From Alphaproteobacteria bacterium (GTDB lineage Bacteria; Pseudomonadota; Alphaproteobacteria; RF32; CAG-239): a stretch of DNA of 59,659 nt. How positions within the stretch are numbered: the stretch's first letter is position 1; the number at the start of each line of letters is the position of its first letter. The notes below the pieces were generated by a model. That model saw only the letters and a program-made list of their open reading frames with translations. It had not been told where the DNA came from and searched no databases. Below, one piece after another: positions 1 through 59,659 of this stretch. Both the position numbers and the translations under genes were made by a program. The DNA lies in the NCBI GenBank assembly GCA_017470165.1, contig JAFUEX010000018.1, positions 1 to 59,659 of the forward strand, given 5' to 3'.

Positions 1-320
1 GTGACAGCAAGGGCTTTGGGTGCATAATGGTCGGGAGACCCCTTATTCGCCGCGATGCAGCAAGGGGGGGTATTTCCTTAATGGTTGGGAGCCCCTGATT
101 TTTCAGAAACTATCGTTCCTGAAAAAGGCGTGATAGCATAATGAAGGAGAGGGGCAAGTTAAGAATTTCGGAGACTGTTTTTGATAAGAAATAAGAGAAA
201 AATTGCCGTTTATTTTGCCCATAAGAATATGAAGGTTTGGGGACGGTTATAAGTAAGTTAGTTAGTAATTAAGTTAGTTAGAGCTGGTAAGGTTTATGTG
301 AAGGTTATATAAACATAAAA
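1..320. other. Non-coding stretch, no gene recognised
   Basis: No convincing coding region in either strand. Two hairpins are visible: CCCCTT (about 40-45) with AAGGGG (about 62-67), and TTTTTCAG (99-106) with CTGAAAAA (119-126). The phrase TAATGGTYGGGAG occurs twice, near 26-38 and 79-90. A TAAGTTAGTTAG-like phrase is repeated near 252-285. The stretch lies outside the rpsI-derived repeat that starts at 321. It may be old intergenic DNA or a structured RNA; nothing more can be supported. Confidence 0.4.
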
Positions 321-389
321 AATGGGCTGGAAAATTCCCCAAACCACTGAAAATAAACAATATTTTCTTCGTGCTGATTAACGTTTGGA
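321..389. repeat. Duplicate of rpsI 3' end plus terminator (copy A)
   Basis: This segment matches 2041-2109 at about 60 of 69 positions by hand count, including an unbroken 23-base core around 349-371. Read on the minus strand it carries the last codons and stop of rpsI (Ser-Lys-Arg-stop), followed by the terminator palindrome, which here has several changes. No rpsI coding sequence precedes it. Direct repeats of a gene 3' end are typical of site-specific integration, so this could be an attachment-site copy. Confidence 0.6.
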
Positions 390-484
390 TAAAGAATAAT
401 AACTTTTTATAGTGTAAAATCAATATGTTATATGGTATATTTTTGTTATGTGAATATAATGTGAAATTTTTTTATAGTTATCTA

Positions 485-1117
485 CTAAAAACCTAATTCC
501 ACACAATTTTTAAAATCATCATCTTTGTTTTTGAAATGACGCCAAGCTTCATAACCATAATAAGTAAAGCAATGTGCTTTATTTTTCTCTTTTTTGCATA
601 CCATACTATATTCTCCGATTGTATTTTTTACTTTCCCATTATACCAATACATTTTGCAGTGACATTCATCGCAATACTTCAAATTAAAACGCAAAGTTTT
701 TTGATCATCATCTGAACAATAGTTTAAAACATAATTCCCATTACCAGTACTATGAAATACCGCTTCTTCTCCTACCCCTACGTGACAGGTTACTTCTGTA
801 TAATCATCATTATGCTCTTCACAAAAAAATTTTAAGTCTTCTTTTCTGCCTGTATTCTTTTCCGTGATTGTTCCCACACATCCCGCATTACCACAATTTG
901 CAAATGATGTCGGAAATTTGGATGAACCTGAAAGGTTGATATTTAAATTATATCCTTTTGTATCTCCTTTATAAGCATATTCAAAAACATCACCATTATC
1001 GCTGATTGTTTCGTATTTTTCAACCTTTAGAGCAAAGCATGGCCAATCTTGTGGCAAAGCATAAGCCTTGCCGCAAGAAAGGGCCATAAACAATATTAAA
1101 ATAATTTTATTTTTCAA
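485..1117 (-). CDS. Secreted cysteine-rich hypothetical protein
   Basis: I do not recognise the family. The 210-residue product starts with a clear Sec signal peptide (KNKIILILF, then a cleavage site after AYA near residue 20), so it should be periplasmic. The mature part is polar and has about 14 cysteines, including CDECHC in the middle, suggesting disulfides. The start is TTG at 1117 and overlaps the end of the upstream reading frame by 11 bases, suggesting translational coupling. The next ATG would cut off most of the signal peptide. It ends in two adjacent TAG stops. A small secreted protein coupled to a phage or effector-type gene could be an immunity or inhibitor protein, but that is inference from position only. 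Confidence 0.6.
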   Translation of the reverse strand: MKNKIILILFMALSCGKAYALPQDWPCFALKVEKYETISDNGDVFEYAYKGDTKGYNLNINLSGSSKFPTSFANCGNAGCVGTITEKNTGRKEDLKFFCEEHNDDYTEVTCHVGVGEEAVFHSTGNGNYVLNYCSDDDQKTLRFNLKYCDECHCKMYWYNGKVKNTIGEYSMVCKKEKNKAHCFTYYGYEAWRHFKNKDDDFKNCVELGF

Positions 1118-1295
1118 ATTCCCTTAACCTTGTTTCAATCCATAAAAATTTTGTTTTCAAATCAGGATCATTTATTTTATCATAATCCATATAATACTTA
1201 CCATTTTTATCCTTTTCAATATTCTTAAAAAATTTATTCATATAATCAATTCCTGTCCGGTGAATTGCTGCTAATAATCCTGTATCTGTTAGATC
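1107..1295 (-). pseudogene. In-frame 3' remnant of the MuF-like gene after an amber codon
   Basis: Directly after the TAG at 1298-1296 the same frame stays open for 62 more codons (starting Asp-Leu-Thr-Asp-Thr-Gly) to a TAA at 1109-1107. The translated stretch is protein-like, with TGLLAAIHRTG near its start and an amphipathic lysine-rich end. An internal ATG at 1241-1239 could start a 44-residue peptide. It most likely encodes the original C-terminal domain of the upstream gene, now cut off by a point mutation to TAG. The following gene begins inside its last codons. Confidence 0.5.
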
Positions 1296-1757
1296 CTATT
1301 CATGATCTTTGGCATATTGAGACAAGCCGGATAGGTCAACTTTTGCCACATCAGATTGTTTTACTCTATCCGATTGATATGGTTCCGCCCAGCAACGGCA
1401 ATTATAATCTTCTTTCGGATTCCCGCCTTGAGGAGGAATATATTTGTTGAATATTTTTCCCTCTCGCTCAGCGTGTGCGCCGCGCACCTTATCGTCTTTA
1501 CAGGTGCGCCAAATGTAATAATTTTCCGGATTTTCTTCCATATCATAAGCTAATATTTCCTTGATTTTCGGATTAGCCGTATTTTCACTTGCAACATCTA
1601 TTTGCTGCATATCCGAAACGGTTTCGGCATCCCTTGGATCAAGATAATACCAATCCGTTTCTCCTTTTTGCTTAGAATCACGTCTAATCGGCTTAAATCC
1701 GTTCATTCTTTGATATAAATCATTATATAATTCATCCATTGTTACTGTCCTTTCCAT
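1296..1757 (-). CDS. Phage MuF-like head morphogenesis domain protein, truncated
   Basis: The 153-residue product has the hallmark of the Mu gpF/SPP1 gp7 minor head protein domain: YIWRTCKDDKVRGAHAER, then after a spacer NPKEDYNCRCWAEPY (about residues 82-128). In phages this domain lies in a minor capsid protein involved in head assembly or DNA ejection; in some prophages it is fused to toxin domains. The protein is shorter than usual. It ends at a TAG beyond which the frame continues for 62 codons, so it looks truncated. It starts at ATG 1757, just after a terminator hairpin, with no other phage genes around. It is probably a decaying prophage fragment. Confidence 0.6.
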   Translation of the reverse strand: MERTVTMDELYNDLYQRMNGFKPIRRDSKQKGETDWYYLDPRDAETVSDMQQIDVASENTANPKIKEILAYDMEENPENYYIWRTCKDDKVRGAHAEREGKIFNKYIPPQGGNPKEDYNCRCWAEPYQSDRVKQSDVAKVDLSGLSQYAKDHE

Positions 1758-1761
1758 AAAA

Positions 1762-1793
1762 AAAGAGCCTATGTCTTAAAGACAAAGCTCTTT
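1762..1793 (-). terminator. Hairpin terminator upstream of the MuF-like gene
   Basis: AAAGAGC (1762-1768) pairs with GCTCTTT (1787-1793), and inside it TGTCTT can pair with AAGACA. On the minus strand the stem is followed by a run of T. It lies just before the ATG of the MuF-like gene, so it would stop readthrough coming from rpsI. Confidence 0.55.
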
Positions 1794-1827
1794 GTTGATA
1801 AAAAATATGGCAATAAAACGGGCATAA

Positions 1828-1859
1828 AAAAATCCCGCCATTTTTATGACAGGATTTTT
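1828..1859. terminator. AT-rich terminator-like hairpin
   Basis: AAAAATCC (about 1828-1835) and GGATTTTT (about 1852-1859) form an 8-bp stem with A/T runs on both sides, so it could act on either strand. It is the second of two closely spaced hairpins between rpsI and the MuF-like gene. The rest of 1794-2040 shows no gene. Confidence 0.45.
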
Positions 1860-2032
1860 ACCCACTCATCCACCATACCGAAATTTGTAACACCACCCGA
1901 CGGCTAAGTCAACAGACACACCCTGATATATCCACAAAAAGTTGATATTTTTAAATTATTAGCTGTAAATAATTTGTGAAATTTATGAACCGAGAATTTA
2001 ATAGAATCAGTATGATTGCCAGTATTATGTTC

Positions 2033-2068
2033 ATCAAAAAAATGGGTTGGAAAATTTTCCAGCCCATT
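2033..2068 (-). terminator. Terminator of the rplM-rpsI operon
   Basis: A nearly perfect palindrome (AATGGG..GGAAAA at 2041-2054 against TTTTCC..CCCATT at 2055-2068) lies about 30 bases past the rpsI stop. On the minus strand it runs into a T tract (2033-2042). Confidence 0.7.
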
Positions 2069-2109
2069 GAAAATAAACAATATTTTCTTCGCGCCAATTA
2101 ACGTTTGGA
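2041..2109. repeat. rpsI 3' end plus terminator (copy B, intact)
   Basis: This is the genuine rpsI 3' end with its terminator and is the partner of the direct repeat at 321-389. About 87 percent of positions match by hand count. The unbroken core is around 2069-2091. Confidence 0.6.
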
Positions 2110-2583
2110 GAATTGGTACGAACGGCGCGCTTTTGCACGGCCGTATTTCTTACGTTCAACCGCACGGTCATCGCGGGTAAGAAAACCAGCCTTTTTCAAG
2201 CACTCGCGCAACTCGGGCTCATAAGCGTTCAAAGCCCGTGAGATGCCGTGTTTGATGGCTCCGGCCTGACCGGACAACCCGCCGCCTTTTACAGTGCATA
2301 CCACATCAAATTCACCGGTGCGGTTAGCAACTTCAAACGGTTGGTTAATAATCATCTTCAAAACCGGACGTGCAAAATACTGATCAATGGTTTTATCATT
2401 GATGGTGATATTGCCTTTACCTGCCTTAATCCATACTCTGGCCACAGCGTCTTTTCTTCTGCCGGTGGCATAAGAGCGGCCAAATTTATCTTTCTTAGCC
2501 TTGCGGACAACCATCTCTTCAGTTGAGGTCTCGGCCTTGGCAGCCTTTTTAATATCCTTTAAGGATTCGATTTTCTCAGCCAT
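2098..2583 (-). CDS. rpsI: 30S ribosomal protein S9 (uS9)
   Basis: The protein binds 16S rRNA in the small-subunit head, and its basic C-terminal tail reaches the P-site tRNA. The 161-residue product carries the family core [14 protein letters not shown], the [19 protein letters not shown] loop, and a C-terminal end in Ser-Lys-Arg (family rule: terminal KR). A charged extension of about 30 residues at the N-terminus is common in alphaproteobacteria. It starts 2 bases after the rplM stop, so the two form the usual rplM-rpsI operon. Its 3' end and terminator are duplicated at 321-389. Confidence 0.97.
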
Positions 2584-2585
2584 AA

Positions 2586-3050
2586 TTACTTGCTCCTCTT
2601 ATTCTTGGGGTTTTGAGCGGCTATATCCAAAACTGTCGGATTTTGAGCAGTATGCGGATGATTCTCGCCGGCATAAACTTTCAACTTAGTCATTTGCTGG
2701 CGCCCCATCGGGTTGCGTGAAATCATACGTTCAACAGCCTTAATCACAACTCTTTCAGGAAAACGTCCGCGCAACAGTTTTTCCGCGGTAGTCTCTTTAA
2801 TACCGCCGGCCCAACCGGTGTGACGAAAATATTTCTTGGCCGACAATTTGTTGCCGGTCAACTTTACCTTGTCGGCATTGATAACAACTACATAGTCGCC
2901 GCAATCCAAATTAGGTACGAAATTCGGCTTATGCTTGCCACGCAGAATCTTGGCAATCTCCGCCGAGAGACGACCCAACACAACACCTTGCGCATCAACT
3001 ACATACCATTTTCTCTCAATGTCTGAGGGTTTTGTTGCATATGTGTTCAT
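2586..3050 (-). CDS. rplM: 50S ribosomal protein L13 (uL13)
   Basis: This is an early-assembly protein of the large subunit. The family segments are clear: [15 protein letters not shown] near the start, then [12 protein letters not shown] in the middle, and [21 protein letters not shown] at the C-terminal end. I chose the ATG at 3050 (product [10 protein letters not shown]...) because it has an AGAGAAA ribosome site and matches the family start. An upstream in-frame ATG at 3089 would add an atypical 13-residue tail. It is first in the rplM-rpsI operon and has a consensus promoter at 3095-3122. Confidence 0.96.
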
Positions 3051-3094
3051 CTTTTTCTCTCTGTTATTAAAATTAAATTCAATCATCAAACTCT

Positions 3095-3122
3095 GTTATA
3101 ATGTTTTTTTTCTTATTGTCAA
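3095..3122 (-). promoter_or_regulatory. Sigma70-type promoter of rplM-rpsI
   Basis: On the minus strand, TTGACA (3122-3117) and TATAAC (3100-3095) are separated by 16 bases, giving a start near 3088 and a short leader before the ATG at 3050. The remainder of the 3051-3315 gap serves as the divergent upstream region of the efflux operon; no clear operator or regulator gene is visible. Confidence 0.7.
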
Positions 3123-3315
3123 CAAATTTTTTTGAGTAATTTTCAATAAGTTAGCAAGAGGTAAAATATTACCGCTAAGTAACTGTATGATTATTCTTAA
3201 TTTTAACCGGTTTTTACCATTATTAAAAAATACCTCCTTTGGTATAAGTTGGCGAAAATAAATTCGAGGCTTATGTATAAGAACAATTATCAAGCCCAAT
3301 TTTTTAGGATTAGTA

Positions 3316-4437
3316 ATGAGTATCTGGTTAAAATTTCGCTATTTTTTAATTGCTGCCGGCATATTGGTCTACCATTTGGTGTTCAATATTTTGAGTGCCG
3401 GTTCTGCGGTTCCCGCTCAAGCAGACATTTTAGAACTCAATGCCATACCGATTGACCAACGCGAAGTTCGATTGGAAAAAAAATTTGTCGGCTATGTAAT
3501 TCCCATTGAACAAGTTATGATGGCGGCCAATGCCGAGGGTTATATTGATGATGTATTGGTTGAAGGCGGGCAAAATGTAAAAGTCGGCGATAATTTGGTG
3601 CTTATTGACCAGCGTCCTTATCAAGCGCAACTGGAAGCTGCTAAAGCTGCTGTCGCTCAGGCCGATGCCGAATACCAAAATGCGAAGAGTTATTATAAAC
3701 GTGTGCGCCAATCCGGCAAACAAGCCTTTTCGGCCTTAGAGCGCGACAATGCTCTCAGCCGTTACAAATCAACCTATGCTGCATATCAACAAGCGCTTGC
3801 CAATGTTCACAAGGCTGAAATTGACCTTAATTACACCGTGGTGCAGGCTCCCATCAACGGTATTGTCGGCAATATTTTTATCACCAAAGGCAATTACATA
3901 ACTCCCAATACCTCTATGTTTTCGTTGGTTCAATCCGATCCTGTGCGCGTGGTGTTTTCTATGCCTGATAAAGATTTTTGGCGCCTTACCCGCGGACAAG
4001 AAAATAAATTTTCCGATGAAACCATAAAAATTTCTTTGCCTGACGGACAGGTTTATCCGCATAACGGAATTTTTAAATTTTATGACAATGTGCTTGACAA
4101 ATCGACCAATTCCATTGCTGTTTATGCCGATTTCGCCAATCCCGAACGCGAGCTTATTGCCAATCAATATGTGGATGTTTTGCTGCAAAATCCGCCTTTG
4201 AGAGCCTCGCTTATCCGCAAAAATTATGCCATTATTAAAGATAGCGGCATCTTTGCTTATATTGCAGCACCAGGACGACTCAAATTGGTAAAACTTGAGG
4301 TAGCAGGTACTTTGGGCGATTTTTATGCCGTTACCAACCGATTTGCAGCGGATGAATATTTGATAACCGACAACATTACGGCCGTTCCACCCTCAGCCAA
4401 GGTTAAAATAATGGTATCATCTAAGGAGAACAGTTAA
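3316..4437 (+). CDS. RND efflux periplasmic adaptor (membrane fusion protein)
   Basis: This is the periplasmic adaptor linking the inner-membrane RND pump to the outer-membrane channel. It is 373 residues. The N-terminal hydrophobic segment (about residues 8-32) ends in a plausible cleavage site AQA-D. Next come a biotinyl-lipoyl half ([24 protein letters not shown]), a helical hairpin rich in Ala and Gln (about 100-170), the second lipoyl half ([13 protein letters not shown]), and a beta-barrel and membrane-proximal domain. It is of the AcrA/MexE type. The stop is one base before the GTG of the pump gene, and a Shine-Dalgarno sequence for that gene lies inside this one. There is no local regulator gene, so control is not apparent. 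Confidence 0.9.
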
Positions 4438-4438
4438 A

Positions 4439-7400
4439 GTGTTTTCTAAGTATTTTATTGACCGGCCGGTTTTTGCCGGAGTAGTCTCCATAATTATGGT
4501 GTTGCTGGGGTTATTGGCGATTGCCGTGTTGCCGGTGTCGCAATATCCCGACATTATACCTCCGCAAATTGTTTTGCGAGCCACTTATCCCGGAGCTTCG
4601 GCGCAAGTGTTGGTTGATACTGTAGCCATTCCGATTGAAAATGCCATCAATGGTGTCGAGGGTATGCTTTATATGTCCTCTACCGCCAATGACAACGGAA
4701 GTTACAAACTGACCATAACCTTTAATGTCGGCACCGATGCGGATATGGCGCGGGTTAAGGTGCAGAACCGCTTGCAGCAAATAACCTCGCAGCTTCCCGA
4801 AGAAGTGACGCGTCAGGGCATTGATATTACCACCCAGCTTTCCAATATGTTGGCAATGTTGGTTCTGCGTTCGCCCAACAATACTTATGACAGTCTGTAT
4901 CTTTCCAACTTTGCTTATGAAAACATCAAAAATCCGCTGTTGCGCATCAAAGGTATGGGGGATGTGCAGATTTTCGGGCCGCAACACGCTATGCGCATTT
5001 GGCTCAATCCGGAAAAAATTGCTTCACTGGGGCTAAACAGCACCGACATAATTAATGCCGTGGCTTCGCAAAATCGTCAAGCATCAGCCGGATTTTTGGG
5101 GGCGGCTCCCAGCCCGCAGCAAAACCCGATTGTCTTGAGTATTACCACCAAAGGTATGCTGGATGAGGTAGAAGAATTTGAAAACATCGTAGTGGCAACC
5201 TCAGAGGAGGGCGGTATCGTAAAACTCAGCGATGTAGCGCGCGTGGAAATAGGGGCGGATTCTTATAATATGAATGCACATTTTGATAATGCTCCGGCCG
5301 TTATTCTCAGTCTTAGTCAGACACCGGGGTCAAACTCGCTGGATATTATGCGCCAGACCGAAAAACAAATCGCCGCGCTCAATCAAACTTTCCCTGCCGA
5401 TATTGTGTTGCGCACCGCCTATGATTCCACTGATTTTGTGCGTGCCTCCATCAGCGGTATTATCGAAACCCTTATCATAACTTTTTTGCTGGTAGTGCTG
5501 GTAACCTATATATTTTTGCAAAAAGTAAGCACTACTTTTATTCCCCTGATTACCATTCCGGTTTCGCTAATCGCTACTTTTGCCGTTATTTATGCCCTCG
5601 GGTTTGATATCAATATCCTGACCCTGTTTGCCATGATTTTGGCCATAGGGCTGGTGGTTGATGATGCTATTATTGTAGTTGAGCGTGTAGAATATCTTAT
5701 TCGTCACGAACAACTTGATGCTCATCAAGCCGCAGTTAAAGCAATGGAGCAGATAGGCAGTGCGATTGTTGCTACAACTTTTGTTTTGCTGTCAATTTTC
5801 GTGCCGGTCGGGTTGATGGTCGGTATTACCGGAAAGATTTATCAGCAGTTTGCCATCACTATTGCTGCTTCGGTATTGTTTTCGGCGATTAACGCGCTTA
5901 CACTCAGTCCTTCGCTTTGTGCCATTTTCCTGCGCGGCAATCCTTCGGAATATACCAACAAATTTTTTAATTGGTTTGATAATATGATTGAATACGGCAA
6001 ACAAAAATATCTTAGTGCGGTTACTTTCTTTGCCCGATCTTGGAAGGCGACTTGCTTGGCTACTTTTGTTACGATAGCACTGATTGTGCTGTTGATGAAA
6101 ACGACCCCCACTTCCTTTTTGCCACAGGAAGATCAGGGTATTATTTTTGCCAATATCCAATTATCCGACACGGCAACTATAAACCAAACCAACGAAGTTT
6201 TGGCCGAACTGGCAAAAAAGATTATGCCGCATTCGGGGGTGGCCTATTTTATTTCGGTGGCCGGTTTTTCTTTATTGTCAGGCGAGGGAGAAAACAACGC
6301 TCTGGCGGTCATCGGCCTCAAAAATTGGAGCAAGCGCTCAAGCTCTGATTTGTCAATGCAAAGCCTGCTCGGTGATTTTGCGCGCCGCTATGCGCAAAAT
6401 CCGAGGGCACAAATTGACTTTTTTGCCCCGCCGTCTATCCCCGGAGTGGGTACGGCTGACGGACTGTCATTAGAACTTTTGGCCACCGATGGCAGTGTTA
6501 CCGGCATTCAGTTGTCGGAAGAATTGCAAAGATTTTTGCAGCATCTCAACCGCCTTAATGAATTATCCTATGCTTTCAGCACCTATCGTGCTGATACGCC
6601 GCATATATTTTTAGATATAGACCGCATCAAAATGGAAAGTCTCAATATTCGCTTGAGTAATTTGTTTTCGACCCTTGGGCACAATTTGGGCTCGAGTTAT
6701 ATCAACAATATTACCCGCGGCGGGCAGGTTAATAAAGTTATTGCTCAAGCCGATTTTGCCTATCGGCAAAATATCGATGATATCCTCGGTCTGTATGTGA
6801 AATCTGATGCCGGAGATATGGTGCGTGTAAAAAATTTTATTAATCCTCGCTTTGCCATATCCCCCAAGATACTTTATCGGTATAACTTATATTCTGCGGC
6901 TGATATTACTGCCCAAACCAAATCAGGCATTGCCACCGGCAAAGCGATTGAGGCGGTGGAACAGGCCGCTAAACAATACCTTTCCAATGAATATTCAATT
7001 GCTTGGACCGGACTTAGTCTGCAAGAAACCCAAGCCTCAGGTGTAGTTATCATACTAATTATCTTGGCGTTGATTTTTTGCTATTTGTTTTTGGCGGCTC
7101 TTTATGAAAGCTGGATGCTGAGCTGGGCGGTGATGTTTTCCACCGTTTTTGCCATACTTGGTGCTTTGTTGGGCTTAAAGGCTATGGGGCAACATTTGAG
7201 TATATATGCTCAACTCGGTTTGGTGATGCTTATCGGATTGGCTGCCAAAAATGCCATTTTGATTGTTGAGTTCACCAAAGAATATCGCGACAAAGGTATG
7301 GCCATTCTGCAAGCGGCGCAAAAAGGAGCGCAAGAGCGTTTTCGTGCCGTTTTGATGACAGCTTTAACCTTTGTTTTGGGAGTGTTTCCGATGATTATTG

Positions 7401-7582
7401 TCAAAGGAGCCGGCGCCGCCAGTCAACACGCCATCGGTGCGGCAGTGTTTTTCGGGATGATTGCCGCAACCGTTATCGGCATAATTTTTATTCCTGCGTT
7501 GTTCGCGCTGTTTGAACATATCAAAGAAATTAATTGGCGTGAGTTCTACAACCATCGGAGGCAAACCAATGAACAAAACTAA
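4439..7582 (+). CDS. RND multidrug efflux permease, HAE1 (AcrB-like) family
   Basis: This is a proton-driven inner-membrane pump exporting hydrophobic or amphiphilic compounds. It is 1047 residues, the family length, and begins [23 protein letters not shown] as HAE1 pumps do. The TM4 pair Asp-Asp is present in [12 protein letters not shown] (about residues 400-411), and the TM10 lysine in [13 protein letters not shown] (near 930), so the proton relay looks intact. The first and second halves each have a large periplasmic loop. The start is GTG at 4439, one base after the adaptor stop, with AAGGAG upstream. The 3' end overlaps the outer-membrane factor by 14 bases. Substrate cannot be told from sequence. 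Confidence 0.95.
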
Positions 7583-8954
7583 ATTAGCCTCAGTGCTGCT
7601 GGTCTGGAGTTGTTTTGCCTGTGCCGCAGGGCCAAACTATAATGAACCCATCGGCTATAGCGACCAAGATATTGCACAAAGTTTGGACCTTGCCGCAGAC
7701 GATGATTTTCCGCAACTGAGTCCTTTTTGGCAATGGCAAGATGAGAGCTTGCTTGAATTGATTAACTTGAGTTTGACACAGTCGCCCGATGCCAAAAAGG
7801 CCGTTGAGCAAATGCGACAGGCGCGCTATAATCTAAGCATTGCCCGTGCACAGTTCGGTCCGGTTATTGATGCCGCCGGCGGTTATACCAAATCCGATAG
7901 TTTTCAAACACCCGACCTTAAAAGCAAAAGCGAATACTTTACTCTCGGATTTGATGCTGCTTGGGAAATTGATATTTGGGGCAAAACTCGGCGCTTAAAC
8001 GAAAGTCAGGAAGCTATGTTGCAAGCTGCTGCCAGTAATTATGCCAATGTCAGGCTGGCGCTGGTTGCCGAGGTGGCTTCTAATTATATTAACTATCGCG
8101 CTTACGAAAAAATGTTGCAAATTATGGAACAAAACTATCACTTGCAAACCGAGATATTGCAAGTTGTACAAGAAAAATACCGCGCCGGTATCGCCGATGA
8201 ACTGGAACTGGAGCAGGCTAAATCCGCCCGCTATTCCACTCAAGGTCAAATTCCTCCGCTCAAGACTGCCATGGCAGCCTATCGCAATGCATTGGTCAAA
8301 CTAACCGGCACACTTTCTGCCGATTTGCCCATCAAAGACAGTCAAATTATGAGCCGTTCACCGGAAGTTAACATTGCCGAATTGCTTAATCTTCCGGCAT
8401 CTGCCATCCGCTTGAGACCGGATGTTAAATATTTTGAGCGCAGGTTGGCGGCGCAAAATGCATTGGTGGGCAAGGCGGTTGCCGATATGCTGCCCGCTCT
8501 TTCGCTTAAATCACTATTTGGCTGGCAAAACACCACTTTATCGCCGATTATCGCTGAGGGCTATCAAGTATATTCGCTTGCCGGAAATTTAAGTCAACCG
8601 CTATGGCATTGGGGAGCTCTATACAACGCTGTTAACTTACAAAAAAGCGCTACCAAAGAAGCCTATTACGACTATCAAACGGCAATGCTTGCTGCCATTG
8701 TTGATGTGCACAACAGTTTGCAAAATCTGCAAAATCAACACAAACGGATTAATCTCACGGCGCAAAATCGCGATGCCAACGCTAAAATTTTGCGCTTAAG
8801 TATGATAAAATATCGCAACGGATTGATAGAGTTTGCCGATGTGCTGCAGTCCGAACAAAACAAACTAGCTGCCGACAAAGAATATACCCAAAATCTTGCT
8901 GATGTGTATTTAAGCCTTATCAGCTTTAACAAAGCCGCCGGTCGCGGGCTCTAA
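7569..8954 (+). CDS. NodT-type outer-membrane efflux lipoprotein (TolC family)
   Basis: This is the trimeric outer-membrane channel completing the tripartite pump. I chose ATG 7569 because GGAGG precedes it and it gives a compact signal sequence with Cys18 followed by AAGPNYNEP, the GPDY-type phrase found right after the acylated cysteine in NodT/OprM proteins. The residues before Cys18 are not an ideal lipobox, so acylation is likely but not certain. Two TolC repeats follow, with typical heptads and [11 protein letters not shown] near the first repeat. It overlaps the pump gene by 14 bases. Its stop is close to that of the convergent lipoprotein gene at 8973. Confidence 0.9.
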
Positions 8955-8972
8955 ATGGGAACATATCGCGGA

Positions 8973-9443
8973 TTAATCATAATAATCGCGCTGACTGAAC
9001 GGATGCCACAAGTTCGGCTGCCGCGCTTTATAAAGATTAATATTGGTAATCTCTGGAATGTCGTGGTTGCGGAACCAGTAGCCTTTTTCTTTCATACAAG
9101 TTACATATTTGTGCGGGTCTATGTCATAATCATCGTATGGGGCATTGACAATCAGCGGAGTTGCTCCCTCATAGGGGATATAGCTAGCCCAAATACCTCT
9201 GTCCGAATTCCAGTCGGCGCGGGTGTTCAAATGCGTTTCTTCGGTATAAAACCACGATTGAAAATCTGGAAACCACTTGATGGCCTTGCCGTGTTGCAAA
9301 CACTCCTTATGGTCGCGCACAAACCGCTCTACACCGGTGCGTGTACGCTCCCAGTGATATACCAACTGCCCTACACCACCGGAAAAATATGAGCAAGCGC
9401 CCAACCAACAACATCCGATTATCAAAGCTCCGATTTTTTTCAT
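8973..9443 (-). CDS. Small hypothetical lipoprotein
   Basis: The 156-residue product starts with a lipoprotein signal peptide ending LGAC (Cys17), so it should be membrane anchored facing the periplasm. The mature part is rich in Trp, Tyr and His, with DHKECLQHG and CMKEKGYWF, the pattern of small alphaproteobacterial lipoproteins in which two cysteines may bond. I do not recognise a named family. It starts one base after the GST gene ends, so the two are probably co-transcribed. Function unknown. Confidence 0.75.
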   Translation of the reverse strand: MKKIGALIIGCCWLGACSYFSGGVGQLVYHWERTRTGVERFVRDHKECLQHGKAIKWFPDFQSWFYTEETHLNTRADWNSDRGIWASYIPYEGATPLIVNAPYDDYDIDPHKYVTCMKEKGYWFRNHDIPEITNINLYKARQPNLWHPFSQRDYYD

Positions 9444-9444
9444 T

Positions 9445-10110
9445 TCAAAAGTCCAAATTGGTATAGTTACGACTGGGAATTATGCCGGCGATGGTATCTT
9501 TGAGCAAATCTTTGAACGCCGGACGCGATTTAATTTTAGAGTACCACAGCTTTGTCAGTGGAAATTCGTCCCATGGAACATCGCCCAGATAGTCAATCAC
9601 CGAGATATGTGCACCGGCGCTCAAATCCGCCAAACTCAGTTCTTCTCCGGCTAAATAGGCGTGCTTTTCAAACAACCACTCAATGTATTCGAAATGGAAA
9701 CCCAAGTTATTTAATCCGGCCTTCAACGTAACCGAATCCGGCGATTGTCCGCGCGCAAACCGTTTGTGCACCTTTTCCCAGACGATATTACGATAAACTT
9801 CGCGATAAAACTTGTTATCAAACCAGTCGGTCATGCGGCGAATTTCCGCTTTTTGCTCCGGAGTGCCGAATATCAACGGTACATCGGGATTGGTCTCTTC
9901 CAAATACTCGCAAATCGCATAATGGGAAGAAATTATCTTGCCGTCATTGAGATAAATCGGCAATTCTCCCGCGGGATTGAGCTTATAAACATCCTGCGAC
10001 AAATTCCATGGCTCTTCGCTCCTTAGTACGAAAAGCATCCTTTTTTCACTCATTTGCAGGCGGATTTTGCGGGCAAACGGCGAAGTTGTATGATGAATCA
10101 GCAATACCAT
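9445..10110 (-). CDS. Glutathione S-transferase family protein
   Basis: The 221-residue product has the thioredoxin-like N-terminal domain (LIHHTTSPFARKIRLQM, then NPAGELPIYL with the cis-proline, then SSHYAICEYLEE) and an all-helical C-terminal domain with LAGEELSLADLSAGAHISVIDYL. This fits cytosolic GSTs of the type annotated as stringent-starvation-like or generic GST. The active residue is probably the Ser in TTSPF. The substrate is unknown. It is followed after one base by a lipoprotein gene on the same strand. Confidence 0.9.
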   Translation of the reverse strand: MVLLIHHTTSPFARKIRLQMSEKRMLFVLRSEEPWNLSQDVYKLNPAGELPIYLNDGKIISSHYAICEYLEETNPDVPLIFGTPEQKAEIRRMTDWFDNKFYREVYRNIVWEKVHKRFARGQSPDSVTLKAGLNNLGFHFEYIEWLFEKHAYLAGEELSLADLSAGAHISVIDYLGDVPWDEFPLTKLWYSKIKSRPAFKDLLKDTIAGIIPSRNYTNLDF

Positions 10111-10175
10111 AATATCCGAATATATATGCTGTTTTAATGTTCGTCAAGTTGGGATTTTGCTTTTTGTTCAGCCTG

Positions 10176-11072
10176 TTAATCGTTTGTTGGCTTATTGTTT
10201 TGCAGCGGCGCTGCCGCTTTAGCTTCGTTGGCTTCTTCAGTCGCGGATTTTGCATTCACATCAAAAGTTGGCGGTACTACTCCGGCATATTGTCTCTCGA
10301 ACTGCCGGATAATATCTTGCAATTTTTCGTTCACGTCATTTTTTACTTGTTTGTCATTAAAATATCGGGCAATATGACGAATTATCCGGTCTTTGTGCGG
10401 TGATGTTTCGCTTACTCCGACAAAAACCGGAATATTCCACAAGGGTTGTTTGGAAATGGCGATGTAATTCTTAAGTCCCGATTTAATCGCCTCAATCATA
10501 CCGAAATAATATCCGGTAACCACATAATCGGCTTTGCGGGTGAACAATTTTTCAAAAATATCATAAAAAGAGTCGCAAGGTTCCAGATTAAGCTCACTCA
10601 GGCGATTCTCAACAAAGTCGGTAAAGACTTCGCCGGAATACCGCAGACCTTTCAGTCGTTTCAAATCCTCCGGCGTTTTCACCTCGCCGGTGCGGATGGT
10701 GAGCATAAAAAAAGTCACCGGATTGCTCAATATCGCCGGATACATCAGTTGCATTCTCTCAAACTTATCGCTCTGATTATAAGCGCCTAAAAAAATATCC
10801 AATTGCTTGTTGGCGACATCTTCTCCCCAATTTTCCTCGGTTTGTTTGTAAGTGCGATAAATAAAATCTTTGTTTATTTCGGTTTTGAGGTTGTCCATTA
10901 TCACCCCGAACACCGATTGCAGCCGGTTGTTATCATCCAGCCAGCCAAAGGGGGGATAATCCTCGTAGCCGCCGATGGTGATTTTTTCGGAATCGGCCCA
11001 AGCTGATGGAATGTTATAACTCGTTGTTATGGTTGCAAAAAATATAAAAACTGTTAGCAGGATTTTTTTCAT
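10176..11072 (-). CDS. Periplasmic solute-binding protein (family 3)
   Basis: This product resembles the amino-acid-binding component of ABC transporters (SBP_bac_3). The start at ATG 11072 gives a typical Sec signal peptide ending AWA-D. The mature protein opens with KITIGGYEDYPPFGW, the family ligand-pocket motif, then shows the two-lobe layout with GLRYSGEVFTDFVENRL. An ATG further upstream would add 20 residues before the signal peptide and is unlikely. There is no permease or ATPase next to it, so it is an orphan that may serve a distant transporter or a sensor. The C-terminal tail is Ala- and Lys-rich. Confidence 0.85.
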   Translation of the reverse strand: MKKILLTVFIFFATITTSYNIPSAWADSEKITIGGYEDYPPFGWLDDNNRLQSVFGVIMDNLKTEINKDFIYRTYKQTEENWGEDVANKQLDIFLGAYNQSDKFERMQLMYPAILSNPVTFFMLTIRTGEVKTPEDLKRLKGLRYSGEVFTDFVENRLSELNLEPCDSFYDIFEKLFTRKADYVVTGYYFGMIEAIKSGLKNYIAISKQPLWNIPVFVGVSETSPHKDRIIRHIARYFNDKQVKNDVNEKLQDIIRQFERQYAGVVPPTFDVNAKSATEEANEAKAAAPLQNNKPTND

Positions 11073-11172
11073 TGTTGCTTTTGCCTTATGTGGTTGATAT
11101 ATTGCTGTAGAGTTGATTTTATGATATATCATTTAAGTTAACAAACATTTTATAAAAGGAATATTTTAGCAA

Positions 11173-11538
11173 ATGGACAACATAGGCAGCTACAAACAAA
11201 CCGAAACCGCCGGTATGGACGAGAAAGAAATGGAAATCCGCGCTTTGGTAAAATCCTCCGCGGCCTTGAACCAACTCAAAGAAAACTGGGAAGAACGGCG
11301 CAAAGAATTGCCTCAGGTTTTGGAAAAAAACCGCCGTTTGTGGGTGTTTTTGGCCTCGGGTGCCCGTGATGAGGCTTGCCCGCACAACCTTACCGTTCGG
11401 CAGAATATTATCAATTTGGCCAATTTTATTTTTAAGCGCACCTACGAGGTTTTGTCGCATCCGTCACCGGAAAAATTGGAGGTGCTGATTAATATCAATA
11501 TGCAGATTGCCAACGGGCTTTCCGGCAAGGCGGAATAG
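11173..11538 (+). CDS. flaF: Flagellar biosynthesis regulator FlaF
   Basis: FlaF is an alphaproteobacterial protein that couples flagellin translation and secretion to filament assembly. The 121-residue product fits the family: a charged N-terminal helix with EMEIRALVKSSAALN, the signature NRRLWVFL near the middle, then NLTVRQNIINLANFIFKRTYEVL and a C-terminal ININMQIANGL. It usually sits with flbT and flagellin genes, but here it stands alone before a tRNA gene. Other flagellar genes in the window are fliJ and fliI at 41.8-43.5 kb. Confidence 0.82.
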   Translation: MDNIGSYKQTETAGMDEKEMEIRALVKSSAALNQLKENWEERRKELPQVLEKNRRLWVFLASGARDEACPHNLTVRQNIINLANFIFKRTYEVLSHPSPEKLEVLININMQIANGLSGKAE

Positions 11539-11642
11539 AGCTGCTGATAAAGCGCGTTATCGGCTGCGGAAAAAAATATTATTTTTGTTAAAAAAAACAG
11601 TTGACTATAAAAAATAAATATATTATTGATAACTCTGTTTTC

Positions 11643-11728
11643 GGGGGTATGGCGGAATTGGTAGACGCGCTAGACTCAAAATCTTGTGGGCTCAGCCCGT
11701 GTCAGTTCGAGTCTGACTACCCCTACCA
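11643..11728 (+). tRNA. tRNA-Leu (anticodon CAA)
   Basis: The 86-base gene has acceptor stem GGGGGTA pairing with TACCCCT, a D arm with GGTAGACGCG, an anticodon loop CTCAAAA giving CAA, a long variable arm (TGGGCTCAGCCCG), a T arm GTCAG-TTCGAGT-CTGAC, and an encoded CCA. The anticodon stem has one T-T mismatch. A strong terminator follows at 11737. Confidence 0.95.
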
Positions 11729-11736
11729 GATTGATA

Positions 11737-11763
11737 AACCTCGGTTTTTTATTAACCGAGGTT
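11737..11763 (+). terminator. Terminator after tRNA-Leu
   Basis: AACCTCGGTT (11737-11746) and AACCGAGGTT (11754-11763) form a perfect 10-bp stem followed by a T run at 11765-11770. Between here and gpt (11771-12002) there is only a small hairpin, CGTGCA/TGCACG near 11860-11877, and no gene. Confidence 0.85.
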
Positions 11764-12002
11764 ATTTTTTTTCATTCTGACTTTTGGGACTCATCGTCAA
11801 AGTATGGGGCAAGGCAGAAAAATTATAAAAGGTTAAAAGTCATATTTTGCGGAGCTGAGCGTGCATCAGACTGCACGTCACCATTCGAAGTTTTCCTTGT
11901 CAACTGGATTATTCTTCGCAAAACCGCCTTTTTATGCTTGCCAAAAAAACAAAATGGTCTAACCTGTCGCTTATAACATAACCATTGTGAAAGGCCGAAC
12001 TT

Positions 12003-12440
12003 ATGTTGCAATCGGACAAAATTTTTATCTCTTGGGATGAGTTTCATCAGGATGTCAAAGACTTGTGCGTCAAAATCAAAGCCTCGGGTGAATATAACAA
12101 AATCGTGGCTATTTCTCGCGGCGGTCTGCTGCCGGCCGGAATTGTGGCCTACGAATTGGGAATTCGCAATTGTGCGGTCATTAATATAGCTACCTATGTC
12201 GGCGCCGAACATCTTAAACTCGACGAAATCGACCATCCGGAACAGGTGGGCGGTGTCGATGAGCATACGCTGATTGTTGATGACCTATCCGACAAGGGGC
12301 AAACTTTTCGCGTAATGCGGCGGGCGTTTCCTCGCGGTAAATATGTAACGATTTACGCCAAACCTGTCGGCAAATCGGAGGTTGATATTTTTGCCCGCGA
12401 ATTGGAAGACAAATGGGTGGTATTTCCTTGGGATGAATAG
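12003..12440 (+). CDS. gpt: Xanthine-guanine phosphoribosyltransferase
   Basis: This purine-salvage enzyme converts xanthine or guanine plus PRPP to XMP or GMP in the cytosol. The 145-residue product matches the compact Gpt type: VAISRGGLLPAGIVAYELG near residues 35-53 and the PRPP loop VDDLSDKGQT at 92-101, then YVTIYAKPVGK and a C-terminal WVVFPWDE, typical of bacterial XGPRT rather than Hpt. It starts at ATG 12003. It ends just upstream of the low-GC cassette and is the last native gene before it. Confidence 0.93.
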   Translation: MLQSDKIFISWDEFHQDVKDLCVKIKASGEYNKIVAISRGGLLPAGIVAYELGIRNCAVINIATYVGAEHLKLDEIDHPEQVGGVDEHTLIVDDLSDKGQTFRVMRRAFPRGKYVTIYAKPVGKSEVDIFARELEDKWVVFPWDE

Positions 12441-12490
12441 GACTTAAACAGTAAAGCAGCAATGCTGAGCAGTAAGTAAAAGGGTAAGGC

Positions 12491-12521
12491 GGCAGAATCG
12501 ATACATTTCTATTTTGGCTAC
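12491..12521. repeat. IS-end-like direct repeat, left copy
   Basis: A 31-bp sequence differing at only two positions from 17977-18007, in the same orientation. It contains ACATTTCTATTTTGGC (12503-12518). It marks the left border of the low-GC cassette, about 50 bases after gpt. It resembles terminal repeats of IS21-type elements. No transposase sequence is recognisable to its left. Confidence 0.65.
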
Positions 12522-12540
12522 GATATGCCTATGATTTGTA

Positions 12541-12568
12541 TTGACGATTTAGTTAAAAGTATTAGTAT
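12541..12568 (+). promoter_or_regulatory. Promoter of the AsnRS-like/methyltransferase operon
   Basis: TTGACG (12541-12546) and TAGTAT (12563-12568) are 16 bases apart, about 20 bases inside the left IS-end repeat. The predicted start is near 12575, followed by AAAGGAA and the ATG at 12594. The cassette thus brings its own promoter. Confidence 0.55.
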
Positions 12569-12593
12569 AGCAACGTATTTAAAGGAATTATAG

Positions 12594-13595
12594 ATGAAAG
12601 TACAAAAAAGTTCAAAAGAACATTTACATGATTTGTTTACAAATCCATGGTATAAAGTTTTGTTTGATACTTTTAGTGCAATTATCAGTTATACTCATGA
12701 ATTTTATAAACAAAAAGGATTAAGCCCTATTTTATTTCCAATAACAACTGGTTCCATTAGTTCTCCTATGGGAGAAGGAAGTGATTCACTTCCTGTTCAA
12801 ATCGAAATAAAAGGTAATAAAGTTTTTTTAGCTGATTCTATGCAATTTAGTTTGGAAGTGGGAACAAGACTTGCTGAAAAAGGGTGTTATTATATAATGC
12901 CTTCATTCCGTGGAGAGGAAGTAGATGAACGTCACTTAAATGAATTTTTTCACTCGGAAGCTGAAATACGTGGAAATCTTGATGATGTGATGCAATTAGT
13001 TACAGAATATATATTGTTCTTAGCTGATAACTTTTTAAAAAATAATCAAAAAGAATTAAAAATGTTTACGGATACAAGTCATATTGCTGAACTTGTTAAG
13101 TATCCAACGCGTCATTTCAGTAAAATTACCTATGCAGAAGCCCTCAAGATGCTTAGTGGTATTGAAAAAGCAATTAATATTGATGAGTATGGTAATAAAA
13201 TAATAACTAAATACGGAGAAAAATCACTGATTGCAAAATATGGCGAGTTTTGCTGGTTGACTGAATTGCCAGCTAAAATTGTGCCTTTTTATCAGGCATC
13301 AAAAGAAGATGATGCCCAAATAGCGAAAGCAGCAGACTTGTTAGCAGGAATAGGAGAAGTTGTTGGGTGTGGAGAAAGATGTGAAAAAGCAGATGAATTA
13401 TATAATTCACTTCAATATCATAACATACCGATTGATGGATATCAATGGTATTATGATATGAAAAAGTTGTTTCCTATACAGACTGCGGGATTTGGCATGG
13501 GAATTGAAAGATTTATTTTATGGCTTTTAAATCATGATGATATTCGTGATTGTATGCTGTTAATCCGTAATCACAGACAAATAAATTTTCCTTAA
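12594..13595 (+). CDS. AsnRS-like catalytic core protein (class II aaRS paralog)
   Basis: The 333-residue protein is a class II aminoacyl-tRNA synthetase core most like asparaginyl-tRNA synthetase. Motif 2 is FRGEEVDERHLNEF (about 105-118, Arg106), with the RHLxEF form of AsnRS. GEVVGCGERCEKADEL (255-269) corresponds to the AsnRS asparagine-site segment, and motif 3 is GFGMGIERF (299-307, Arg306). The OB-fold anticodon domain that normally comes first is absent, so it should not charge tRNA in the usual way. Family precedents are the archaeal asparagine synthetase related to AsnRS, and aaRS-like enzymes recruited to make aminoacyl adenylates. AAAGGAA precedes the ATG. The methyltransferase gene follows after 10 bases. 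A role in activating Asn or Asp for a small product is inference. Confidence 0.75.
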   Translation: MKVQKSSKEHLHDLFTNPWYKVLFDTFSAIISYTHEFYKQKGLSPILFPITTGSISSPMGEGSDSLPVQIEIKGNKVFLADSMQFSLEVGTRLAEKGCYYIMPSFRGEEVDERHLNEFFHSEAEIRGNLDDVMQLVTEYILFLADNFLKNNQKELKMFTDTSHIAELVKYPTRHFSKITYAEALKMLSGIEKAINIDEYGNKIITKYGEKSLIAKYGEFCWLTELPAKIVPFYQASKEDDAQIAKAADLLAGIGEVVGCGERCEKADELYNSLQYHNIPIDGYQWYYDMKKLFPIQTAGFGMGIERFILWLLNHDDIRDCMLLIRNHRQINFP

Positions 13596-13605
13596 GGAGT
13601 ATAAA

Positions 13606-14436
13606 ATGAACCTAAAAAAATTAACATCAAATGATATTGAAAAAATGTCTTACAATGAACTAATAGGTCTTGTTAAAGAAACTAACAGAATTCCTGGTGG
13701 ATCACAGACGATTGCTTATATATCTGCAATGAGTGGATTGCAACCTGGGAAAAAAGTACTGGATATAGGTACCAGTACCGGCAATACAGCAATTGAGCTT
13801 GCGAATTTATCTGGTGCTAATATTGTAGGCATAGATATAAATGAAAATAGTTTAGAGGAAGCTAGAAAGCGTGCGATATCTTGTAATTTGGATAAATTAC
13901 TTTCTTTTCAGCTTGATAACGCAATGCAACTATCCTTAGCGGATAAAACTTTTGATGTCGTCGTGTGCGGTAACGTTACATCGTTATTAAGCGACAGAAA
14001 GAAAGCTCTTTCAGAATACAAAAGAGTGTTGAAAGATACAGGTTTTTTGGTAGCTGTTCCGATGTACTACATAAAAAAGCCATCTAAACAATTAATAAGA
14101 GACGTATCAAAAGCAATACAAGTCGATATTAAACCATTATACAAGGATTTTTGGAAACAATTTTTTACCGAAGACGAATTTGATATTTTTATTGAAAAAG
14201 ATTTTGCTTTTGACCAACTATCGGAAGAACAAGTTGATAAATTTTGCGACTACATTTTATCAAGAAAACATCTACAAAATTTATCACCAGAGGCCGCTAT
14301 AACATTAAGACGCGTATATAGAGAATATATGCAATTGTTTAGATATAACCTGGCACATATGGGCTATACAGTAATGTTACTGAGAAAGAAAAATCCAGAC
14401 ATGGACCCAGAATTATTTACTGCTCATCCCATTTAG
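13606..14436 (+). CDS. SAM-dependent class I methyltransferase
   Basis: The 276-residue product has a Rossmann methyltransferase fold: motif I VLDIGTSTGN (51-60), the acidic residue after beta2 in GIDIN (Asp78), then FDVVVCGNV and a later helical region (EYMQLFRYNLAHMG). The substrate is unknown. It is second in the operon behind the AsnRS-like gene, with AAGGAG upstream. Its TAG stop overlaps by 4 bases the TAA stop of the convergent methyltransferase gene. It may tailor the product of the synthetase-like enzyme; that is inference. Confidence 0.75.
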   Translation: MNLKKLTSNDIEKMSYNELIGLVKETNRIPGGSQTIAYISAMSGLQPGKKVLDIGTSTGNTAIELANLSGANIVGIDINENSLEEARKRAISCNLDKLLSFQLDNAMQLSLADKTFDVVVCGNVTSLLSDRKKALSEYKRVLKDTGFLVAVPMYYIKKPSKQLIRDVSKAIQVDIKPLYKDFWKQFFTEDEFDIFIEKDFAFDQLSEEQVDKFCDYILSRKHLQNLSPEAAITLRRVYREYMQLFRYNLAHMGYTVMLLRKKNPDMDPELFTAHPI

Positions 14437-15305
14437 TTTTTACTAATCAATATTGTATAACAACCTGGGGAAATTGACAATTTCCCCATGGCTGTTATGT
14501 GCTTTGTTAAGTCAGTTTTTACTTCATTATAAATTTTTAACCACTCATCATCCGAACAATGATTAAATACACCCTCTAAATGAAAATTTAAGAAAATTTC
14601 TATTGCTTCATCAATATTTTCATAGGAAATACTGTCGCCACATAAGTGTTCAATCCTATAATTTACAATACCGTTGTTTTTAAGTTCTTCCAATGCTTCC
14701 AAGATTGTCTCTAACGATAAACTTTGTTTTTCCTTTCTATCGTATACATAAGACTTTTTAGCCCATTGCCTCATTAAAATAGTTTGTTCTTCTGAATGTG
14801 AATCAAAATGTATAATAAAAAAATATCCGTTTTTTTCTAAATTTTCACAAATAAATTTTTTTAAAATCCTATTAACATATTTTTTCCCTTCAGTTTCGTT
14901 TTCAAATTTTTCCAAGTTTTGATGAATAGAGTGAGAAAAACTCCAAAGGCTGAAACAGAAATTATAAACAGAAGAACATTGTGCCATAAAAGACAAACTG
15001 TCATTTAGTATAGCATCTTTTATATCGTATCTGATTTTGCTATAAGAAAGCATATCTCTGCTTAAATCTAAAATATCTAAATCAGAATTCGGACAAACAT
15101 CCAAGAAAGCCTTTGTTCCTCGACCTGTCCCGCATCCAAACTCTATACTTTTATCGGTGTAAGGTATATGCCGCAAAACTTCTTTGAATAATTCTATATC
15201 CGTTTTACCGGAAAAAGAATATGTTTTCAAAAGTTTTATATAGTAATCAGGAGGCAAATAATCCTCATGTTTACGCTTATTCATAATTTCACGAATATTT
15301 TTCAT
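14433..15305 (-). CDS. SAM-dependent methyltransferase, second of the cassette
   Basis: The 290-residue product shows motif I IEFGCGTGRG (54-63) followed by DLDILDLSRDML, the ribose-binding acidic position. The rest is Lys- and Asn-rich with a long helical C-terminal part. It is not obviously a close relative of the other methyltransferase in the cassette. Its ATG overlaps the stop of the S66 peptidase gene (ATGA, 15302-15305), so the two are translationally coupled. The substrate is unknown. It is the last gene of the minus-strand operon. Confidence 0.7.
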   Translation of the reverse strand: MKNIREIMNKRKHEDYLPPDYYIKLLKTYSFSGKTDIELFKEVLRHIPYTDKSIEFGCGTGRGTKAFLDVCPNSDLDILDLSRDMLSYSKIRYDIKDAILNDSLSFMAQCSSVYNFCFSLWSFSHSIHQNLEKFENETEGKKYVNRILKKFICENLEKNGYFFIIHFDSHSEEQTILMRQWAKKSYVYDRKEKQSLSLETILEALEELKNNGIVNYRIEHLCGDSISYENIDEAIEIFLNFHLEGVFNHCSDDEWLKIYNEVKTDLTKHITAMGKLSISPGCYTILISKN

Positions 15306-16333
15306 TTATTTTCAAACTCTAAAGACAAGTCATTTATATCAAGTTTTGCCACTTGTCCATACGGAAGCGTCATCATTGGCTCTGTGTGCCCAAAATCCAT
15401 TCTTGAAACAATTGGCAATTCAGGGTGGTTAAATTCTACAGAAACCACTCTTTTAGCGTACTCATCAAAAGCATCTAGCTTGGACATATCATCAAAAAAC
15501 TCTCCAGGACGACCTATTATTAATGCTCTTATTTGATCAAATACTCCCATTAGACCATAGTTTCTTAAACATTTCATAAAATAATTACAGCCTAAATTAA
15601 TATCTGAAAGCTCTAAAAATAAAATAGCATCCTTAAAATCCTCTAAACGAAAAAAGAAAGGAGTTCCTTTTAATAATTCCAAACTTTCCATACATCCACC
15701 TATAAGATGACCGCTAACATTTTTATTTCCCTGTAAAAGTTTTGGCTCACATCCTTTAATTAATTTACGTTTTATAAATTGATTATCAGGTTTTCCCCAA
15801 TCTAAAAATTCATTAGTCCACCCATCTTTGTTAGGATACAACTTAACTTTACCTTCTTCACAAATCATTTGTTTCAAGCACTCATATGAATATTTTTGCA
15901 TTCCACCATTTTCAGCAAAACCAGCCATTATCGTTGGGCCATAATATGATGTTATACCCAATTTATATAAATATACGTGAATTGCTGTTGCATCAGAATA
16001 ACCTAAAAATATTTTAGGATTATTTTTTATTATATCTTCATTTAGATAGCGTATTATGCGTACACTATCATTACCACCAATATTACATATTACAGCCTTA
16101 ACCTCGCTATCCTCAAATGCCTTCATAATATCTTGAGCTCTTGCTTCTGGATGGTCTTGTAACCATGGATGCGGCTTCAAGGAATTAGGCATTTCCTTTA
16201 CCCTAAAACCAAATTTATGCTTTAGTTCATTAATACCAGCATTGTATCTACTCGGAAATATATTTGCGGTTCCAAACGAAATTGATACTGTTGCAACTGT
16301 GTCTTGAGATTTTAATTTATTTGGAATGATCAT
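15302..16333 (-). CDS. MccF-like S66 serine peptidase (possible self-immunity)
   Basis: The 343-residue protein belongs to peptidase family S66. The triad is visible: Ser113 in GYSDAT, Glu241 in FLELSD, His316 in GHTEP. Positions and length fit MccF, which hydrolyses the bond between the amino acid and nucleotide in processed microcin C and in aminoacyl sulfamoyl adenosines. LD-carboxypeptidase A is the other S66 branch. GWTNEFLDW (171-179) resembles the Trp-bearing loop that stacks on the nucleotide base in MccF, which favours that branch. Its start lies 17 bases inside the MetRS-like gene, and its stop overlaps the methyltransferase start. An immunity role is suggested by family and company, not proven. 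Confidence 0.75.
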   Translation of the reverse strand: MIIPNKLKSQDTVATVSISFGTANIFPSRYNAGINELKHKFGFRVKEMPNSLKPHPWLQDHPEARAQDIMKAFEDSEVKAVICNIGGNDSVRIIRYLNEDIIKNNPKIFLGYSDATAIHVYLYKLGITSYYGPTIMAGFAENGGMQKYSYECLKQMICEEGKVKLYPNKDGWTNEFLDWGKPDNQFIKRKLIKGCEPKLLQGNKNVSGHLIGGCMESLELLKGTPFFFRLEDFKDAILFLELSDINLGCNYFMKCLRNYGLMGVFDQIRALIIGRPGEFFDDMSKLDAFDEYAKRVVSVEFNHPELPIVSRMDFGHTEPMMTLPYGQVAKLDINDLSLEFENK

Positions 16334-17726
16334 ATTTTTTCTCCAATATTGCTTGATTCACTTGAGATATCTTATTTGTGTAATTTAATTCCTTAATCAT
16401 ATTCGGAGCTATAGCTCCAATAACTTTAGTAATTATTGCGTGCCTATTTTTAACTTTTTTGATATCATAAGTATTTTTACCAATTTCTTTCAGATCATCT
16501 ATTGCCCATTGTTCTATCGTCGAAACAACTTTATTTACTCGACCGTTTAACACATGATTTTCTATAATTCTATATTCATCAGAATTAAAATCGATTATTG
16601 CACCGGACAATATAGGCGATGTCCTATGAAAATACTTAATTAGATTTTTATAAGTTCCGCTTAAAAATTGTTTATAATTATCTTCAGTCAGTTTATAGTC
16701 TTTAATTTTATCAGGAACTCTGGAAAGTACGAATAACCTAACACGGCTTAATTCTTCAGGAGTATATACATCTTGCGAGAGGATAGATGCATCATTTTCT
16801 TGGGTTAGACAAAATCCTCTTGCTTCGTATTTAATGTTCATTTGTTCAGCGTTGAATCCATATTTGAAAATAGTCGGCATAATTAAAGAATAGTAAGGCA
16901 AAATATTTTTTCCAAAATAACAAAAGTACTCCGACTCTTTAAGATCATTTGATACATTTTCTGGATTATTTGTTAATGGTAACAGTTTTGATATAAGAGA
17001 ATCATACCATAGATAAATTCTTTTATCTTTGTCAATAGGCATAACTCTGCCATAATTATTACGAGTGAAAACCCAAGTATTAAAGTTATTATCATATATT
17101 CCTTGCATATTTTGACAAACATTGGATGCCTGATCCTGTTGTTCTATCAATGAAGTTAAAAAAGAGGTTCTTGGGAGCTTAAGTTCCCACTGATGTTCCA
17201 TCCTTATTTCTACATTTTGGCCACCGCATAATCTACATTCTATATCTTCATTGATAAAATCATCAAGTTTATCATATTTTTTTAAGCGATTTTCCTCTTT
17301 AGATGTAATATTACATTCAGATTTAGAAAGTTCTTCATTACAATCACGGCAATAAAAAGTAGGGTCATCAACTTTTTCAATTAGCCCTTTATTTTGTAAG
17401 TTTTTAATTGAATACTCGACAAATTCATTCATTTTATCATTGTCAGAATCAATATACAAATCAGGCTCTATACCCCACAGTTTGAGAGTATTTCTAAACT
17501 TTGTCTTGCAATCATTTATATATTTATTTTTATTTTTCACCTCTTTTAGAGCTCTGTACGCGTGTTTACCATACACATCTACTCCTGCAACCAATGTACT
17601 GTCTTTACCAAAAACCTTTAGTAACTTGTTTAGTACATCCGCTGGAAGGTATGTGCTTGAGATATTGGTATACCGAATTTCAGCTGGAATAAAGACATTT
17701 GCAGTAGTGATTATATACTTTGTCAT
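16317..17726 (-). CDS. MetRS-like protein lacking HIGH and KMSKS
   Basis: The 469-residue product aligns by eye with methionyl-tRNA synthetase over most of its length. It has the opening strand KYIITTANVF, TYLPADV and GVDVYGKH, a zinc-knuckle insertion with CRDC (126-129) and CRLC (164-167), RIYLWYDSL, YFGKNILPYYSLIMP, and the helical part before the anticodon domain. Where HLGH is expected there is RYTN (about 19-22), and the KMSKS loop reads around ENDASILSQD (310-319), so normal ATP activation looks lost or changed. I chose ATG 17726 with GGAGA upstream; an earlier ATG adds 17 unlike residues. It is first in the minus operon and has its own promoter. It could be a repurposed ligase, a decoy target or a tRNA-binding partner. 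Confidence 0.7.
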   Translation of the reverse strand: MTKYIITTANVFIPAEIRYTNISSTYLPADVLNKLLKVFGKDSTLVAGVDVYGKHAYRALKEVKNKNKYINDCKTKFRNTLKLWGIEPDLYIDSDNDKMNEFVEYSIKNLQNKGLIEKVDDPTFYCRDCNEELSKSECNITSKEENRLKKYDKLDDFINEDIECRLCGGQNVEIRMEHQWELKLPRTSFLTSLIEQQDQASNVCQNMQGIYDNNFNTWVFTRNNYGRVMPIDKDKRIYLWYDSLISKLLPLTNNPENVSNDLKESEYFCYFGKNILPYYSLIMPTIFKYGFNAEQMNIKYEARGFCLTQENDASILSQDVYTPEELSRVRLFVLSRVPDKIKDYKLTEDNYKQFLSGTYKNLIKYFHRTSPILSGAIIDFNSDEYRIIENHVLNGRVNKVVSTIEQWAIDDLKEIGKNTYDIKKVKNRHAIITKVIGAIAPNMIKELNYTNKISQVNQAILEKKYDHSK

Positions 17727-17757
17727 AATAAAGTCTCCACCGATACACTTACAACTA

Positions 17758-17785
17758 TTATTATAAAATAACGCCAAAATGTAAA
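17758..17785 (-). promoter_or_regulatory. Promoter of the MetRS-like/MccF-like operon
   Basis: On the minus strand TTTACA (17785-17780) is followed after 16 bases by TAATAA (17763-17758), with an overlapping TATAAT at shorter spacing. The ATG is about 32 bases further on. Confidence 0.5.
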
Positions 17786-17812
17786 GTTTTTTGTGGGCTT
17801 AAGACCAGAAAT

Positions 17813-17935
17813 TTAAAGAATATTGCAGCATTTCACCAAATGTTGTCGTGTGTTCTTTGCGCTTGCGATAAGGTTCCCGCTTTCTTGTCCTGCCTCATTT
17901 AATTTGATTAATCCTAATATGTTTTCCATTCTCAT
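17813..17935 (-). pseudogene. Relic of an IS21-type transposase N-terminus
   Basis: A 40-codon frame starts at ATG 17935 behind AAGGGGAC. Its product opens MRMENILGLIKLNEAGQ, which recalls the helix-turn-helix N-terminus of IstA-type transposases (leucine-rich helix, then N-E-A-G-Q). It degenerates and stops after NTRQHLVKCC. It begins directly inside the repeated IS end (17964-18007), the right place for the first gene of such an IS. The identification is tentative. Confidence 0.4.
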
Positions 17936-17963
17936 GTCCCCTTATTTTTTTCTTTATTATAGG

Positions 17964-18007
17964 ACATTTCTATTTTGGCAGAAGCGGTACATTTCTATTT
18001 TGGCTAC
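17964..18007. repeat. IS-end repeats, right border of the cassette
   Basis: ACATTTCTATTTTGGC occurs twice, at 17964-17979 and 17989-18004, as in elements with multiple subterminal repeats. The 31 bp at 17977-18007 match 12491-12521 with two differences, in the same orientation. This is the right border of the cassette; native rpoB upstream DNA follows immediately. Confidence 0.65.
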
Positions 18008-18029
18008 TACATTTTGCAAAAAAAAGTTC

Positions 18030-18057
18030 TTGCTTTTATAAAATATTGTGCTATGAA
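18030..18057 (+). promoter_or_regulatory. Probable rpoB promoter
   Basis: CTTGCTTTT with TTGCTT at 18030-18035 and TATGAA at 18052-18057, 16 bases apart, resembles the promoter before rimP (CTTGCTTTT with TATAGG). This puts a promoter only 23 bases beyond the IS end, with a leader of about 200 bases to rpoB. A TTGACA at 18173-18178 could be a second promoter but lacks a clear -10. The leader shows no gene. Confidence 0.5.
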
Positions 18058-18271
18058 TCGCGCGTGTTTAAACATAATAATGCATTATTATTTTTGCCGT
18101 CCAATCGTCTGAAAATAAATAGTTTTTTAAATTGTGACGGGTTTGCGAATCGCATTTTAAATTGCGTTTTTTTTGACATATAGATGTTGTAACCTCTCGC
18201 GTACGGGATTCAGGTCGTGGGCTTGAAAAGTATTGGCGCGGGATTTTTAGCTAAAAAAGGATATTAATACG

Positions 18272-21200
18272 ATGAAAGAGTCTTATACGAGCAAAAGACG
18301 TGTAAGAAGAAATTTCGGCAGAATCGATGCTGTGGCGGATATGCCCAGCCTTATCGAGGTTCAGACCGGTTCTTATGATAATTTTATTTCCGCCGATGGA
18401 CATGATGCCAGCGAGTTCGGTTTGGAGGAAGTATTTAAGTCAATTTTCCCCATCAGAGATTTTTCGGGCAATGGTGAACTGGAGTTTGTAAAATACGAAC
18501 TGGAAACCCCAAAATATGATGTTGATGAGTGCATTAAGCGCGATATGACTTATGCGGCTCCGGTTAAGGCTACCTTGCGTTTGGTGGTATGGGATGTTGA
18601 TGAGGCGACTGGTGCCAAATCTATCCACGACATTAAGGAGCAGGATGTTTATATGGGCGATATTCCTTTGATGACCGACAAAGGAACGTTTATTTTCAAT
18701 GGCACCGAGCGTGTGGTTGTATCGCAGATGCACCGTTCGCCGGGGGTGTTCTTTGACCATGATAAGGGCAAAACGGTTTCGTCGGGCAAATATTTGTTTG
18801 CCGCGCGGATTATTCCTTATCGCGGTTCGTGGTTGGATTTTGAGTTTGATGCCAAAGATTTGGTTTATGTGCGGATTGACCGCCGTCGTAAGCTGCCGGT
18901 AACATCGCTGTTATATTCTTTGTATTCGAAAGAGACCATTGAGAAGATGGCTAAGCTGGAAAAGCAGGGTAAATATATGGACCGTTCCGAAATTAAGGGA
19001 ATGGACAAAGAAGAAATCCTTAATTATTTCTACGATGTTGACACTTATGAGGCGGATAAAAAGGGCTGGCGTGCAGCTTTTGATCCGACCAAGATGAAAG
19101 GTGTTAAATTTGATTTTGATTTGGTTGATGCCGACACCGGTGCGGTGGTTTGGGAAGCCGGTAAAAAATTGCCGGCGCGGGCAGCACAAAAGCTGGCAGA
19201 TAACGGATTGAAATTTTATCGCATTGCCAAGGAGAAGGTTATCGGTAAGTTCTTGGGCGCTAATTTGACAGCTCCGAAAACCAAAGAGATTTTGGCCGAG
19301 GTCGGTGATGAAATTACCAAAGAGTTGATGGACAAGATTGAGGAACAAAAAATCAAAGAGATTAAAACCTTGTTTATTGACGGGGTTAATGTCGGGCCGT
19401 ACATCCGCAACACAATGGCAATTGACAAAAATTCATGCCGTGAAGAGGCGCTGTTGGATATCTATCGGGTTATGCGTCCGGGTGATCCTCCGACATACGA
19501 GGCGGCCGACGCTTTGTTGTATGGCTTGTTCTTTGATAAGGACAGATATGATTTGTCATCGGTAGGACGGGTTAAGATAAATTCGGCAATGGATATTTCT
19601 TTTGATGATGCGCCGGATACCTTGGGCACCTTGCGTAAAGACGATATTTTGCGCATTGTGAAGCATATGGTTGAGCTGCGCGACGGCAAAGGCGAGGTCG
19701 ATGATATTGACCACTTAGGCAATCGTCGTGTGCGTTCGGTCGGTGAGTTGATGGAAAATCAATATCGGATGGGTCTGCTTCGGATGGAGAGAGCTATCCG
19801 TGAGAGAATGAGTTCTGAGAATTTGAATAATGTTAAGCCGCAAGATTTGGTGAATGCCAAGCCGATTGCTTCGGTTATCAGAGAGTTCTTCGGGTCTTCG
19901 CAGCTGTCACAGTTTATGGATCAGAACAATCCGTTGTCCGAGATTACTCACAAGCGTCGTTTGTCGGCGTTGGGCCCCGGAGGATTGAGCCGCGACCGTG
20001 CCGGATTTGAGGTACGCGATGTGCATCCGACGCACTATGGCCGTATTTGCCCGATTGAGACGCCGGAAGGACCGAACATCGGTTTGATTAACTCGCTGTC
20101 AACCTATGCGCGCATCAATAAATACGGTTTTATTGAATGTCCTTATCGTAAGGTGGTCAACGGCAAGGTAACATCCGAAGTGGTTTATTTGTCAGCGGAC
20201 GAAGAAGGTAAATACCGCATCGCGGAGGCCAATGCCAAGGTTAAAGATGACGGGCATTTTGAAGCAGAGTTGGTGGCTTGCCGCAAGGCCGGCGAGTTTG
20301 AGTTTGCCAAGCCGGAAGAAATCAACTTTATCGATGTTTCGCCGAAACAATTGGTGTCGGTGGCAACAGCGTTGATTCCGTTCTTGGAAAACGACGATGC
20401 TAACCGCGCATTGATGGGATCGAATATGCAACGTCAAGGTGTGCCTTTGCTGCGCTCGGAAGCGCCGTTGGTAGGTACCGGTGTTGAGGCCGTGGTGGCC
20501 AAAGATTCCGGTGCGACCGTTGTTTGTAAGGCTGACGGTATTGTTGACTCGGTTGATGCCAACCGTATTGTGGTGCGCTCAAAAGATGAGCACGCCGCCA
20601 ATGCCGGTGTGGAAATTTATCGTTTGTCGAAGTTCCGTCGTTCCAACCAAAATACCTGCATTAACCAAGTGCCGTTGGTTCATGTCGGTGACGAAGTTAA
20701 GGCCGGTGACATTATGGCTGACGGACATTGCACTGATATGGGCGAGCTGGCCTTGGGTAAGAATGTTTTGGTGGCATTTATGCCGTGGAACGGGTTGAAC
20801 TATGAGGATGCGATTTTGCTTTCCGAGAGGATTTCGCGTGATGATGTGTTTACCTCTTTGCATATTGAAGAATTTGAGGTAATGGCTCGTGATACAAAAT
20901 TGGGACAAGAGGAAATTACCCGCGATATTCCCAATGTCGGTGAAGATGCTTTGCGTAACTTGGATGAGGCCGGTATTGTATATATCGGTGCCGAGGTTAA
21001 GGCCGGAGATATTTTGGTCGGCAAGGTAACTCCGAAAGGTGAATCGCCGGTTACTCCTGAGGAAAAATTGTTGCGCGCTATCTTTGGCGAGAAGGCATCG
21101 GATGTTCGCGATACTTCGTTGCGGGTTCAGCCCGGTATTGAAGGCGTGGTGGTGGATGTTCACGTATTCTCCCGTCGCGGACTGGAAAAGGACGAACGCG

Positions 21201-22447
21201 CTTTGTCAATTGAGCAGCAGGAAATTTCACAACTGGCCAAAGACCGTGATGATGAAATTGCCATTATTCGCCGCAACGTTGAGGCGAGAATTAGTCAAAT
21301 GCTGGTAGGCCAAGAGGTGGTTGATGCTCCGAAGGGAACTTTGGCGAAAAAGGCTAAAATCACCGAAAAAGATTTGGCGGCAATTCCGTCTTCGCAATGG
21401 CGCAAAATCGTAGTTAAAGACGAAAAGGTGATGGCCAATTTGGAAGAATTGCTGGCCGCTTTTGACAAGCGAGTTGAGAAGGTACAGCATCATTTTGATG
21501 ATCGCGTAGAGAAGGTTCAGCGCGGTGATGATTTGTTGCCTGGGGTTTTGAAGATGGTTAAAGTGTTCATTGCTACCAAACGCAAAATCCAATCCGGAGA
21601 TAAAATTGCCGGTCGTCATGGTAACAAAGGTACGATTTCACGCGTTTTGCCGTTGCAGGATATGCCTTATATGGAAGATGGTACACCGGTTGATATTGTG
21701 CTCAACCCGTTGGGTGTGCCTTCGCGTATGAATGTGGGGCAAATTTTGGAAACTCACCTCGGCTGGGCAGCGCAGAAATTGGGTGCTCAGGTTAATGAGT
21801 TGTGGGAACAGTATAAAAAAGGCGAGAAATCGGAGAAAGATTTGCGGGCCAAACTGAAAGATGTTTATGGCGAGAAACAATATAAACGCGAAATCGAGAA
21901 GATGACCGCTAAAGAGCTGGACAAAATGATCCCCAACCTGAAACGCGGTATTCCGATGGCAACTCCGGTATTTGACGGAGCTACGGGCGATGATATCAAC
22001 AAGATGCTGTCGATGGCCGGCTTGCCGACATCGGGGCAGATTGATTTGTATGACGGTCGCACCGGTGAGAAGTTTGACCGCAAGGTTACCGTTGGTATCA
22101 TTTATATGATTAAACTGCACCACATCGTTGATGAGAAGATGCACGCTCGTTCGGTAGGACCTTACAGTTTGGTTACCCAACAGCCGTTGGGCGGTAAGGC
22201 GCAATTTGGCGGACAACGTTTCGGTGAGATGGAGGTTTGGGCTTTGCAAGCATATGGTGCGGCCTATACCTTGCAAGAAATGTTGACAGTTAAATCCGAT
22301 GATGTGAACGGACGTTCAAAAGTTTATGAGGCGATTGTTCGCGGTGAAGATACGTTTGAGACCGGAATTCCGGAATCGTTTAACGTATTGACCAAGGAAA
22401 TTAAATCTTTGTGCTTGAACGTTGAACTGTTGAACGATGAAATTTAG
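18272..22447 (+). CDS. rpoB: RNA polymerase beta subunit
   Basis: This is the second-largest core RNA polymerase subunit, forming one side of the active-site cleft and the rifampicin pocket. It is 1391 residues, the usual alphaproteobacterial length. The rifampicin region is intact: [33 protein letters not shown] around residues 545-577, read here as separate motifs [10 protein letters not shown] and [12 protein letters not shown]. The C-terminal part has [29 protein letters not shown] precedes the ATG. rplJ and rplL, its usual upstream partners, are not here. rpoC follows after 20 bases. Confidence 0.98.
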
Positions 22448-22467
22448 GATAGAGGAGTTAGTTTAAG

Positions 22468-25400
22468 ATGAATGATATAGCAAAATATTTTGGTGGACAG
22501 GTATCGCCTGAAACTTTTGATAAAATCAAGATTTCGATAGCTTCTCCCGAGCAGATTCGTTCTTGGTCGTATGGCGAGGTTAAAAAGCCCGAAACCATTA
22601 ACTATCGCACGTTTAAGCCGGAGAGAGATGGCCTGTTTTGTGCACGTATTTTCGGTCCGGTTAAGGATTATGAGTGCTTGTGCGGCAAGTATAAACGGAT
22701 GAAATATCGCGGCATCGTTTGTGAAAAGTGCGGTGTTGAGGTTACTTTATCCAAGGTGCGCCGTGAGAGAATGGGGCATATTGAACTGGCGGCACCGGTA
22801 GCGCATATTTGGTTTTTGAAGTCGCTGCCCAGCCGTATTTCGATGATTACCGATATCCCGATGAAGGCTTTGGAACGCGTTTTGTACTTTGAGAGCTACA
22901 TTGTGATTGAGCCGGGGTTGACCCCGCTCGGGATAAACGAGTTGCTGAGCGAAGACCAATATCAGGAGGCTTTGGACGAGTATGGCGAGGATGCTTTCAG
23001 AGCATCTATCGGCGCCGAGGCTTTGAAAGAGATTTTGGCTAATATCAACTTGGAAGAGCAACGCGATGTTATTCGAGCCGAGTTGAAGGATAATGCTTCG
23101 GAGGCCAAGCGCAAAAAGCTGGTTAAACGGCTGAAGATTATTGAGTCGTTTATCGAATCGAACACTAAGCCGGAATGGATGATTTTGGATGTGTTGCCGG
23201 TAATTCCGCCGGAGTTGCGTCCTTTGGTGCCGTTGGACGGCGGTCGGTTTGCCACTTCGGACTTGAACGATTTGTATCGTCGGGTAATTAACCGCAACAA
23301 TCGATTGAAGAGATTGTTGGAATTGCACGCTCCGGACATTATTGTTCGCAACGAAAAAAGAATGTTGCAGGAATCGGTTGATGCCTTGTTTGATAACGGG
23401 CGCCGGACCAGAGCCATCACCGGAACGAATAAGCGTCCGCTGAAGTCTTTGTCGGATATGCTGAAAGGTAAGCAGGGACGTTTCCGTCAGAACTTGTTGG
23501 GTAAACGCGTTGACTATTCGGGGCGTTCGGTTATTACCGTAGGTCCGGAGTTGAAATTGCAACAGTGCGGATTGCCTAAAAAGATGGCGTTGGAATTATT
23601 CAAGCCGTTTGTTTATGCCAAGTTGGAGCTGTATGGTCATGCCACTACTATCAAAGCGGCGAAGCGTATGGTGGAGAAGGAGCGTCCGGAAGTATGGGAT
23701 ATTCTGGAAGAGGTTATTCGCGAGCATCCGGTTTTGCTTAACCGCGCGCCGACCTTGCACCGCTTGGGTATTCAGGCGTTTGAACCGGTTTTGGTCGAAG
23801 GTAAGGCAATTCATTTGCACCCGTTGGTTTGTACAGCGTTTAATGCCGACTTCGATGGTGACCAAATGGCCGTTCACGTTCCTTTGTCGATTGAGGCGCA
23901 GTTGGAGGCTCGTGTTTTGATGATGTCGACCAACAATATTTTGTCGCCGGCATCCGGTAAGCCGATTATTGTGCCGACGCAAGATATGGTGTTGGGTATT
24001 TACTATCTTACTTACGAAGCCGAAGGTATGAAGGGTGAGGGAATGTCTTTTGCCGACTTCAACGAGGTACAGATGGCTTTGTTTGAAAAGGCGGTGGATT
24101 TGCACGCCAAGATTAAATGCCGTATGGAGTATGTCGATGACGAGGGCAACCTGAAATATGGTTTGGTGGAGACAACTCCGGGACGTATTATCGTTTCTGA
24201 GACTTTGCCGAAGCATAAAAATGTGTCGTTTTCGTTGGTAAACCGCTTGTTGCGTAAAAAGGAAATTGGGGAAATTATCGACACGATTTATCGTCATTGC
24301 GGGCAAAAAGAAACCTGTTTGTTCGTTGACAAAATTATGAGTTTGGGTTTTGCCAATGCTTGTAAGGCGGGTATTTCTTTCGGTAAGGACGATTTGATTG
24401 TGCCGGATACCAAGAAGGCCTTGATTGAAGAAACCGAGGCGCAGGTCAAAGAATTTGAGCAGCAATATCAAAACGGTTTGATTACCAAAGGCGAAAAATA
24501 CAACAAAGTGGTTGATATTTGGGCGGCTTGTACCGACAAGGTGGCCGACGAGATGATGAAAAACATCTCTAAGACGGAAAACGGGTATATCAACTCGGTT
24601 TATATGATGGCCCACTCGGGAGCCCGCGGTTCGGCAGCGCAAATGCGTCAATTAGCCGGTATGCGCGGATTGATGGCTAAGCCGTCGGGTGAGATTATTG
24701 AGCAGCCGATTATCTCAAACTTTAAGGAAGGTTTGACGGTGTCGGAATACTTTAACTCGACGCACGGCGCGCGCAAAGGTTTGGCCGATACCGCTTTGAA
24801 GACTGCTAACTCGGGTTATCTGACCCGTCGTTTGGTTGATGTGGCGCAAGATGTTGTGGTTACGGAGACCAACTGCGGCACCGAGCGCGGTATTGTAGTG
24901 CGTCCGGTGGTGGATGGCGGTAATGTTATCGTGTCCATCGGCGATAGAATTTTGGGACGTACCATCAATGAAGATATTGTTCATCCGGAAACCGGTGAGG
25001 TCCTGATTAAGAAGGGCAAACTGATTGATGAGAATGATGTCGAAGTGGTGGAAGCCGCCGGAGTGGAGCAGGTGAAGGTGCGTTCGGCGCTGACTTGCGA
25101 ATCCGAACATGGTGTATGTGCTGCTTGTTATGGTCGCGATTTGGCCAGAGGTACTCCGGTTAATATCGGTGAGGCGGTCGGCGTTATTGCCGCACAGTCC
25201 ATCGGTGAGCCCGGAACTCAGCTTACCATGAGAACTTTCCACATTGGTGGTGCGGCTCAGAAGGGCGCGGAACAAGCGTCGGTTGAAGTGCCGTTTGCCG
25301 GTGTAATGAAGTTGGATAACGGTCATGTGGTGGTTAACTCCGAAGGCCACGGGTTGGTGTTGTCGCGTAACTGTGAGATTGTGATTGTTGACAATCAGGG

Positions 25401-26598
25401 CAGAGAAAAATCGCGCCACAATATTCCTTATGGCACCAAATTGCTGGTGGCCGAGGGAGATAAGGTCAAAAAGGGACAAAAGATTGCCGAGTGGGATCCG
25501 TTTACGGTTCCGGTGATTACCGAAAAAGCCGGTCGAGTTGAATTGGTTGACTTGATTAACAATATCTCGGTTAAAGAGGTTACCGACGAGACTACCGGTA
25601 TTGTCTCCAAGATTGTTATTGATTGGCGCTCAAATGCAGCTAATGCCGGTTTGAAGCCGAGCATTATTCTGAAAGATGCCAAAGGTAAACAGGTAATGTC
25701 GGACAATGGCAAAGAGGTTCGCTATTATATGGCAGCTGATGCGATTTTGTCGGTTGACAACGGTATGGAGGTGAAAGTCGGCGATGTTATTGCCAGAATC
25801 CCCAGAGAATCGTCGAAGACTAAAGATATTACCGGTGGTTTGCCCAGAGTTGCCGAGTTGTTTGAAGCCAGACGCCCGAAGGATCCGTCAATTATTTCGG
25901 ATATCGACGGTGTGGTCGAGTTTGGTAAGGATTATAAGTCCAAACAACGGATTATGGTGGTTCCGGCTAAAGGTAATGCTGTAGAGTACTTGATTCCTAA
26001 AGGGCGGCGGTTGATTGTTCAAGACGGCGATGTGGTCAAGAAGGGCGACGCTTTGGTCGATGGTACTCCGGCGCCGCATGATATTTTGCGTGTGTTGGGA
26101 GTTGAAAAATTGGCCGAGTATTTGGTCAAGGAGATTCAAGACGTATATCGTCTGCAAGGTGTTAAAATCAACGATAAGCACATTGAGGTTATTGTATCGC
26201 AGATGTTGCGCAAAGTTGAGATTACCGAGCCCGGTGATACTACCTATTTGGTAGGTGAGCAGGTTGACGCTGATGACTTTGAGGCCAGAAATGCCAAAGC
26301 AATCGAAGCCGGTGAGACTCCGGCACAGGCAGATCCGGTGCTGTTGGGTATTACCAAAGCCAGTTTGCAGACCAAGTCGTTTATTTCGGCAGCATCCTTC
26401 CAAGAAACCACCAGAGTTTTGACGGAGGCTGCAGTTGAAGGCAAGGTCGATGATTTGCGTGGTCTGAAAGAAAACGTCATCGTCGGACGATTGATACCGG
26501 CCGGTACGGGAACAGTTTTGCGGGCGTTGAAAAAAGTTGCAGCGCAAAATGACAAAGAAATTCAGGAGATGAGAGAAGACCAAAAGAAGTTGGTGTAG
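22468..26598 (+). CDS. rpoC: RNA polymerase beta' subunit
   Basis: This is the largest core RNA polymerase subunit and holds the catalytic magnesium. It is 1376 residues. The zinc finger is [13 protein letters not shown] then CEKCG (about residues 71-95). The catalytic motif is [12 protein letters not shown] (about 459-470) with all three aspartates. The second zinc site [13 protein letters not shown] lies near residue 880. The trigger-loop region reads [10 protein letters not shown]. It directly follows rpoB in one operon and ends at a strong terminator (26621-26697). Confidence 0.98.
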
Positions 26599-26620
26599 TC
26601 TTATCTGACTGATAAAAAAT

Positions 26621-26697
26621 AAAAAAATACTTCTCAAGGGGAAGAGTGTCGCTTGATTTTAAGCAACGATGCTTTAAGCCTTGGGAGGTATTTTTTT
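26621..26697 (+). terminator. Long-stem terminator of rpoBC
   Basis: A 19-base arm at 26621-26639 (AAAAAAATAC then TTCTCAAGG) pairs with 26679-26697 with only two G-T pairs. The 39-base loop contains a smaller hairpin (GCTT/AAGC). The 3' arm ends in seven T. It separates rpoBC from the ribosomal protein genes. A further palindrome, ACCGCGCAAAC (26776-26786) with GTTT and GCGCGGT (26802-26816), lies before the rpsJ promoter. No gene is seen in 26599-27101. Confidence 0.8.
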
Positions 26698-26853
26698 GTG
26701 GTTAGAAAGCGATAGATAAAAAAATAAAAAATGTGTTTTTATGCTGAGTAGACTCTGATTTGACAAAAAAATAAAACCGCGCAAACAGAGTCTGGGCTTA
26801 AGTTTGCGAGCGCGGTAATGGTAATTTTTTTTGATTTTTTGATGAAATTTTGC

Positions 26854-26882
26854 TTGCAATTGAATTTATGATATGTTATAAA
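26854..26882 (+). promoter_or_regulatory. Promoter of the S10 ribosomal operon
   Basis: TTGCAA (26854-26859) and TATAAA (26877-26882) with an ideal 17-base spacer, preceded by C as in other alphaproteobacterial promoters of this window. The predicted start is near 26889, leaving a leader of about 210 bases before rpsJ. Confidence 0.7.
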
Positions 26883-26887
26883 GCGCT

Positions 26888-27101
26888 CACGTCAAAGGTT
26901 CGGACGTGATTTTAGGTTGCGGACTTTTGGGTATATGACATAGCGTAACCCTTGGATTTGGCTGATTTTTTTGAGGCGCATTGCGAAGGTTCAGCAATGA
27001 AAAAATAAAATCACAAGGCTCTGCATGGTTTAACAATTTTTAGACGGCGGCTTAAAAAAAACTTAAGTGGGTGCCGTCTAGTTATAAGGAAAAGTGTAAA
27101 A
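26888..27101 (+). promoter_or_regulatory. Structured leader of the S10 operon
   Basis: Three hairpins line up in the untranslated leader: CACGTC/GACGTG (26888-26893 and 26903-26908), CATTGC/GCAATG (26979-26984 and 26994-26999), and GACGGC/GCCGTC (27043-27048 and 27073-27078) with an inner CTTAA/TTAAG. In Escherichia coli the S10 leader is the site of L4 autoregulation. A similar role here is inference from position and structure. Confidence 0.45.
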
Positions 27102-27410
27102 ATGGATGCACAAAATATAAGAATTCGCCTGAAGGCTTTTGACCATCGTTTGCTTGATCTCTCGACTGCAGAGATTGTGCACACCGCCAAAAGAACAGGC
27201 GCTGAGGTAAGAGGTCCTATCCCCTTGCCGACCAGAATCGAGAAGTTTACGGTTAATCGTTCTCCGCACGTTGATAAAAAATCGCGTGAGCAGTTCGAAA
27301 TCCGTACTCACAAGAGATTGCTGGATATCGTAGATCCGACACCGCAAACGGTTGATGCTTTGATGAAGCTGGATTTGGCAGCCGGTGTGAATGTCGAAAT
27401 TAAGTTATAA
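27102..27410 (+). CDS. rpsJ: 30S ribosomal protein S10 (uS10, NusE)
   Basis: This is a small-subunit head protein that also acts as NusE in antitermination complexes. The 102-residue product is full length, with [14 protein letters not shown], the conserved [29 protein letters not shown] stretch (seen as GPIPLPT and [14 protein letters not shown]), and a C-terminal half ending [10 protein letters not shown]. It is first in the S10 cluster. rpsL, rpsG, fusA and tuf, which usually separate it from rpoC, are missing here. AAGGAAAAG lies upstream of the ATG. Confidence 0.97.
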
Positions 27411-27471
27411 TTTAATGTTGGCTTGTTGAATTTTCGGGCAGGTCAACCAATTAAGAAAAGGAAAAATAATA

Positions 27472-28200
27472 ATGCGTACAGGTCTGATTGCAAAAAAACT
27501 TGGAATGTCCCGCATTTTTGAAGTTGACGGAACTCACGTTCCGGTCACGGTTTTGCAGGTTAACGGCTTGGAAGTTGTCGCAGTTAAAACCAAAGAGAAG
27601 GATGGCTATACATCGGTTCAATTGGGTTGCGGCGATATCAAAGCAAAGAACTTGACAAAGCCGATGAAGGGATATTTTGCTTCAGCTAAAGTTGAGCCGA
27701 AGAGCAAGTTGGCAGAGTTCAGAGTATCTCAGGACTGCCTCTTGAATGTCGGTGATAAATTATCTGTAGAACATTTTGTTGCCGGTCAATTTGTTGACGT
27801 TTGCGGCACATCAATCGGTAAAGGTTTTGCCGGCGTTATGAAGCGTCACAATTTTGCCGGTTTGGAAGCATCGCACGGTGTGTCTATTTCGCACCGCTCT
27901 CATGGTTCTACAGGACAAAGACAAGATCCCGGTAAAGTGTTTAAGGGCAAAAAGATGGCCGGACATATGGGGGCAGAGCGGGTTACCGTACAAAACCTCA
28001 AAGTTGTGGCTGTTAATGCTGACAAGGGATTGATTATGGTTAAAGGCGGCGTTCCGGGAGCGGATAATTCTTGGGTTTATGTCACCGATGCCATCAAGAA
28101 ATCTGCTTCAGTTAAGTTGCCGATGCCTGCCGGTTTGATTAAAGTTGATGAACCTGTTGCAGCTAAAGCCGAAGCTGATACTGCGGCTGAAAATGCATAA
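27472..28200 (+). CDS. rplC: 50S ribosomal protein L3 (uL3)
   Basis: This large-subunit protein lies close to the peptidyl transferase centre and is among the first to bind 23S rRNA. The 242-residue product has the family features [13 protein letters not shown] at the start, [19 protein letters not shown] in the loop that reaches inward, and [14 protein letters not shown]. The Ala/Glu-rich C-terminal tail of about 25 residues is an alphaproteobacterial-style extension. It follows rpsJ after 61 bases. Confidence 0.97.
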
Positions 28201-28218
28201 GATTGAAGGATGAAAGAT

Positions 28219-28839
28219 ATGAAACAGGACATCTTAAATTTGGAAAATACAGTTGTTGGTTCGATTGAGCTTGACAAGTCGATTTTTGGCTTGGAAGTTT
28301 GCGCCGACATCTTGCATCGCGTTGTAGTTTGGCAATTGGCCAAATTGCAGGCCGGCACTCACAAGACCAAGGGACGCTCGGAAGTAGCACTTACTCCGGC
28401 AAAGCCGTTTAAGCAAAAAGGCGGCGGTCGGGCACGTCAGGGTTCCAGAAAGGGAACTCAGTTCCGTAAAGGTGGCGTGGTGTTTGGTCCGGTGGTCAGA
28501 GATCATTCGCATGATTTGACCAAGAAGTTCAGACAATTGGGTTTGAAGACTGCATTGTCGTCGAAGTTGCAGGAAGGCAAATTGGTAATTTTGGATGAGG
28601 CCAAATTGACTGAGCCGAAAACCAAGTTGCTGAAGAATGCTTTGGAGACTTGCGGTTTGGACAACTGTTTGATTATCGGCGGCAAAGAAATTGACACCAA
28701 TTTTGCATTGGCTTCGCGCAATTTGGTTAATGTTGATGTGTTGCCGGCGATTGGCGCTAACGTGTATGACATCTTGAGAAAAGATAAGTTGGTCTTGACT
28801 AAGGATGCAGTTGCCTGCTTGGGAGAGAGATTGAAATGA
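28219..28839 (+). CDS. rplD: 50S ribosomal protein L4 (uL4)
   Basis: This 23S-binding protein lines the exit tunnel and in many bacteria is the autoregulator of its own operon. I chose ATG 28219 because GAAGG stands 9 bases ahead of it; the ATG at 28210 directly abuts that ribosome site. The product is 206 residues. The tunnel loop [15 protein letters not shown] and [11 protein letters not shown] are as expected. Its TGA overlaps the ATG of rplW. Confidence 0.95.
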
Positions 28840-29153
28840 GTAAGTCGAAAAACACAAATAATGTAACCGCCAAGATGTATGACACATTGGTTCGCCCGAT
28901 TTTAACCGAGAAGTCAATGTTGTCTTCGGAAAATGGCAAGGTTATGTTTATGGTTCCTTTGTGTGCCGATAAAAATGACGTTAAGGCTGCGGTTGAGGCA
29001 ATCTTCAATGTTAAGGTTACAAAGGTAAACACTATTTGTATGAATGGTAAGACAAAAGTTTTCCGCGGTCACAAAGGTCAGCGTTCTGACTTCAAGAAGG
29101 CTGTGGTTACTCTTGCCGAAGGTCAAAATATTGATGTTACAACGGGAATTTAA
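28836..29153 (+). CDS. rplW: 50S ribosomal protein L23 (uL23)
   Basis: The protein sits at the tunnel exit and is the docking point for trigger factor and SRP. It is 105 residues, with [14 protein letters not shown] near the start and the later [18 protein letters not shown] loop. A Ser/Lys/Asn-rich extension of about 12 residues precedes the core. ATGA overlap with rplD, 3 bases before rplB. Confidence 0.96.
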
Positions 29154-29156
29154 AAA

Positions 29157-29993
29157 ATGGCATTGAAAAATTATAAGCCCACATCTCCTGGACTTCGTCA
29201 GCTCGTTATCGTTGACAGAAGCGAGTTGTACAAAGGCAAACCCGAGAAGACTCTGACTGTCGGTTTGACAAAGACCGGCGGCCGCGATAACTTCGGGCAC
29301 GTTACAAGCCGCAGGGTTGGTGGCGGTCATAAGCGCAAATTACGCGTGATTGACTTCAAACGCAGAAAGTTTGATTCTGAGGCAACTGTCGAGAGAATCG
29401 AATATGATCCGAATCGTTCTGCTTTTATTGCTTTGATTAGCTATGCAGACGGCGAAAAGGCTTATATTTTGGCTCCGCAAAGATTGAAGGCCGGTGACAA
29501 GGTTATTTCTTCCCAAAAGGCGGATATTAAACCGGGTAATGCTATGCCTTTGAAGAGTATGCCGGTTGGTACCATTATTCACAATGTTGAGCTGAAGGCC
29601 GGTAAGGGCGGACAGTTGGTTCGTTCGGCCGGATGTTATGCTCAGTTGGTGGGTAAGGATGCCGGCTATGCGCAGTTGAAATTGAGCTCCGGAGAGCTGA
29701 GAATTGTTCGTGAAGAATGCTTGGCTACCGTCGGCGCGGTTTCGAATCCGGATAACCAAAACAAGTCTTTGGGCAAGGCCGGCCGCAATCGTTGGCTGGG
29801 CAACCGTCCGGTATCGCGCGGTGTTGCCATGAACCCTGTTGATCACCCGCACGGCGGTGGTGAAGGTCGCACTTCGGGCGGTCGTCATCCGGTTACTCCT
29901 TGGGGTGTTCCGACTAAGGGTTATAAGACTCGTACTAACAAAAAGACGGATAAGTTCATTATGAGAAGCCGTCATGATAACAAGAAGAAATAA
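29157..29993 (+). CDS. rplB: 50S ribosomal protein L2 (uL2)
   Basis: This is a core large-subunit protein needed for subunit association and peptidyl transfer. The 278-residue product has [15 protein letters not shown] at the N-terminus, [20 protein letters not shown], and the conserved C-terminal [16 protein letters not shown] with the functionally important His, then [11 protein letters not shown]. Full length, 12 bases before rpsS. Confidence 0.98.
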
Positions 29994-30005
29994 GGAGAAA
30001 CGCTA

Positions 30006-30284
30006 ATGACACGTTCCGTATGGAAAGGCCCGTTTGTTGATGGCTATCTTCTGAAAAAAGCTGAAGCTGCCAGAGCTTCCAAGCGTAATGAAGTGATTAA
30101 AATTTGGTCGCGTCGTTCCACCATGTTGCCGCAGTTTGTCGGTTTGACTTTTGGTGTGCACAACGGTCACAAATTTATTCCGGTTTTGGTTACCGAGGAT
30201 ATGATTGGTCATAAATTCGGTGAGTTTGCTCCGACCCGCACATTCTACGGGCACGCAGCTGACAAGAAAGCTAAGAGAGGTTAA
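30006..30284 (+). CDS. rpsS: 30S ribosomal protein S19 (uS19)
   Basis: This head protein of the small subunit forms a complex with S13 near the A site. The 92-residue product shows [14 protein letters not shown] at the start, [26 protein letters not shown] in the middle and the C-terminal [12 protein letters not shown]. Full length. rplV follows after 2 bases. Confidence 0.97.
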
Positions 30285-30286
30285 TT

Positions 30287-30661
30287 ATGAGTCAAGTTAA
30301 GAATAAAAGAAGAGTGAGTGACGGCGAGGCTTTGGCTGTTTGTCATTCAATCCGTACCTCTCCGCGCAAGCTGAATCTGGTTGCTCAGACTATTCGCGGT
30401 ATGAGCGCTTCTAAGGCGGTTGCCGAGCTCAGCTTTTCGAAGAAAAGAATTGCTAAAGTTGCTTTGACTGTTTTACAATCGGCGATTGCCAATGCTGAAA
30501 ACAATCATCAGCTTAACATTGATAAGTTGGTTGTTAAATCGGCTTATGTCGGCAAAGGTTTGGTAATGAAACGTATGAGCGCGAGAGGTCGCGGCAGAGG
30601 GGCAAGAATTTTAAAACCCTTCTCCAGCATGACAATCGTCGTTGCAGAGCGTGAGGAGTAA
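30287..30661 (+). CDS. rplV: 50S ribosomal protein L22 (uL22)
   Basis: The protein lines the exit tunnel with an extended beta hairpin. The 124-residue product has [18 protein letters not shown] and the hairpin-tip region [20 protein letters not shown]. The tip is also where macrolide-resistance changes occur in this family; nothing unusual is seen. GAGGAG at its end is the ribosome site of rpsC. Confidence 0.97.
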
Positions 30662-30665
30662 TCTA

Positions 30666-31334
30666 ATGGGACAAAAAGTAAATCCTACCAGTCTTCGTTT
30701 GGGCGTTAACCGCACTTGGGACTCTCGTTGGTATGCTGATGATAAGTATGCGGATTACCTTCACGAAGACGTTAAAATTAAAGAGTTTTTGAAGGATAAA
30801 TTGGCGGCTGCCGGTGTTAGCAAGATCTTGATTGAAAGACCGGCTAAGAAGGCTCGGGTCACCATTTATTCGGCAAGACCGGGTGTTGTAATTGGCAAGA
30901 AAGGTCAGGATATTGAAGTTTTGAAAAAAGACATTCAAAAAATGACTGATTCTGAAGTTCAATTGAACATCGTAGAAGTGAGAAAACCTGAGTTGGATGC
31001 ACAGTTGGTGGCAGACAGCGTGGCTCAGCAGTTGGAAAGACGTGTTGCTTTCCGCAGAGCGATGAAACGCGTTATGCAGTCGGCTTTGCGCTTGGGTGCA
31101 GAAGGAATTAAGGTCGCTTGCTCGGGACGTTTGGGCGGCGCCGAGATTGCTCGCACCGAACACTATCGCGAGGGTAGAGTGCCTTTGCACACACTGCGTG
31201 CTGACATTGATTATGCAACCTCAACAGCTCATACAACTTATGGCGCTTGCGGCGTAAAAGTTTGGATCTACAAGGGTGAAATTATGGCTCATGATCCGAT
31301 GGCTCAAGACAAAAAGTTGGCTGAACAAAAATAA
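30666..31334 (+). CDS. rpsC: 30S ribosomal protein S3 (uS3)
   Basis: This is a small-subunit protein at the mRNA entry channel. I chose ATG 30666, giving the family start [14 protein letters not shown] and placing GGAG 8 bases upstream; an in-frame ATG inside rplV is unlikely. The 222-residue product has a KH domain with [12 protein letters not shown] and the C-terminal half [16 protein letters not shown] type sequence (here [16 protein letters not shown]). Confidence 0.97.
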
Positions 31335-31347
31335 AGGTGAATAGAAA

Positions 31348-31776
31348 ATGTTAAGTCCAAAAAGAATGAAATTCCGCAAACAGCATAAGGGTCGTATTCA
31401 CGGCTTGGCCAAAGGCGGATCAGAATTGAGTTTCGGTTCATATGGCTTGAAGGCTCTGACACCGGAGCGCATTACAGCTCGTCAAATTGAGGCGGCGCGT
31501 CGTGCGATTACCCGTGAAATGAAGAGACTTGGTCAGTTGTGGATCAGAATTTTCCCTGATGTTCCGGTTTCGGATAAGCCGGCCGAGGTACGTATGGGAA
31601 AAGGTAAAGGCTCAATAGAATTTTGGGTAGCCAGAGTTAAGCCGGGGCGCATTCTGTTTGAGTGCGGCGGCGTAAGCGAGGAAGTTGCTCGTTCGGCGTT
31701 GGCTTTGGGTGCTGCTAAATTACCGATTAAAACTAAGTTTGTTAAAAAACTTAATTCACAATTGGGAGCAGAATAA
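31348..31776 (+). CDS. rplP: 50S ribosomal protein L16 (uL16)
   Basis: The protein organises the A-site region of 23S rRNA. The 142-residue product starts [16 protein letters not shown] and has [22 protein letters not shown] and [14 protein letters not shown]. One base of its stop overlaps the rpmC start (TAATG). Confidence 0.97.
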
Positions 31777-31979
31777 TGGTTAAAACAAAAACTAAAGATT
31801 TGCGCGCTATGAGCTTGGATGAATTGGAGGCTAAGCTGGTCGAGGATAAAAAAGAACAGTTTAATCTGCGCGTTCAACAAGCAACCGGACAATTGCAGAA
31901 TACGGCTCAGTTGGCAAAAGTCCGCAAAGAAGTAGCAAAAATCAACACGCTCATCACTGAGCGCAAGAAGAATAATTGA
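31776..31979 (+). CDS. rpmC: 50S ribosomal protein L29 (uL29)
   Basis: A small helical-hairpin protein at the tunnel exit. The 67-residue product has the expected [14 protein letters not shown] first helix and [18 protein letters not shown] second helix, with the [13 protein letters not shown] link. Start overlaps the rplP stop. Confidence 0.96.
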
Positions 31980-31992
31980 AGGGAGAAATAAT

Positions 31993-32229
31993 ATGCCTAA
32001 AAGAATTCTTCAGGGTGTTGTTGTGAGTGATAAGCAGGATAAGACCGTCGTGGTCAGCGTAGAGCGTCAGGTTATGCATCCTGTTTATAAAAAGTTCATC
32101 AAGAAAAGCAAAAAATATGCAGCTCATGATGAGAATAATCAGTTCAAGGTCGGCGATTTGGTAAGCATTGAAGAATGCGCTCCCATCTCTAAGCATAAGA
32201 CTTGGACTGTGGTCGTTAATAACGCCTAG
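31993..32229 (+). CDS. rpsQ: 30S ribosomal protein S17 (uS17)
   Basis: An OB-fold primary 16S-binding protein. The 78-residue product has [18 protein letters not shown] and KAHDE-like [17 protein letters not shown], then [16 protein letters not shown] precedes the ATG. It is followed by an unusually long 147-base spacer that holds a palindrome (32241-32342). Confidence 0.96.
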
Positions 32230-32240
32230 GAGTAACTGCC

Positions 32241-32342
32241 TTATGCGTTAAGAAAAAAGTTTTGTCTGCGGAGCGAAGACGGGTTTAAGGTTTGATTGTG
32301 CCGGTTTTCGCTACCGCGGATGACAGAGGTTCTAACGCGTAA
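32241..32342. repeat. 102-base imperfect palindrome between rpsQ and rplN
   Basis: TTATGCGTTA (32241-32250) pairs with TAACGCGTAA (32333-32342), and GTCTGCGGAGCGAA (32264-32277) with TTCGCTACCGCGGATGAC (32307-32324) apart from small bulges. It sits within an operon whose other spacers are 0-61 bases. It lacks a T run, so it is not a plain terminator. It may be a palindromic inserted element or an RNA-processing structure. Confidence 0.6.
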
Positions 32343-32376
32343 AGCGGCAACATAAAAAGAGAAAAGGAAATAAAAA

Positions 32377-32745
32377 ATGATACAGATGCAAACCAACCTT
32401 GATGTCGCCGACAACTCTGGTGCTCGTCAGGTGCAGTGCATTAAGGTTCTTGGCGGGTCCAAGAGAATGCACGCCTCTGTTGGCGATGTGATTGTAGTGT
32501 CGATTAAAGACGCTATTCCAAAGGGTCGTGTGAAGAAAGGTGATGTTCACAAGGCAGTGATTGTTCGTACTGCCAGTGATATCAGACGCAAAGACGGATC
32601 GGTAATCCGCTTTGACAAGAACGCTGCTGTTCTCATTAATAAGGACGGCGAGCCGATCGGTACTCGTATCTTCGGCCCCGTTACCAGAGAGCTCAGAACC
32701 AAGAAATTTATGAAAATTATTTCATTAGCACCGGAGGTATTATAA
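32377..32745 (+). CDS. rplN: 50S ribosomal protein L14 (uL14)
   Basis: The protein contacts 16S rRNA in an intersubunit bridge. The 122-residue product starts [17 protein letters not shown] and contains [20 protein letters not shown] and [13 protein letters not shown]. The stop overlaps the rplX start by one base. AAAAGGAAA precedes the ATG after the long palindromic spacer. Confidence 0.97.
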
Positions 32746-33053
32746 TGCCTAAATTGAAGATTAAAAAGGGCGACCAAGTTGTCATTTTGTCAGGCGATGA
32801 CAAAGGCAAAACTGGTGAAGTTTTGAAAGCAATGCCGAAAGAAAATAAGGTGATTGTTCAGGGTGTGAACTTGGTAAAAAGACATACCAAGCCCAGCCAG
32901 ACCAACCCCGGAGGTATTGTGACCAAGGAAGCACCGCTCAATGTTTCCAAAGTAGCTTATGCTAAAGATGGCAAGGCCACCAAGGTAGGCTATAAGGAAG
33001 TTAACGGCAAAAAGGTGCGCTTTGCTCGTAAAACCGGTGACGTAATCGATTAA
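32745..33053 (+). CDS. rplX: 50S ribosomal protein L24 (uL24)
   Basis: An assembly initiator of the large subunit with a KOW motif: [20 protein letters not shown] (split here by residues 9-28). The 102-residue product also has [12 protein letters not shown] and [10 protein letters not shown]. Full length; overlaps rplN by one base. Confidence 0.97.
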
Positions 33054-33067
33054 TAGGAGAAAAATTT

Positions 33068-33607
33068 ATGGCAAATTTTGAAGATTTGTACAATCAGGTC
33101 ATAAAAAAATCTCTTGTGGAAAAATTCGGTTACACCAACCCACATGAGATTCCGAAGCTGACTAAAATTGTGCTGAATATCGGCGTCGGCGATGCTGTCG
33201 CAGATAAAAAGAAACTGAATAATGCTGTTGAAGAGTTGGCGTTGATTGCCGGTCAAAAACCTGTTATTACCAATGCTCGCAAATCAATTGCTACCTTTAA
33301 GTTGAGAGAGGGAATGCCCATCGGCTGCAAGGTTACTTTGCGTTCGACCAGAATGTATGAGTTCTTGGAGAGATTGATTAATATGGCATTGCCGCGGGTC
33401 AGAGATTTTCACGGTATTACCGGTAAGAACTTTGACGGCAGAGGAAATTTTGCTTTTGGCATTAAAGAGCAGATAATCTTTCCTGAGATTAACTATGACA
33501 AGGTTGAAAACATCAGAGGTATGGACATTTGCATTTGCACATCGGCCAAGACCGATGAGGAGGCAAAAGCCCTGCTGACAGCTTTTAACCTGCCCTACAA
33601 GAAATAA
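33068..33607 (+). CDS. rplE: 50S ribosomal protein L5 (uL5)
   Basis: A 5S rRNA-binding protein of the central protuberance. The 179-residue product has [35 protein letters not shown] and the C-terminal [17 protein letters not shown]. Full length, 14 bases after rplX. Confidence 0.97.
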
Positions 33608-33622
33608 GAAAGGGAGAAACCA

Positions 33623-33928
33623 ATGGCAAAAACAAGTTCAGTTTACAGAAACTTGAAAAGAGCTAAGATGGCGGAGAAGTTTGCTTCGCGCCGTGCAAAG
33701 CTCAAGAGCAAAGTTATGGATAAAACTCTCTCTCCTGAAGAGAGATTCCAAGCTACTTTGAAATTGGCGGAGATGCCGCGTAATTCTGCAAAAATCAGAT
33801 ACAGAAATCGTTGCAGACTTACCGGACGTTCTCGTGGTGTTTACCGGAAGTTTGGCCTGAGCCGTGTTGAGTTGAGAGATATGGCAAGTTTCGGCGAGAT
33901 TCCGGGATTGGTTAAATCAAGCTGGTAG
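33623..33928 (+). CDS. rpsN: 30S ribosomal protein S14 (uS14)
   Basis: A small-subunit head protein. The 101-residue product is the longer, zinc-free type: the C-terminal [21 protein letters not shown] is present, and the paired CxxC of the short zinc form is not. Spacers to rplE and rpsH are 15 and 13 bases. Confidence 0.97.
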
Positions 33929-33941
33929 GGAGATAAGATCT

Positions 33942-34340
33942 ATGTCTATGTCTGATCCTTTGGGCGATATGCTCACACGCATTAGAAACGCACAGAGAGC
34001 GAAGAAGAGTGAAGTCGTATCACCTGCTTCTCGCTTGCGTGAAAATGTTTTGGAAGTTTTGAAAAAAGAGGGATATATTTTGGGCTATGAGAAGACCAAT
34101 GTTCGTCCCGGGATTGATGAACTTCATATTAAATTGAAATACTTTGAGGGCGCTTCGGTTATCACTGAGATTTTCCGGGTGTCTACTCCGGGCAGAAGAG
34201 TTTATTCTTCGGTGAAAGATTTGCCGAGAGTTTACAACGGCTTGGGTATTTCGATTATTTCCACCCCGCAAGGCGTTATGAGCGACAACGAAGCTCGCAA
34301 AGCCAATGTCGGCGGTGAGGTTTTGTGTCAGGTATTTTAA
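33942..34340 (+). CDS. rpsH: 30S ribosomal protein S8 (uS8)
   Basis: A primary 16S-binding protein; in E. coli it represses the spc operon. The 132-residue product has [14 protein letters not shown] and the C-terminal [21 protein letters not shown] second ATG two codons later is also possible; GGGAG fits the first better. Confidence 0.96.
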
Positions 34341-34355
34341 GGGAGGGTATTTACG

Positions 34356-34892
34356 ATGTCGAGAGTTGGAAAATATCCGGTTATTGTTCCTGACGGAGTT
34401 AATGTCACTGTTGAAAACGGCAATATTTCGGTTAAGGGAAAAAATGGCGAGTTGTCGTGCCATTATGATGTTGACCATGTTGATGTTGCTTTAGACAGCG
34501 GCAAGGTGGTAGTTTCTCCTAAAGCTGAAACCAAGCAGGCCAGAGCTTTGTGGGGTACTACGCGGGCTAATGTTAACACCTTGGTAAAAGGGGTTAGTGA
34601 AGGCTTTAAGAAAGATTTGGAGCTGGTTGGCGTCGGTTATAAGGCGCGTGTTGAAGGCACAAAGTTGATTTTGTCTTTGGGTTTCTCGCATGATGTAGTG
34701 GTTGAGACTCCCAAAGGGCTGAAGATTACTTGCGCTTCGCCGACACAAATCAGTATTTTTGGTGCAGACAAGCAGCTTGTCGGACAGACGGCTTCGGAAA
34801 TTCGCGCTTACAGAAAGCCCGAGCCCTATAAGGGAAAAGGCGTTAAGTATGTCGGTGAATATGTACGTCGTAAAGAAGGCAAGAAGAAATAA
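34356..34892 (+). CDS. rplF: 50S ribosomal protein L6 (uL6)
   Basis: A large-subunit protein near the factor-binding site, built of two similar domains. The 178-residue product starts MSRVGKYPVIVPDGV and ends with the family signature KPEPYKGKGVKYVGEYVRRKEGKK (read as PEPYKGKGVKY and GEYVRRKEG). Full length. Confidence 0.97.
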   Translation: MSRVGKYPVIVPDGVNVTVENGNISVKGKNGELSCHYDVDHVDVALDSGKVVVSPKAETKQARALWGTTRANVNTLVKGVSEGFKKDLELVGVGYKARVEGTKLILSLGFSHDVVVETPKGLKITCASPTQISIFGADKQLVGQTASEIRAYRKPEPYKGKGVKYVGEYVRRKEGKKK

Positions 34893-34904
34893 GGATAAAT
34901 AAAT

Positions 34905-35267
34905 ATGAGTACACCAAGAGAATTGTTTGAAAAGAGAAAAGGGCGTGTTCGCTCGGCTCTCAAAAAGGCTGCCAACGGCAAGATGAGATTGTCGGTTTTC
35001 CGCAGCGGTAAACATATGTATGCCCAGATTATTGACGATAGTAAGGGTGTTACGGTGGCATCGGCTTCGACTTTGGATAAAGAAGTCAGAGACAGCCTGA
35101 AGAAGACGGCCAACATTGAGGCGGCAAGTTTTGTCGGCAAGTTGGTTGCTGAGCGCGCTGTTAAGACCGGTGTTTTGGAAGTGGTTTTTGATCGCGGCGG
35201 TTATATTTATCACGGCCGTATCAAGGCTTTGGCTGACGCAGCACGCAGTGCTGGATTGAAATTCTAA
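34905..35267 (+). CDS. rplR: 50S ribosomal protein L18 (uL18)
   Basis: A 5S rRNA-binding protein. The 120-residue product has an Arg/Lys-rich N-terminus, [18 protein letters not shown], and the C-terminal [21 protein letters not shown]. Full length; rpsE starts 11 bases on. Confidence 0.97.
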
Positions 35268-35278
35268 GGAGAGTCAAA

Positions 35279-35848
35279 ATGGCACAACAATCTGTAGATC
35301 AGCGCAATAGCAAAGCTGAGAGAAAAGACGAACTGGTTGAGAAACTGGTTCATGTCAACCGCGTTGCCAAGACGGTTAAAGGCGGACGCACGATGTCGTT
35401 TGCCGCGGTAGTGGTTGTCGGCGATCAAAAGGGCAGAGTCGGTTTTGGTTCGGGTAAGGCCGCAGAGGTTCCCGAGGCGATTACCAAAGCTACTAATGAA
35501 GCCAAACGGAATATGGTTCGCATTCCGCTGCGCGAGGGCAGAACTTTGCATCACGATGTTTCCGGACATTTTGGTGCAGGTAAGGTTTACTTGCGTACTG
35601 CTCCGGCCGGTACCGGTGTTATTGCCGGCGGACCGATGCGTGCCGTGTTTGAGGTTTTGGGCGTTCAAGACGTAGTTGCCAAATCAGTCGGTTCCAACAA
35701 TCCTTACAATATGATTAAGGCCACTTTTAATGCTTTGGAGTCAATCAATTCGCCGAGAATGGTTGCGGCCAAGCGTGGTAAAAAGGTGGGTGATATTGTT
35801 TCGCGCCGCGAGAGTTCAAATTCTAAAACCGCAGCAGAGGAGGCTTAA
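35279..35848 (+). CDS. rpsE: 30S ribosomal protein S5 (uS5)
   Basis: A small-subunit protein involved in decoding accuracy and mRNA unwinding. The 189-residue product has the N-terminal double-stranded RNA fold with [18 protein letters not shown] and [13 protein letters not shown], then [20 protein letters not shown] Ser/Lys/Ala-rich tail follows. 2 bases to rpmD. Confidence 0.97.
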
Positions 35849-35850
35849 TA

Positions 35851-36042
35851 ATGGCTAATTCGAAGAAAAAAACGATAAAGGTTGAGCAAATCGCAAGCCC
35901 TATCGGCAGACCGAAAGACCAGAGAGCCACTTTGATTGGTTTGGGTTTGAACAAACTGCACAGAGTTTCCGAGTTGGAAGATACTCCGGCGGTGCGTGGG
36001 ATGATAAAGAAAGTTCAGCATTTGGTCAAAGTTTCGGAATAA
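35851..36042 (+). CDS. rpmD: 50S ribosomal protein L30 (uL30)
   Basis: The 63-residue product is full length with [27 protein letters not shown] near its start (read as [15 protein letters not shown]) and [12 protein letters not shown] at the end. It is followed by a 149-base spacer with a long palindrome. Confidence 0.95.
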
Positions 36043-36043
36043 G

Positions 36044-36146
36044 AGTTTTGCAAAAGGGGTGTCATGCTTGCAATTTTTTCACTTATGCAGCTTGTATGTA
36101 CACAGCGTTCAAAAATTGTTTCGCAGTACACTCCTTTATCAAAACT
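36044..36146. repeat. 103-base imperfect palindrome between rpmD and rplO
   Basis: Nested stems: AGTTTTG/CAAAACT (36044-36050 and 36140-36146), AAAGGGGTGT/ACACTCCTTT (36053-36062 and 36128-36137, one G-T pair), and GCAATTTTTT/AAAAATTGTT (36070-36079 and 36111-36120). It is close in size to the palindrome between rpsQ and rplN and the one after ppdK. No T run, so not a plain terminator. Confidence 0.6.
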
Positions 36147-36191
36147 TATTGAGAAATGAAATTGAGACTTTATTATGAAGGAATATGAAAA

Positions 36192-36644
36192 ATGAAACTG
36201 AATGAAATTAGAGACAATGAAGGTGCCCGCAAGCCGCGTAAGCGTGTTGCCCGTGGTATCGGCAGCGGCTCCGGCAAAACAGCCGGTCGCGGTCAGAAAG
36301 GTCAGAAGTCGCGTTCCGGTGTAGCAGTCAATGGTTTTGAAGGCGGACAAATGCCGATTTACCGTAGATTGCCGAAGCGCGGTTTTAAGAACCACTTTGC
36401 CAAAGAGTTTGCCGTAGTTAATTTGGATACTTTGCAAAAAGCAGTTGATGCCGGCAAATTGAATGCTGACAATATTGATGTTGAGAGCCTGCTGAACGCC
36501 GGTGTTATCAACAAAAAGTTGGACGGTGTTCGCTTGCTGGGCAGAGGCGCTTTGACGGTTAAGGTTAATGTTAGTGTTAATTCGGCGTCGAAGACGGCAG
36601 TAGCGGCTGTAGAGAAGGCTGGTGGCGTTGTAAAACTCGTCTAG
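36192..36644 (+). CDS. rplO: 50S ribosomal protein L15 (uL15)
   Basis: A late-assembly large-subunit protein. The 150-residue product has the Gly/Arg-rich N-terminal extension ([20 protein letters not shown]) and [20 protein letters not shown]. Full length. It ends the cluster here: secY, adk, rpsM, rpsK, rpoA and rplQ, which normally follow, are absent, and a terminator comes 15 bases after the stop. Confidence 0.96.
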
Positions 36645-36659
36645 CTGGTAACTAATACA

Positions 36660-36724
36660 GAAGCTCCCTAAAAAGTTTGGTCATGTACGCTTAAGTACAC
36701 TCCCTTCACTTTTTAGGGAGTTTC
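36660..36724. terminator. Bidirectional terminator after rplO
   Basis: GAAGCTCCCTAAAAAGT (36660-36676) pairs with ACTTTTTAGGGAGTTTC (36708-36724) with one G-T pair. The loop contains GTAC/GTAC and the phrase AGTACACTCC, also seen in the palindrome at 36044-36146. Confidence 0.75.
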
Positions 36725-36766
36725 TTATTATTTACACACGCTATCCGAGTTTTACTTTTTTAATGC

Positions 36767-36822
36767 GAATAAGCAAAAGCGCTGTGAGAGGGGTGAACCT
36801 CAAACAGCGCTTTTGCTTATTC
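36767..36822. terminator. Perfect 19-bp hairpin, terminator of the convergent membrane-protein gene
   Basis: Arms at 36767-36785 and 36804-36822 (GAATAAGCAAAAGCGCTGT and its exact complement) enclose an 18-base loop that has its own GAGG/CCTC pairing. It lies 9 bases past the stop of the minus-strand gene at 36832. Confidence 0.7.
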
Positions 36823-36831
36823 TTTTGCCAT

Positions 36832-37293
36832 TTACGCACCGCAAGCGGGGCGAAGGCAGGCAAAATACATCACCACCAAAGTGATGAAGAGTATCGTCAT
36901 CACGACGGCTAATCCCCTTAATATCCACCTTCCTCTTCCCCACGTTTCTTTTCCGTTTGTGAAGAACGTAATCAGCACGTACGTGCATAGCACAGCTAGG
37001 GCTACTGCCACACAGGCAAGCATTGCATCGCTCCACTTCAATCCGAAGATGAAGTGAAATACGGACATCATGATGCTTCCGACGATGGCTGAAACATAGG
37101 AGACGACGACTGCCAGCTTAAGTTGCTTGCGGTAGTACATGACCGGGTGCATCTTCTTCAGGTATATGTCGCCGAACCTCATCTTCAGGTACATGTCGGT
37201 GCATTTCTCCAGGTACTTGTCGGTGTCGATGTTGATGATGATGTTGATGTTGATGTTGATGTTGGTTGATGGGGTGTTGTTAATGTTTTTCAT
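36832..37293 (-). CDS. Small hypothetical membrane protein with an Asn-Ile repeat
   Basis: I do not recognise the family. The 153-residue product has an N-terminal STNINININIIINIDTD stretch encoded by six GATGTT-type hexamers, a charged region (about 25-55), then three hydrophobic segments: LKLAVVVSYVSAIVGSIMM (about 58-78), AMLACVAVALAVLCTYVLI (about 90-110) and LAVVMTILFITLVVMYFA (about 127-146). It is preceded by an AT-rich leader without a Shine-Dalgarno sequence, unlike the neighbours. Its promoter has a nine-base G tract in the spacer, so expression may switch. Likely acquired; function unknown. Confidence 0.6.
   Translation of the reverse strand: MKNINNTPSTNINININIIINIDTDKYLEKCTDMYLKMRFGDIYLKKMHPVMYYRKQLKLAVVVSYVSAIVGSIMMSVFHFIFGLKWSDAMLACVAVALAVLCTYVLITFFTNGKETWGRGRWILRGLAVVMTILFITLVVMYFACLRPACGA
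37228..37263. repeat. Hexanucleotide tandem repeat (GATGTT, six units)
   Basis: Six units of GATGTT, one changed to GATGAT, run at 37228-37263 inside the N-terminal coding part of the membrane protein. Being a multiple of three, changes in number would lengthen or shorten the Asn-Ile stretch without shifting frame. Confidence 0.7.
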
Positions 37294-37424
37294 TTTTTTA
37301 CGTTTTAAAAGTTAATATTCAATTAAAAAAATGATTACTAACAGCTAGAACACTAAACAACACCAATGCAACCGCATCAGAATTATCCATAGTTATAGAG
37401 AGTTAATAATCATTTACAGTTATG

Positions 37425-37456
37425 ATTATACCACGTTTTACCCCCCCCCTTGTCAA
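37425..37456 (-). promoter_or_regulatory. Promoter with a G9 spacer tract, possibly phase variable
   Basis: On the minus strand a perfect TTGACA (37456-37451) and a perfect TATAAT (37430-37425) are 20 bases apart, three more than ideal. The spacer includes nine consecutive G (37449-37441). TG precedes TATAAT by one base, an extended -10. Slippage of the tract would change spacing. The only gene downstream is the membrane protein starting at 37293. The rest of 37294-37811 has no recognisable gene. Confidence 0.6.
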
Positions 37457-37811
37457 GCGATTTTTTTCTTAAGTAAAATCAATTATTTATCCGCTGTTTC
37501 CAACGCTTAATATCAATAATTATTAAACCGAAACAGCATATAAATTATCAAGTTAACCTCAAAATTTTGGTTGCCGATTTCTTGGCTGATCCGGTTGCAA
37601 CTTTTTTTGATAAGAGACAAAATGGGGCAAGGGAGATAATTTTTGGGCAGTTGAATGTTTATTTTTTTATCGGTATATCCCTATATTTTGCTTGAAGAAT
37701 CTTAAAAAGTAATATAACTTGAACGCGATTAAAATTGTGTCTGAGCAGGAGAATCGTGTGTCTTGCGAGGGCGTTGGATTAACAAAAGCTACGAAAGGAG
37801 CTATTATTACC

Positions 37812-40499
37812 ATGAGTAAATGGGTTTATACATTTGGCAACGGTTCGGCCGAGGGTGATGCTTCCATGCGCAACCTGTTGGGCGGCAAGGGAGCTAATTT
37901 GGCGGAAATGAACAAAGTCGGTCTGCCGGTTCCTCCCGGATTTACCGTTACCACCGAGGTTTGCACCTACTACTACAACAATAACAAAACCTATCCGGCT
38001 GATTTGAAAGACCAAGTCAGAGCCGCGGTAGCCGGAGTTGAGAAGATTATGGGCAAGAAGTTTGCCGATGCTGACAATCCGCTGCTGTTTTCGGTGCGTT
38101 CGGGCGCGCGTGTTTCGATGCCCGGTATGATGGACACCGTTTTGAATTTGGGTTTGAATGACGAGACGGTTAAGGCCTTGGCCAAGTCTTCGGGTAATGA
38201 AAGATTTGCTTATGACTCTTATCGTCGTTTCTTGCAGATGTTTTCGGATGTAGTGTTGGGCGCCGATTTGGATTTGTATGAAGAAGCGCTGGAAAATATG
38301 AAAAAAGCTCGTGGTTATAAGCTGGATACCGATTTGACTGCAGATGACCTTAAGGAATTGGTTAACCAATACAAGGCCATCGGTGAGAAAATCGGCAAAG
38401 TCGTTCCGCAGGATCCGTGGGAGCAGTTGTGGGCCGGTATTGGTGCCGTGTTTGGCTCGTGGATGGTTGACCGTGCCATTACTTATCGCAAACTCAACAA
38501 TATCCCCGGAGATTGGGGTACAGCCGTAAACGTTCAGACCATGGTGTTTGGTAATGCCGGCGATGATTCAGCTACCGGCGTTTGCTTCTCGCGCGATCCG
38601 GCTACCGGTGAAAATGTTTACTATGGCGAATATTTGGTAAATGCTCAAGGTGAGGATGTGGTTGCCGGTATTCGCACCCCGCAGCCGATGGGCTCAAAAG
38701 GACAGGGAAATTCGTTGGAAGAGTTGTGGCCGCATCTCTATCAAGAGTTGGTTGATGTTCGCAACAAGCTGGAAACTCACTACAAAGATATGCAGGATAT
38801 GGAATTTACCATTGAGCATGGCAAGTTGTGGATGTTGCAATGCCGTAACGGCAAACGTACGGCTCAGGCGGCCGTTCGTATGGCGGTTGAAATGGTCGAA
38901 GAGGGAATGCTCACGAAAGAAGAAGCAATTATGCGTGTAGGAGCTGACCAATTAGACCAGTTGTTGCACCCGATGTTGGACCCCAAAGCTAAGAAAAATG
39001 TGATTGCAACCGGTTTGCCGGCGTCTCCCGGTGCGGCAGTCGGACGTGCAGTATTCTGCGCTGAAGATGCCGAGGCTTGGGCTGCCAAAGGTGAGAAGGT
39101 TATCCTTATCCGCAACGAGACCTCGCCGGAGGATATCGGTGGTATGCACGCTTCTCAAGGCGTTATCACTGCCAGAGGAGGTATGACTTCGCACGCAGCG
39201 GTGGTGGCCAGAGGCATGGGAACTCCCTGTGTTTCCGGTTCGCAAGAAATTCACATCGACTATACCAAGAAGACTATGTCTACCGATAAGGGTGTCGTAA
39301 TTAAGGAAGGTGATTGGGTTTCGCTGGATGGTGGTAAAGGCCAAATCATTGAGGGACAAATCCCGACAGTTAAGGCTGATACCAATACCGGTAATTTCGG
39401 CAAGTTGATGAGCTGGGTCGATGAAATCCGCACTTTGGAAATCAGAGCTAACGCCGAGACCCCGAGAGATGCTCAACAGGCACGTGATTTTGGCGCCGAA
39501 GGTATTGGTTTGGCGCGTACCGAGCATATGTTCTTTGACGCAAATCGTATTGCCGATATGCGGGCGATGATTTTGTCCAAGGATGAGGCCGGACGTCGGG
39601 CTGCTTTGGCGAGATTGCTGCCTTATCAGAAGCAAGACTTCAAAGATTTGTTCAAGATTATGAATGGTCTGCCGGTGGTTATTCGTCTGTTGGATCCGCC
39701 TTTGCACGAGTTTTTGCCCAATACCGAAGCCGAGATGAAAGAATTGGCCGACAAGATGGGTATGAGCTTGGATGAAGTTAAGCAGAGAGCAAATTCGTTG
39801 CATGAGGCTAACCCGATGTTGGGTCATCGCGGATGTCGTTTGCCGATTACTTATCCTGAAATTTGCGAGATGCAAACCAATGCCATTTTGGAAGCGGCAA
39901 TCGAATGCGAAGCTGAGGGGATTAAGGTCCTGCCGGAAATCGAGGTTCCGCTGACCGGTTCCAAGAAAGAGCTGGATATTGTCAAAGACATTATCGATAC
40001 TACAGCGGCAAAACTGTTTGCCTCGTTAGGTAAAAAGGTTGAGTATCAGGTTGGCTCGATGATTGAGTTGCCGCGTGCGGCACTAAAAGCTGATGAGCTG
40101 GCTCAGTCGGCTGAGTTCTTCGGATTCGGCACCAACGATTTGACCCAAACCACTTTGGGTATGAGCCGCGATGATACCGGTGCGATTTTAGATGAATATC
40201 GCGCTCGCGGTGTTTATGTGGCCGATCCTTTTGCCTCCATCGATGTTGAAGGTGTTGGTATGTTGGTTAGACTGGCTTGCGCCAAGGCGCGTTCTTCCAA
40301 TCCGAAGATTTGGTTGGGCGTATGCGGTGAGCATGGCGGTGATCCGGCATCCATCGACTTCTTCCAGACCTGTGGCATGAACTATGTTTCCTGCTCGCCG
40401 TTCCGTGTACCGGTTGCCAGACTGGCAGCGGCGCAAGCGGCGGTTCGTCACAAAGGCGAAAAGGTCGAAGATTATTGCTGCTGTAAGAAATCAGCCTAG
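37812..40499 (+). CDS. ppdK: Pyruvate, phosphate dikinase
   Basis: This cytosolic enzyme interconverts pyruvate, ATP and phosphate with PEP, AMP and pyrophosphate; in anaerobes it often runs in glycolysis. I chose ATG 37812 (start MSKWVYTFGNG) with AAAGGAG upstream; the longer frame opens with an unlike stretch from a TTG. The 895-residue product has the ATP-grasp domain with GGKGANLAEM and FSVRSGARVSMPGMMDT, the phosphohistidine domain GGMTSHAAVVARGMG (around residue 456-470, His in TSHAAV), and the PEP/pyruvate barrel with ARTEHMFFD and GTNDLTQTTLG. The C-terminus ends CCCKKSA, an unusual Cys run. Followed by a long palindrome. Confidence 0.96.
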   Translation: MSKWVYTFGNGSAEGDASMRNLLGGKGANLAEMNKVGLPVPPGFTVTTEVCTYYYNNNKTYPADLKDQVRAAVAGVEKIMGKKFADADNPLLFSVRSGARVSMPGMMDTVLNLGLNDETVKALAKSSGNERFAYDSYRRFLQMFSDVVLGADLDLYEEALENMKKARGYKLDTDLTADDLKELVNQYKAIGEKIGKVVPQDPWEQLWAGIGAVFGSWMVDRAITYRKLNNIPGDWGTAVNVQTMVFGNAGDDSATGVCFSRDPATGENVYYGEYLVNAQGEDVVAGIRTPQPMGSKGQGNSLEELWPHLYQELVDVRNKLETHYKDMQDMEFTIEHGKLWMLQCRNGKRTAQAAVRMAVEMVEEGMLTKEEAIMRVGADQLDQLLHPMLDPKAKKNVIATGLPASPGAAVGRAVFCAEDAEAWAAKGEKVILIRNETSPEDIGGMHASQGVITARGGMTSHAAVVARGMGTPCVSGSQEIHIDYTKKTMSTDKGVVIKEGDWVSLDGGKGQIIEGQIPTVKADTNTGNFGKLMSWVDEIRTLEIRANAETPRDAQQARDFGAEGIGLARTEHMFFDANRIADMRAMILSKDEAGRRAALARLLPYQKQDFKDLFKIMNGLPVVIRLLDPPLHEFLPNTEAEMKELADKMGMSLDEVKQRANSLHEANPMLGHRGCRLPITYPEICEMQTNAILEAAIECEAEGIKVLPEIEVPLTGSKKELDIVKDIIDTTAAKLFASLGKKVEYQVGSMIELPRAALKADELAQSAEFFGFGTNDLTQTTLGMSRDDTGAILDEYRARGVYVADPFASIDVEGVGMLVRLACAKARSSNPKIWLGVCGEHGGDPASIDFFQTCGMNYVSCSPFRVPVARLAAAQAAVRHKGEKVEDYCCCKKSA

Positions 40500-40501
40500 T
40501 A

Positions 40502-40610
40502 AAAAGTTCGTCTAACGGGCTATTGCTTGAAAACGGCTCCGCTTATGTACTAGTTTTGTACACCGCGCGGAGCTGTTTTGCTGCGCACTAGCGACGTTAT
40601 CCGAACTTTT
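40502..40610. repeat. 109-base palindrome after ppdK
   Basis: Arms AAAAGTTCG (40502-40510) and CGAACTTTT (40602-40610), TAACG/CGTTA (40513-40517 and 40595-40599), AAACGGCTCCGC (40531-40542) and GCGGAGCTGTTT (40567-40578, one mismatch), with GTAC/GTAC near the centre. It begins 2 bases after the ppdK stop and ends in T, so it can also terminate ppdK. Its right half is repeated at 40663-40710. Confidence 0.7.
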
Positions 40611-40662
40611 CGCAAAGGGGATTACAGCGTATTAGGCTCGTTAACCAGCTTTTTTTGTATGT

Positions 40663-40710
40663 GCGCGCGGAGCCGTTTTGCTGCGCACTAGCGGCGTTAT
40701 CCGAACTTTT
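40663..40710. repeat. Second copy of the right half of the ppdK palindrome
   Basis: This segment repeats 40565-40610 nearly base for base, about 100 bases further on, and ends in eight T. One difference (GCCGTTT for GCTGTTT) makes it match the left arm of the palindrome exactly. The segments after both copies (TTTCGCAAAGGG) also match. No gene is seen in 40500-40771. Confidence 0.65.
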
Positions 40711-40771
40711 TTTTCGCAAAGGGAAAAGTTATCGGGTGGTGGTGTATGTATGCGGTTGATGGGGAGGGAAA

Positions 40772-41122
40772 TTATTTTTTTAAGGACAATTCTTCCCAAG
40801 TTTTAAGTCCCAAAGCACGGGTATCCACCGGCAAGTTGCGTACAATATTAACATCGGCAAAATAGGCGTCGTTAATATTTTCCAAAAGTGTTTCGACGAT
40901 TACCAACTGAGATGATTGACGCAGTTGAGTGCGTACATTGGGGTTGATATAATCCAATACAATGGTTTGTTGCGGCGAGCGTACCAGCAGGGCGTGGTCG
41001 CGTCCATCATATACTATATAAGGATTACTGGGGTTTCCGGCTTTGGCTTTGAGATAGATATACAATTCGCCGGCCTCGTTTTCAGCAATGGTGTATTGCC
41101 CCTCGGTTTGATAGTTTGACAT
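40772..41122 (-). CDS. Hypothetical protein
   Basis: I do not recognise the family. The start at ATG 41122 is preceded by GGGGA at suitable spacing, giving 116 residues beginning MSNYQTEGQYTIA; an upstream ATG at 41179 would add 19 residues. No signal peptide or membrane segment. It contains YIVYDGRDHALLVRSP and a C-terminal NDAYFADVNIVRNLP with GLKTWEELSLKK. It could be a small cytosolic adaptor; it is the last gene of a minus-strand group after sodB. Confidence 0.65.
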   Translation of the reverse strand: MSNYQTEGQYTIAENEAGELYIYLKAKAGNPSNPYIVYDGRDHALLVRSPQQTIVLDYINPNVRTQLRQSSQLVIVETLLENINDAYFADVNIVRNLPVDTRALGLKTWEELSLKK

Positions 41123-41186
41123 TAGTTCACATCCCCAATTTTTTTGCATAAATCGAGTCGTATTATAACATTTAGACAAAAAGTTG

Positions 41187-41759
41187 TCAACCTGCTTCTT
41201 GCGGAAAAACTAAATTATTAAGATAAGCGTCCACAAAATCGGCGCGGGAGTTTTGGTAATCCAAATAATATGCGTGTTCCCACACATCAATGCCAAGCAA
41301 AGGTTTTCCTAAATCCAGTGCGATGGGGTTATCGGCATTGGCGGCAGAGGTGATTTGCCAAAGGCCGTCTTGGTCGGTCAGCCAACAATAGCCGGAACCG
41401 AAACGAGCCAGTGCTTGTTCCTTAAATCGGCGTTTGAAATCAGCAAGCGAACCAAAATGTTCATTGAGCAATTTTAGCGATATCCGCGGCCGATTAGGAG
41501 CAATATGAGAGAAGAAAAATTCGTGGTTCCAAACTTGCGCGGCATTGTTGTAAATCAGCGGAGTGTCTAAATGCCGGCTGTCGCGGATAATTTGCTCCAA
41601 AGGCATATTTTGCCAAACCGTGCCGGTGGTTAATTCGTTGAGTTTGGCAATATATCCCATATAATGTTTATTATAGTGAAAATCCATGGTGCGCGCCGAG
41701 ATAAAAGGCTCCAACGCATTCAGTGCATAAGAAAGTTTTTGCGGTGTAAACATTTGCAT
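41187..41759 (-). CDS. sodB: Iron-type superoxide dismutase
   Basis: This enzyme converts superoxide to hydrogen peroxide and oxygen in the cytosol. The 190-residue product has all four metal ligands in place: His28 (FHYNKHY), His79 (QVWNHEFF), Asp158 and His162 (GIDVWEHAYYLDY). The Gln in NNAAQVWNH and the Phe-rich stretch after it favour the iron type. Start could be Met1 or Met3. It follows fliJ on the minus strand. SOD in an organism with HydG suggests tolerance of brief oxygen exposure. Confidence 0.93.
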   Translation of the reverse strand: MQMFTPQKLSYALNALEPFISARTMDFHYNKHYMGYIAKLNELTTGTVWQNMPLEQIIRDSRHLDTPLIYNNAAQVWNHEFFFSHIAPNRPRISLKLLNEHFGSLADFKRRFKEQALARFGSGYCWLTDQDGLWQITSAANADNPIALDLGKPLLGIDVWEHAYYLDYQNSRADFVDAYLNNLVFPQEAG

Positions 41760-41774
41760 ACTCCTTGATGAAGG

Positions 41775-42200
41775 TTAATTGGAAGAAGAGTGATGTTTGA
41801 TATAAGCATTGGTTCCGATTTCATCAAGCATTTTTTGCTCGGCATCATCAAGCATTTTTTGCTTGGCTTTTTGTTGAATGTTATCAATTATCTCAAAGGT
41901 TTTTTGTTCTTTGAATACATCAGCCATAATATCCCGCAGTTGTGATATGTCGGCCTCGGCTTTTTCAATCGATTCTTCCAGAGCACGTCGTTTTTTTAGA
42001 TATTGCGCGGTAAAAGCGCCAAAATCATACAGTGCGGGTTGTCGACTGACAAATTCTTTTTCCTTTTCGTAATCGGAGTTGAGATGATGGAGAGCCGTTT
42101 GCAATTTGGCCAGATTGTCAAGTTTGAGCGCCAAGCGACGGCGTTGTTCGTCGAGTTCGAATTTTTTGACGCGTTCAAGAGTTTTGAGAGCCTTAGACAT
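41775..42200 (-). CDS. fliJ: Flagellar export protein FliJ
   Basis: A coiled-coil chaperone and ATPase cofactor of the flagellar type III export apparatus. The 141-residue product is almost wholly helical and charged, with KTLERVKKFELDEQRRRLALKL at the N-terminus as in FliJ. Recognition relies on this and on being 6 bases after fliI. Near the C-terminus KQKMLDDAEQKMLDE is a small in-frame duplication, also visible in the DNA. Confidence 0.8.
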   Translation of the reverse strand: MSKALKTLERVKKFELDEQRRRLALKLDNLAKLQTALHHLNSDYEKEKEFVSRQPALYDFGAFTAQYLKKRRALEESIEKAEADISQLRDIMADVFKEQKTFEIIDNIQQKAKQKMLDDAEQKMLDEIGTNAYIKHHSSSN

Positions 42201-42206
42201 CGGGGA

Positions 42207-43547
42207 TTACATTTCCGGCAGATAGGGGGTGTTGAGGATTTGCGCCAAAAGCGCATAACACTCCTCAAGCGAAAAGCGCTCGTATTTGGACTGGGCAAGA
42301 AACTCCTCAAGTTTAGGGTAGTAGAATATTGCCTCATCAACTTCATGGTTGGAGCCTTGTTTGTAGGCACCAAGCCGGATGAGCTCAGCCATATCTTCGT
42401 AAGCGGCGATATATTTGCGGGCTTTGGCAATGAGGGCATATTCCTCAGGAGTATCACAATCGGGCATGGTTCGGGATATGGAGCGCAAAATATTGATTGC
42501 CGGATAGCGGTTGCGTTCGGCAATGGCGCGGTCAAGCACTATATGTCCGTCTAAAATGGAGCGCACGGCATCAGCAATCGGTTCGTTGTGGTCATCACCA
42601 TCAACCAGCACGGTAAACAATCCGGTAATGGTGCCGACACCGGAACCGGGGCCGGCGCGCTCAAGCAGACGCGGCAATTCGGAAAATACGCTGGGGGTAT
42701 AGCCTTTGGAAGCAGGCGGTTCGCCGATGGACAAAGAAATTTCGCGCTGAGCCATGGCAAAACGGGTAATCGAATCCATCATACACAAAACGTCTTGATT
42801 TTGGTCGCGAAAATACTCGGAAATGGCCATTGCAACATAAGCAGCCTGACGACGCAGCAGCGGGCTTTCATCAGATGTGGCCAAAACCAGCACCGATTTC
42901 TTCATTCCTTCTTCGCCCAACACATCTTCAACAAACTCTTTGGCTTCACGGCCACGTTCACCGATAAGCCCGATAACCGAGATATCCGAATCGGTTTGCC
43001 TTGCCATCATAGACATCAGGGTAGACTTGCCGACACCGGAGCCGGCAAAAATTCCCATACGCTGCCCTTTGCATATGGTGAGAAAAGCATTGACAGCTTT
43101 GATGCCGAGGTCGACCTTGCCTTTGACGCGGTCGCGAAATTGGGCGGGAGGCGGCGAAGATTTGATGAAATAAGGACGAGAGCCTTTGATAAGCGGCCCC
43201 TTGCCGTCGATAGCCTCACCGAATGCATTAACAATGCGCCCGAGCCAACTTTGGTGCGGGTAGATAACCGGCGCCACGGATGACAATTCTACGGAACAAT
43301 TTACCCCGATGCCGTCCATTGAACTATAAGGCATTGCAAGAATTTTATCGTTTTTGAAGCTGACAATTTCGCAAGGAGTGCGCTCGTCGCGGTTGTTGAT
43401 GATGGAGCAGGCATCGCCTACCGACAAGCCGCTGAGACGACCGGAAACCTCGACAAACAATCCTTGCACGCCGGAAACCTTGCCATAACAAAACGTGTTG
43501 TTAAGGCGATTAACCGAGTTGATGATGCTGTCGCTCAAGGCGGTCAT
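42207..43547 (-). CDS. fliI: Flagellum-specific ATPase FliI
   Basis: The ATPase that energises export of flagellar proteins, related to F1-ATPase beta. The 446-residue product shows the Walker A GIFAGSGVGKST (about 165-176), GLIGERGREAKEFVED, Walker B VLCMMDSITRFAMAQRE and SIGEPPASKGYTPSVFSELPRLLERAG, which with the type III signature separates it from AtpD. It is followed by fliJ. The divergent ctrA gene starts about 208 bases away; in alphaproteobacteria CtrA controls many flagellar genes. Confidence 0.95.
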   Translation of the reverse strand: MTALSDSIINSVNRLNNTFCYGKVSGVQGLFVEVSGRLSGLSVGDACSIINNRDERTPCEIVSFKNDKILAMPYSSMDGIGVNCSVELSSVAPVIYPHQSWLGRIVNAFGEAIDGKGPLIKGSRPYFIKSSPPPAQFRDRVKGKVDLGIKAVNAFLTICKGQRMGIFAGSGVGKSTLMSMMARQTDSDISVIGLIGERGREAKEFVEDVLGEEGMKKSVLVLATSDESPLLRRQAAYVAMAISEYFRDQNQDVLCMMDSITRFAMAQREISLSIGEPPASKGYTPSVFSELPRLLERAGPGSGVGTITGLFTVLVDGDDHNEPIADAVRSILDGHIVLDRAIAERNRYPAINILRSISRTMPDCDTPEEYALIAKARKYIAAYEDMAELIRLGAYKQGSNHEVDEAIFYYPKLEEFLAQSKYERFSLEECYALLAQILNTPYLPEM

Positions 43548-43630
43548 GAAATGTCCTTAAAATCTTTTGTGAATCGTATATTGCCATATATAGCACGCTT
43601 TTACAAAGCAGACAATAAATATAACGGTTA

Positions 43631-43686
43631 TTAACAAATTAGAAGCGAGATATAAAAAGCTGTTAATAATTGTTAACAAAATTAAC
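43631..43686. promoter_or_regulatory. Cluster of TTAA(C) half-sites between fliI and ctrA
   Basis: TTAA occurs at 43631-43634, 43663-43666, 43673-43676 and 43682-43685, three of them followed by C. CtrA binds TTAA-N7-TTAA(C). None of these pairs has exactly 7 bases between (6 and 5 are seen), so full sites are not shown, but the clustering between ctrA and a flagellar operon suggests autoregulation. Confidence 0.35.
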
Positions 43687-43755
43687 CAAATGAAATTTAT
43701 GCATATATAGTAACGATATATAAGTGTATTTTTTATTAGGGAAGGAACGGTTAAA

Positions 43756-44460
43756 ATGCGTGTTTTGTTAGTGGAAGATGATTTTGCGGTTTCTCAAAGC
43801 GTTGAAACTATGCTGAAAAAAGAGGGTATGATTGTTGATACCACCGATTTGGGCGAGGATGGTTTGGAAATCGGTAAATTGTATGATTATGACATCATAA
43901 TCTTGGACTTGATGCTACCGGACATTAACGGTTATGAGGTTTTGAGAAATCTGCGCGGCGCCAAGATTAAGACGCCGGTGTTGATTTTGTCGGGATTGTC
44001 GCAGCCGGACAATAAAGTGAAAGGTTTGGGATATGGTGCAGATGATTATTTGACCAAGCCGTTTGATAAGAATGAGCTTTTGGCGCGGATTAAGGCGATT
44101 GTGCGGCGTTCGAAAAACCATGCGGAATCGATTATTGAGACCGGAGATGTGGTGGTCAATTTGGACACCCAGACTGTTACGGTGCAGGGAAAGTCCTTGC
44201 ATTTAACCGGTAAGGAGTATGGAATTATGGAGTTGTTGTCCATACGTAAAGGTTCAACCTTGAACAAAGATCAGTTTTTGAACCATTTGTATGGCGGAAT
44301 TGACGAGCCGGAGTTGAAGATTATTGATGTGTTTATTTGTAAGCTGCGCAAAAAGTTGGAAAAGGCTTCGGGCGGCAAGAACTATATTGAGACGGTTTGG
44401 GGCAGGGGGTATGTGCTGCGCGATCCCGATGAGGATGCCAAGAATAAAGGCAAAAAATAG
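43756..44460 (+). CDS. ctrA: Cell-cycle response regulator CtrA
   Basis: The OmpR-type master regulator of cell cycle and flagellar genes in alphaproteobacteria. The 234-residue product has a receiver domain with Glu7-Asp8-Asp9, the phospho-acceptor Asp51 ([10 protein letters not shown], the same position as in Caulobacter), Thr/Ser and Lys in [12 protein letters not shown], and a winged-helix domain with [17 protein letters not shown] and [24 protein letters not shown] precedes the ATG. Divergent from fliI; a terminator lies 22 bases past the stop. Confidence 0.95.
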
Positions 44461-44482
44461 CTCTTTGAGAAGTAATCATACG

Positions 44483-44510
44483 GCCGGTCTGCCAGCAGAC
44501 CGGCTTTTTT
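44483..44510 (+). terminator. Terminator of ctrA
   Basis: GCCGGTCTG (44483-44491) and CAGACCGGC (44496-44504) form a perfect stem with loop CCAG, followed by six T. Confidence 0.9.
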
Positions 44511-44563
44511 GTCGGGTTGAGGCTGAGGATAAGGAGCAGAAAAAAAATACGCCGGCAGAGGAC

Positions 44564-44592
44564 TTGAAAAAAACAAACAGCGGTGTTATTAT
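44564..44592 (+). promoter_or_regulatory. Promoter of hydG
   Basis: TTGAAA (44564-44569) and TATTAT (44587-44592) with a 17-base spacer. Start predicted near 44599, leaving about 30 bases before the ATG at 44629. Confidence 0.6.
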
Positions 44593-44628
44593 CCGCGGCG
44601 TAAGTTTAATTATTAATTTTTATCAATT

Positions 44629-46059
44629 ATGGAGAAATGCACTAAATACAATAAATTTTCCGATAAGGCGGAGGAATTTATTGCAGATGAAGAAATCGTA
44701 CAGACACTGCAGTTTGCCGAAGAACACAAAAATGATGCGGGGTTGATAGAGGATATTTTGCAAAAAGCCGAAGAAATGCAGGGGTTATCGCACCGCGAGG
44801 CCTGCGTGTTGCTGGATTGCGAAATTGAAGAATATAACGCGCGCATCTTTCAACTGGCGGAAGAGATAAAACAAAAGTTTTACGGCAACCGCATTGTGTT
44901 GTTTGCGCCGCTGTATTTGTCAAATTACTGCGTTAACGGTTGTGTTTACTGCCCTTATCATGCGAAGAATAAGCATATTCCGCGGCTTAAAATGACGCAA
45001 AGCGAAATTGCCGAACAGGTGAGAGCTTTGCAAGATATGGGACATAAGCGGCTGGCTGTTGAGGCGGGCGAAGACCCTAAGCATAATCCGATAGAGTACA
45101 TTTTGGAGTCGATTGACACAATTTACGGCATTAAGCATAAAAACGGCGCAATAAGGCGAGTTAATGTGAATATTGCCGCAACCAGTGTGGAAAACTATCG
45201 CAAATTGCACAAGGCCGGTATCGGAACATATATCTTGTTTCAGGAGACATATGACAAACGTAACTATGAGTCGTTGCATCCCTCCGGTCCCAAAAGCGAT
45301 TATGCTTATCATACCGAAGCATTTGACCGCGCGATGCGCGCCGGAATAGATGATGTCGGACTGGGGGTGTTGTTCGGATTGTCGACCTATCGGTATGAGT
45401 TTGCCGGATTGTTGATGCACGCCGAACACTTGGAAGCTAAGTTCGGAGTGGGGCCGCATACAATCAGTTTTCCGCGGATTAAGCGAGCTGACGATATTGA
45501 CCCGACGGCATTCAGCAATGCAATTTCAGATGATACATTTGCTAAAATTATCGCTTGTACCAGAATTGCCGTGCCGTACACCGGAATGATAATATCCACC
45601 CGCGAGAGCAAAGCAGTGCGCGAGAAGGTTATTCGCTACGGAATATCGCAGATTTCCGGCGGTTCGAAAACGACGGTCGGGGGTTATGAGACAAACGCGG
45701 CAGACAACGGTTCGGCTCAGTTTGAGGTTAGTGACAATCGCTCGTTGGATGAGGTGGTGCGTTGGCTGATGGAGCTGGGGTATGTGCCTAGTTTTTGCAC
45801 GGCTTGCTATCGGGCAGGACGTACCGGAGACAGGTTTATGGAATTTTGTAAATCCCAACAAATACTGAATTTTTGTCATCCGAATGCGCTGATGACATTG
45901 AAAGAGTATTTGGAGGATTATGCAACAGCGGAAACCAAAAAGGCCGGAGATGCTTTGATTAGAGCGAATATAGCGCAGATACCGAGAGGCAATGTGCGCT
46001 TGGTTTGCGAGAGATATTTGCACGAGATTGAACAAGGTGCACGCGATTTCCGATTCTGA
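44629..46059 (+). CDS. hydG: [FeFe]-hydrogenase maturase HydG
   Basis: A radical SAM tyrosine lyase that makes the CO and CN ligands of the hydrogenase H-cluster. The 476-residue product has the SAM cluster motif C101-x3-C105-x2-C108 (CVNGCVYCPY) and near the C-terminus the second-cluster motif CX2CX22C (Cys390, Cys393, Cys416), which separates HydG from the thiamine enzyme ThiH. Other family parts are LSNYCVNGC, VNIAATSVENYR and FQETYDKRNYE. It stands alone between ctrA and rimP; hydE, hydF and the hydrogenase are not in the window. It implies anaerobic hydrogen metabolism. Confidence 0.93.
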   Translation: MEKCTKYNKFSDKAEEFIADEEIVQTLQFAEEHKNDAGLIEDILQKAEEMQGLSHREACVLLDCEIEEYNARIFQLAEEIKQKFYGNRIVLFAPLYLSNYCVNGCVYCPYHAKNKHIPRLKMTQSEIAEQVRALQDMGHKRLAVEAGEDPKHNPIEYILESIDTIYGIKHKNGAIRRVNVNIAATSVENYRKLHKAGIGTYILFQETYDKRNYESLHPSGPKSDYAYHTEAFDRAMRAGIDDVGLGVLFGLSTYRYEFAGLLMHAEHLEAKFGVGPHTISFPRIKRADDIDPTAFSNAISDDTFAKIIACTRIAVPYTGMIISTRESKAVREKVIRYGISQISGGSKTTVGGYETNAADNGSAQFEVSDNRSLDEVVRWLMELGYVPSFCTACYRAGRTGDRFMEFCKSQQILNFCHPNALMTLKEYLEDYATAETKKAGDALIRANIAQIPRGNVRLVCERYLHEIEQGARDFRF

Positions 46060-46064
46060 AAGGT

Positions 46065-46092
46065 AAGAGGGGCGATAAAGCTCCTCTTTTTT
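46065..46092 (+). terminator. Terminator of hydG
   Basis: AAGAGGGGC (46065-46073) pairs with GCTCCTCTT (46080-46088, one G-T pair) and continues into T at 46086-46092. Confidence 0.8.
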
Positions 46093-46126
46093 ATTGAATA
46101 TATGTTGAAAACGGCACAAAAAGTGC

Positions 46127-46155
46127 TTGCTTTTTATTTTTTTTTATGCTATAGG
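46127..46155 (+). promoter_or_regulatory. Promoter of the rimP-nusA-infB operon
   Basis: TTGCTT (46127-46132) and TATAGG (46150-46155) with a 17-base spacer. Same CTTGCTTTT style as the rpoB promoter. Transcription would begin near 46162. Confidence 0.6.
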
Positions 46156-46183
46156 CAAAATATAAAGATAATAAATTATATGA

Positions 46184-46208
46184 AGTGGAGCCGCAAGCTC
46201 CGCTTTTT
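46184..46208 (+). terminator. Attenuator-like hairpin in the rimP leader
   Basis: AGTGGAGC (46184-46191) and GCTCCGCT (46197-46204) form an 8-bp stem with a 5-base loop and a T run to 46208. It lies between the promoter and the ribosome site AGGAGAG (46213-46219), so it can act on leader transcripts. Autogenous attenuation by NusA is plausible. Confidence 0.55.
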
Positions 46209-46227
46209 GTTTAGGAGAGAAAAGTTT

Positions 46228-46725
46228 ATGCAAAGCCATCATTTGAGCAGCTTGCTGGAGCCGGTGATTGATAATATGGGGTTTGAGACTGTGCGGATTA
46301 TGACCATCGGAGTGCAGAATCCTACATTGCAGATTATGATTGAACCAAAAAATCACGGGCAGTTGAGCGTGGATGATTGTGCAAGGGTGAGCAAGGCGAT
46401 ATCGGCATTGTTGGATGAGAAGGACCCGATATCGGGAGAATATACGCTGGAGGTTAGTTCTCCGGGGATTGATCGCCCGCTGACCAAGAAGGAGCATTTT
46501 GAGCGGTTTGTCGGCTATGAGGCTAAGGTGGAGACAACCGAAGCGGTGGATAAACGCAAAAGATTTAAGGGCAGAATTGTGGCCTTGAGAGACGGCAGTG
46601 TGGTCGAAATTGAGATGGAGGGAACAAATTATTTGCTGCCCTTTGACTTAATCGGCAAAGCCAAACTTGTTTTAACGGATGAGCTGTGGAACGAATATGC
46701 GGACGCAGCTTCAGCCAATGACTAA
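46228..46725 (+). CDS. rimP: Ribosome maturation factor RimP
   Basis: Needed for late assembly of the 30S subunit. I chose ATG 46228 behind AGGAGAG; the same frame is open further upstream but crosses the promoter and leader hairpin. The 165-residue product has LEPVIDNMGFETVRI, DCARVSKAISALLDEKD, YTLEVSSPGIDRPL and the C-terminal SH3-like part ending KAKLVLTD. First gene of the rimP-nusA-ylxR-infB operon. Confidence 0.94.
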   Translation: MQSHHLSSLLEPVIDNMGFETVRIMTIGVQNPTLQIMIEPKNHGQLSVDDCARVSKAISALLDEKDPISGEYTLEVSSPGIDRPLTKKEHFERFVGYEAKVETTEAVDKRKRFKGRIVALRDGSVVEIEMEGTNYLLPFDLIGKAKLVLTDELWNEYADAASAND

Positions 46726-46754
46726 CCTAAAATTTTGAGATTGTAGAGGTAAAA

Positions 46755-48269
46755 ATGCAAGAAAAAGAAAATATGCCCAGACCCGGAATTGTTATGGTTG
46801 CGGATACTGTGGCGCGCGAAAAGAACATTGATAAAGAAGATGTTTTTGAGGCAATGGAAGTTGCCATCCAAAAATCGGCTCGTACCAAATACGGAATGGA
46901 GCACGATATCAGAGCGCGAATTGACCGCAAGACCGGCGCGATTGCTTTGTCAAGATATCGCGAGGTGGTTGCCGATGAGGCAGCACGCGAGGATGAGGTT
47001 ACGCAGCTTACTTTGGAAGAGGCCAAGGCCTATGATCCCAAAATTAAGGTCGGCGAGTTTATTATTGATGAGTTGCCGCCGATTGACTTCGGACGAATTG
47101 CCGCGCAGACTGCCAAACAGGTAATTATGCAAAAGGTACGTGAGGCTGAGCGTAACAAGCAGTTTGAGGAATACAGCGAGAAAATCGGCACGATTATCAA
47201 CGGTAATGTTAAAAGAGTCGAGCATTCCGGCGTGGTGGTTGATATGGGCAAAGCCGAGGCAATTTTGCGGCGCGATGAGATGATTCCCAATGAGAATTTG
47301 AAAGTCGGCGACAGAATCCGCGCTTATGTTTTGGATGTGCGTAAAGAGAATAAGGGACCGCAGATTTTCTTGTCGAGAACTTGTCCCGAGTTTATGGCTA
47401 AGCTGTTTCAATCAGAGGTTCCGGAAGTTTATGACGGAATTGTACAAGTGGTTGCGGTGGCGCGTGATCCGGGGTCAAAGGCCAAGATGGCGGTTAGAAG
47501 CGATGATGTGACTTTGGATGCTGTCGGAACTTGTGTGGGCTTGCGCGGAATTAGAGTTTTGGCAGTGAGCAATGAATTGCACGGCGAGAAGATTGACATT
47601 ATCCCTTATTCGGATGACAAGGCTCAGTATATTGTCAGTGCTTTGGCTCCGGCCGAAGTTTTGAAGGTGGTGTTTGATGAAGAAAGCGGCAAAATTGAGG
47701 CAGTAGTTGCCAAAGAGCAATATTCGCTGGCTATTGGACGCCGCGGGCAAAATGTGCGTTTAGCCTGCAAGCTGACCGGATGCGATATTGATGTATTGAC
47801 CGAAGAGCAGGAGCAGGAGCGGCGTGCTAATGAAAACAGAGTGCGGTCGCAGCGCTTTATGGAAATTTTGGATGTTGATGAGTTGTTGGCGCATTTGCTG
47901 ATAGCCGAAGGATTTTCCAATGTTGACGAAATAGCAATGGTTAATGTGGCCGAGTTGGCGGAAATTGAGGGATTTGATGAAGAAATTGCTCAGGAGCTGC
48001 AGCGTCGGGCGCAGGCCTATGTCGAAAAACGCAATAAGGAATTTGCCGAAAAGAGCAAGACAATGGGATTGGATGAAAAACTGCAGACCATCGAAGGTTT
48101 AGATAAGGATATGCTGATGACGTTGGCCGATAACAATATCCGTACCATTGATGATTTGGCGGATTTGGCAACCGATGAGTTGGTCGAAATTTTGGGCGAG
48201 GATGTGTTGTCGACCAAGGATGCCGAAAAGGTTATTATGGCGGCACGTGCCCATTGGTTTGAGGAATAA
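46755..48269 (+). CDS. nusA: Transcription termination/antitermination factor NusA
   Basis: An RNA polymerase-binding factor that modulates pausing, termination and antitermination. The 504-residue product has the N-terminal polymerase-binding domain (to about 130), an S1 domain with GTIINGNVKRVEHSGVVVDMGKAEAILRRDEM (cited as GNVKRVEHSGVVVDMG), two KH domains with GTCVGLRGIRVLAVSNEL and SLAIGRRGQNVRLA, then two helix-hairpin-helix type C-terminal repeats. GlyxxGly KH loops are intact. Between rimP and ylxR, as in most bacteria. Confidence 0.96.
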   Translation: MQEKENMPRPGIVMVADTVAREKNIDKEDVFEAMEVAIQKSARTKYGMEHDIRARIDRKTGAIALSRYREVVADEAAREDEVTQLTLEEAKAYDPKIKVGEFIIDELPPIDFGRIAAQTAKQVIMQKVREAERNKQFEEYSEKIGTIINGNVKRVEHSGVVVDMGKAEAILRRDEMIPNENLKVGDRIRAYVLDVRKENKGPQIFLSRTCPEFMAKLFQSEVPEVYDGIVQVVAVARDPGSKAKMAVRSDDVTLDAVGTCVGLRGIRVLAVSNELHGEKIDIIPYSDDKAQYIVSALAPAEVLKVVFDEESGKIEAVVAKEQYSLAIGRRGQNVRLACKLTGCDIDVLTEEQEQERRANENRVRSQRFMEILDVDELLAHLLIAEGFSNVDEIAMVNVAELAEIEGFDEEIAQELQRRAQAYVEKRNKEFAEKSKTMGLDEKLQTIEGLDKDMLMTLADNNIRTIDDLADLATDELVEILGEDVLSTKDAEKVIMAARAHWFEE

Positions 48270-48287
48270 ACTGCGAGGATGTGTGAT

Positions 48288-48316
48288 GCGGCAGCGGAGA
48301 TTATTTCCGCTGCCGC
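48288..48316 (+). other. Perfect 11-bp hairpin between nusA and ylxR
   Basis: GCGGCAGCGGA (48288-48298) and TCCGCTGCCGC (48306-48316) enclose a 7-base loop. No T run follows, so it is more likely an RNA stability or processing element than a terminator. Its position makes the upstream ATG at 48279 an unlikely start for ylxR. Confidence 0.6.
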
Positions 48317-48335
48317 TACAGGAGAGATAAAACAG

Positions 48336-48908
48336 ATGATTAAACCGGACACAACCAGAAAATGCATCGTCAGCGGCGAACTGCGGGATAAGCGCGAGTT
48401 GTTGCGCTTTACGGAAACTCCCGACGGCCAAGTGGTGCCGGATTTGAAACGTCGGCTCGGAGGTAGGGGTGTTTATGTGGTTTGCGCCAAGAAGCAACTG
48501 GAAAAGGCGGTGGCGGCAAATTTGTTTGCCAAAGCGCTGAAGCGGAAAGTTAAGGTTGATGCCGCGCTGGTTGATACGGTGGAGGAAATTTTGAAAAAAC
48601 AGGCATTGCGTGCGGTGTCGTTGGCGCGCAAGTCGGGGTGCTTGATTTGGGGTTTGGATAAGGTTTTGGAGGCGTTGAAAAAACAAAAGGCAGAATTTTT
48701 GATTGAGGCGGGCGACGAGAATAGTGACGGCCGCAAGAAGATAGTTTCTCATGCCGAGGGAATCGAGATATTCAGTTTGTTTGATGCGGATGAGCTGGAT
48801 GAGGAGCTTAAGCATAGTAATACGGCTCATGCAGCGGTGCTGAAAGGCAGTGCTGCGGGGTTGGTGAGAGAGAGCTTTGCTCGTTTGGCAGCTTTTCGCA
48901 ATAATTAA
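48336..48908 (+). CDS. YlxR family RNA-binding protein fused to an L7Ae-like domain
   Basis: A nucleic-acid-binding protein of the nusA operon. I chose ATG 48336, behind AGGAGAG and past the hairpin; the longer frame begins at 48279. The 190-residue product has the YlxR (DUF448) domain RKCIVSGELRDKRELLRF and PDLKRRLGGRGVYV, then an L7Ae-like part ALRAVSLARKSGCLIWGLDKVLEAL. This fusion is the usual alphaproteobacterial form. 19 bases before infB. Confidence 0.85.
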   Translation: MIKPDTTRKCIVSGELRDKRELLRFTETPDGQVVPDLKRRLGGRGVYVVCAKKQLEKAVAANLFAKALKRKVKVDAALVDTVEEILKKQALRAVSLARKSGCLIWGLDKVLEALKKQKAEFLIEAGDENSDGRKKIVSHAEGIEIFSLFDADELDEELKHSNTAHAAVLKGSAAGLVRESFARLAAFRNN

Positions 48909-48927
48909 AAAACGGAGATAGAGATAT

Positions 48928-51411
48928 ATGACAGAGGATAGTGCAAAACCTAAATTAACATTATCGGGGAAATCTACCCTTACTTTGAAGGCCGGAAGTG
49001 CCGGCAGACCTGTCGGTGATAAAAAAATGGTGCAGGTCGAGGTGCGCAAAAAGAGAATTATCGGCAGCACTTCCACCGTGCAAAAACCGCAGGTGCAGAT
49101 TGATCAGGAAACGGCTGCCAAGCTGAAATTGTTGGCTGAAGCTAAAGAATATGATATTAAGCGCAAGGCAGATGAGGAAGAGCGTAATATGCAGCGCAAG
49201 CGCTTGGCAGAGCAAGAGGCCAGAGAAAAGGCCGAGGCTGAGGCCAGAGAAAAAGCGGCCAAAGAGCAGGTGGATAAGGCAGCCAAAGAAAAGCAACAAA
49301 AGTCTGCTGAGGATGATAGTGCGGTATTGCAAGCAGAGGTTGGCGAGGCGAATGAAAATAAGATTATCAGCAAGTTTAAGGAACGCCAAAAGCACAAATA
49401 TGATGATGACGATGATGAAGGCGAACCGCTGAATACCCGCGGAGTTTCGAAGGAAGAGGTGTTTGAGCAAGAGCGCAAAAAGCAGATTACCAAGCGCTCG
49501 TTTGAGCCGCAACGCCGCAATGCAAAGGTCAATATTCACAATATCCGTACGGAAGATGATGAGGATGATTTCAGCTATGGTTATGGCGGAGTTCACCGGA
49601 GATTTAAGAAAAAAGCGCCCAAGCCGGCGGTGCAAGTGACGCCTGCGGAAAAGGTGATTAAAGAGGTTGTTATTCCCGAGGTAATTACAGTGCAGGAGCT
49701 GGCCAACCGAATGGCAGAGAAGTCGGCCGAGGTGGTTAAAAAACTGATGGCATTGGGGGTTATGGCCACGATTAATCAAGCGATTGATGCGGATACGGCA
49801 CAGATTATCGTTGAAGAGTTCGGACACAAATACAAAAGAGTGGCTGACAGTGATGTGGAGCAAGGACTGCGCGGCGAGGAGGATACGGCCGAGCAATTGC
49901 AGCCCAGAGCTCCGGTGGTTACGGTGATGGGGCACGTTGACCATGGTAAGACTTCGTTGCTGGATGCTTTGCGTGAGACTAATGTTGTGGCAAAAGAAGC
50001 CGGAGGTATCACGCAGCATATCGGTGCATATCAGATTACGGTTAAATCGGGACACAAAATCACCTTTATTGATACTCCGGGGCACGAGGCGTTTTCCGAA
50101 ATGCGGGCTCGCGGTGCCAAGGTGACCGATATTGTGGTGCTGGTGGTGGCGGCTAATGATGGTATTATGCCGCAAACAATTGAGGCCATACGTCATGCAC
50201 AAGCAGCCGAAGTGCCGATTGTGGTGGCAATTAATAAGATCGATTTGCCTGGGGCTGATCCGATGAAGGTTAAGACGGCATTGTTGCAGCATGGTATCGG
50301 TGTTGAAGAAATGGGCGGCGAAAGCCTGTGCGCTGAGGTTTCTGCCAAAAAACGCATTAATATCGACAAACTGGTGGATGCGATTTTGTTGCAGGCCGAG
50401 ATGTTGGATTTGAAGGCTAATCCCAATCGGGCCAGCGAAGGTGCGGTGATTGAGGCCAAAATGGAAAAAGGTCGCGGTACGGTGGTTACGGCTTTGGTGC
50501 AGCGCGGTACTTTGCGAGTTGGCGATATTTGTATTGCCGGCAAGGAGTGGGGACATATTCGCGCTATGTTTAATGAACACGGACAGAAACTGCAAGAAGC
50601 CGGTCCGGCTACTCCGGTGGAGATTTTGGGACTGCAAGGCACTCCATCGGCCGGTGACGATTTTATTGTGGTGGCAGACGAATCCAAGGCCAAAGAAATT
50701 ACCGGCTATCGGATTAGAAAAGAACGTGAGGCCAAGTTGGTGAAATCGGCTAAGTCGGCAATGGAGCTGATGTTGGATAAGATTAAGTCGGGTGAGGTTA
50801 AGCACTTGCCGATTATTATCAAAGCGGATGTTCAAGGCTCGATAGAGGCGATTGAGGGTGCGGTTTCCAAGTTGTCGAATGATGAAGTCAGTGTGCAGAT
50901 TTTGCACTCGGCCGTGGGAGGTATTTCCGAATCGGATGTGACACTGGCCAAGGCTTCGCACGCGTTGATTATCGGATTTAATGTGCGCGCTAATGCTCAA
51001 GCGAGAGATATGGCGCGCCGCGACGAAGTTGAGATTAAGTATTACTCCATTATTTATGATGTGCTGGATGATATCAAGAAAGGTTTGGAGGGAATGCTCT
51101 CGCCAGAGTTGAGAGAAAAACTGCTGGGTTATGCCGAAATTCGCGAAGTTTATAACATTACCGGCGTGGGTAAGGTCGGCGGATGTATGGTTACCGAAGG
51201 ACTGGTTAAGCGCGGAGCCAAAATTCGACTGTTGCGGGATAATGTGGTGGTTCATGACGGAGCCATCGGTCAACTTAAGCGGTTTAAGGATGATGTGAAA
51301 GAAGTCAAGGAGGGCTTTGAGTGCGGTATATCTTTTGAAAATTATAATGATATTCAAAAGGGCGATTTCATCGAGTGTTACGAGATTGAGGAAATAGCCA
51401 AGAATTTGTAA
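48928..51411 (+). CDS. infB: Translation initiation factor IF-2
   Basis: The GTPase that brings initiator tRNA to the small subunit. The 827-residue product has an N-terminal charged region with [11 protein letters not shown]-type coiled coil (about 70-130) and an acidic patch, the IF2_N motif [22 protein letters not shown], then the G domain: GHVDHGKTS (about residue 333-341), [18 protein letters not shown]. Two beta barrels and the initiator-binding C-domain follow. Full length; ends at a terminator. Confidence 0.97.
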
Positions 51412-51433
51412 GACCGAACAAGAAAAAAACACT

Positions 51434-51484
51434 AAAGGGCGTTTGCGGGGCGGAATGAAAGATTAGCCGCGTCGACGCCCTTTT
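51434..51484 (+). terminator. Terminator of the nusA-infB operon
   Basis: AAAGGGCGT (51434-51442) pairs with ACGCCCTTT (51475-51483), followed by T. An inner GCGGGGCGG/CCGCGTC pairing is possible. Confidence 0.8.
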
Positions 51485-51592
51485 AATTTGCAAAGATTGG
51501 GGAATATTTTGTATTTTATGGTTGCCGAGGGGTAATTTTTTTTATATATTTCTGTGTGAATTTGATATGTTTTTTAATCACAAAAGGAATAA

Positions 51593-54025
<2,433 letters not shown>

Positions 54026-54123
54026 GCGGCCGCTGGTTGAGCATTGTTTTTTTTGGGGGGGGAGAGAAATAAAAAACGCCGACGTGTTTGTTGTAATTTG
54101 CGATAGTTGACTGAGATAAAAAA

Positions 54124-54177
54124 ATCCCCTCCGCGTTGAAGTACCCTTGAAATCGGGGCAATTCAAACGGAGGGGAT
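54124..54177. terminator. Bidirectional terminator between gyrB and the convergent hypothetical gene
   Basis: ATCCCCTCCG (54124-54133) and CGGAGGGGAT (54168-54177) pair perfectly, with A and T runs on the two sides. A T8-G8 tract lies at 54047-54062 between the gyrB stop and this hairpin. Confidence 0.8.
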
Positions 54178-54206
54178 AATTTTAAGCTAAACCGAAAAAT
54201 CGGCAA

Positions 54207-54812
54207 TTAGTTCTTTTTGACACTGCATAGAATATAGTCCATTTGGGCAATCGGAATTTTTTCGATGATGCCGGTGCGTCTGATGATACCAATCTCAGTG
54301 TCGTCATCCTGAGCATCTTGAGGTAAGAAGCAGATATGATCAGAAATATCCGGAAGAAGCGGCTGTTCGTGAGAAGATTTTTTTAAAAGGTAAGCAAGTC
54401 GACTATACCTTGATTCGTTGAACAGCAGTTTAAGTGCATCGGATATATTAATCAATCTTTTGTCTTTGCAACCACTCAGCGCTGCAGCCTCTCGGGCAAA
54501 CAGAGCGGATGCTGCTTCTTTAAGGTCTTTTACTGTTTTTATGTCGGGTGTTTTGGCCACAGGATCGGCCATAATATCGGCACCGACATAGACAATCACC
54601 ACTCTGCCGCATTCAATTTTGTTGGTATGAATGGTAAATACAGTGGGATCGTAGTCTTGAAATCCCTCTGGGTCAAAACCAACGTACTCTACCGAAGCGG
54701 GAAGCAAGTTGCTTTGCTTGGCAAGATAATAATTTACGAAATCATCTACTTCCTTTGGATCTTTACGCAACATAATATTGTTGACATAATCCTGAAATTC
54801 AAGTGCGTTCAT
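54207..54812 (-). CDS. Hypothetical protein, orphan
   Basis: I do not recognise the family. The 201-residue product is soluble, acidic, without signal peptide or membrane segments. It has VVIVYVGADIMADPVAK in the middle and LKKSSHEQPLLPDISDHICFLPQDAQDDD later. The ATG at 54812 is preceded by AT-rich sequence with no Shine-Dalgarno, like the membrane-protein gene at 36832 and unlike native genes, so acquisition is possible. It converges on gyrB with a shared terminator. Confidence 0.6.
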   Translation of the reverse strand: MNALEFQDYVNNIMLRKDPKEVDDFVNYYLAKQSNLLPASVEYVGFDPEGFQDYDPTVFTIHTNKIECGRVVIVYVGADIMADPVAKTPDIKTVKDLKEAASALFAREAAALSGCKDKRLINISDALKLLFNESRYSRLAYLLKKSSHEQPLLPDISDHICFLPQDAQDDDTEIGIIRRTGIIEKIPIAQMDYILCSVKKN

Positions 54813-54920
54813 GGCATTAAATTTTTAATGATTTAATAATGATATTCAAACACCGACATACTATGTCTGCTAAGTGAGAAAAGCAAGCTAAAAATTGAAA
54901 GTCGAGATATAATAAATATA

Positions 54921-54948
54921 TTGACTATGAACTTTAGGCGATTAAAAT
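54921..54948 (+). promoter_or_regulatory. Promoter of the porin gene
   Basis: TTGACT (54921-54926) and TAAAAT (54943-54948) with a 16-base spacer, about 27 bases before the ATG at 54975. Confidence 0.6.
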
Positions 54949-54974
54949 ATAAAAAATTTAAATAGGTAAACAAA

Positions 54975-56054
54975 ATGAAAAAAACAGCGTTTGTAATCGG
55001 GGGAATAGCGGCAGGATTGGCCTTTCCAGCGTGGGCTGGCGAGGTAAGCTACGGCGTGGAAGGACAAGTTTCGGGAGCTTACGGATATTCTGATATAAGA
55101 CCGCGGCATCATGGGGTCGGCAAGGGAAGTGTGTATTCGTATGTTGAATATGAGTTTGATGCGGATAGTTCAATGTCGGCGCATTTGGATTTGATGGGTG
55201 GAGTTGACAAAGAGCTGAAAGATTATAACCAAGGTGATTGGGGCGAAGAGGTTTGGGCAAACGCGGATACTAAGTATGGTCAGGTAATGGCCGGACAGGT
55301 TTATAATGTAGCTTCGTTGTTGCATAGCGGTGCGCCGATGGCGGGAGTTTTGAGTTCTAACAGCGAGGTGGCGGATTTTTTGCATAATCCTAATTGGCGA
55401 CGGACAAAAAAAGAGACCCGCTTTGCCACGCTTAATGCAACGGATATTAATACGGACGGAGTGGCTCCGAAAATCAGCTATATAACTCCAGAGGTTTGGG
55501 GGAGTGCGCTGGGGGTGAGTTGGATGCCGGACAGTTATAATCGTCGCGGACTGATAAATAAACACGCCGGTTATGCCCACAAAGACGGATTCGCGGCGGG
55601 GGTTTATTCCGACCATCGCTGGGGGAATATCAATAGTAAAACATCGCTGGGGTATGCGCAATATCATGGCAATGATAAGGAATTTTCGGCCGGACTTAAC
55701 TTAAATCGCGGCAATTGGACCTTGGGCGGTGGTGTGCGCAAAACCTATATTGACGGGGATGATAAATCTACCCCCAAAAGAGAGCTGCCGGATGATTTTG
55801 ACAGTTATCGCGAGGGGTATGCTTGGAGCATCGGTGCGGAATATGAAATCGGGCCTTTTGCCACGGCGGTGTCTTATTTTCGAAGCAAACAACACGGAGC
55901 CGACAACAGCAATGGTGTGTTGGTGTGGTCAAACAAATTGCAGTTGAACAAATATGCGGAAGTGTATGTGGCAGCGGCGCGGCTGAATTATCGATTTAAT
56001 GGTGAAAAAGATGACGGTTATGCCGGAGTAGCAGGTGTGGGAGTGAATTTTTGA
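54975..56054 (+). CDS. Outer-membrane porin
   Basis: The 359-residue product has a Sec signal peptide ending AWA-GE (about residue 21-22), then alternating amphipathic strands with aromatic girdles and a C-terminal phenylalanine (GVGVNF), the outer-membrane insertion signal. GSVYSYVEYEFDAD and the loop region ELKDYNQGDWGEEVWANADTKYGQVMAGQ (short form EVWANADTKYGQV) fit general Gram-negative porins. Likely a channel for small solutes. Its TGA overlaps the ATG of the regulator that follows, so the two are coupled. Confidence 0.85.
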   Translation: MKKTAFVIGGIAAGLAFPAWAGEVSYGVEGQVSGAYGYSDIRPRHHGVGKGSVYSYVEYEFDADSSMSAHLDLMGGVDKELKDYNQGDWGEEVWANADTKYGQVMAGQVYNVASLLHSGAPMAGVLSSNSEVADFLHNPNWRRTKKETRFATLNATDINTDGVAPKISYITPEVWGSALGVSWMPDSYNRRGLINKHAGYAHKDGFAAGVYSDHRWGNINSKTSLGYAQYHGNDKEFSAGLNLNRGNWTLGGGVRKTYIDGDDKSTPKRELPDDFDSYREGYAWSIGAEYEIGPFATAVSYFRSKQHGADNSNGVLVWSNKLQLNKYAEVYVAAARLNYRFNGEKDDGYAGVAGVGVNF

Positions 56055-56671
56055 TGCAGAGTGTTTTAGTTTTGTCGAATAATAATGTTTTTAAGGAAGA
56101 TTTAATCAGCCAAATTCGCTATCACGCACCGGAATTTACGGTGTGCGAAGAGTATGATACGGCGGTGGATGTGGTGGTGGCCGATGAGATTGCGACACTG
56201 CCCGATGAGATAATAACCGGACGTAAAGCACCGTTGATATTGCTCAGCACCAAAGATGTAATCGGGGAGGCGAGGGCATCGCAAGTTATATTTAAGCCGA
56301 TGGTGTTGGAAAGTTTTTTGGATGCGTTGCGGGCAGCCAACAGTGTGTTTGAAAATTCGGATGACGGTTGTTTGGAGTTCGGCGAATATATTTTGTATCC
56401 GGCACGGCGGGAGATTGTGAATATTGAGAGCGAAAAGCTGTGCAAACTGACAGAAAAAGAAGTGGCGGTGGTCAAATATCTTTATAAAAATGCTAATGAT
56501 TATGTTTCCAAGCAGGATTTGCTGAAAGAGGTGTGGGGATATGCCGATGATGCGACTACTCACACAGTGGAGACGCATATCTATCGTTTGCGCCAAAAGG
56601 TGGAAGAGCAAGGCGCCGCCGGTTTGATTGAAACCTCGGAAGGCGGGTACAGACTGAAAAAAGACTGTTGA
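56054..56671 (+). CDS. OmpR-type regulator with a degenerate receiver
   Basis: The 205-residue product (ATG 56054, overlapping the porin TGA) has a C-terminal winged helix with LTEKEVAVVKYLYKNANDYVSKQDLLKEVWGY and THTVETHIYRLRQKVE (cited in parts), so it binds DNA as OmpR/PhoB proteins do. The N-terminal 100 residues resemble a receiver but the acidic pair after strand 1 is replaced by Asn (LSNNN), the part after strand 3 is short, and only a possible Asp (VVADE) and the Lys (FKP) remain. It may work without phosphorylation. Perhaps regulates the porin. Confidence 0.75.
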   Translation: MQSVLVLSNNNVFKEDLISQIRYHAPEFTVCEEYDTAVDVVVADEIATLPDEIITGRKAPLILLSTKDVIGEARASQVIFKPMVLESFLDALRAANSVFENSDDGCLEFGEYILYPARREIVNIESEKLCKLTEKEVAVVKYLYKNANDYVSKQDLLKEVWGYADDATTHTVETHIYRLRQKVEEQGAAGLIETSEGGYRLKKDC

Positions 56672-56681
56672 AGAGACAGGC

Positions 56682-57311
56682 CTAATCTTGAGGACGAAAG
56701 CGACAGAAACTTTTTACGGGGCAATGAAGACAGTCGGGGTTTTGGGCTTTGCATATATAGCGTCCGAATAAAACCAACCAGTGATTGACATAAAGTTTGT
56801 ATTCGTCGGGGAGCTTGTTGAGGTCAGCCTCAACCTCAAGCGGGGTTTTACCATTGCTCAACTCAAGACGTTGCGCCAATCTTAAGACGTGAGTGTCGAC
56901 AGCCACGGTGGGCTCGTGCCACCAGACATTGAGCAAGACATTGGCGGTTTTGCGCCCCACTCCGGGGAGGGCTTCCAAAGCTGCGCGGTCGTGCGGAACT
57001 TCGCCGTTATACCGGTTGACAAGGATTTCGGACAAGGCAATGATGTTTTTGGCTTTGTTGTTGTAAAGGCCGATGGTTTTGATGTGGTCCTTTAGTTTTT
57101 CCAATCCAATATCAAGTATTGCTTGCGGAGTGTCAGCAAGGGCAAACAAAGGTTTGGTTGCTTTGTTCACGCCCTTATCGGTGCTTTGGGCAGACAAAAC
57201 GATGGCCACCAACAGTGTGTAGGCATTATGAAATTCGAGCTCGCTTTGAGGGGCGGGGTCTTGCGCTTTGAAAACATCTAAAATTGCTGTAATTTCGTTT
57301 AGCGGTCTCAT
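56682..57311 (-). CDS. nth: Endonuclease III
   Basis: A base-excision DNA glycosylase/AP lyase for oxidised pyrimidines. The 209-residue product has the helix-hairpin-helix LPGVGRKTANVLLN with the catalytic Lys, VAVDTHVLRLAQRL with the catalytic Asp, and the iron-sulfur motif C-x6-C-x2-C-x5-C (CKAQNPDCLHCPVKSFC). Full length. The start overlaps the tsaD stop by 4 bases (ATGA). Confidence 0.95.
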   Translation of the reverse strand: MRPLNEITAILDVFKAQDPAPQSELEFHNAYTLLVAIVLSAQSTDKGVNKATKPLFALADTPQAILDIGLEKLKDHIKTIGLYNNKAKNIIALSEILVNRYNGEVPHDRAALEALPGVGRKTANVLLNVWWHEPTVAVDTHVLRLAQRLELSNGKTPLEVEADLNKLPDEYKLYVNHWLVLFGRYICKAQNPDCLHCPVKSFCRFRPQD

Positions 57312-58384
57312 GCTTTTACTCCTCCGGCGCCTTGAGCCTTGGGGGCATTTTCGTCCAGTGGCCAGCGCGGGCGCGGCTTAAAGTCAAGCGGAGAATACAT
57401 TTGTCGGAGAGCGTGCTCAACTCCGGCCCAAGCAATCATAACTCCGTTGTCGGTGCAAAGGTTTATCGGAGGGGCGGCAAACTGTAATCCGGTGCGTTGG
57501 CAAAGTTTTTGCAAGCGTTCGCGCAAGTATAAATTAGCAGCCACTCCGCCGGCAGTTACCAAATAGCGGCCGGTGGGATAATGTTGAAGGAAATAGGCAA
57601 TGGCGCGCTCCAGCTTGCGGGTGAAAACATCGCCGACGGCTTTTTGAAAACAAGCGCAAATGTCGGCAATATCACGTTTGCGCATTATGGCGTGTTCAAT
57701 TTGACCATCGGGAGAATAAGATTCGATAATTTTGCGCACGGCGGTTTTGAGGCCGGAAAACGACAAATCACAATCAGGAGAATTATACAATGGTCGCGGC
57801 AGAACAAACCGCGTATCATCGCCGAGAGCGGCCATTTTTTCGACAATCGGCCCTCCGGGGTAGCCCAACCCCAACATTTTGGAGGTTTTATCAAAAGCCT
57901 CGCCGGCAGCGTCATCAATAGTGGTGCCCAGGCGCTTGAAACGGCCGACGTCTTCGACTACCAAAATCTGACAATGTCCGCCGGAGGTGAGCAGCAAAAG
58001 GTAGGGATAGGCAATATCGGTATGCAAACGAGCCACCAAGGCGTGCGCCTCCAAATGATTGAGGGCGATAAATGGTTTGTCCAAGGCCAGTGCCAAAGAT
58101 TTGGCTGCCATAACCCCGACAGTAACACCACCGATGAGACCGGGGCCGGCCGCCACGGCAACTGCATCAATGTCCCGCGGGATGATTGCCGCTTGGGCAA
58201 AAGTTTCGCCGATGATTTCGTCAATATGCTCAAGGTGAGCGCGTGCGGCCAGTTCCGGCACCACTCCACCGAAGTTTTTGTGCTCACTTTGGGTGAGTAC
58301 GGTCGAGGCCAAAATTTCCTTGCGGTCATTTACCAACGCAGCGGCAGTTTCATCGCAGCTGCTTTCGATTCCAAGAACTAACAT
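57308..58384 (-). CDS. tsaD: tRNA N6-adenosine threonylcarbamoyltransferase
   Basis: Catalyses the last step of t6A37 formation on ANN-decoding tRNAs together with TsaB and TsaE. The 358-residue product starts MLVLGIESSCDETAAALV, has the metal-binding HLEAHALVAR and the GGHCQIL and GEAFDKTSKMLGLGYPGG segments, and a C-terminal CTDNGVMIAWAG. Full length. It is divergent from the Mic60-like gene, a neighbourhood seen in alphaproteobacteria. Confidence 0.96.
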   Translation of the reverse strand: MLVLGIESSCDETAAALVNDRKEILASTVLTQSEHKNFGGVVPELAARAHLEHIDEIIGETFAQAAIIPRDIDAVAVAAGPGLIGGVTVGVMAAKSLALALDKPFIALNHLEAHALVARLHTDIAYPYLLLLTSGGHCQILVVEDVGRFKRLGTTIDDAAGEAFDKTSKMLGLGYPGGPIVEKMAALGDDTRFVLPRPLYNSPDCDLSFSGLKTAVRKIIESYSPDGQIEHAIMRKRDIADICACFQKAVGDVFTRKLERAIAYFLQHYPTGRYLVTAGGVAANLYLRERLQKLCQRTGLQFAAPPINLCTDNGVMIAWAGVEHALRQMYSPLDFKPRPRWPLDENAPKAQGAGGVKA

Positions 58385-58499
58385 TATTTTTTTGCTTCTT
58401 ATTAAAATTTAAATTGTTGTTGCTTATTATGGGATATTATATACACTAATAAATAATTAATGCCAAGAGTTTTCAGCAGTAAAAGAGGAGATTTTTGCG

Positions 58500-59507
58500 A
58501 TGCCTAAAGATAAGATGACAAAGACGACAACGGAAAAGCAGGCCAAAACGGTAAAAAAAATCGGTAAAAAGGCCGGGTGGACACTGGGGATTTTGGTGTT
58601 ACTGGGGGCAGTGGCGGCAGGATGTTGGCAGAATCGCGAGCAATTGCAAAAATGGCGCGAACAATTGTTCGATAATAAAACAGATGAACAGATAATAGAG
58701 CAAATTAATGCATTGCAGGGGCAATTGACCGCATTGCAATCCGAGTTGCAAAGGGTGGATTATACGGCTAAGAATCCGGATTTGTCCGCGGTGTGGCAAA
58801 AGGTGGATGATATTGAGCATCTCAGCGCCAATACGGTGAAATCTAAGGCGGATGTTGAGGCGCTGATGGGTTTGTTGGTGCGGATGGACGAGGCCGAGGC
58901 CAAACTGCGAGATTTGGCCAAGATAGGTGATGAAGGGGCATTGATTTTAACAGCGGCGGCATTGGTGCGCGATGCCGGTTTGCGCGGTGGTGAATTTGTG
59001 TATGAAGCGGAAGTGTTGGCCGAGGTAGCTAAAGACCATCTGAAGTTGCAGCCGGAGGTGACAAGATTGCAAGAAATAGCCGCCAGCGGAGTGCCCAATG
59101 TTGCCGAGTTGCAGCGGGATTTTATTGCCGCTTATGTGGAGCGGTTTCCGCAAGTTGAAGATGCTCCGCAAGAGGTTGCCGCAAATTGGAAAGATAGGGT
59201 ATATAATCAATTTCGCAAAATTGTGCGGATAAAAAAGGCCGATGATAAAACCACCGAGCGGGATTTGCCGCAGATAAACGAAGAAGAGCGGGCGTGGGAG
59301 GTTATCAAGGATTATGTAATCAGCGGCGAGATTGTGCGGGCAGTAGGGATTGCCGAAAAACCGCTGAACCGTGAATTGTTGGAAAATGAGGGTTTTAGGA
59401 CGTGGCTGCAGCAGGCAAAAATGTATAAAGATTTTTTGGATTGTGTGTCGCGTATTTCGGCTAATGGATTGGCTGTGATGAAAGTGAGGTTTTTAAGTAA
59501 ATCTTAA
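58500..59507 (+). CDS. Mitofilin (Mic60)-like inner-membrane protein
   Basis: Alphaproteobacterial relatives of Mic60 shape the inner membrane and are typically encoded in the heme cluster next to tsaD. The 335-residue product has a basic N-terminus, one transmembrane helix (WTLGILVLLGAVAAGCW, about 27-43), a coiled coil with QLTALQSELQRV, then a helical region and a C-terminal domain ending FLDCVSRISANGLAVMKV. The fold order and locus fit; sequence identity is too low by eye to be sure. hemC and hemD, usually in between, are missing here. Start ATG 58500 with GAGGAG upstream. Confidence 0.6.
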   Translation: MPKDKMTKTTTEKQAKTVKKIGKKAGWTLGILVLLGAVAAGCWQNREQLQKWREQLFDNKTDEQIIEQINALQGQLTALQSELQRVDYTAKNPDLSAVWQKVDDIEHLSANTVKSKADVEALMGLLVRMDEAEAKLRDLAKIGDEGALILTAAALVRDAGLRGGEFVYEAEVLAEVAKDHLKLQPEVTRLQEIAASGVPNVAELQRDFIAAYVERFPQVEDAPQEVAANWKDRVYNQFRKIVRIKKADDKTTERDLPQINEEERAWEVIKDYVISGEIVRAVGIAEKPLNRELLENEGFRTWLQQAKMYKDFLDCVSRISANGLAVMKVRFLSKS

Positions 59508-59619
59508 GAGATTATGGATTATAACCAAAGTCATATTACTAAAGAGAGAATTGTATGAGGGGTGTTTTTGAGCTATAGTAGAGCTATAAAGATAACCCGA
59601 ATTTTTAAGGAGAGGAACG

Positions 59620-59659
59620 ATGACAATGTTTAAGCACACAGATGAGGCCGGCCGTTCAA
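59620..59659 (+). CDS. 5' end of an unidentified gene, cut by the window
   Basis: ATG at 59620 lies behind AAGGAGAGGAA, a strong ribosome site, and 13 codons (starting MTMFKHTDEAG) are open to the window end. Too short to identify. Upstream, GAGCTATA occurs twice (about 59568 and 59580), which may belong to its promoter region. Confidence 0.5.
   Translation, partial: MTMFKHTDEAGRS

Follow-up and report, generated by a model that had tools for sequence, protein, structure and literature searches.

The window (the whole stretch of 59,659 nucleotides of DNA analysed here) belongs to a small-genome alphaproteobacterium, the genome of which is 88.9% complete, and contains five intact genes arranged as two convergent units, one composed of an AsnRS-like gene and a methyltransferase gene (MT1), the other of a MetRS-like gene, a gene for an S66 peptidase of the MccF type and a second methyltransferase gene (MT2) (Table 1). 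The G+C content is about 31% in this cassette versus about 45% in the region; in 1-kb steps it is 0.30–0.33 inside and about 0.40–0.52 in the flanks (4–12 kb and after 18 kb). The gene calls and the G+C steps confirm the convergent five-gene, two-unit layout with low G+C that the initial annotation had described. The mccF gene overlaps the ends of both the MetRS-like gene and the MT2 gene.

Promoter-like boxes, found by eye, lie 5′ of both units and are common to the cassette copy in a second genome (G034), which agrees with the earlier suggestion that the units have their own promoters, although the −35/−10 spacing in front of the MetRS-like unit (14 bases) is short. The more likely start of the MetRS-like protein is ATG 17726 (469 aa), preferred over TTG 17777 of the mechanical open reading frame because the TATAAT box (17760–17765), common to G034 and likewise seen by eye, lies between the two. 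The border repeat ACATTTCTATTTTGGC occurs in one orientation at 12503, 17964 and 17989 (three copies versus 0.14 expected), just outside the 12531–17792 unit that G034 shares at 83% identity, and no further copy with at most one mismatch was found in the 88.9% complete host genome. The repeats reported earlier are thus present, and it is possible that they are insertion-sequence ends, as had been supposed.

Table 1. Features of the cassette and its borders (positions in the window).
Feature	Position	Strand	Basis or remark
Mobile cassette unit	12531..17792	.	83% identity to G034 copy, continuous, intergenic promoter regions included
AsnRS-like ligase, AgnA type, without anticodon domain	12594..13595	+	Pfam, NCBIfam, plasmid comparison, tree
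MT1, SAM methyltransferase, partner of AgnA-type ligases	13606..14436	+	Pfam, plasmid comparison
MT2, SAM methyltransferase, weakly recognised	14433..15305	-	Pfam, structure search; no plasmid match
S66 serine peptidase, MccF type	15302..16333	-	Pfam
MetRS-like pseudo-synthetase, HIGH and KMSKS residues lost	16317..17726	-	Pfam, alignment
Sigma-70-like boxes, AsnRS-like/MT1 unit (TTGACG-N16-TAGTAT; G034: TTGACA-N16-TAGTAT)	12541..12568	+	By eye
Promoter-like boxes, MetRS-like unit (TTTACA-N14-TATAAT), identical in G034	17760..17785	-	By eye; spacing short
16-bp direct repeat, left copy, just outside cassette; possible insertion-sequence end	12503..12518	+	Repeat count
Right border, two further copies of 16-bp repeat (17964–17979, 17989–18004)	17964..18004	+	Repeat count

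The AsnRS-like protein matches Pfam tRNA-synt_2 (1e-39), keeps the class II motifs (motif 2 FRGE, motif 3 GIER) and is separate from the host's own AsnRS. It shares 40.6% identity with the agrocin 84 synthetase of pAgK84, AgnA, which is annotated "Agrocin84-synthetase" in the plasmid record and is described as biosynthetic (PMC4392301); a published proof of AgnA chemistry was not found in the literature. Among the 58 plasmid records matched at E ≤ 1e-15, identity is 40–46% to 18 records of the AgnA type and 34% to four from Bradyrhizobium; for the remaining 36 it does not exceed 29.5%. In a tree of 16 sequences the AsnRS/AspRS group is split off with a support of 100 and the trio of cassette sequences has a support of 100, the other branching within the AgnA type being weak (23–91). 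The top NCBIfam model is asparagine synthetase A (NF005055, E 1.5e-68), which each of the 11 scanned proteins of the AgnA type and its relatives matches as well, and the protein could accordingly be read as an asparagine synthetase of the AS-AR type in primary metabolism, the remaining genes being unrelated baggage. We hold this to be highly improbable, since the score of 231 bits is below the curated cut-off of 389, since the cassette genes move together between sites, and since the nearest plasmid relatives are of the AgnA type, with the AsnRS-like gene adjoining MT1 in all ten plasmid records that have a near-full-length MT1 (coverage at least 80%; five lineages, six of the records being of the pAgK84 type).

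MT1 (Pfam Methyltransf_11, 9.8e-22) is about 44% identical to the gene adjoining agnA and 43–50% identical to its partners in pAgK84-type plasmids, Xenorhabdus and Streptomyces NBC_01707. MT2 is recognised weakly by Methyltransf_25 (3.3e-6) and has no match among the plasmid records; the best 50 PDB matches of its predicted AlphaFold structure (pLDDT 59.0) are small-molecule and other SAM methyltransferases and point to nothing more precise. The fifth protein matches Peptidase_S66 (1.1e-30). MccF is described as releasing a nucleotide phosphoramide from aspartyl-nucleotides (PMC9239234), and the family match supports the view that its relative here is a likely detoxifier. The same activity might instead be biosynthetic: the AsnRS-like protein would make an Asp- or Asn-N-P-nucleotide, MccF would free the phosphoramide and the MetRS-like protein would add the final amino acid, with which the overlap of mccF with its two neighbours is consistent. 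That MccF is known as the microcin C immunity protein, and that the Exiguobacterium locus examined has no S66 match, make this scheme very unlikely.

The statement that no system with this gene set had been described has to be withdrawn for its core, since AsnRS-like protein, methyltransferase and MccF are also the core of the agrocin 84 plasmid and of related plasmid clusters. A MccF-like gene is present in five of the nine AsnRS-like plasmid loci examined; no MccF match was found in L011, L012, L016 and L017, and no MT1 match in L011, L016, L017 and L018. Four of the five MT1-bearing lineages have a truncated aaRS paralog: in Xenorhabdus and Streptomyces it is ProRS-like, whereas in Exiguobacterium and Peribacillus it is AlaRS-like and each locus has a longer AlaRS in addition; in the 25 kb of pAgK84 examined only LeuRS is annotated, and no truncated aaRS. 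In the AlaRS-like proteins FFEM is changed to YFKM, and in the ProRS-like proteins the motif-2 Arg appears to be kept in a MAFFT alignment. In Xenorhabdus the ProRS-like protein is accompanied by a full LeuRS, which shows that the aaRS paralog need not indicate the target.

The MetRS-like protein (Pfam tRNA-synt_1g, 2.1e-27) is a paralog separate from the host MetRS, which is the single MetRS to score above the cut-off in that genome (88.9% complete). Judged from the alignment alone, two HIGH residues (the first His and the Gly) and the S-x-S core of the KMSKS motif are present in six of six MetRS and in none of the three MetRS-like proteins; true MetRS vary as well, some reading HLGN or Thr for the second KMSKS Lys, and the first KMSKS Lys is absent in one of the six. 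An AlphaFold model from three sequences has a mean pLDDT of 36.7, too low for a reading of the active site. AcmF from the ascamycin pathway is described as truncated, as having lost most of its ATP-binding residues and as using Ala-tRNA (PMC12945691), and SbzA from the SB-203207/8 pathway as using Ile-tRNA (PMC6331615). The loss in AcmF resembles that of activation-motif residues in the MetRS-like protein. Because of these biochemical precedents and the loss of activation-motif residues we consider the MetRS-like protein, by analogy, more likely to be an aminoacyl-tRNA-dependent transferase than a decoy, the latter being one of the two roles first proposed. Methionine would then be a better guess for the final aminoacyl group than Asn or Asp, which the initial annotation had favored; the aminoacyl-nucleotide chemistry it suggested is still the best lead. 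SbzA differs from the MetRS-like protein in keeping HIGH- and KMSKS-like motifs (HYGH, AMSKA), from which it follows that motif loss is not required for aminoacyl-tRNA transfer.

The same five genes in the same order are found at different sites in two further members of the genus, all five reading frames being intact in the three genomes, and the AsnRS-like protein, the MetRS-like protein and MT2 each match the same three of 153 family genomes. The genes thus do travel together, contrary to the outcome that would have refuted the earlier reading (no joint recurrence elsewhere), and an acquired cassette, as then proposed, is supported. The dN/dS values (0.04–0.14 in 13 of 15 pairs, two pairs being undefined through saturation and many dS exceeding 1) indicate that the genes are under purifying selection. 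A scan of genome contigs returned only the two other cassette genomes already known. In a phylum sample of 398 genomes the MetRS-like protein was matched at E ≤ 1e-15 in the host only. For MT1, three genomes besides the host gave a match at E ≤ 1e-40; these have different methyltransferases, with none of the remaining cassette genes within 20 kb. In scans of viral contigs a short MT1-like stretch (L044) was the single relative found, and phages yielded no match to the MetRS-like protein and AsnRS-like matches at 25–28% only. A weak MetRS match in Paraclostridium, where the annotation shows no cluster, and a MetRS plus S66 neighbourhood in Cytobacillus, where no AgnA-type gene is listed, were set aside. 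In a search for the empty site, 11 relatives were found to lack the left-flank gene in the 1.5 kb upstream of rpoB, and the insertion site is therefore not demonstrable.

The MccF-like gene also occurs outside the cassette: at the cut-offs used it is present in six family genomes without matches to the AsnRS-like protein, the MetRS-like protein or MT2. Since MccF is a known resistance enzyme, the cassette might confer resistance only, MccF detoxifying aminoacyl-nucleotide antibiotics of neighbours, while modification or sensing of these compounds would fall to the other genes; we find this quite unlikely, because five conserved enzymes exceed what detoxification needs and because in the best-known relative AgnA is annotated and described as biosynthetic (PMC4392301).

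One cassette copy has a Thoeris-like ThsB/ThsA (macro) pair (L006 5754–7089) at a distance of about 2 kb, another directly adjoins a type III R-M system (L007 11213–18554), and the third lies between rpoB and a phosphoribosyltransferase gene, which we read as housekeeping genes. With two of the three copies beside defence systems an intracellular role is possible: the nucleotide would be kept in the cell and normally destroyed by MccF, and translation would stop when MccF or the supply is disturbed, for example by infection. The lack of an exporter and the promoter-like boxes of each of the two units are consistent with such a toxin-antidote or anti-phage module, which we nevertheless rate as fairly unlikely, since synteny favours antibiotic clusters, three loci are too few for co-location to be strong evidence, the third copy has apparent housekeeping neighbours, and four of the five proteins (AsnRS-like, MT2, MccF-like and MetRS-like) match no PADLOC defence model, MT1 matching only mad2 over the methyltransferase stretch (2.8e-21) and, weakly, MTase_II (0.0032). 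It is likewise unlikely, and a little more so, that a MetRS-derived, ATP-independent transferase of methionine to a nucleotide phosphoramide, an exporterless cassette and an intracellular product together make up a defence or addiction module, derived from agrocin-type genes and moving among the defence loci of small-genome Alphaproteobacteria.

From homology, motif state, synteny, recurrence and selection we infer product, amino acid identity and activity, and propose that the cassette is, with reasonable probability, a minimal mobile module for biosynthesis of and immunity to an aminoacyl-nucleotide of the agrocin 84/phosmidosine kind. The product would be an amino acid N-linked to a nucleoside 5′-phosphate, a stable mimic of an aminoacyl-adenylate, and would inhibit an aminoacyl-tRNA synthetase. 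The AsnRS-like protein, with its class II ATP motifs kept, and MT1 would use Asn or Asp and ATP to form the P-N bond; the MetRS-like protein, by analogy to AcmF (Ala-tRNA and a nucleoside sulfamate) and SbzA (Ile-tRNA and a sulfonamide), would use the Met-tRNA supplied by the host MetRS to place methionine on the phosphoramide nitrogen; MT2 would decorate the product; and MccF, as published for this enzyme, would hydrolyse the aminoacyl-N bond and thereby protect the producer.

The proposal suggests a modular logic in aminoacyl-nucleotide antibiotics, in which a core of AgnA-type ligase and MT1, often with MccF, is combined with an exchangeable, activation-impaired synthetase, by which the amino acid may be selected (Ala, Pro, here probably Met). 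If true, it becomes easier to predict what uncharacterised clusters make, the origin of the P-N bond of agrocin 84 can be tested in a five-gene system, and aminoacyl-nucleotide chemistry extends to small-genome alphaproteobacteria, which raises the question of an intracellular role of such a nucleotide.

With AcmF and SbzA the cassette has in common an aaRS paralog encoded in a metabolite cassette, the differences being that these are of the Ala and Ile type and that their acceptors are a sulfamate or a sulfonamide. In the review describing AcmF, the term MetRS does not occur in the main text (PMC12945691). PyrN and Spb40, hydrazine-forming enzymes of the MetRS-like and cupin kind, are likewise MetRS-like proteins in specialised metabolism, but are described as using ATP to activate the amino acid and as acting with the cupin and an N-hydroxylase (PMC8664883), both absent from the three cassettes by Pfam and gene content. 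Microcin C (mcc) shares the MccF-type S66 peptidase and the aminoacyl-nucleotide chemistry, and differs in its ThiF-type nucleotidyltransferase MccB, for which Pfam gave no counterpart among the five proteins.

Phosmidosine contains proline and 8-oxoadenosine. The locus in Streptomyces NBC_01707, with genes for an AgnA-type protein, MT1, a ProRS-like protein, a MccF-like protein and a molybdopterin oxidase, would fit this compound, which is described as a phosphoramidate nucleotide (PMC6429109) and differs from the cassette in being actinobacterial, with a larger cluster.

The closest parallel is agrocin 84 (pAgK84), described as an N-acyl-phosphoramidate mimic of leucyl-adenylate (PMC5059758, PMC7916415), where the AgnA-type ligase gene also adjoins an MT1-type methyltransferase gene (40.6% and about 44% identity) and a MccF-like gene, agnC5, is present (28% identity). 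The agn cluster includes in addition AgnB2, which is a resistant LeuRS, and more genes of the agnC and agnD series, and an ABC transporter is encoded close by. The cassette, in contrast, has the MetRS-like pseudo-synthetase and MT2 instead, five genes only within the unit shared with G034, no exporter or other dedicated transport gene, no acyl or sugar genes, no resistant full-length synthetase and, unlike the larger clusters, no nucleoside-modifying enzyme other than methyltransferases. The core of AsnRS-like ligase, MT1 and MccF is known; what differs here is that the system is MetRS-based, minimal and without exporter or resistant synthetase, so that the cassette appears to be a reduced relative of the agrocin 84 genes.

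The cassette consists of two convergent units (see the table below), with a G+C content of about 31% against approximately 40-52% in the near flanks; the host genome comprises 1.45 Mb and is 88.9% complete. By eye, promoter-like boxes were seen 5' of both units, common to the host copy and that of G034, a second alphaproteobacterial genome; the spacing of 14 bases in the pair of the MetRS-like unit is short.

Features of the cassette, its borders and the defence systems beside the copies in G034 and G049 (window positions unless a locus is named)
Feature	Position	Strand	Remarks
Five genes together	12594-17726		all intact
AsnRS-like ligase, 333 aa		+ (rightward)	first of two-gene unit with MT1
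MT1, SAM methyltransferase		+ (rightward)	beside AsnRS-like ligase
MetRS-like protein, 469 aa		- (leftward)	three-gene unit with S66 peptidase and MT2
S66 peptidase, MccF type		- (leftward)
MT2, second methyltransferase		- (leftward)	weakly recognised
ACATTTCTATTTTGGC	12503, 17964, 17989	all the same	may be insertion-sequence ends
Short broken reading frame	17775-17945	-	between MetRS-like promoter region and right repeats; possibly a transposase remnant
Single block aligned with G034	12531-17792		5265 alignment columns, 83% identical
Start of right-flank similarity to two nearest relatives	~18019
Region 5' of rpoB	12003-18272		may be a variable junction in the genus
Thoeris-like pair, locus L006 (G034)	5754-7089		PADLOC: ThsB TIR 8e-78, ThsA macro 1e-94; ~2 kb from cassette
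Type III R-M system, locus L007 (G049)	11213-18554		PADLOC: mod and res; begins ~160 bases from cassette

When 153 genomes of the family were searched with the MetRS-like protein, matches were found in three, the host, G034 (83% identity) and a further genome, G049 (64%), and separate searches with the AsnRS-like ligase and MT2 each returned the same three. Both relatives contain all five genes together, in the order and relative orientation of the host cassette, at sites that differ among the three genomes; the alignment with G049 is limited to parts within the gene region. The ratio dN/dS was 0.04-0.14 in 13 of 15 gene pairs and undefined in two, values that are rough since dS was often above 1. 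From the recurrence at differing sites and the low dN/dS it therefore follows that the five genes form a maintained, moving unit. The MccF type occurs also outside the cassette, because the peptidase search matched, besides the trio, six genomes of another genus of the family (G103, G111, G112, G115, G120 and G125; E 6e-74 to 2e-102), in which the AsnRS-like ligase, the MetRS-like protein and MT2 had no matches.

The host copy lies upstream of a gene that we take, from our own reading of its translation, to be rpoB. In 11 relatives, the 1.5 kb that precede rpoB lack the left neighbour of the cassette. No further copy of ACATTTCTATTTTGGC was found in the host genome with up to one mismatch allowed, and no exact copy within L006 or L007, the cassette loci of the two relatives.

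A tblastn search of 72,556 plasmid records with the AsnRS-like ligase (E ≤ 1e-15) returned 58 records: 18 at 40-46% identity, four from Bradyrhizobium at 34% and 36 at 29.5% or less, the last being AsnRS or AspRS where the annotation named them, with one exception bearing another name. The group at 40-46% includes agnA of plasmid pAgK84, annotated 'Agrocin84-synthetase'. AgnA is described as a truncated AsnRS homologue, biosynthetic for agrocin 84, that has kept the catalytic domain (PMC4392301), and TM84 as an N-acyl phosphoramidate inhibiting LeuRS, with AgnB2 as the immune LeuRS (PMC5059758). MT1 is 44% identical to the product of the gene directly after agnA; the corresponding proteins of Streptomyces NBC_01707 (50%) and Xenorhabdus bovienii (47%) are closer, those of Exiguobacterium and Peribacillus weaker (28-30%). 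The plasmid search with MT1 (E ≤ 1e-20) gave 13 records, of which the 10 with at least 80% MT1 coverage, from five lineages, all have an AsnRS-like gene adjoining MT1; the other three (57% coverage) are outside the 58. Among nine AsnRS-like plasmid loci compared, five had an MT1 match, five an MccF match (24-28% identity) and three neither.

A truncated aminoacyl-tRNA synthetase paralog is present in four of the five MT1-bearing lineages, and the MetRS-like protein holds this place in the cassette. The paralog is ProRS-like in Xenorhabdus and Streptomyces and AlaRS-like in Exiguobacterium and Peribacillus, each of the latter with a second AlaRS (595 aa, above the NCBIfam cut-off); for pAgK84 the annotation of a 25 kb region lists no such paralog, only LeuRS. 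The Exiguobacterium and Peribacillus loci, with AgnA-type ligase, MT1 and both AlaRS proteins, look like Ala-type aminoacyl-nucleotide clusters. The Streptomyces locus, which unites AgnA-type ligase, MT1, a molybdopterin oxidase, the ProRS-like protein and an LD-carboxypeptidase, is a candidate phosmidosine-like cluster.

The roles of the residues in HIGH, KMSKS, motifs 2 and 3 and GxGER are general knowledge of these families. In the alignment, all six MetRS references carry His at the first position of HIGH, the Gly of that motif and the S-x-S core of KMSKS, whereas none of the three MetRS-like proteins has any of these; five of the six references have the first Lys of KMSKS, and the remaining positions differ among real MetRS as well. 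Both AlaRS-like proteins have motif 2 changed from FFEM to YFKM; for the ProRS-like proteins an alignment with one host ORF, weaker evidence, suggests that the motif-2 Arg is kept and the Glu lost. The AsnRS-like ligase retains FRGE (motif 2), GIER (motif 3) and the GxGER arginine.

AcmF is described as a truncated AlaRS-like enzyme without most key ATP-binding residues, which transfers Ala onto the NH2 of a nucleoside sulfamate from Ala-tRNA supplied by AcmD, the AlaRS of the same cluster (PMC12945691), a pairing that the Exiguobacterium and Peribacillus clusters resemble. The class I protein SbzA catalyzes the same transfer from Ile-tRNA to a sulfonamide (PMC6331615), and MccF acts on aminoacyl-nucleotides to give the nucleotide phosphoramide (PMC9239234). 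By analogy with these precedents we propose that the AgnA-type ligase and MT1 would build a phosphoramide, to which the MetRS-like protein would add an amino acid taken from tRNA; MT2 would tailor the product and MccF would protect. Charged tRNA is at hand, because the host encodes an AsnRS of its own and a single MetRS above the cut-off; a second, resistant MetRS was not found in the 88.9% complete genome.

Several points count against this model. Among the five genes there is neither an exporter nor a resistant synthetase, and they include no nucleoside-tailoring genes other than the methyltransferases. MT1 is absent from four of the nine plasmid loci, and SbzA retains its signature motifs. 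In Xenorhabdus the ProRS-like protein is combined with a full LeuRS; paralog and target therefore need not agree. With two of its three copies adjoining defence systems, the cassette may act inside the cell, but three loci are few, and PADLOC yielded for the cassette proteins only methyltransferase matches of MT1.

The words agrocin, phosphoramid, phosmidosine and MetRS have no occurrence in the main text of the review PMC12945691. Searches of open-licence PubMed Central papers turned up neither a member of MetRS type nor its combination with the AgnA/MT1 core, nor a minimal form of five genes. The core itself is already known from agrocin 84 and the transfer principle from AcmF and SbzA.
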